From a virus, in the IMG/VR virus record IMGVR_UViG_3300023281_001110, positions 1-27,165 of that record: a stretch of 27,165 bases of DNA. One strand, given 5' to 3'. The stretch's first letter is position 1. Each line of letters begins with the position of its first letter. The position numbers and the translations under genes were made by a program. This document shows positions 1-27,165 of this stretch, piece after piece. The notes below the pieces were generated by a model. It ran no database searches, was not told the DNA's origin, and saw only the letters and a list, made by a program, of their open reading frames with translations.

Positions 1-13
1 ACATCCTGAACAC

Positions 14-277
14 CTAGTCTTTCTTATCAATCTCGTTAGTAAACGATTCAAATAACTTACCCAATCCTAGTGATACAGGTAGCGATAAAACCGCGAGAGC
101 GGTGAGCAATCCTTCAATATTTTGTAAAGTTTCTATGTTCCCCGTAGCTGACCAGATAATCCTTGCTCCTAGAGCTAACCAAACCATCACAACGGGAACA
201 AATATGATCCCTACCAAAAGCTGTACGCCCGTGATCGTAGTGCCACTACTGGTTTTCTTAGGCTCATCATCCGTCAT
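14..277 (-). CDS. Putative holin (two-TM membrane protein, 87 aa)
   Basis: Small membrane protein with two hydrophobic segments, roughly residues 17-42 and 55-73, a polar N-terminus (MTDDEPKK) and a charged C-tail (NEIDKKD). That size and topology fit class II-like phage holins, which form the inner-membrane lesion that lets endolysin reach the wall. An in-frame ATG lies upstream at 319, but the start at 277 is preferred: it has a GGAG ribosome binding site five bases upstream and overlaps the upstream transglycosylase gene by only 11 bp, whereas 319 would overlap it by 53 bp. It is the last gene of the late block inside the window. The holin role is inferred from topology and its place beside a cell-wall hydrolase. 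No holin family motif is recognisable, and it could instead be another small lysis or membrane protein. Confidence 0.6.
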   Translation of the reverse strand: MTDDEPKKTSSGTTITGVQLLVGIIFVPVVMVWLALGARIIWSATGNIETLQNIEGLLTALAVLSLPVSLGLGKLFESFTNEIDKKD

Positions 278-839
278 GGCAACTCCATGCATCCCATCCT
301 TGTATTTTCCAGACCTCATACGCTGCCTGTGCGTTGTCTACTGGTTTAAACAGGTGGTACTTCTTAGCCAACTGCGGCCAGTACCCTGTGTTTATTTGAA
401 ACAACCCCACCGAAATACCCTTACCTAAATCTCTGTCACCTATGGCATCTATCCTGCCAGAACTCTCACACATCATTAGTTCGTACAGCTTCACCGCATA
501 AAAATCGTCGTAGTACCACATATCTAATTCTTCTACATAGAACATATGTGCTGTAATGTACGAACGCCAACTGGTCTGTGCTAATACATTAAGCAACTCC
601 CATTTAGACAGGAAGATTAAATCATTCTCAGCAGTATCGGTAGAGAGAGTAGTGTCTTTAACTATTCTTGCGCCTATGCCCTCACTGAGCGGCGTTACAG
701 GGGCCATTACGAAGGGTGTGTGCAACACAACGACTGGGACTGGAGGGACTGCATACGATACATGAATAATATTAGGAATGGTAGCGGGTAATAACAAAAA
801 TATGCTTAACGCAAGACCCGCTGCTATTACGCGCTTCAT
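267..839 (-). CDS. Lytic transglycosylase / lysozyme-like endolysin with N-terminal signal or anchor
   Basis: Lysozyme-fold peptidoglycan hydrolase of 190 aa, predicted to cleave the glycan strand at lysis. The C-terminal half shows the transglycosylase SLT-type signature: catalytic Glu125 in CESSGR (124-129), the GLFQIN strand (145-150), and the NAQAAYEVW...GWDAW helix region (169-185). Cys124 and Cys187 could form a disulphide. The N-terminus (MKRVIAAGLALSIFLLLP) is a positively charged hydrophobic leader, either a cleavable signal peptide or a signal-arrest-release anchor, followed by a Pro/Val-rich linker. Export would therefore not need the holin for passage. The gene starts two bases after the stop of the 330-aa gene and overlaps the holin candidate downstream, forming a lysis pair. 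A structural, virion-bound muralytic role is possible but less likely given the leader peptide. Confidence 0.75.
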   Translation of the reverse strand: MKRVIAAGLALSIFLLLPATIPNIIHVSYAVPPVPVVVLHTPFVMAPVTPLSEGIGARIVKDTTLSTDTAENDLIFLSKWELLNVLAQTSWRSYITAHMFYVEELDMWYYDDFYAVKLYELMMCESSGRIDAIGDRDLGKGISVGLFQINTGYWPQLAKKYHLFKPVDNAQAAYEVWKIQGWDAWSCHDG

Positions 840-841
840 TG

Positions 842-1834
842 TTACTTAACGGAAACGGGTGCTTCCGTATTCCCTGTAACGTTGAGTACCTGAATCTTAG
901 TTGTAGCAGCAATTATGAAGCTCGGAGCGTCAATTCCTGTGCCGTCACCTATCTTACTAGAGCTAATCGTCAGCGTTCCCGCCTTAATATGGTCTAGGTC
1001 TATACCCGATCCGTAGGCTGACACGTTACTGATGGTTAATTTTCTGCACTGAGAGGCAGCCGTAGCCGTGTGTATGAGTATCTTGTCGAAGGAACCAGTG
1101 GTCACAGCAGGTACTTTTACTGAACCACGGGTGCTGGTGACTGTGATATCAAGCACTGCGGCGTTGAGCGTAGGACCTACAGAGATACCATCTGCTACAT
1201 TATTGAGGATGTTGAGCGTGTAGATTTCACTGTTGGCTAGGTTTAATGTCTTGGCTTCTACACCAGTAATCAGGATCTCATCACATTCTAAGTAAAATAA
1301 GTTCGACGATGACGTGTCACCTAGTATCTGAATAGCAGCCGTAGTCCCTAAATCCGACTTACCAATCTCTAGGTCAGAGAGCGTGATGTCCGCAGCACGA
1401 GCGCCTGACATGTTTATTTGTAATGTATTCACCTGAATCTCACGCTCTGCGGCAGGAGTATTGTCCTCGAACTTCCACTCTTCCCCGACCTTAAGGGTCT
1501 GGTCTGACGCTACAGCAGCTACATGGTATTGCGCTGGCTCGGGGAAATGGGGTGCTGCTTTGGTGAACATGACTGACGTACCAATAGCAAAACCTGTAAC
1601 TAACAGACCCATCCCAATTCCCCAAGTACCAACTTTCCACACGCCTCCAGTGATGTGTAGACCTTTGAGTGAAGCAACCCGTAGGTTAGGTGGCTGCCAT
1701 CCGTTTAGTGACGGAAGCCTTACATTAATCTCTGGCGTTTTCCATTTAGGTGCACCGACTTTAATCGGCGGTAAATGCAAATCCTTTATATGAAAGATTC
1801 GCTTAAAGAAAGAGGGTTTTTTGTTCTCGTCCAT
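842..1834 (-). CDS. Membrane-anchored protein with repetitive beta-rich ectodomain, unknown function
   Basis: I do not recognise this 330-aa protein. Residues 1-65 are basic and Pro-rich. A Gly-rich hydrophobic stretch at about 67-90 (GIGMGLLVTGFAIGTSVMF) looks like one transmembrane helix. Residues 130-330 are made of short strand-turn units (LTISNVSAYG, LTISSSKIGDG, IQVLNVTGN and similar), as in right-handed beta-helix proteins. The positive N-terminus suggests N-in topology with the repetitive part outside the inner membrane. Start and stop share the TAATG overlap with the upstream 276-aa gene, and the lysin begins two bases downstream, so it is co-expressed with both fibre and lysis genes. 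It could be a virion protein, a lysis accessory (spanin-like in position but far too long) or a surface-exclusion protein. None of these is established. Confidence 0.75.
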   Translation of the reverse strand: MDENKKPSFFKRIFHIKDLHLPPIKVGAPKWKTPEINVRLPSLNGWQPPNLRVASLKGLHITGGVWKVGTWGIGMGLLVTGFAIGTSVMFTKAAPHFPEPAQYHVAAVASDQTLKVGEEWKFEDNTPAAEREIQVNTLQINMSGARAADITLSDLEIGKSDLGTTAAIQILGDTSSSNLFYLECDEILITGVEAKTLNLANSEIYTLNILNNVADGISVGPTLNAAVLDITVTSTRGSVKVPAVTTGSFDKILIHTATAASQCRKLTISNVSAYGSGIDLDHIKAGTLTISSSKIGDGTGIDAPSFIIAATTKIQVLNVTGNTEAPVSVK

Positions 1835-2664
1835 TACGCATTCCTTGTGACCTTAATGTAACTACCTACTTCTATTGTAGTATTAGATACGTCAGCTACA
1901 TTTTGTGCAAACTGAAAGTTTAAGTTCCCTGCTGTCGTGCTGTTGTGAACAGTAGCCACAATAGGAACCATTACTTTATTGTCCGCACCTGTAGCTTGTC
2001 CAGATAACACCATTGTCTGCGTCTGGTCGTGCATGGAGTTGTACGTTGTAATGGCCCCACCGCCAGATGGAGCTGCGCCATTGATGGCCGAAGAGCCAGT
2101 CTGCCCCCACTCAATAGTGCACCCCGTTACAGAGGCAATGTCCCATTTAAATTTAATGTCAGGAGTCGTACCCGACAAATAAATAAGCGTCATTTCTATA
2201 ATATATGTTGCACTAGCCTCTAGTGCTGTAGTTAAATCGGCAATCGTAGTCAATGTGACAGTATTATTTACTAATGCTTGAGCACTTAATTGGGTGATAG
2301 ACATTGTGTCTCCACCCGCTACACGTACCACCGATGTGCCATCCCCATAAGTTAACGAGTTGTTAGTTGTGTCATACTCCATACGACCTGCGGTAGTTTG
2401 CGTAGGTGTAGCTGATGTAGGTACTTGTAAAATAGTAGGGCTTACCACCCCATTAGAATCTACAGTAAGACCATCTGTACCTGCTGAGTTTTCTACTATT
2501 AATTTTCGTGCGCCCGCAGCATCAGAAAGTTGTAGGGTGATGTCCGATCCAGCAGCAGCAGCGATTGTAGGGACAAAAGTACGAGTACCCTCAAGAGCTT
2601 CTTTGTATTGGTTAAGGTCAGCAGCTAACGCTGTATTACCAGCCGTAACATTAGATAAAGCCAT
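1834..2664 (-). CDS. Tail fibre / receptor-binding type structural protein
   Basis: 276-aa late structural protein. The N-terminus (ALSNVTAGNTALAADLNQYKEALEG) is of a type common at the start of small phage fibre and appendage proteins. The middle holds a fibre-like segment (ADGLTVDSNGVVS, AGRMEYDTTNNSLTYGDGTSVV). The C-terminal ~150 residues are rich in beta strands (YIIEMTLIYLSG, IKFKWDIASVTGCTIEWG, NTTIEVGSYIKVTRNA), resembling compact jelly-roll tips. It sits among other fibre genes with TAATG overlaps at both ends. No catalytic motif is visible. A role as a trimeric adhesin tip is inferred from composition and position. Confidence 0.6.
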   Translation of the reverse strand: MALSNVTAGNTALAADLNQYKEALEGTRTFVPTIAAAAGSDITLQLSDAAGARKLIVENSAGTDGLTVDSNGVVSPTILQVPTSATPTQTTAGRMEYDTTNNSLTYGDGTSVVRVAGGDTMSITQLSAQALVNNTVTLTTIADLTTALEASATYIIEMTLIYLSGTTPDIKFKWDIASVTGCTIEWGQTGSSAINGAAPSGGGAITTYNSMHDQTQTMVLSGQATGADNKVMVPIVATVHNSTTAGNLNFQFAQNVADVSNTTIEVGSYIKVTRNA

Positions 2665-4748
2665 TAGCTATATATCCTTCCCGTGTTCCACGCACTTGTA
2701 TCATAAATCAAAACGTCACCGATGTCAGTTAGTTGGTTGATTTCCGCAAATGACACCGTATATACTTGCGTATCTCGTCCATCCTGAGGGATGACTCCAG
2801 ATGATCTAAGGTTCAGCATCTTAACTGAATATGTGCGATTGAAAATATCGGTTAAGGTAATCAACCTATTAGCTGAGTTAAATAAAAAGGCTTCTGATAC
2901 CTTTGCTCCATAACGTGATGTCCCACCACCTTTTAAGGGCAACATATCGCCCACAACAAAATCCATTTCAAACATTCTGCGTCTTTCAGGTGCGATTGTA
3001 GCGTCTAGCACTGCCGATTCAACGGATGCTACGTTTGTACCCCCTATAGGACGGGTCATTTTTAATATGTATCTAATTTTATTAAACCTAACTTCATTAG
3101 TAATATTAAACGTAGCGTCGTTGTCAGTAGATGTACCTATAACGGTTCCCGTAATATCGCCACGTTGAATATTTTGTTGGAACGTATCTGCATATTCATT
3201 AGAATCGCTTACGTAACTTATAGTTGTAGGAGATGATTCATTCGCTCCGCGTGATAATAGCCTCGCTCCGTTAAGTAACTTTGGTGACGAAGCCTGCCCT
3301 ACGTCCATCCATGATCCTACTAGGTATTGATTTTCTGTAGATTGAGCAAACTTATAGTCTGGATCTGTATCAGGAAGCATCCCCGTTTTAGGCAATACAA
3401 TTCCCCTAAGAGTCCCTGAAGAGGGAGGGTTGCTACCTGTTGCATCTGTTCCATACAAAATCCACGGGTTAGTAGACCCAAGAATGCTGTCTCCAGCTAC
3501 ATAAATCCCTTTAATTGCAGGGGTTTCCGTGAAGGTAAGAGTGTGCCAGTTGGTAGTATTAGGTTTCCCTTTCATAATGTATGACACGCCTTGATTATTT
3601 ACTAGAGAGAAATAGATCCAATCTGAATCTCCCGTAATTCCAGTGATACGCCCATCTAATTCCTCAGAGCCTACTTGGGCAGCACTCGGAGGCCAAACAA
3701 TCGTCATTGAGTTATTGATAGCATCAATTTGTAACAATCTACGCCCGTATTGCACGTAACATTTTCCATCAATCCAAACATACGGACGAGATCCGTTACC
3801 TGCATTGACATTCCACACTTCGTTGTCACTGCGGCTTTCCCATACATTCAACGAATCGCTACCATCTGATCGCCAAATAGAATTTACTTTAAATACATAT
3901 ATGTAATTGCCAACAACCTCTAATCCTGTTACCCAGTCATTAGTAGTAGTTCCCATAGCTATAGAATTCGACCACACACCACCAGTATTTGTCCCATCAA
4001 CATTTGTACGAAGCCTACCGTTTCCATCACAAGACCACAGTACCGCTGCACTTGAAGTTTCTCCGCGTATAACAAAAAATAATACTGCTGAATTTGCCAG
4101 AGTTGATTGGGTCCATGTAATTCCTGCGTTAGTAGAGTAATAATAATTCACAGGAAGTTTATTGCTTGTCTGCGCTACCGTTACAAACAATGTGTTATTA
4201 AAATCAATAATGTCACTGAAGTAATACCCATCATTTAATGCCATATTGGCTTGTTCAATCCATAAATTAGATGCACTGTGGTAATACATCTTTCTCCCAC
4301 CAATAGCCCATAACCTACTAGATGATGGTGAGTACATAAATTTAACCACTGGTGTTTGTGCGTCACCCTGAGTAAAAAAATCACTTGAGCCTATTTGGTA
4401 ATTCTGAAAATGGTATGGCCCTGCATATAAGCGACCTGCATATGATGCATCTATACCACGGCTAAATGAATACTTCGTTAAAGACCCTGCTTCTTCATAC
4501 TCAACTGAGTTAAACGCACAACCACCTTGCCAGTTCTCATAGGCCACTGGAATCTCTACCTCAATAGGGACAGAGGCGTAATCATACGATGCAGTGTTAA
4601 ATTGTGGGGTTATTTGATCCGCGAGAGACGCTCTATATCCCATAATCCCTTCATGCTCATGGAGCATAAAACCAACCTTTTGATTGTCTATCTCTAGATA
4701 TACATCATACGGAGTATCGACACGAGAACCAGTACTTATAATGGACAT
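2664..4748 (-). CDS. Tail fibre/spike-like protein with Asp-box propeller region
   Basis: 694-aa structural protein. Residues 1-110 form a conserved-looking attachment region (LHEHEGIMGYRASLADQITP, then VPIEVEIPVAYENWQGGCAFN). Residues about 130-430 contain repeated Trp/Tyr-rich beta blades, including a good BNR/Asp-box at 205-212 (STNAGITW). Asp boxes mark beta-propellers of sialidases and related sugar-binding proteins. The C-terminal ~200 residues form another beta-rich region (YKFAQSTENQYLVGSWMDVG..., FNKIRYILKMTRP). I see no sialidase catalytic set, so glycan recognition is more likely than hydrolysis. TAATG overlaps link it to the 456-aa gene upstream and the 276-aa gene downstream. Receptor binding is an inference. 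Confidence 0.65.
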   Translation of the reverse strand: MSIISTGSRVDTPYDVYLEIDNQKVGFMLHEHEGIMGYRASLADQITPQFNTASYDYASVPIEVEIPVAYENWQGGCAFNSVEYEEAGSLTKYSFSRGIDASYAGRLYAGPYHFQNYQIGSSDFFTQGDAQTPVVKFMYSPSSSRLWAIGGRKMYYHSASNLWIEQANMALNDGYYFSDIIDFNNTLFVTVAQTSNKLPVNYYYSTNAGITWTQSTLANSAVLFFVIRGETSSAAVLWSCDGNGRLRTNVDGTNTGGVWSNSIAMGTTTNDWVTGLEVVGNYIYVFKVNSIWRSDGSDSLNVWESRSDNEVWNVNAGNGSRPYVWIDGKCYVQYGRRLLQIDAINNSMTIVWPPSAAQVGSEELDGRITGITGDSDWIYFSLVNNQGVSYIMKGKPNTTNWHTLTFTETPAIKGIYVAGDSILGSTNPWILYGTDATGSNPPSSGTLRGIVLPKTGMLPDTDPDYKFAQSTENQYLVGSWMDVGQASSPKLLNGARLLSRGANESSPTTISYVSDSNEYADTFQQNIQRGDITGTVIGTSTDNDATFNITNEVRFNKIRYILKMTRPIGGTNVASVESAVLDATIAPERRRMFEMDFVVGDMLPLKGGGTSRYGAKVSEAFLFNSANRLITLTDIFNRTYSVKMLNLRSSGVIPQDGRDTQVYTVSFAEINQLTDIGDVLIYDTSAWNTGRIYS

Positions 4749-6118
4749 TATTGGTAAGGGCTACGAATCATCGGAATCTGCGGAATAACATATCCCCACG
4801 CTTGTGTAGCAGCCTTCTTTCTGTCTATGATTTGAATTCGTCTAGCAATAGCTTCAAATTCCTCTGTAGTTAATCCCTCACGCTCGTATAAGATTTCTGC
4901 GGCTGCGCCATAGAGTACTTGCGCTGAGCCTTCATCTAACTCCATTGTATTAGTACATTGCGTAGCTGGAACTGTCCCTAAAGATGATAGATACTGCCTA
5001 CCAACCATCCTAATCTGTCTACCAGCAATAGGAATCCATGCTAATTTAGCTCGTTGGGTAGTGGCATCACGTCTAAGTAGGTGAGCATCACGCCACGGGT
5101 ACACATCCTGTATAAGATTAGTGTCACCGTAGTAGACCCACGCCCTATTAAAATAGGCCGTAACTCCTGCTGTTCCTCCTGCAACGACAATCGTTGCAGT
5201 GAGTGTTGTTGTGTTAGTTTGGGAAATTGTCTTATCTACAGTAAGTAATTCCCATCCTGTACCCCCATGTAATGATGATGTTGTATCAGTAAGGTCATCA
5301 CTGAATTGTAAATTCACTCCTGCTGAATCACGGGTATATACCCATGCACCAAATGTCATTTTTCTTCCTGCAGCTTGCGCAGCTGTAATAGACATACTGC
5401 CAACTGTCTGAGCTACTATACCTGTGGCAGCGGCAGCAGACGATATCTTCATACAACTTGTATCGTACTTAGGAATCAATCGGTCAATATTAGATTCGCT
5501 GACTATAGTCGCTGTAGTGTTACTCACTGTCCAGCTAGTAGTCGTGTTACCTATTGGATTACTTAATACATTCCATTCAGGAGTAACTGACTGCGGATCT
5601 TCTACAAAGATATACATTGGCCCTGAACGGATGTCAGGATTCACATCATAACTATCGGTTAATCCATCAGATGTAGTGGTATCGTCATAAATTAATCGGA
5701 AGGCATGTTCAAATACATCATCACGTAATCGTGCTTCATCCAAGCACTCAAATTTTACACTGGGATCATACCTATGTATTTGATAGTCAATCTCTGTGCC
5801 AACCGTTTCAGTAAACGGAGGATCAACAAATACTGTCCCAGTTGCAGCAATGAATTGCGATATACGCCTTACTTGGTACTCTAAGTTGCTTCCATCTTCC
5901 GTAATCCTGACGTAGAAGTCGAGTATCTGATCATCACCAAAGCGAGCTAACGATGTGTCTACTAACGTATTGAACGTAACTGACCCTGCACTCGTAGTCT
6001 CACTAGCCCAGTAATCGTTGATGAACTTCGAGAATCCCACGAGCAAATCACACCCTGAGATAGTAGTAGTCCCACTACTGCCTGTGGGGAATCCTATACC
6101 TACTGGTCCAGCTACCAT
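4748..6118 (-). CDS. Head-tail/tail adaptor-like protein with carbohydrate-binding-like insert
   Basis: 456-aa structural protein with a three-part look. The N-terminal ~160 residues (TISGCDLLVGFSKFINDYWA, LARFGDDQILDFYVRI, FECLDEARLRDDVFEHAFRLIYDD) and the C-terminal ~110 residues (ILYEREGLTTEEFEAIARR, AWGYVIPQIPMIRSPYQ) look like one helical/beta phage connector or tail protein. Between them, about residues 175-330, lies a beta-sandwich-like region (MTFGAWVYTRDSAGVNLQFS, TGWELLTVDKTIS, TAYFNRAWVYYG) resembling CBM4/9-type modules. The start at 6118 has an AGGAG site. A TAATG overlap couples it to the Asp-box protein. Assignment as adaptor or proximal tail protein is tentative. The sugar-binding insert is a fold-level impression. 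Confidence 0.6.
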   Translation of the reverse strand: MVAGPVGIGFPTGSSGTTTISGCDLLVGFSKFINDYWASETTSAGSVTFNTLVDTSLARFGDDQILDFYVRITEDGSNLEYQVRRISQFIAATGTVFVDPPFTETVGTEIDYQIHRYDPSVKFECLDEARLRDDVFEHAFRLIYDDTTTSDGLTDSYDVNPDIRSGPMYIFVEDPQSVTPEWNVLSNPIGNTTTSWTVSNTTATIVSESNIDRLIPKYDTSCMKISSAAAATGIVAQTVGSMSITAAQAAGRKMTFGAWVYTRDSAGVNLQFSDDLTDTTSSLHGGTGWELLTVDKTISQTNTTTLTATIVVAGGTAGVTAYFNRAWVYYGDTNLIQDVYPWRDAHLLRRDATTQRAKLAWIPIAGRQIRMVGRQYLSSLGTVPATQCTNTMELDEGSAQVLYGAAAEILYEREGLTTEEFEAIARRIQIIDRKKAATQAWGYVIPQIPMIRSPYQ

Positions 6119-6127
6119 GTCAGGCTC

Positions 6128-6460
6128 CTATCTACCTTGCAGCTCATCTACAACCGCTTTCAACACAGGGTCAAACCCCCATGTAGAAGTACTATCGTCA
6201 TACGTAGAAGCTGAATTCTGAAAATCGTCTGGCAATGTCACACCTGTGATTTTGTCCGCAGTGCTGGTATTGATGTCTTTCCACTCAATGTCAGCGTGAG
6301 CTTGCTCCGTAATAGGATCAGTGCCGATATTTTTTAACCTCAATGACGTTCCGTCGAACTCATGATCTGGTTTTACTCCCTCAATTAACTCGATATCTGA
6401 GTTCCAAATAACCAAATTCGGGTGCGTCCATGTTGATTTCATCTTAATTATGTCTGCCAT
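6128..6460 (-). CDS. Small late protein, unknown function (110 aa)
   Basis: I do not recognise this 110-aa acidic protein. It begins ADIIKMKSTWTHPNLVIWN and has no membrane segment, cysteine or catalytic motif. Mixed strands with Trp residues (WTHPNLVIW, ADIEWKD, TSTWGFDPVLKAVVDELQGR) suggest a compact beta-rich domain with a C-terminal helix. It overlaps the upstream fibre gene by TAATG and lies nine bases before the 456-aa structural gene, so a small tail-associated or fibre-assembly protein is the most natural guess. It could also be a fibre chaperone. There is no direct evidence for either. Confidence 0.7.
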   Translation of the reverse strand: MADIIKMKSTWTHPNLVIWNSDIELIEGVKPDHEFDGTSLRLKNIGTDPITEQAHADIEWKDINTSTADKITGVTLPDDFQNSASTYDDSTSTWGFDPVLKAVVDELQGR

Positions 6461-9072
6461 TAGAAATTGTCCTTTAGTAATAACTTTGTAGCTGAAAGAG
6501 CACGGCCTGCTGGCACAGTGCTAGTTACTGTTGATAGACTTCCATCGTCTTGCACATAGTATTTTCCAGTAATAGTCAAGCCAGTTTGGTTCTCATCAAC
6601 TGACCCAATATGCTTTACTGCTACAGGGTTGCCAGCAGTCTCCGTAGATTGCGCGATGCCTATGTAATCAGCCTTGTCGCTGCTGGACCCGAACTCTATG
6701 GCTCGCATATGGTACAAACCCGCTGTTGCGCTTGTGCCATACCTGAACAGGGCATAGCCCGTATCTGGGTTCCACACCATTGCCATTGGAACTTGTTGAG
6801 ATCCAGCAAGCAGTAGAGTTTCTGTATTGGACGGTCCCATTCCTGATTTCAGGGCAAGAGTGGTACTTGCAGTAAACTCAGCGATTGTGAAGTACGATCC
6901 CTGAGCTACTCCGTTCGGTGAACCCGTAGAATTTTCACGAGTTAGGATTATCAGCGCACTATTAGTGGCATCCCACGCTATCGAGGGCATAGATTGTGCG
7001 ACCAATGCCGTGTATGTGCCAGCACTGGCGCTACCAATTAGTGATTGAATACCATTACCTATGGTAAAACCGCTGTCGTTCCCTGTTGTTTTTGTAAAGC
7101 AGTACACCATCGCCCATTCGTTTGAGCTAGATGCCGATGAGCCATCCCAACCTTTTCTGTTACTGGCAACAAATCGTGACCCGCCAACGGTGTCTACGTA
7201 AAGCAGTCTTTGACCTTGTGAATGGTAACCCTGTGTATCTAGCTGCACAGCAGTCCCGCTATACCCTGCTGCACTTGGGTCCCAACGTATTGACACCGCC
7301 TCTAGCGCAGTGGTCGCATCGTTCTGGTACACAACCTGAAACGCAGATCCACCCAGACCCATATTGGGGTTATATACGACTGCGGGTTTGTCGAAGTACG
7401 TGCCCGAAGCTGGAGATGAATTGTAAAACGATGCTGTGCTGCTTAAGCCGCCGCTGGCAGTAAGCGTTACTCCTTGCCACCAGCCACCATACCCGTAGGA
7501 TTGGGCGTAACGTCCATACACAATCACTGCGTCTAGGTTACCGCCTCCTTGTTGCTCTCCCTCAATACACGCTCGTGGATAACCACCAAATGACGTGTAA
7601 TACATAATGCTATTGAAAGACGTATTAAGAGTAGATCCATTAGTGTATCCACCTACGTGAGAAAAGTATCCTGATGTCGTGAGCGCAGTGAAATAAAATG
7701 CCATATAGTTGTAAGCAGCAGTACCCTGACATACTGCCACTTGGTAAAAGCCCATCATGCTACTAGCAACATAAGTCGACGAACCAAATATCGTAACTAC
7801 GCCAGAAGAATTTACTGACATAGGTATTGCTTCTATGTAATTAGAACTGTTCTGAAAAAATAGCCAGTAGATATCATCCCAAGTGTTATATACCAGATCC
7901 CAACCATCGTCCCACCATCCAGAGCGAGAGTTGGCGGGTGCGTATTGTCCACCTGACGGGCTATTTACTGTCTGTGTAAGCGTTACTGGCCCAGTAGTCC
8001 CGCTTGCGTCAATAATCACAGCGTCCCCTGCGGTAACTGATTTACCAGTAGCAACATTAAGTGTGACTTCACCGCCAGCAGCAGCAACTTCCCATGTAGG
8101 TGGTGTTGCAGTTGCGTCAGTACCACCACTCGTCAGCACTGTACCCGCAGCACCGATAGTGGCTCCCGACTCTACACCAGTGTTATTAGTAAAGAGAGCT
8201 TTGTTATTTCCAACAGAAGCAGCAGCACTAAACGTAGGATCACTCGTCGCACCTGCGGAAGTCAAAACAGTACCCGATGCTCCCAGAGTTAAACCAGTAA
8301 CGTTTCCAGTAGAGTTAGAGAAATATACTTGGTTAGCTGTACCATCCAACATCGTCGGATCTATCTGTGAAATCGTGGCACTCTTAGTGGTATTGGCATC
8401 GTCTGTGTCTGAGATGAGAATCTTATCGTCACCAGCTAAGGCTGCGGCTGCCGAAGTAGCGGCGTTGACGCTCACATCTACGTCATTTGCATCTACGTTA
8501 ATAGCATTACCAGCACCTACATCAAGTGTGACATCGCCAGTTAAGCCACCACCTGTTAGTCCATCACCAGCAGTTACGCCTGTAATGTCTCCTGTAGTAC
8601 TAGAAACGGTTTGTGTACCTGTATTATCTTGCCAGTGAAGGGCGTTTGTTGCGGTGTTGTACCACATATCGCCTGTTTGAAGGGTCGCTGGGTCGCCAGC
8701 AACGCTCCTAGCCATGTTAAATCTGTCGTTAGCATCGACAGTAGTGCCCTTAAGTGGGGCATCTCCAGCGTTTAATACGCCATAATCGGAGCCTAACTGT
8801 ACGTCTCTGCTAGTAAATGTGAAGCCCGTAAGGGTTGGAATCATCGTGACACGTAGTAATGCCACTGCGTCTGTACCATCAAAGAACGCCTGAACGCGTC
8901 CTGATGCGTCTGTAATAAGAGGGTTGGCGGTAGTTGTTACGCCTGTAAGCCCTGCATACATTGTCTGTGTAATGTTGGTTGTTGTACCAAGCTGTGCAAC
9001 TTGAATGCTCGCACCAGCTATAGGCACACCAGAGCTATCTAAAACTTGGTAGCGTAATGCTTGGCGAACCAT
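6460..9072 (-). CDS. Large tail fibre protein (870 aa)
   Basis: Long fibre protein, the first gene after the capsid terminator. Residues 1-130 form a beta-rich attachment domain (LRYQVLDSSGVPIAGASIQV, ITDASGRVQAFFDG), an Ig/CarbD-like start typical of phage fibres and baseplate-attached proteins. About residues 130-370 is a low-complexity shaft (TAGDGLTGGGLTGDVTLDVG, and repeated GTVLTS units) of the kind found in trimeric fibres. Residues ~385-760 are Trp/Tyr/Gly-rich beta repeats resembling a propeller or sialidase-like head. The last ~80 residues (DYIGIAQSTETAGNPVAVKH, GLTITGKYYVQDDGSLST, ALSATKLLLKDNF) match a C-terminal module I recognise from many aquatic-phage proteins. An AAGGAG site precedes the start. 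Host receptor recognition is inferred. Confidence 0.75.
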   Translation of the reverse strand: MVRQALRYQVLDSSGVPIAGASIQVAQLGTTTNITQTMYAGLTGVTTTANPLITDASGRVQAFFDGTDAVALLRVTMIPTLTGFTFTSRDVQLGSDYGVLNAGDAPLKGTTVDANDRFNMARSVAGDPATLQTGDMWYNTATNALHWQDNTGTQTVSSTTGDITGVTAGDGLTGGGLTGDVTLDVGAGNAINVDANDVDVSVNAATSAAAALAGDDKILISDTDDANTTKSATISQIDPTMLDGTANQVYFSNSTGNVTGLTLGASGTVLTSAGATSDPTFSAAASVGNNKALFTNNTGVESGATIGAAGTVLTSGGTDATATPPTWEVAAAGGEVTLNVATGKSVTAGDAVIIDASGTTGPVTLTQTVNSPSGGQYAPANSRSGWWDDGWDLVYNTWDDIYWLFFQNSSNYIEAIPMSVNSSGVVTIFGSSTYVASSMMGFYQVAVCQGTAAYNYMAFYFTALTTSGYFSHVGGYTNGSTLNTSFNSIMYYTSFGGYPRACIEGEQQGGGNLDAVIVYGRYAQSYGYGGWWQGVTLTASGGLSSTASFYNSSPASGTYFDKPAVVYNPNMGLGGSAFQVVYQNDATTALEAVSIRWDPSAAGYSGTAVQLDTQGYHSQGQRLLYVDTVGGSRFVASNRKGWDGSSASSSNEWAMVYCFTKTTGNDSGFTIGNGIQSLIGSASAGTYTALVAQSMPSIAWDATNSALIILTRENSTGSPNGVAQGSYFTIAEFTASTTLALKSGMGPSNTETLLLAGSQQVPMAMVWNPDTGYALFRYGTSATAGLYHMRAIEFGSSSDKADYIGIAQSTETAGNPVAVKHIGSVDENQTGLTITGKYYVQDDGSLSTVTSTVPAGRALSATKLLLKDNF

Positions 9073-9087
9073 AATATCTCCTTAGTT

Positions 9088-9131
9088 AAAAAAACAGGTG
9101 GGCTACTCCCCAGTATTGTCTGCCCACCTGT
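9088..9131 (-). terminator. Intrinsic terminator after the decoration gene
   Basis: A perfect 10-bp GC-rich stem (ACAGGTGGGC / GCCCACCTGT) with an 18-nt loop is followed, in minus-strand reading, by a run of seven Ts. It lies between the decoration protein stop and the 870-aa fibre start. It would end or attenuate the scaffold-coat-decoration transcript, so fibre genes downstream would be expressed by read-through or an unseen promoter. Confidence 0.85.
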
Positions 9132-9148
9132 CCTTTTATTGTAGCTTA

Positions 9149-9523
9149 CTAGCCCGCGTTAACTGGTAGCAAGAACGCAATCATCTTAGTCGCATCAGCA
9201 GCAGCGGTTCCTTTAATAGTGGAATCATTCTGCTCAAAACGTCCAGACTCAAGCGTTACATACCTTACGTCACTCGCAGCCATAGTAATGGCCAAGTTAC
9301 CCTGACCCTGTAGCTGAGCTGGAGGTCTATCCCCAGCAGTGATTGTAATAGTATCCGCTGTACCACCGTCGAGGAATCCGAGGAGTACAGGTGAACCAAC
9401 ACCTGTCATATCCAAAGAAAATCCATCAGCTCCAGTGGCAATTGCAGTCCAACCAGCAGCTGGAAGGTCTGCACTTGCAGTGTTAAGGGTTAGCTCTGTA
9501 AGTGTTACGTTTGTAACTGCCAT
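9149..9523 (-). CDS. Head decoration protein
   Basis: 124-aa protein directly downstream of the coat gene and co-transcribed with it. Ala/Thr/Gly-rich and beta-rich (TLNTASADLPAAGWTAIATG, ITITAGDRPPAQLQGQGNLA, DVRYVTLESGRFEQNDSTIKG), ending KMIAFLLPVNAG. This size, composition and position just after the coat protein are typical of capsid decoration or cement proteins, which bind the outer capsid lattice and stabilise it after expansion. The start has an AAAGGGG site nine bases upstream. A small head-fibre or head-completion protein is an alternative. Function is inferred from synteny and composition. Confidence 0.65.
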   Translation of the reverse strand: MAVTNVTLTELTLNTASADLPAAGWTAIATGADGFSLDMTGVGSPVLLGFLDGGTADTITITAGDRPPAQLQGQGNLAITMAASDVRYVTLESGRFEQNDSTIKGTAAADATKMIAFLLPVNAG

Positions 9524-9539
9524 TTTCTAATCCCCTTTC

Positions 9540-10391
9540 TTATTGCGAGATACAGTCAGCGTTAGCCAACACGTATGGTCTCGTTATTTTATATCCGTAC
9601 AAGTGCAAGCCTTTAACAGCATCACTGAAAGCATTCTCTTGTCGATAGCCTTCAACACTGTTTATTTGCTCTGCATATGTAACGCCATCCGAGTGACCAG
9701 CGATAACGTAGTTTCGACCTGCACCAGCAGAAGGAAGGTTGTTAGACACAACGATTCTCATACCAGCAGCAGCGCCGATGATTCCGTTTTCAAGGTCTTC
9801 ACGGTTAGCAGCAGTACCATAGCTCACAAAGCTCGCGTTTTTCTGTAACCATCCGTGATAAAACGGAGGGATTACACACCAACGACCAGCTCTGGGTACA
9901 TTGTTGTCATCTAGCTTCACAGCTAAGTCAACAAGATTTTCATACGCATCCACGTTTGCACCGTCACCAATAATCATGGCTCCTAGCGCATTACCTGTGT
10001 CGCCTTGTGCTTGCATAGCAGACAATACCGAACTGTCGGCTGCATCTCCAAGACCCCAAGCTGCGTCACGCATCGCTACGTCCATCAACGCACCATCATC
10101 TTTTACCTGACGAGCATCTACATCATCCACTTGGAATGCAAAGTACTTCGCCTGATCTATGGTAAGTACCTGTTGAGCATCGTCAAGAGTCTCAGGTGTA
10201 ATAGATGTGGTGTTTTTTACATAATCGTCGATTGTTATTCGACCGATTGATGTGATACGGACGGTATCTCCTGATTGAGAGATATCGCCTTCATAGTTCC
10301 GATTACATAGGTTCACTGCTACGTGAGCATCGTTAAGATTCTCTAATAGCGTTGCGGCCCATAAACTCGGAATAAATCTGTCTACAGACAT
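9540..10391 (-). CDS. Major capsid protein (HK97 fold, P22 gp5-like)
   Basis: 283-aa coat protein. The N-terminal signature FIPSLWAATLLENLNDAHVA, followed by CNRNYEGDISQSGDTVRIT and TPETLDDAQQVLTIDQAKYF, is characteristic of the P22-coat-like/HK97-fold capsid proteins of many tailed phages. Further recognisable regions are the central DAAWGLGDAADSSVLSAM helix and the GIIGAAAGMRIVVSNNLPSA strand with the C-terminal GLHLYGYKITRPYVL. About 300 residues with no N-terminal delta domain fits a separate scaffold, which is encoded 19 bp upstream. An AGGAGA ribosome binding site precedes the start. Transcription is most likely from the promoter ahead of the scaffold gene, with termination after the decoration gene. 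I see no capsid protease in the window. Confidence 0.85.
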   Translation of the reverse strand: MSVDRFIPSLWAATLLENLNDAHVAVNLCNRNYEGDISQSGDTVRITSIGRITIDDYVKNTTSITPETLDDAQQVLTIDQAKYFAFQVDDVDARQVKDDGALMDVAMRDAAWGLGDAADSSVLSAMQAQGDTGNALGAMIIGDGANVDAYENLVDLAVKLDDNNVPRAGRWCVIPPFYHGWLQKNASFVSYGTAANREDLENGIIGAAAGMRIVVSNNLPSAGAGRNYVIAGHSDGVTYAEQINSVEGYRQENAFSDAVKGLHLYGYKITRPYVLANADCISQ

Positions 10392-10410
10392 GATTTCTCC
10401 TAGCTAATAG

Positions 10411-11223
10411 TTAGCCACCACGGAGAGCTTTATTTCTTATTTCTTTTGGAATTTTCATAATCTCTTGTGGTGACATATTTTTCATTTTATCTATAGTCAA
10501 CACTGAGGTACTTGTTGTGGCACGTTCGGGAGAACCTGCGGCTGCTTCTTTACGTTGCGCTAAGCGGGAATCAGAATTTTCAGACATACTATCTATGTAC
10601 TCCTTTGCATTAGTTATAGCTTCTTCTAATGTACGCCCTTGTTGATCCCATATAGGCATCTTGGCAACATCATCAGCAGCTATTCCTTTTGCTTCTGCAT
10701 ATCCATATACACGACTTGAAGCATCCGACGCTCTGCGTTCGGCATCATTAAGTTGATCGTCAGTGACTTGACCAGCCACAGTGTCAGGAGATGCACTATT
10801 CAGTTCTTCTCTCAATTCATCTTTTGCGGAGCTTAACGCTCGGGAATATGTATCTTCCTGCCGTTGTTCGGCTAGAGCATTTTTCCCTTCATCTGACATT
10901 ACATCGGATAATCCAACATCCATCAAACTGCGTATCCCTGCAATAGATTCTTGAGTATTTACAAGATCTGATTTAGTGGCAAACTCATCAAGCCTGTTTG
11001 TGAGGCGGTCTAGAGAACTAGTTGCACGATTAGTGACATGTTTACTGTCACTAAAGTCCTTCTTTAGTTGGTCTAGCTGCGACTGTAACGAACTTATAAG
11101 TGTGGATGGATCTGGATCAGCTTGTACTTCAACTTCATTACTAAGAGCCTCTTGCGCATCGGTATCTTCAGTAATATCAGCTTCTGTAGTCCACTCGGTC
11201 TGAGCATCTACTTCTTGCGTCAT
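10411..11223 (-). CDS. Capsid scaffolding protein
   Basis: 270-aa protein with scaffold hallmarks. It has an acidic N-terminus (EWTTEADITEDTDAQEAL), a predicted coiled coil at about residues 43-85 (LISSLQSQLDQLKKDF, LDRLTNRLDEFATKSD), further acidic/helical segments, and a short basic tail (IPKEIRNKALRGG) as used by scaffolds to bind coat protein. It lies immediately upstream of the coat gene. The start has a near-consensus AGGAGG site. It is the first gene after the TTGACG-TATAAA promoter, so scaffold, coat and decoration form one unit. No protease fusion is visible, so the scaffold may be released intact, as in P22-like assembly, rather than cleaved. Confidence 0.8.
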   Translation of the reverse strand: MTQEVDAQTEWTTEADITEDTDAQEALSNEVEVQADPDPSTLISSLQSQLDQLKKDFSDSKHVTNRATSSLDRLTNRLDEFATKSDLVNTQESIAGIRSLMDVGLSDVMSDEGKNALAEQRQEDTYSRALSSAKDELREELNSASPDTVAGQVTDDQLNDAERRASDASSRVYGYAEAKGIAADDVAKMPIWDQQGRTLEEAITNAKEYIDSMSENSDSRLAQRKEAAAGSPERATTSTSVLTIDKMKNMSPQEIMKIPKEIRNKALRGG

Positions 11224-11254
11224 TGTTCCTCCTTAGAACATCTGTTTGCATAAG

Positions 11255-11282
11255 TTTATAAGGGGTTAGCTATGTCCGTCAA
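11255..11282 (-). promoter_or_regulatory. Sigma70-type promoter for scaffold-coat-decoration
   Basis: In minus-strand reading, TTGACG at 11282-11277 and TATAAA at 11260-11255 are separated by 16 bp, each matching the sigma70 consensus at five of six positions. The pair falls exactly in the 59-bp gap between the stop of the 1652-aa gene and the scaffold start, one of the few gaps in an otherwise tightly packed block. The scaffold AGGAGG site follows at suitable distance. Confidence 0.7.
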
Positions 11283-14200
11283 CTACTGAAATTTTCGTTT
11301 AGACCTAGCGACTACCCTAGCTTCTTGAGTTATTGGTACTAGACCACGCGTAATGTATAGCGCGACATCTAATTCTGGATTCAATCTACGTAATGTTTTA
11401 CGCAATGAGGCACTGCGTTTATCAATCATTTTTAATTGTGCTGTTAGCATATTAAACGTGGCTCGATTTGTTGCAGTATTAATAGCGGTAATTAATTCAT
11501 CGTATGTATTAATTGGGTCTAAGCCTCGTCCATCTGTAAGATTATTTAACACACTTTTTCTTGCATCAAACGCTATGTCTAATTGCTCCCAATACTGACT
11601 CTGGTTATTAACATAATCATCTAATCGCATAAATTCATGGATTTCTTCAGGCCATTGTCCATAATTTAAATCAAAGAACTCATCAAATCTAGCTTGTTCA
11701 TCTGCCTCTAATGTTTCCCGCAGCGCAAATAGACGCTCGTCTATTTTGTCCCAATTACGAATGTTACCTATAAGTAATGATGGGTCATTTACTATGTCGT
11801 AGTACCTACCTACTGCACGTAATACAGGGTCTTCTGACTCGGCATAATCTATACCTGCGGCTTTGTAATACGCTTGCTTAGTCACAGCTAAGTCGTGCTT
11901 AATGTTTCTAAACTGCTTGCCAAATTCTTCTCTAGGAATTTGACCAGACTCTACTAATATAGCTAACTCTCTAGCTTCTTCTGCTGCAGTAGCCTCAGCT
12001 TTAGTAGCGTTTACCCGAAGGATCGCATCCATATCACCGCGATCCGCCAACTCTTGATTACGTGCATCAATCGCTCTTATAATTTCAGGGAACTGAGCCT
12101 CAACCTCAGTCTTTTCTGTAGAGGTAAGCTCTTTCCAATCACGGGCATACAGTTGTTGGGACCTATCATCACGACGTTCGTATGCTGTTACGGGTGCAGA
12201 TTTAATACCTGTTATGTTAGAACCTACCGCTAATACACTCGGGCGAGTGTATGTAGATGGGTCTGAAATAGAAAACTCTGGGTCTTGTGATACTTCATTC
12301 ATAAGGTCTTGCACAGTAAACGGTGCTTGTTGCTTCATTAAATTCCAAAAAGACAATCCGAGAACTCTTGGATCAGATGTTCTAAAATTAACCTCATCGC
12401 CTGTAAATGTTTCCTCCATAATAATGTCAAACAATCGCCCTACAGATGGACTGGCCTTTGTACGTGCTAATCGTGAACCTGCACTTGTAGGTCCTTCAGT
12501 TACAGCAGTCCCGAATAATGCTAGTAATGAATCCCATGAACCAAACAAAGACACATCTTGTCCCTGAGTTCTCACTCGCATGAAGTTAGAATCCCAATGG
12601 GGTTTTCCTTCCATGTCATACCGTATAGGACTCCAGTCAGTTTCTTCGCCATTCATTTCGTTCAATGCCCATGTAGCTACACTCATAGTTGCCATTGTGC
12701 GAACGATCATATCTCTTGCTAATGCCCCGTCAGGACCGTCTTTATACGCAGCTTTTTTAAGGATAGATAGCTGAGAACCGAAATAACGTGGAGCAAAAAA
12801 GATTGCTGACCCTATATCTGACGGTACTCCTGCCTTAAATCCAGTAGCTTCGTTGATAGATTGGATCATGTCTTCATGTGTGGCGATGTCTTTCCCTGCC
12901 ATCTGGCCCTGTAAGCCTAATTTCTTTAACGCCCCTCTGTTTTGCGTTGCATTCTTATACATTTGTAATCGCAACAAGTTACCTGTGCGACTGAAATGAT
13001 GATTAGACAATCGTGCACCTTTACCAATGAAAGGAAGATCAGTAACGCCACCTTTAAACATGAACTCGCCCATGTCGTCTAGCTTTGCCCAATACCCTCC
13101 ATCTTTAATAAAGCTCTCAATCAATGATTCATTATCTACTATGAACCTGTCATAAAATCTAGGATTCTTTAATGCGATTGATGAGTATGCAATCATTTTG
13201 GCTGAGCCAATAGGGTCCATACCTATTGCAAGAAGTCCCTGAATACCAATAGCCGAGAAGTCAAGAGTTGCCATAAGCGGTCGTGCAAAGTTATTAAAGG
13301 TTCTGACCAACCCACCAATGCCTGTATCATCAGCTACTTTTAGGTATCTATTTATTTCATTAGAAAATTCTCCCTCAAATGTTCGCCCTGAGAAAGTGAG
13401 ATTATCGAGAGTGCCTGTGGTTTCTCCTACTTGTTGCGCTTCTTCTTTAGCAGCATTGTATTTAGCCGTAGCTTCGTCTAATACCACTTGCTGTTTTTTA
13501 ATATCAGCGAGTGTTTGGTCATAGCTTCTTGCAGACTCAGCACGTTTTAATAGATTTTCTTGATTTCGTAATGCAGTAGATAAGGCTTCTAATCCTTTGT
13601 TTAATTCTCGATCTGCAAATAATTGATAGTCTTGAATCTCGCGAGCTGCTTGGTCAAATTGCATAGCACGAGTTCGTGGAGGTATAGTTCCCTCAACAAA
13701 CTCTGTAGCATATTTAGGATTGCTTTTTATTGCATTAGCATACTGATTAACACCTGCATTGACTTCATGATTTGCTTGATCTAATAATTTAATTATTTTT
13801 TGGGGATTATTACGAATGGCTTTATAGTTATCTGCTTCACCATTTATATATTCGTATAGTTCTTTCTGCGCTTTGCGAATAGCTTGCCGACGAGCCTTGT
13901 TAGGAGTGAATTCTTTATATTCAATTACTCCTGTCTTTGGGTTTGTCCATTTTTGTCGTCGTTTTTTGCCACTTACTTTATATAAGTCTGTATAGAGTTG
14001 GTCTAACTGTGTATATAAAGCCTTCGCATTAAGTGTTTGATGGTTTAATATTTGTGTAATCCCAGCATCTACTTGAGCACTTAGCTGACCGCGAGCAGAG
14101 CGAATTTTAAATAAATTCCTCCCATTAAAGTCAACGTTTGCTAACTTCCTAGTGAGGTTACGCAATGCATTATTTTGTGCCATGTAATCTTGTCTAGCAG

Positions 14201-16241
14201 CACCCCATTCAGGATTTAATTCAAGACGTTGTAATAATGTTTCCCCACCAATTCCTTTAACTTTGCCACTAGTTAACTCGTCCTTAAACCATTGTGCGTT
14301 TATACGGTCTAGCCCAGACTTAAGTCGTATTGCTAATGCCTGACGCGGTTGCATATAAAACTGTTCGATTTGTTCTATTGCTTCTTGCCCCCGTGGGCTA
14401 GATATAACTTCTCCAGTAACCTCATCTATCTCAAGTACTAAATCGTCAGTATTGCCTTTGCCTTTTTGGCGACTTTCAGCTACTTCCCACATTTGCCGTT
14501 GGTATTCAGCACCATCTGAAAATCCAACCTTACGTTCTTTCTCAAATGCCTTGTTACCAAAAGACTTAGCAGACATGGAGCTTTTCCCTCGTACTCCATC
14601 TCCAAATCCTTCGACAACAAATCTAGGGAAATACCCCCTAGCTTCATCCATACGCTCTACCACATCACCAAAATACGGCATGTTCTCAGGATTGAAATCA
14701 ACACCCTTCTTAGGGTTATAACGAGCAACAGATGCCTCTATTACTTCTTTAGGCATATCAGCAAAGGATTCCCCTGTAATACTATCCACGTCAATACCAG
14801 ACTGCTTCTCAGCCTCTAGTTGAATATCCAATTCTTTACGAATTCGATTAATTACTTCCTTGAAGGGCTTGCCTTTCTCTTTATGCCACTTCCATAACCC
14901 AGTGCCTTCTTCTATTTCTAGAATGCCCTCTGTTTTTAAACGAGGATCTAATTTACCTGATGAAGTAATCATGTCATCCCATGAATATTTCTTGCCATCT
15001 ATTTCTATTTTGAATTCATCTTTCTTGCCGCCACTCATTAACGCCTCAAAGTAGTTATCTTTTGTTGATGAATAACCTGCGGCAGCCATAGCCCGCATTT
15101 CGTACTTACTTGCTACTAATCCAGCAGTTTCTTTACCACCTAAAAAGGCATCCGTATCATCCCAGTTTTTCCATTGAATTTCTAGGCGACCTGTATTTTT
15201 GTCTATATTACGCCCAACGACAGGATATTTATTTCGCGATAACTCATAAGACAATTTTTCATAATCTTCAGAACTACGCACATACTCTTCGTCAAACCTT
15301 TTTATGTTTTTACTTTGAACTAGTTCTTCAAGTGTTTCAATGTTGCCGCTTAAAACACGTTTACGGTTTAATCCTCCAGAGAGGATTTCATCTCGTATAT
15401 CAATGTCAGTAATCTCAGGTTGAGGGAACGGACCTATTTCTGCAATAGCTCTTTGTTCGTCAGGTAGTAATTCTATGCCTTGTTTACGAGCTTCATCTGC
15501 ACGTTTCCGCAGTACATAGTCAGCTTGTTCTTCTCTAGCTTTTGCAATAAATTTAGCATTATCAACATTAATGCCTAATGACTTCATGGCTTTCATAGAT
15601 GCCTTTGCACCACCAACACCACCAAGCAAACCTACCGATAACGGAGCCGCTACCTTAAACCATGTTGGTGCAGACTCAGGAATAGTCTCTGATATTCCGC
15701 GTCCTGCCATACCAGCTCCAGCTACAAACCCTGTTTCCGCAGCAAATCGTGTGGGCATACTAATACCACGGGCACTAGCAATAGGCTCTACTAACATTTG
15801 TCCTGTTTTAGCTACACCTTGTGCACCTCTAAATGCAGCTTTACGTGCGCCTTGTGTAGCCGCCGCTCTTGCGGCAGCTCGCGCACCAAACGAACCAAGT
15901 TTTGTCGCAGCCCCTAATCCACCTAATGCAATTAAAGGTGTGGAAATACGTGTACCTTCACGTAATCCTGCACGAAGAATCTCGTCAACAGGACCTTTCC
16001 ATTGAGGAATCTTATCTACTAGCCCAAGTTTGTCAGCTATAGAAACGTCAACCTTGTCATACCAGTCGAGTGCGCTAGTAAAGAACCCCGCAACTCTAGA
16101 GGATTTTCTTCGCTCTTCTTCTTCCTTTTCTTTATCTGTTCTAGGTTGTTCAGACCAGATTCCAAAAGCGGGCTTACTCTCTGCGCGTTGTACACCTTGA
16201 GAATTAGACAACGACCTCAAGGTGTTTATTGGAATACCCAT
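11283..16241 (-). CDS. Giant virion protein, putative DNA-ejection/internal protein (1652 aa)
   Basis: Very large late protein. Residues 1-90 are charged and polar. Residues ~95-225 are Ala/Gly-rich and amphipathic (LIALGGLGAATKLGSFGARA, AAPLSVGLLGGVGGAKASMK), as in ejection proteins that insert into host membranes. Residues ~230-1000 are mostly helical, Lys/Glu/Gln-rich, with coiled-coil-like stretches (NQENLLKRAESARSYDQTLA). Residues ~1010-1340 form a distinct domain (TFNNFARPLMATLDFSAIGI, HHFSRTGNLLRLQMYKN, FFAPRYFGSQLSILKKAAY) seen in large proteins of other phages lacking a long tail. The C-terminal part is helical again. It overlaps the 921-aa gene by TAATG. I see no lysozyme or polymerase motif. 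Its place between portal and scaffold, with no tape-measure gene present, supports an internal/ejection role by inference. Confidence 0.65.
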   Translation of the reverse strand: MGIPINTLRSLSNSQGVQRAESKPAFGIWSEQPRTDKEKEEEERRKSSRVAGFFTSALDWYDKVDVSIADKLGLVDKIPQWKGPVDEILRAGLREGTRISTPLIALGGLGAATKLGSFGARAAARAAATQGARKAAFRGAQGVAKTGQMLVEPIASARGISMPTRFAAETGFVAGAGMAGRGISETIPESAPTWFKVAAPLSVGLLGGVGGAKASMKAMKSLGINVDNAKFIAKAREEQADYVLRKRADEARKQGIELLPDEQRAIAEIGPFPQPEITDIDIRDEILSGGLNRKRVLSGNIETLEELVQSKNIKRFDEEYVRSSEDYEKLSYELSRNKYPVVGRNIDKNTGRLEIQWKNWDDTDAFLGGKETAGLVASKYEMRAMAAAGYSSTKDNYFEALMSGGKKDEFKIEIDGKKYSWDDMITSSGKLDPRLKTEGILEIEEGTGLWKWHKEKGKPFKEVINRIRKELDIQLEAEKQSGIDVDSITGESFADMPKEVIEASVARYNPKKGVDFNPENMPYFGDVVERMDEARGYFPRFVVEGFGDGVRGKSSMSAKSFGNKAFEKERKVGFSDGAEYQRQMWEVAESRQKGKGNTDDLVLEIDEVTGEVISSPRGQEAIEQIEQFYMQPRQALAIRLKSGLDRINAQWFKDELTSGKVKGIGGETLLQRLELNPEWGAARQDYMAQNNALRNLTRKLANVDFNGRNLFKIRSARGQLSAQVDAGITQILNHQTLNAKALYTQLDQLYTDLYKVSGKKRRQKWTNPKTGVIEYKEFTPNKARRQAIRKAQKELYEYINGEADNYKAIRNNPQKIIKLLDQANHEVNAGVNQYANAIKSNPKYATEFVEGTIPPRTRAMQFDQAAREIQDYQLFADRELNKGLEALSTALRNQENLLKRAESARSYDQTLADIKKQQVVLDEATAKYNAAKEEAQQVGETTGTLDNLTFSGRTFEGEFSNEINRYLKVADDTGIGGLVRTFNNFARPLMATLDFSAIGIQGLLAIGMDPIGSAKMIAYSSIALKNPRFYDRFIVDNESLIESFIKDGGYWAKLDDMGEFMFKGGVTDLPFIGKGARLSNHHFSRTGNLLRLQMYKNATQNRGALKKLGLQGQMAGKDIATHEDMIQSINEATGFKAGVPSDIGSAIFFAPRYFGSQLSILKKAAYKDGPDGALARDMIVRTMATMSVATWALNEMNGEETDWSPIRYDMEGKPHWDSNFMRVRTQGQDVSLFGSWDSLLALFGTAVTEGPTSAGSRLARTKASPSVGRLFDIIMEETFTGDEVNFRTSDPRVLGLSFWNLMKQQAPFTVQDLMNEVSQDPEFSISDPSTYTRPSVLAVGSNITGIKSAPVTAYERRDDRSQQLYARDWKELTSTEKTEVEAQFPEIIRAIDARNQELADRGDMDAILRVNATKAEATAAEEARELAILVESGQIPREEFGKQFRNIKHDLAVTKQAYYKAAGIDYAESEDPVLRAVGRYYDIVNDPSLLIGNIRNWDKIDERLFALRETLEADEQARFDEFFDLNYGQWPEEIHEFMRLDDYVNNQSQYWEQLDIAFDARKSVLNNLTDGRGLDPINTYDELITAINTATNRATFNMLTAQLKMIDKRSASLRKTLRRLNPELDVALYITRGLVPITQEARVVARSKRKFQ

Positions 16242-19006
16242 TAGACACTATACCCTCTAAACTTAGCCAAATCTCTATTGCGATCCATAGACGGTGCACT
16301 AAATTGTCGCTGCGATTGGAATGCTACATCTGACAATGGCACATTAAACTCAGTCATCAATCGCTGGTTGAACATTTGTTGCTCATCAGGGGTTAATGAC
16401 TGTAATTGCTGGAATGTTGGAAGCGGCATTCCCCCGAATTGCAATGGAGAAGGGTTTTGTCCACTCAATAACGACTGCACTGCTGGTGGAGTTGTAGCCC
16501 TGCTTTGTGCAATCAGTTGTTCTTGTGTAGTGTAATTTGGTGTAGGTACATCAGGCACACTTAACATTGGTGTTTGGTTAAACTGTCCTTGATTTTGGTC
16601 CCACCAATTTTCAAAATTCATAATTGGGCGCGGAGCATCAGTAAACGTAGTAGTCGTAAATTGCTCACGAGTAGGTGCTTGAGGTTGGTAGTAATTAGAA
16701 TCTATCTGTGCATTGCTTCTAATTGCTTCTTGTACTGCGGCTTGTTGCTTACGAACTTCTTCTTGTAAAGGAGCAACTTCCGCATCTGTAACTGCACGAG
16801 TAGCATTGCCTCCAGCAGCGATTGTTCCTGTAGAAAGAGCTGATTGTATAGCAGCTATAGTATTTGGCGCTTGAGAAATTACTTGATCATTTTGAGCACG
16901 TTGCGCTTGCTGCTCTGCTGTTTCAGTGTATGAATAATTAGGATCAAAATTAGACATTGCTGTGTTAAACGAAGTTTCATCAAAGAAATCCTGCCGCGTT
17001 TGTGGCGGTGGCTTAAGCATTTCATCACGCGCATATACGTCGTATGCACTCTTGCCTTGTTGCATGTCGCCAACCATGCGTCGCATGTTTTCATCTTCTA
17101 TTGATTGACGCTCAAACATTTTAATTTTGTTTGCTTCGTCATAGACGTTATTAATTAAGTCGGCCATTGTAATTTCAGGCAATGGAGACTGACCACCTCT
17201 AGTAAAGAATGTACGTGCTAATACATCTCCGCCTTGAGTAAGAATGTTTCGTATTAATTCACCCTGTTGAGTTGCTGCATTAGCTAATTCAGGTGATGTT
17301 TGTACTAGTGTCCTGTAGTTGCGCCCTAATTCTTCAAGTGTATTGAAGTACTTATCCGCAGCCATTGATTCATCAAATTGACGTACATTCTCCCCAAAAC
17401 TAGCATCGAATTGACGTACATCTTCTCCGAATGTCGTATCAAATTGCCTGACATCTTCACCAAAGCTCGCGTCAAATTGTCTAGCATCTTCACCTAGACC
17501 TGCATAGAATCGTGAATCACGGCCTGATTCAGCTACATTAAACTGACGTTGGTTTTCGCCAAAAGCTGCTTGTTCTTTGATGTAATCACGGCTAAGACCT
17601 AAGCTACCCTGTTGATTACCTTCTTCGTCAATAAGAACGTCTTCGCCATATGCTGTAGTGTGTATCGTAAGTTGCTGTCTGCCTTCAGGGGCGTAGCCAT
17701 CAACCCATCCTCCAGCGTCATTGTTTGCAGTCTCGTCCCACCACACAGGACGATTAACGCCGTCTACATCTTCTTGCGTATCAATTAAACGACCATCCAC
17801 AAACCTAGCCGTGTCGGCTGAGGCTCCAACTTTAGTTCTATTTTTAGGATCGTTTGCATCCTGCTGCCATGTTCCATCTTTATCGGTATAAGTGATCCAC
17901 TGTATTCCGTCCGCAGCGGGTGTTAAATCAGGTTGTCCAACTACAAAGTTTCCTTTTTCATTCTGCACCATCAACTGACTTGTATTGGGATCCCAGTAAA
18001 ATAACTTCCCATTATTATCTGTATTGAAATCACTTGAACGTATAGGGACTATATTAGGAGTTGCATTATTTGCAGCGTTAGTGGCATCTATTGCTGCTTG
18101 TGCTTTGTCCCATGCTTTACGTTGCGTGTCAGGGTCAATTTGCATGAGTTCGCCACCGAAAACATCAAGAATTACTTGGTTTCCAGTATTGTTATTAGTA
18201 ATAACCATCCATCCACCGCCGTCAGGAGCAGGTGTAGAAGGTTCTAAGGTCCATCCTCCAACGCCGTATAGTGTATCTAACTGTCTTTTAGCTTCCTCAG
18301 CGGATATACCTTCTTCAGCTTTACCATTATCAGTAAAACCCGTGCTTGTACTATCAAGAGCATTGGTAATTGTAGGAGGCCCTTTAAAACCTGCCTGTGG
18401 ATTCCCAGTCGGTCCGAATGCACTTAGATAAGCAGGGGGCTTCGCTTCGCCTTTTTTAAATGTTTCCCCTTTCCATACACGATCAGCTTTGAAAAATCCA
18501 TTAGGATTATTTCGTATCGCTAATTGCTGAGGTGTCATTAGCCCTTCTGACTGTACTGATATTTCATCTGATTGCGTGGCTCTTTTAGCTAAATTTGATA
18601 AACCTGTGTCTACTAAAGCAGATATGTTTTTTGCTTCAGTATCAAGCCCTGTATTATTTTTAATATCTATATTTAATTGTGGTCTTGGTTTACCAGAAGC
18701 AACTTGCTTTCCTTTGTTTACACCTTCTGTTGGGAATTTTAAATTCCCTTTAACAGATGACATTAGCCCTCGAACAATAGCACTTGGAGAAGAATTTTCT
18801 TCAGCGATATTGGTAGTTATCGTCTTAAGTAGATTAGCTTCTACTTGTGCATACAGTGTATCTTTTGAATACTTTCCTGCGCTTCGACCCCCTGTGGTTG
18901 ATGGTCGCCCAGTCTGTGAATCTGGCATTGCACTATAAAATGAATACCCGTAGAGATTTTCAAATTGGCTAAGAAATTCATTTAATGTTTCTCGTGGAGT
19001 TGTCAT
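16241..19006 (-). CDS. Large virion-associated protein with 11-residue repeats (921 aa)
   Basis: Unrecognised 921-aa protein, co-transcribed with the portal and 1652-aa genes and joined to its neighbours by ATGA (19003-19006) and TAATG (16241) overlaps. Residues 1-230 are polar and low-complexity. Residues ~235-460 contain Trp-rich beta-like units (GGWTLEPSTPAPDGGGWMVI, GIQWITYTDKDGTWQQD). Residues 482-547 hold six 11-residue repeats of the FGEDVRQFDAS type. The remainder is Gln/Pro/Asn-rich with helical segments (TMADLINNVYDEANKIKMFE) and a disordered tail. RQF-type repeats are common in large phage head or tail-associated proteins and probably form an extended helix. Partnership with the 1652-aa protein in an internal or ejection assembly is inferred from adjacency only. 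Confidence 0.65.
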   Translation of the reverse strand: MTTPRETLNEFLSQFENLYGYSFYSAMPDSQTGRPSTTGGRSAGKYSKDTLYAQVEANLLKTITTNIAEENSSPSAIVRGLMSSVKGNLKFPTEGVNKGKQVASGKPRPQLNIDIKNNTGLDTEAKNISALVDTGLSNLAKRATQSDEISVQSEGLMTPQQLAIRNNPNGFFKADRVWKGETFKKGEAKPPAYLSAFGPTGNPQAGFKGPPTITNALDSTSTGFTDNGKAEEGISAEEAKRQLDTLYGVGGWTLEPSTPAPDGGGWMVITNNNTGNQVILDVFGGELMQIDPDTQRKAWDKAQAAIDATNAANNATPNIVPIRSSDFNTDNNGKLFYWDPNTSQLMVQNEKGNFVVGQPDLTPAADGIQWITYTDKDGTWQQDANDPKNRTKVGASADTARFVDGRLIDTQEDVDGVNRPVWWDETANNDAGGWVDGYAPEGRQQLTIHTTAYGEDVLIDEEGNQQGSLGLSRDYIKEQAAFGENQRQFNVAESGRDSRFYAGLGEDARQFDASFGEDVRQFDTTFGEDVRQFDASFGENVRQFDESMAADKYFNTLEELGRNYRTLVQTSPELANAATQQGELIRNILTQGGDVLARTFFTRGGQSPLPEITMADLINNVYDEANKIKMFERQSIEDENMRRMVGDMQQGKSAYDVYARDEMLKPPPQTRQDFFDETSFNTAMSNFDPNYSYTETAEQQAQRAQNDQVISQAPNTIAAIQSALSTGTIAAGGNATRAVTDAEVAPLQEEVRKQQAAVQEAIRSNAQIDSNYYQPQAPTREQFTTTTFTDAPRPIMNFENWWDQNQGQFNQTPMLSVPDVPTPNYTTQEQLIAQSRATTPPAVQSLLSGQNPSPLQFGGMPLPTFQQLQSLTPDEQQMFNQRLMTEFNVPLSDVAFQSQRQFSAPSMDRNRDLAKFRGYSV
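17366..17563 (-). repeat. Six tandem 33-bp (11-residue) coding repeats
   Basis: Six consecutive 33-nt units in frame within the 921-aa gene encode FGENQRQFNVA, ESGRDSRFYAG, LGEDARQFDAS, FGEDVRQFDTT, FGEDVRQFDAS and FGENVRQFDES in protein order. Units three to six are highly similar in protein but differ at many third-codon positions. That indicates older duplication under selection on the peptide and not a recent slippage product. An 11-residue period suits an extended or hendecad coiled-coil helix. Confidence 0.9.
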
Positions 19007-19311
19007 TGCATCATCCCTTGAGGCTGCTGGAACTGTTGCTGCTGCTGTTGTTGAGGCGGATTAGCAATCTGTTGTACTGCTTCAATAATCGCCATCTTTG
19101 CTTCCATGCAGAACGGGTCGGTGCATCCATATAAGTTAGAACCATGTCCGTGTGCTGCAAAAATTTCTGCCATTTCATCAAATGTAGCAGAAAATACAGT
19201 AGCTTCTCCTTCTGTAGCAAACGCATCTGCAATGTAATCTAATGCCATTGCGTTCATAACAGTTACCTGCCGCGCTGCCTCACTCATTTTTGCTGATAAT
19301 TCTCCAGCCAT
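19003..19311 (-). CDS. Small late protein with Gln-rich tail (102 aa)
   Basis: Unrecognised 102-aa protein between portal and the 921-aa gene, overlapping the portal by TAATG and the next gene by ATGA, so almost certainly translated as part of the chain. The first ~80 residues are helical (MSEAARQVTVMNAMALDYIA, FDEMAEIFAAHGHG) with a CTDPFC pair of cysteines that could bind metal or form a disulphide. The last ~20 are Gln/Pro low complexity (NPPQQQQQQQFQQPQ). Its position would suit a head-completion or portal-associated protein, but no family signature is visible. Confidence 0.75.
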   Translation of the reverse strand: MAGELSAKMSEAARQVTVMNAMALDYIADAFATEGEATVFSATFDEMAEIFAAHGHGSNLYGCTDPFCMEAKMAIIEAVQQIANPPQQQQQQQFQQPQGMMQ

Positions 19312-21158
19312 TATCTCATTCCGTTAACTACATTAGTCTGTCTATCCATAGCTACATTTTCCTGCATACCTGATGGAGTAGCGACTTCATCCATTGTAAT
19401 TTCTTCAGTGCTACTCATCTGTTCTTGTGGCGGAGGTCCTTGCTGTGTCTGGAGTAAGTCTTGCTGGAAGGCGCGTAAGACTTCTGCTGCCTGAGACTGG
19501 AGTCCCTTAAGCATCATCATAGTACGTACTTGCTGTGCTTGCGGTGACATAAACAATGTATTCACAGAGGCTTTTAGCATTTCTTCTTGTGGATTCTCAA
19601 TGCCTGAGTTCTCCATAGCAGTCTCTGCGCTCAACATCCCGTTGTATGTACGGTACAACTGAGACCACACCATCATGTCTCGCATCTCAATTTGTGCTCT
19701 ATCAGACGTATGTAGCTCTACATCAACTGCGTAGTAGTCATCTATCTCGGCTGGTTTAATTGTAATTTCACTTGCTTGTCTACGAGTACTCCCAGCAATG
19801 GTGACAGGAGACTCAAGGATATATTGAATATCTTGGAACACTTGCTTAGAGACCACTGCGATACAGGCGCGAAGTGACGATACACAACTCTGTAATTTAA
19901 CCGCAGCGTTCCGTACATTCAGGTCAGCTTCAGTAGCAGACTCAACCCCACGTTGCGGTTGTCCACCAAGAGTGCCAAGTTTAGATAACTCAGACGTGTA
20001 TTGATGCACCTTATCCATCATCTGAAATGCAGACAGTGGAACCTCTGGTAATTTAACAAAACTAATGTCTTGGTCGTCCACTAAGTTTATGCGTTTGCCG
20101 GGCCCTACCTCGATAGGCGTACTGTCGTCCATAATGTTTCTGGTAATGACTGGAGCAAACGTCGAGTAACGTAATTGAATATCGACCGCAGTAAGCTGAC
20201 GCGCCTCTGCTTGCAGCACAGGATGTATGTATCTCAGAATACCTACATAACGGTCTGCTGGATCGTTGTCCGATGTAATTTCGCCCCATCCTGAATCCCT
20301 AATTACATATGGGATATACCCATCAAAAATCTTTTTCTCTTCTGTAGACGCTGGAGTTTCCCAACAATAAGGATTAATGTTCTCAAACACTAACGACCCT
20401 TGTACCCACATCTTATGTTCACCCATAGAATCGCCATGAGGCTTGGTATACATCTCTACAAACTCTAGCTTTTCTAAACCATCTTCCATCCATTCGTCTG
20501 CATAATCTGGATACCTGCGTCGAGCTTCGTCAGGGTATACTTCGTAAAATTCGTACACATACTTAGGGTCAGTGGGGTTATCAATGTCGTGTACGACCGT
20601 CTCGTTAGGCAATACAGAGAGCTTCCATAAGAAATTAGCCTGTGCAATCTTCTTTAATTGGCTTTTAAACTTTCTTTTTTCTGCAGCTGTGGCGTTTGTT
20701 TTAGGAGGATCTGGTATTAACTCCCAATTCAATTCTTTTTTTACAACAATTCGCCCGTCTTTAACTAGCTTTTTTCTTCCTACAGCTAGTGGATCTCCGT
20801 AATTAGTTTCTACACTGTGCCAAAAAGAAGATAAAAACTGTCGTTTACGTTCAGCTATTTCTTGTTGAAACTGTTGGTCATTGTCAGTAGGGCGGGACGG
20901 CACAAATATCTTAGGTGTAGTAAGGATATGGTCTGAGGCGTTGTCTACAGCGTTACGTGCAGTAGGAGGAATCGTTGCGCCCATGCCTGATTCGCGGTAT
21001 TCACGCGGAATAATCTCCCCGATGTTAGGATAATTACCGTTGTAGTAATCATTATCGTCTCTCATCTTGTCAAAGTACCCATTAAAAATGTAGTTCTTTA
21101 GACGAGTAAACCGATTGTAATCGTCATCAAAATTGTTTATGAAGTCTGCTTCAACCAT
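19311..21158 (-). CDS. Portal protein
   Basis: 615-aa protein immediately downstream of TerL in the canonical terminase-portal order. Features agree with the phage portal family: an N-terminal region (YNGNYPNIGEIIPREYRESG, TARNAVDNASDHILTTP), a wing/stem region with charged helices, and a long C-terminal helical part (SAFQMMDKVHQYTSELSKLG, AAVKLQSCVSSLRACIAVV) ending in a Gln/Met-rich tail (QQDLLQTQQGPPPQEQM). Twelve copies would form the DNA channel at the capsid vertex and dock the terminase. The start at 21158 follows the TerL stop by three bases. Identification rests on synteny, size and general sequence character, since portals lack short invariant motifs. Confidence 0.8.
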   Translation of the reverse strand: MVEADFINNFDDDYNRFTRLKNYIFNGYFDKMRDDNDYYNGNYPNIGEIIPREYRESGMGATIPPTARNAVDNASDHILTTPKIFVPSRPTDNDQQFQQEIAERKRQFLSSFWHSVETNYGDPLAVGRKKLVKDGRIVVKKELNWELIPDPPKTNATAAEKRKFKSQLKKIAQANFLWKLSVLPNETVVHDIDNPTDPKYVYEFYEVYPDEARRRYPDYADEWMEDGLEKLEFVEMYTKPHGDSMGEHKMWVQGSLVFENINPYCWETPASTEEKKIFDGYIPYVIRDSGWGEITSDNDPADRYVGILRYIHPVLQAEARQLTAVDIQLRYSTFAPVITRNIMDDSTPIEVGPGKRINLVDDQDISFVKLPEVPLSAFQMMDKVHQYTSELSKLGTLGGQPQRGVESATEADLNVRNAAVKLQSCVSSLRACIAVVSKQVFQDIQYILESPVTIAGSTRRQASEITIKPAEIDDYYAVDVELHTSDRAQIEMRDMMVWSQLYRTYNGMLSAETAMENSGIENPQEEMLKASVNTLFMSPQAQQVRTMMMLKGLQSQAAEVLRAFQQDLLQTQQGPPPQEQMSSTEEITMDEVATPSGMQENVAMDRQTNVVNGMR

Positions 21159-21161
21159 ACA

Positions 21162-22466
21162 TTATCCAAACGTGACGTAATCTCTTTGTCGTAGTTGCGA
21201 TGCTGCTCTGTTTCGTTTTTTAGCTTTCATTACTGCTAATCCCGCTGCCATTACCGAGTCATCGTGGTATCCGACAGGATGGCCGTACTTTACAGCACCG
21301 CCAGCTAACACAACACCTTCAAATAATTCTAACTCTTTTTTAAGTATTTCGTCATTTTTGGGGAAATGAACTCGCTTATGTTCGATTTCTGCTGCGAGTG
21401 TGGAGACAAGTGTAGCCTTCGATTGGTTAGTGAACTTAAACGATGTAACAGCACAGCCTTCGCTGCGAAGGATGTCAGCCACAGGTTCACCGATACCAGT
21501 CCCATCAAGATGAATAGTTTGGCAGTTGTACTTTTTGTACAGATACGCAATGCGCGGCCCAAGTAATGTGTAGTCCAGTCCATTAAATCTATCCCTAGCT
21601 ACGATACTCATCGTCTTAATATCAATGACGTAGGCTACAGTGAAGTCTTCAATCTTTCCTAAGTCTAACCCCATAAGGTACTGAGAGTCAGTAGGTTCTT
21701 CCCAGTCTCCATCAAAGCAATCATCTAAGTTCCTAAAGACCTGCCCATCATCTTCCACCCATTCAGCAAGATACTGCTGTCGATACTGCGATTCTGTGAG
21801 GTCACGCTTGAATTCATCTAATGCTTCTTCGTCGATGTTCGGATGTGCGAGCGATGTCACTGACGCGGAGTAGTATCTAGGGTCATCTTCCTGCCCTACA
21901 TTCCAATAAGTACGAAAGTTTCCCTTCCCTCTAGCAATACCAATAGCTACTAACCTGCCATCAGAGTCAGCAAGAGCGGGCATAAAGTTAGCCCATGCTT
22001 CAGGATTGAGGTCGTGAGCCTCGTCTACAAAGGCCGCAGTGACCCTATCGCCCTGTAAGGCTGTCGGGTCATCAGCTGATTTAGCCTGTATTCGCGCACC
22101 ATTAGCCAGTTCAATAAGCTTTCTAGTCTTGTCATGGCTGGCATAATAGTCATGTAATGGCGCATGGTCACCAACAAAGAGGTTCCATACAGGCTCCCAG
22201 ACCTTCATAGTCAACTCATAGTTGGGTGCAATGACGTAGATGTACGGTGCGTGGGCCACTCCAAACTGTACATCTCTAGGCTTTAAGGCCTCTCGAACTA
22301 TCTCTGCTTTAATAGCGGTCGTCTTACCAGCCCTACGCCCACAGGCTAGGATGAGGCGTTTCTTGTCTGATTGCTCGTGGATATGCTCTCGTTGCCAATC
22401 CCAAGCATCATACGGATCACCTTCATTGATGAACTGCCAGATACTAGGAGGACTGTACGACTTCAA
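21162..22466 (-). CDS. terL: Terminase large subunit (ATPase/nuclease)
   Basis: 434-aa DNA-packaging motor. ATPase domain: Walker A GRRAGKTT at 43-50 and Walker B AAFVDEAHD at 144-152 with the catalytic Asp148-Glu149 pair. The AIGIARGKGN segment at 174-183 sits at the coupling-motif position. RNase H-like nuclease domain: Asp268 in GLDLGK, Asp321 in HLDGTGIG and Asp402-Asp403 in GYHDDSVMAAG provide the expected metal-binding acids. The length is typical for compact TerL proteins. It overlaps TerS by 23 bp and is followed by portal after three bases. It powers DNA translocation into the prohead and cuts the concatemer. All key residues are present, so it appears intact. Confidence 0.95.
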   Translation of the reverse strand: MKSYSPPSIWQFINEGDPYDAWDWQREHIHEQSDKKRLILACGRRAGKTTAIKAEIVREALKPRDVQFGVAHAPYIYVIAPNYELTMKVWEPVWNLFVGDHAPLHDYYASHDKTRKLIELANGARIQAKSADDPTALQGDRVTAAFVDEAHDLNPEAWANFMPALADSDGRLVAIGIARGKGNFRTYWNVGQEDDPRYYSASVTSLAHPNIDEEALDEFKRDLTESQYRQQYLAEWVEDDGQVFRNLDDCFDGDWEEPTDSQYLMGLDLGKIEDFTVAYVIDIKTMSIVARDRFNGLDYTLLGPRIAYLYKKYNCQTIHLDGTGIGEPVADILRSEGCAVTSFKFTNQSKATLVSTLAAEIEHKRVHFPKNDEILKKELELFEGVVLAGGAVKYGHPVGYHDDSVMAAGLAVMKAKKRNRAASQLRQRDYVTFG

Positions 22467-22896
22467 TAACTTGTTCCTTTGGTGCTAATGCAGCTTCAAA
22501 CAACTTGTCCATCATGTTCTTCTGCAAGGCCTCAGTAGCTTCCTTCGGTCTACCAACAAACATCTCCATAAAGAGCTTCTGTGCCCTGACATCACCCTTA
22601 TTAGCAGACTCAATCATCGACTCATAGACAGAATCAAAGTCTTCTACAGCACGAGCCATGAACCTAGCCTTTGTAGCAGGAGGGTTTTTACTCGTGTACG
22701 ACTCTAATGTCGTTACGCGCCCACTCCCCTTAATCAACGCATGGTTCTTTTGCTTCCTTAGAATAGGCGTATTCTTATAGGCAGGAGGCTTAATTACTAC
22801 CTCCCCAGCACGTATAGCCTCAATCAGAGTCTCATGGCTATACCCACCATAGTCACGCGTAGGGTCGAGTAACTCAATCAATTCATCCTGAGTCAT
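22444..22896 (-). CDS. terS: Terminase small subunit
   Basis: 150-aa protein directly upstream of and overlapping TerL. The N-terminal part (YGGYSHETLIEAIRAGEVVI) could hold the DNA-recognition helices. The C-terminal part (ESANKGDVRAQKLFMEMFVG followed by RPKE) matches the helical motif common in small terminase subunits (G-D-x-x-A-x-K-x...-G-x-P). It would recognise the packaging site and regulate TerL. An AAAGGGG site precedes the start, two bases after the stop of the 56-aa basic gene. The non-coding structured stretch just beyond the three basic genes is a natural candidate for its binding site. Confidence 0.8.
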   Translation of the reverse strand: MTQDELIELLDPTRDYGGYSHETLIEAIRAGEVVIKPPAYKNTPILRKQKNHALIKGSGRVTTLESYTSKNPPATKARFMARAVEDFDSVYESMIESANKGDVRAQKLFMEMFVGRPKEATEALQKNMMDKLFEAALAPKEQVIEVVQSS

Positions 22897-22898
22897 AG

Positions 22899-23069
22899 CT
22901 ACCCCTTTCCTGTTAATTTAGCGAACCGCTTGCCTCCGCCAGCTCTACTAGTCTTAGGCTTACCAGCAGCCTTACGCCTCTTACCAGCTTTACCCATAGC
23001 AGCAAACTTCTTTGTACCATACTTCTTACGACCTATATACGCAGCTAACGCAGGTGACATCTTCGCCAT
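22899..23069 (-). CDS. Very basic 56-aa protein upstream of terS
   Basis: Short ORF (MAKMSPALAAYIGRKKYGTK start, ending RFAKLTGKG) with a strong AGGAG site and a TAATG overlap with the upstream 95-aa gene. About a third of its residues are Lys or Arg, spread along the chain, with Gly/Ala spacing and no acidic residue. That is the composition of nucleic-acid-condensing or virion DNA-binding peptides. The coding case rests on the ribosome binding site, the stop/start coupling on one side and the two-base gap to terS on the other. Function is unknown. A packaging or DNA-binding role is suggested by charge and position only. Confidence 0.75.
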   Translation of the reverse strand: MAKMSPALAAYIGRKKYGTKKFAAMGKAGKRRKAAGKPKTSRAGGGKRFAKLTGKG

Positions 23070-23356
23070 TAGTTACTCCTTGAACCACCCACACTGCTCT
23101 TACGGGGTAATCCACCCTTGTCACTAGTTTCCCAGTAATACGGTCTAGGAGGACGGACACTACGACTCTTACGTCCAGTCGATGTACCACGACCCTTCGC
23201 CACAGATGTAGTAGGCGTAGACTTGTACCGTACACTCTTACGAGTTGTAGGCTTTTTATTCGTACCAATTCCTCTAGCCGCTCGATACACTGCCATACGC
23301 ACGTCAGGACTACTCTCAGAAGTACGTTTCTTTTTCTTCTTTATACTCGGTGGCAT
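23069..23356 (-). CDS. Very basic Lys/Arg/Ser-rich protein (95 aa)
   Basis: 95-aa protein beginning MPPSIKKKKKRTSESSPDVR, rich in Lys, Arg, Ser, Thr and Pro throughout (TRKSVRYKSTPTTSVAKGRG, RPPRPYYWETSDKGGLPRKS). It is probably largely disordered, with strong nucleic-acid-binding character. TAATG overlaps at both ends tie it to the 17-aa and 56-aa ORFs, so the three should be made together. I recognise no family. Its position at the head of the terminase operon suggests a role in packaging, DNA condensation or virion assembly. It resembles histone-tail-like or protamine-like proteins only in composition. Confidence 0.7.
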   Translation of the reverse strand: MPPSIKKKKKRTSESSPDVRMAVYRAARGIGTNKKPTTRKSVRYKSTPTTSVAKGRGTSTGRKSRSVRPPRPYYWETSDKGGLPRKSSVGGSRSN

Positions 23357-23409
23357 TAGTAACCTCGCTTCGGTTTACGGTACGGTGGTGTGGCTTTACC
23401 CTTCGGCAT
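23356..23409 (-). CDS. Micro-ORF, 17-aa basic peptide MPKGKATPPYRKPKRGY
   Basis: Eighteen codons including stop, starting at an ATG with a GGAG site five bases upstream and ending in a TAATG overlap with the 95-aa gene. The peptide has six Lys/Arg, three Pro and no acidic residue, so it shares the composition of the two genes that follow. It is the first open frame of the late transcript after the candidate promoter. It may be a functional micropeptide, a leader that couples translation into the 95-aa gene, or the N-terminal remnant of a once longer basic gene. Confidence 0.5.
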   Translation of the reverse strand: MPKGKATPPYRKPKRGY

Positions 23410-23423
23410 ATACGCTCCTTCAC

Positions 23424-23466
23424 TACACTCATAGTGTACCAACATTCGGGATTTCGTGAATTATCT
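23424..23466 (-). promoter_or_regulatory. Weak candidate promoter with inverted repeat ahead of the late block
   Basis: In minus-strand reading, TTCACG and TACACT are separated by 16 bp and lie just before the GGAG site of the 17-aa ORF. TACACT is one arm of a short inverted repeat (TACACT-atg-AGTGTA, 23424-23438), which could be an operator overlapping the -10 box. Each box matches the sigma70 consensus at only four of six positions, so this is a suggestion and not a firm call. Confidence 0.3.
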
Positions 23467-23569
23467 TTGGGTGGCCCCCAACAGGAGAAGAGGGGTATGG
23501 CCAACCTTCGACCCGTGGGTAGTACGATCCACACATGTTTACGTGTGTCGTGTCGTAGGTATGAACACA

Positions 23570-23591
23570 GGCAGACCTATGAAGGTCTGCC
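23570..23591. repeat. Perfect 9-bp inverted repeat
   Basis: GGCAGACCT and AGGTCTGCC flank a 4-nt ATGA loop with no mismatch. No T-run follows on either strand, so it is not an intrinsic terminator. It is the most stable single stem of the surrounding non-coding stretch. Confidence 0.85.
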
Positions 23592-23627
23592 GCGTCACCA
23601 CTGTTCCGACAACTAAAGAAATAAAGC

Positions 23628-23666
23628 ATGATCACGAGACAGGTGAAACCTGCGCGAAGTGATCAT
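23628..23666. repeat. Nested hairpin (8-bp outer, 5-bp inner stem)
   Basis: The outer arms ATGATCAC and GTGATCAT pair perfectly, and the inner arms CAGGT and ACCTG close a three-base GAA loop, with asymmetric internal bulges of 4 and 6 nt. The two-level design is more typical of a folded RNA or a protein-binding site than of chance. Confidence 0.8.
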
Positions 23667-24022
23667 TCCGATAAAGAATCGGGGAACGGCAGAGCCGCTG
23701 GTGCCTTTGTCTTTGGTTTGCACGCAAGTCTCCGAGACTGTCGGTTACGTATGAAGCTACAGCCTCAGAGAATCGGCACGATGAAGCCCCTAGGATTCTC
23801 GGCACTCTGGCGGCTCACTTTGCACCATGCTTTGCGGCTCTGTTTAGTGCTCTGCTTTTGCTTTGCTTTGGTCCCCTCAGTTACTACCTAATAATGGTTC
23901 ATAGTTGGGGCAGTCCTCAGTCACTCAATTAGACGCAAGTTGCGCAGCAATGGCGGATCATATATTCTTGACAAAAGGGCCTGCCACAATGGCGACCTAA
24001 AGCAATCTTGAAGGGATTGAAA

Positions 24023-24730
24023 ATGACTAATCAAAATGACCAGACTTGTACCGAACATGGCACGGTATTAGATAGCTACTTTGTAGCGGCTGAGCCTCAC
24101 CCCAATGGGGGAATAGTTCCAGCCCATGAAGAGCTATCTTGTAGTGACTGCCAGCTTGAGGATATGAGCCCTGAAGACTTCCGAGAGATAGAGCCTATTG
24201 CGGCTTTGAATGCTGATAGCTATGTCCTGAACATACAGCCAGCCCCACAGGTTGAATTGATATCAACGCAAGAGGCTTTACGAATGATTGACGCTGTAGG
24301 CAAGCGCAAACTAGTAAGCACTCAAGCTAGCCTCGTTTCTACCTCGACTTATCAAGCTGGTAGACATGAGATTGAACACATTAAAAATTTCAAGTGTTCA
24401 GCATGTACTAAACCAGCCCCAAAACCAGCAGCAAAAATCAAGGCTAGAAAAGTTTATGCCGACGAGGTGATCGGCTCTAGATTCGTTAGCACTAAAACCC
24501 GCTCATTCGGTCACGCGGTCAACGTTTTAGATCATCACATTTTGGCTGATCATTACGGCTCACTTCCTATCGTCAGAGAGTCCGAAATTGAGGACCTGCT
24601 AACCGATCCTGAATCGGTTGATGAGGTCGTAGAGTTTGGATTTGTTGCGGATGATTGGGCTGAGATTGAGACTCTTAGAAATAAACAAATCAGCAAGGAA
24701 GCGGGGCTTGTTTTCGACTCTAACAAATAG
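24023..24730 (+). CDS. Unknown plus-strand protein with CxxH/CxxC pairs (235 aa)
   Basis: I do not recognise this 235-aa acidic protein. The start at 24023 is an ATG with an AAGGG site seven bases upstream. A TTG five codons earlier is in frame but lacks a site. Near the N-terminus, CTEH and, about thirty residues later, CSDC could together bind zinc, and a second CSAC pair lies mid-protein before a Pro/Ala/Lys linker (PAPKPAAKIKARK). The C-terminal ~100 residues are acidic and helical (ESEIEDLLTDPESVDEVVEF). It stands alone, transcribed away from the late block and closed by a strong terminator. An early or regulatory protein is plausible from orientation, but nothing in the sequence fixes a function. 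Confidence 0.75.
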   Translation: MTNQNDQTCTEHGTVLDSYFVAAEPHPNGGIVPAHEELSCSDCQLEDMSPEDFREIEPIAALNADSYVLNIQPAPQVELISTQEALRMIDAVGKRKLVSTQASLVSTSTYQAGRHEIEHIKNFKCSACTKPAPKPAAKIKARKVYADEVIGSRFVSTKTRSFGHAVNVLDHHILADHYGSLPIVRESEIEDLLTDPESVDEVVEFGFVADDWAEIETLRNKQISKEAGLVFDSNK

Positions 24731-24760
24731 CCCGAAAAGCTAGCCCCTCAGGGCTTGATT

Positions 24761-24791
24761 TAGCCCCTAGTTTTCTAGGGGCTATTTCTTT
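24761..24791 (+). terminator. Strong intrinsic terminator after the 235-aa gene
   Basis: A perfect 10-bp stem (TAGCCCCTAG / CTAGGGGCTA) with a TTTT loop is followed by TTTCTTT. A smaller stem AGCCC-ctca-GGGCT lies just upstream (about 24742-24755). It is about 30 bases after the stop codon and works only in plus-strand reading, because the other side lacks a T-run. Confidence 0.85.
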
Positions 24792-24970
24792 GCCCAATTT
24801 TTAGCCCATATCTACTAGGTAGAAACCAAAAACAGCTCTCAGTGGCGAATTCTGGCGCTGTAATAGCTTCAGAGTGTCTTTATACCTTTGGGGCAACTTG
24901 CAAGCACTCAGCAACCGCAGAAGCCCCCTAGCGTCGATTTTCTGATCTGCTCACTGCTACAGTAGCAAGA

Positions 24971-24996
24971 CCCAAAAGCCCCCAAAGCCCCCAAAC
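24971..24996. repeat. Tandem C-tract repeats (G-rich on the minus strand)
   Basis: Three near-tandem CCCAAA units separated by short G/C spacers. The minus strand reads as four G-runs (GGG, GGGGG, GGGGG, GG) split by short T/C loops, which could form a two-layer G-quadruplex. Confidence 0.6.
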
Positions 24997-25116
24997 CGAA
25001 AAGCTAAATCGTGTCAGTTAGCCTACCTACTTGACAAGTCCGAAAAGACTCATTTTGAAAAATTTTTTGATCTGAATTTCTCAACCAAGCAGAGCTTAAT
25101 CCACTGGAATTCGTAG

Positions 25117-25139
25117 ACAAAAAACAGAATGTTTTTTGT
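25117..25139. repeat. AT-rich 10-bp perfect hairpin
   Basis: ACAAAAAACA and TGTTTTTTGT pair perfectly around a three-base GAA loop. It lies eight bases before the much larger hairpin at 25148. Confidence 0.85.
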
Positions 25140-25147
25140 ACAGGAAG

Positions 25148-25203
25148 ATTTATGTATAAGAATATATATATACGTTTAGTATATATATATTTTATACATA
25201 AAT
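25148..25203. repeat. Long AT-rich hairpin/cruciform, 25-bp arms
   Basis: The left arm (25148-25173, 26 nt) and right arm (25179-25203, 25 nt) pair over their whole length around a 5-nt GTTTA loop. The only defect is one unpaired G at 25160. Each arm ends in an alternating AT tract. A perfect match of this length next to the loop is far beyond chance even in AT-rich DNA. No T-run follows, so it is not a terminator. A DNA-unwinding element or cruciform at an origin is the best guess. Confidence 0.9.
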
Positions 25204-25214
25204 CACGCGTGGTG

Positions 25215-25243
25215 GTGCGCACACACATATGTATGTGCACATG
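25215..25243. repeat. 29-nt alternating purine-pyrimidine tract (Z-DNA-prone) with central palindrome
   Basis: Every base from 25215 to 25243 alternates purine/pyrimidine, with GC and AC/GT dinucleotides predominating in the first half (GTGCGCACACACATATG...). It contains an inverted repeat centred at 25228/25229 (GCACACACAT/ATGTATGTGC, one mismatch). Such tracts adopt Z-form DNA under negative supercoiling. Confidence 0.8.
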
Positions 25244-25250
25244 AACCGAG

Positions 25251-25282
25251 CCGATTTTTGCCCCGATTTTTCACCGATTTTT
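25251..25282. repeat. Three iteron-like CCGATTTTT repeats
   Basis: CCGATTTTT occurs at 25251, 25263 and 25274, with 12- and 11-bp periods, close to one helical turn, so all copies face the same side. The first and third continue with GCC. They directly follow the Z-DNA-prone tract. This fits binding sites for an initiator or early regulator. Confidence 0.75.
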
Positions 25283-25333
25283 GCCGAAATCCCTCTTCAG
25301 AAGAACTCTTAACATCTTTATCAGTCAAAACAA

Positions 25334-25391
25334 TATCTATCTTAGGACTTTCATCGCTTCGCTTTGAAGATGAAAGGTCCCAAGACAGATA
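25334..25391 (+). promoter_or_regulatory. Leader stem-loop 1 of a four-member family
   Basis: A 22/23-nt arm pair closes a 13-nt loop containing TTCG, with TCATC and GATGA next to the loop and only a few mismatches or bulges. It is followed by a 33-nt purine-rich leader with CGAAAACGGAGCA before the 50-aa gene. It is the most divergent loop of the family but keeps the CAT...ATG closure. No T-run follows, so it is not a terminator. Confidence 0.75.
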
Positions 25392-25424
25392 AATGGGCCG
25401 AAAACGAAAACGGAGCACAGCAAA

Positions 25425-25577
25425 ATGCCAAACAAAATAATCGAAATCGACTTAACACCGAATTGGGAAAACATCATAAGAGCTATGGAAATGTCTAAAG
25501 CAACTATGACTGCTGAACAGTGGGAAAAGAGTGCAGAAAAAAGAGTAATGGATGAATGTCTAAAGAGTAGAGGGTAA
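25425..25577 (+). CDS. Small protein, 50 aa, unknown function
   Basis: Small ORF (MPNKIIEIDLTPNWENIIRA start, ending ECLKSRG) with a CGGAG site ten bases before the ATG, placed directly after leader stem-loop 1. The peptide is helical and amphipathic (WENIIRAMEMSKATMTAEQW), with two Trp, five Met and one Cys. It is followed after four bases by the 158-aa gene, so the two make one two-gene cassette. I recognise no family. The coding case rests on the ribosome site, the leader and the tight spacing. Confidence 0.7.
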   Translation: MPNKIIEIDLTPNWENIIRAMEMSKATMTAEQWEKSAEKRVMDECLKSRG

Positions 25578-25581
25578 GCAA

Positions 25582-26058
25582 ATGACTAAGAATTTTGAAG
25601 ATATTTATTGGAAAAATCACCACCGAAAGCTGATACAGCTTCGAGCTGAAATGAAAAATCACCGACTTGGTGACGAATGGACTAACAGTCCATTTGAAGA
25701 TGAACTAAAAACCACCGAAGAAGTTATTGCCTATAGGCAAGAACTGAAAGAAGAAAGATTGATTGGCGATTTCGGCAGTCTTTATGAAGTACCTAGACAT
25801 GATTGTAATCATTGCAAAGGATATCTATTCCCAAATGGATATTTTATGAGTGTTATATCTTTCCATTGTTCTTATGTTAGTGCTTATGGAAATGAAGATC
25901 AGCCATATGAAATAGCTATAAGAGTAGATTCTACTGGTGATTTTGTTCATCTGGATGGTTATGACTACCGTCATGATGATGTTCTTGGTTACCTCCCCTT
26001 AGAAGATGTCGCTGACATCTTTTACCAAACGAGAGATTTAGCTACACACACATCTTAA
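25582..26058 (+). CDS. Unknown protein, 158 aa
   Basis: Unrecognised soluble 158-aa protein. The first ~65 residues are charged and helical (DIYWKNHHRKLIQLRAEMKN, TTEEVIAYRQELKEERLIGD). The C-terminal part contains a CNHC pair (DCNHCKGYLFPNGYF), aromatic strands (SVISFHCSYVSAYG) and an acidic tail (VHLDGYDYRHDDVLGYLPLE). It has a GAGGG site overlapping the end of the 50-aa gene and is the second gene of the first cassette. It is the largest protein of the small-gene array. The CxxC could bind metal, but no other function is visible. Confidence 0.8.
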   Translation: MTKNFEDIYWKNHHRKLIQLRAEMKNHRLGDEWTNSPFEDELKTTEEVIAYRQELKEERLIGDFGSLYEVPRHDCNHCKGYLFPNGYFMSVISFHCSYVSAYGNEDQPYEIAIRVDSTGDFVHLDGYDYRHDDVLGYLPLEDVADIFYQTRDLATHTS

Positions 26059-26077
26059 TCAAAATAAATCATAAGAA

Positions 26078-26132
26078 CTCTCTAAATCTTTTTTCCATCC
26101 CTTCGGTCTGTAAATGAAAAAAAGATAGAGAG
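26078..26132 (+). promoter_or_regulatory. Leader stem-loop 2 of the family
   Basis: Arms 26078-26098 and 26114-26132 form about 18 pairs with one C-A mismatch and a two-A bulge, closing the 15-nt loop CCCTTCGGTCTGTAA. The gene-free interval also has a conserved upstream part (TCAAAATAAATCAT) and a 28-nt downstream leader with CGAAAACGGAAACGGAGCA before the 63-aa gene. Confidence 0.85.
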
Positions 26133-26160
26133 AACAACGAAAACGGAAACGGAGCAAAAC

Positions 26161-26352
26161 ATGACAGTTTACGAAAAGGTTTTAGCAATGCAAGAAGATT
26201 ACAACGAAATGATTGCCAACGAAGAAACTAATTCGATTAGAGCTTATCTAACACTTCATAACTGTGATGAAATTTGCAGATATGAACTCTGCCCAAAATA
26301 CTACGGTTGGTTTTCTGGTGATTGGGTTTTAAACCTAATCCTTAATTCTTAA
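26161..26352 (+). CDS. Small acidic Cys-containing protein, 63 aa
   Basis: Small protein (MTVYEKVLAMQEDYNEMIAN start) preceded by stem-loop 2 and a CGGAG site. The N-terminal half is an acidic helix. The second half carries three cysteines (NCDEICRYELC) followed by an aromatic tail (KYYGWFSGDWVLNLIL). Cysteine spacing allows a small metal site, but with only three Cys and one His nearby this is uncertain. It is a single-gene cassette, with a conserved interval before and after it. I recognise no family. Confidence 0.75.
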   Translation: MTVYEKVLAMQEDYNEMIANEETNSIRAYLTLHNCDEICRYELCPKYYGWFSGDWVLNLILNS

Positions 26353-26374
26353 TCAAAATAATCATTAAAGAAAA

Positions 26375-26425
26375 CTCTCTCCTTTTTCCCATCCCTTCGG
26401 TCTGTAGATGGAAAAAAGAATAGAG
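26375..26425 (+). promoter_or_regulatory. Leader stem-loop 3 of the family
   Basis: Arms 26375-26392 and 26108-matching 26408-26425 pair around the 15-nt loop CCCTTCGGTCTGTAG, with three mismatches. The loop differs from copy 2 at one base while the stem differs at several, so pairing and loop are the conserved elements. The downstream leader is shorter (19 nt) and reads GCGAAAGGAAAAGC before the ATG. Confidence 0.85.
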
Positions 26426-26444
26426 CAAAAGCGAAAGGAAAAGC

Positions 26445-26573
26445 ATGGAGCAAGAAATTGACGGTTTAAACGAAATCTTCCACTGTGAGGAAAGTGGAAA
26501 GTGTGATTGCTGCGAAGCAATTTTCTTACCAACCGATTGGACTGAATCAGTCCTAGCTGAAGAAAGGATGTAA
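26445..26573 (+). CDS. Micro-protein, 42 aa, Cys-rich
   Basis: Short ORF (MEQEIDGLNEIFHCEESGKC start, ending LAEERM). It is acidic, with four cysteines and a histidine clustered as HCEESGKCDCC, a plausible tiny zinc or redox site. It follows stem-loop 3 with a GAAAGGA site, and the next gene starts two bases after its stop, so the pair forms a two-gene cassette. No family is recognised. Confidence 0.7.
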   Translation: MEQEIDGLNEIFHCEESGKCDCCEAIFLPTDWTESVLAEERM

Positions 26574-26575
26574 AG

Positions 26576-26812
26576 ATGGATTTTGTAAGAGAAGCAAGTC
26601 AGTTCTTTCTAGAGAGAAAACTCCCTAGATACTGGAACCAATGGGAAGACTTTGATTTGGAGTTAGAAAGATGGGTTCAAGAGCATAGCTCTTGCAACTG
26701 GGATTGCCGAAATTACGAAGCAATCTTTGAAGATATTCAAGAGTTAGCTGAGTACCTTGAAAAAGTGGCTTCAGTAGGAATTGAAAATCTGAAAGACGTG
26801 GACACACTCTAA
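26576..26812 (+). CDS. Small acidic protein, 78 aa
   Basis: Unrecognised 78-aa acidic, helical protein (MDFVREASQFFLERKLPRYW start), with four Trp and a CNWDC pair mid-protein, then a leucine-bearing acidic helix (IFEDIQELAEYLEKVAS). It starts two bases after the 42-aa gene, with AAAGGA in the end of that gene as its ribosome site. It is the second gene of the third cassette. Small acidic proteins of phage early regions often inhibit host enzymes or mimic DNA, but there is no specific evidence here. Confidence 0.75.
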   Translation: MDFVREASQFFLERKLPRYWNQWEDFDLELERWVQEHSSCNWDCRNYEAIFEDIQELAEYLEKVASVGIENLKDVDTL

Positions 26813-26830
26813 ATCAATCAAAAAGAATAT

Positions 26831-26886
26831 CTTATCAATCTCCCTCATCCCTACGGTCTGAGAATGAGGAAGATTGAAAGATAAAG
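26831..26886 (+). promoter_or_regulatory. Leader stem-loop 4 of the family
   Basis: Arms 26831-26848 and 26864-26886 pair with one mismatch and a four-base bulge around the 15-nt loop CCCTACGGTCTGAGA. The UUCG of the other loops is UACG here, still a UNCG motif, while the stem sequence is largely different. The leader that follows (17 nt) keeps ACGGAGCA before the next ATG. Confidence 0.85.
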
Positions 26887-26903
26887 TGAAACGGAGCAAC
26901 GAA

Positions 26904-27056
26904 ATGAACAGCAACACAATCAAATTCAACGGCGAGTTCTGGCAAAAGATGGAAAGAGATTGCAGTACTGTTTGGAAGAAAGGAGACTGGATCTGTGTCT
27001 GGGGTCAGGCAGATATAGACAAAGAAGAGAGAAAAAACTGGATGGCAAATCGCTAA
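26904..27056 (+). CDS. Small Trp-rich protein, 50 aa
   Basis: Short ORF starting at the ATG at 26904, with CGGAGCAACGAA as ribosome site, directly after stem-loop 4. An upstream in-frame TTG at 26874 lies inside the hairpin and is rejected as start. The peptide (MNSNTIKFNGEFWQKMERDC start) has five Trp and two Cys (ERDCSTVWKKGDWICVW), with a basic/acidic C-tail. It is likely a compact beta-hairpin-like domain. No family is recognised. Confidence 0.7.
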   Translation: MNSNTIKFNGEFWQKMERDCSTVWKKGDWICVWGQADIDKEERKNWMANR

Positions 27057-27079
27057 ACAAAAATTGAAAGGATTACAAA

Positions 27080-27165
27080 ATGGCAATGTCAAGAAAGCAC
27101 TATGAGGCTTTTGCTAAAGCAATCGGGTCAGCTAAAGCAATTAGTAACGGTTATGTAACCGATCC
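27080..27165 (+). CDS. Partial small protein, MSRKHYEAFAKAI-type, cut by the window edge
   Basis: Starts at ATG 27080 with a GAAAGGA site and runs off the right end after 28 complete codons (MAMSRKHYEAFAKAIGSAKA...). The M-S-R-K-H-Y/F-x-A-x-A-x-x-I start is one I recognise from a widespread class of small phage proteins of unknown function. It follows the 50-aa gene by 23 bases with no new stem-loop, so it is probably the second gene of the fourth cassette. Confidence 0.7.
   Translation, partial: MAMSRKHYEAFAKAIGSAKAISNGYVTD

Follow-up and report, generated by a model that had tools for sequence, protein, structure and literature searches.

Hairpins heading small-gene cassettes in the early operon of an uncultured marine tailed phage as candidate RNA punctuation

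How phages swap their tiny early genes without breaking the expression of the operon that holds them is an open question, and it bears on a rightward early operon of an uncultured marine tailed phage, in which each small-gene cassette is headed by a single hairpin. The window, by which we mean the whole stretch of 27,165 nucleotides analysed, is part of a virus record of 27,724 bases (G000). The record has a scaffold gap of 10 Ns at position 27165 (L165 3167-3176), where the window stops, so that the gene following the 50 aa ORF downstream of the fourth hairpin is incomplete. The late genes, including those for TerL (21162-22466) and the major capsid protein (9540-10391), read leftward, and the rightward small genes begin at about 25.3 kb. 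No phage record with similar DNA was recovered among the 50,697 searched. Based on the M23 peptidase and lysozyme-like domains encoded by the phage the host is likely to be bacterial; as the capsid protein has no relative above 49% identity among genomes, the top score belonging to an Ilumatobacteraceae MAG, the host call is made no finer than that.

Between the late arm, which reads leftward, and the early arm, which reads rightward, lies a near-perfect, A/T-rich palindrome of 58 nt (25146-25205; GATTTATGTATAA...TTATACATAAATC; about -27 kcal/mol), which is possibly an origin or a divergent control site. On the minus strand, a terminator-type hairpin followed by a T-run (9081-9140; CAGGTGGGC...GCCCACCTG) lies 3' of the capsid gene, and its loop ACTGGGGAGTAG is kept in G004, one of the TerL/MCP relatives of the phage.

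Layout of the hairpin-headed cassettes

The first-pass annotation had described four hairpins here, and we recover them to within a few bases, all on the plus strand like the genes that they head. SL1 (25334-25391) has a stem of about 20 bp, interrupted by two 1x1 mismatches and a bulge, and is closed by the loop GCTTCGCTTTGAA; as read from the sequence, it is preceded by a TCAAAACAA element (25325-25333) and followed by the leader GAAAACGGAGCA, which includes a ribosome-binding site (25406-25417). It heads cassette A, comprising ORFs of 50 aa (25425-25577) and 158 aa (25582-26058). Directly 3' of the stop codon of the latter is a TCAAAATAA element (26059-26067), and then SL2 (26077-26133; 18 bp, loop CCCTTCGGTCTGTAA), the purine-rich leader GAAAACGGAAACGGAGC (26139-26155) and the 63 aa ORF of cassette B (26161-26352). 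A second TCAAAATAA element (26353-26361) precedes SL3 (26373-26427; 15 bp, SL2-type loop) and cassette C, with ORFs of 42 aa (26445-26573) and 78 aa (26576-26812). Finally, a TCAAAAAGAA element (26818-26827) is followed by SL4 (26829-26887; about 20 bp, loop CCCTACGGTCTGAGA), the leader GAAACGGAGCAACGAA (26889-26904) and the start codon of a 50 aa ORF (MNSNTIKF; 26905-27057), the first gene of cassette D. Each of the four is thus bounded on its 5' side by a control region or stop codon and on its 3' side by the ribosome-binding site of the following ORF. The rule of one hairpin per cassette, as originally noted, is true throughout the window and continues past it.

Some details of the earlier description needed revision. 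The TCAAAA segment ahead of the hairpins is indeed shared, and by all four copies rather than three. The leader GAAAACGGAGCA, ascribed to every copy, is exact at SL1 and present as a close variant at SL2 and SL4, but is absent at SL3, which has GCGAAAGGAAAAGCATG. The near-identical loop attributed to three copies exists in SL2, SL3 and SL4 (CCCT(T/A)CGGTCTG); SL1 had been included in that group wrongly, since its loop is of 13 nt and keeps only the UUCG. We also considered the ATG in the right arm as the start of a leader peptide, and rejected this as the resulting frames are of unrelated lengths (MKKR*, MRKIER* and longer in SL1 and SL3) and, by reading, have no preceding ribosome-binding site.

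Cysteine pairs (CNHC, CDEICRYELC, CDCC, CNWDC) occur in most of the otherwise unrelated cassette proteins encoded between 25425 and 26812. These are possibly small zinc-binding proteins, and no confident family match was obtained for the small proteins of this region.

Pairing, covariation and loop conservation

The loop 15-mer CATCCCTTCGGTCTG has five matches with up to three mismatches as against 0.45 expected, a number reached by no shuffle, and SL1-SL4 account for four of the five; a three-mismatch search of both strands found no complement of the loop elsewhere in the window. The single-sequence folding energies of the A/U-rich stems are only moderately unusual, with z values of -4.2, -3.1, -1.7 and -2.6 for SL1 to SL4 and of about 0 for the entire gap around SL3. 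Hairpins of at least 14 bp are found in 8 of the 11 intergenic gaps of this phage and in 14 of 26 in its relatives, which amounts to no separation, and gaps with an energy z below -2.5 (6 of 11 versus 7 of 26) separate the two weakly; hence, energy alone was not used as an argument.

Covariation among the copies provides stronger evidence. In an alignment of SL1-SL4 of the window with SL2 of the related contig G003, 82% of the cells are paired as against 71% in shuffled versions, 9 of the 18 pairs have changed on both sides as against 3.3, and the covariation score is 0.394 as against 0.196, none of which was reached by any of 500 shuffles; slid registers score worse. The relatedness of the aligned sequences is a caveat on these values, with the counted-pair measure being robust in the tool's own trials, and the covariation among paralogs could come partly from duplication followed by segmental replacement. 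Together with covariation between orthologs at a fifth hairpin discussed below, it bears out the earlier suggestion that structure is under selection, the stems being neither identical nor devoid of covariation, and an RNA structure for these hairpins is well supported by such comparison of sequences. No Rfam family matched the window above its gathering threshold. A looser descriptor of loop and stem was dropped because it returned many GC-rich false matches.

The same changes bear on a reading in which the hairpins are promoter-overlapping inverted repeats comparable to the Extended Start-Associated Sequences (ESAS) of cluster K mycobacteriophages, bound as DNA by a regulator, so that transcription would start separately at every cassette. 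Their position matches that of the cluster K ESAS, which contain putative SigA-like promoters (PMC11373665, PMC3203893), the TCAAAA element precedes all of SL1-SL4 and there is one TGGACA-18-AAGAAT match just before SL4. Yet the copies have different stems, with compensatory changes, which argues against a common operator, and only 2 promoter-like sites were found where 5.1 are expected by chance under a sigma70-like consensus that may not be that of the host; we accordingly regard this reading as improbable.

Slot-wise gene exchange between hairpins in related phages

An exact scan of viral contigs with the loop 15-mer returned 52 stretches, nearly all of them due to chance, and only three contigs (L038, L039 and L052, corresponding to G001-G003) have the exact loop within a hairpin. 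With a mutual identity of about 99.8%, these are counted as one lineage. The first-pass annotation had proposed a search of this and related genomes with a covariance model built from the copies; such a model detects exactly SL1-SL4 in the genome of the window and in each of G001-G003, at E below 1e-11; additional hairpins of this early region also match weakly, as do hairpins of a third lineage, represented by contigs 3300024518_006391 (L192) and 3300024518_002762 (L188), which may be one phage or two. Copies thus occur in relatives, and the two further lineages, comprising five contigs, have hairpins at equivalent junctions. Neither blastn nor the covariance model found copies in the TerL/MCP relatives G004-G013; among the distant ones, G004-G006 were checked and differ in their early region, G004 also in the orientation of its arms.

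The order of SL1-SL4 is constant, while the intervening genes differ between relatives. In the window the order is SL1-[50+158]-SL2-[63]-SL3-[42+78]-SL4-[50, MAM...], and in G003 it is SL1-[102]-SL2-[50+158]-SL3-[42, remnant of 78]-SL4-[MAM...]. Thus, the 50 aa and 158 aa genes of cassette A follow SL2 rather than SL1 in G003, the 63 aa gene is missing from its slot, the 78 aa gene has suffered an internal deletion, and the 50 aa gene after SL4 is an ATG-to-ATG insertion in G000, placed between the leader and the MAM-type gene. In L192 the 158 aa gene follows a different hairpin, and an ORF of 49 aa similar, by eye, to the 42 aa one follows the second hairpin of that contig. It follows from the two orders that the 105 nt comprising SL2 and its flanks, which are 96% identical, lie between different genes on both sides. 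The homology between the window and G001/G003 breaks at 25418, 26044, 26131/26148, 26348, 26776 and 26907, in every case in a linker or within about 12 codons of one, the break at 25418 being 7 nt 5' of the start codon and that at 26044 in the stop-codon tail. The exchange of genes slot by slot, with breakpoints in the linkers, is thereby shown among the window, G001-G003 and contig 3300024518_006391, in agreement with the cassette swapping envisaged in the first-pass annotation.

Between the window phage and G003 the hairpins themselves differ by 1 substitution in 229 nt, with flanks 91-98% identical: SL1 (58/58), SL3 (55/55) and SL4 (59/59) are identical, the 612 nt upstream of SL1 being only 91% identical, and the sole change turns UUCG to UACG in the SL2 loop of G003. 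The blocks of SL2 and SL3 are about 80% identical to each other.

The series extends beyond the window. In the early operon of G003, whose gene calls were made partly by eye, a hairpin is present at 8 of 8 cassette junctions up to 5.2 kb (SL1-SL8), while none lies in the gaps of 4 and 26 nt between genes of one cassette. SL5 (L169 2720-2757 in G003; 27299-27336 in G000, outside the window) precedes a 178 aa gene; the two versions are separated by 12 stem substitutions, and yet 15 of 17 pairs are kept, with 3 double changes, a retention of pairing with a probability of about 0.001 under random substitution. SL7 (L169 3966-4018), which lies ahead of a DUF932-like gene of 356 aa, has had its loop replaced and displays one double change. 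In SL6 (L169 3421-3477) and SL8 (L169 5124-5182), which have 23-26 pairs, the lower stems are kept between G003 and L188 and the upper stems have been swapped for unrelated sequence that again pairs. The two L192 hairpins, one ahead of the 50+158 aa genes and the other ahead of the gene resembling the 42 aa one, are unrelated to SL1-SL4 and near-identical to each other, at around -22 kcal/mol and a z of about -6.5.

Three further observations were made in these early regions. SL6 of L188 heads a 91 aa DUF7249 gene (L188 463-738) and that of G003 is followed by a non-coding remnant, which is another case of slot gain or loss. The right arm of SL7 overlaps, by eye, a promoter-like TTGCGC-17-TATAGT (L169 3966-4030; TTGCAC in L188) ahead of the DUF932-like gene. 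In G003, a C/A-rich non-coding stretch of 489 nt (L169 10960-11448) contains repeated CCGAC-like words.

The exchange at the linkers might suggest that the hairpins have no RNA role at all and are kept merely as homology or as selfish cassette-shuffling elements, in the manner of PeSLs or attC sites, a notion to which the breakpoints in the linkers lend some weight. However, pairing survives the replacement of the sequence, which homology alone would not need, and neither the GTTRRRY integron core nor RYYYAAC occurs within 12 nt of SL1-SL4, for which reason we rejected integron attC sites; recombination as the sole function is, in our view, doubtful to about the same degree as the ESAS-like reading. 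Even less probable is that these are terminators or attenuators of an unusual kind without a U-tract. While they are located 3' of stop codons and both SL7 (-31 kcal/mol) and SL8 (about -41 to -45 kcal/mol) fold very stably, the earlier remark that no T-run follows the hairpins is correct, a terminator scan lists none of SL1-SL4, in line with their original classification as non-terminators, and no promoter-like sites follow these four to serve the next cassette.

A further proposal is that an RNA-binding regulator, encoded by the phage or its host, recognizes the CAT-C-CCUNCGGUCUG-ATG loop at each cassette, for boxB/put-like antitermination or coordinated translational control. The loop is nearly invariant across SL2-SL4 while the stems differ, the one change among the 229 hairpin nucleotides preserves a UNCG motif, and cUUCGg is present in SL5 of both lineages. 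Against this, the loop of SL1 differs, and SL6-SL8 as well as both L192 hairpins have unrelated loops at equivalent junctions. Such a regulator is therefore unlikely, albeit less so than the three preceding proposals.

Candidate role and known counterparts

In light of the above, we favor, at roughly even chances, the proposal that the hairpins are intercistronic RNA elements of an early polycistronic mRNA, namely T7-like processing or stabilization sites of the RNase III type, with the linkers serving also as homology for exchange. They would act as RNA rather than DNA, transcribed between the stop codon of one cassette and the next ribosome-binding site, with the conserved property probably being a long imperfect mRNA duplex of about 15-26 bp and not its sequence. 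Host RNase III, an enzyme nearly universal in bacteria, or a similar nuclease would cut or stall at this duplex, and the early message would thereby be resolved into transcripts the size of a cassette, structured at their ends and with the ribosome-binding site left open; RNase III itself is the presumed reader. Because the linkers (stop-codon tail, hairpin and leader) resemble one another, they would in addition provide shared homology between slots for the gain, loss and movement of small genes. A nuclease that reads a duplex would account for the wholesale replacement of sequence with pairing kept, and it is the maintenance of pairing while both the stem sequence and the neighboring genes change that makes the hairpins look like RNA punctuation. 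Some points speak against the processing model. The lineages number only three, the folding energy of SL3 is by itself unremarkable, and in SL2-SL4 conservation is higher in the loop than in the stem, something that RNase III does not require. A recent duplication or a loop-binding protein would explain this loop family.

The RNase III sites of T7 are imperfect intercistronic duplexes upstream of the next ribosome-binding site and without a U-tract. There are 10 of them, six of which share their intergenic region with a promoter (PMC9135205). Like these, the present elements are intercistronic duplexes that lie in an early operon without covering the next ribosome-binding site, and they extend over some two helical turns (15-26 pairs, mostly about 20, SL3 being short at 15). 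They differ in the SL2-SL4 loop family and in the tie of the linkers to gene exchange, and cleavage is here only a prediction. The T7 sites may well be the closest counterparts in mechanism.

In layout, the closest are ESAS and other start-associated inverted repeats. Start-Associated Sequences and their extended form (SAS/ESAS) are repeats of clade-specific sequence found, with a conserved leader, just upstream of the start codons of some non-structural genes in cluster K mycobacteriophages, where they form an inverted repeat, and in cluster EF Microbacterium phages; the role of ESAS and similar repeats is described as unclear, with one paper tying them to promoters (PMC3203893, PMC11373665, PMC7302621). 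The hairpins likewise are inverted repeats directly 5' of the start codons of several small genes. However, the cluster K ESAS have a common arm sequence and a putative SigA-like promoter, whereas here the arms differ by compensatory changes and no promoter is evident. Inverted repeats of 17-18 bp also occur shortly 5' of start codons in cluster O mycobacteriophages and cluster EG Microbacterium phages, those of cluster EG being 14-22 bp upstream and kept although the region differs (PMC7302621). These are similarly placed, but follow one fixed palindromic consensus, unlike the variable stems described here.

In evolutionary effect, the closest parallel is probably provided by the promoter-early stem-loops (PeSLs) of T4-type phages, which combine an early promoter with a terminator-type stem-loop and are linkers in hypervariable small-gene regions, tied to modular gene shuffling. 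The association with such shuffling is common to both, whereas the present hairpins have no U-tract and no excess of promoters. The PeSLs of T4-type phages are cited in PMC4503421.

At the same junctions, the three lineages, the only independent ones known, have hairpins that are unrelated and yet paired to an equal degree, and so separate structure from sequence, which points to a function at the level of RNA. On a more tentative note, the operon might be regarded as a row of hairpin-bounded slots, in which the structural mark is fixed, its duplex alone suffices for any host to read it, its sequence is replaceable with pairing kept, and orphan small genes are inserted, deleted and exchanged from the start codon to the stop region. 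If this is true, the processing of mRNA would be coupled to gene turnover, and the slots would predict newly acquired genes for host takeover or counter-defence. As marks of the boundaries of exchangeable slots, the hairpins also offer a way of locating early genes with fast turnover in uncultured phages.
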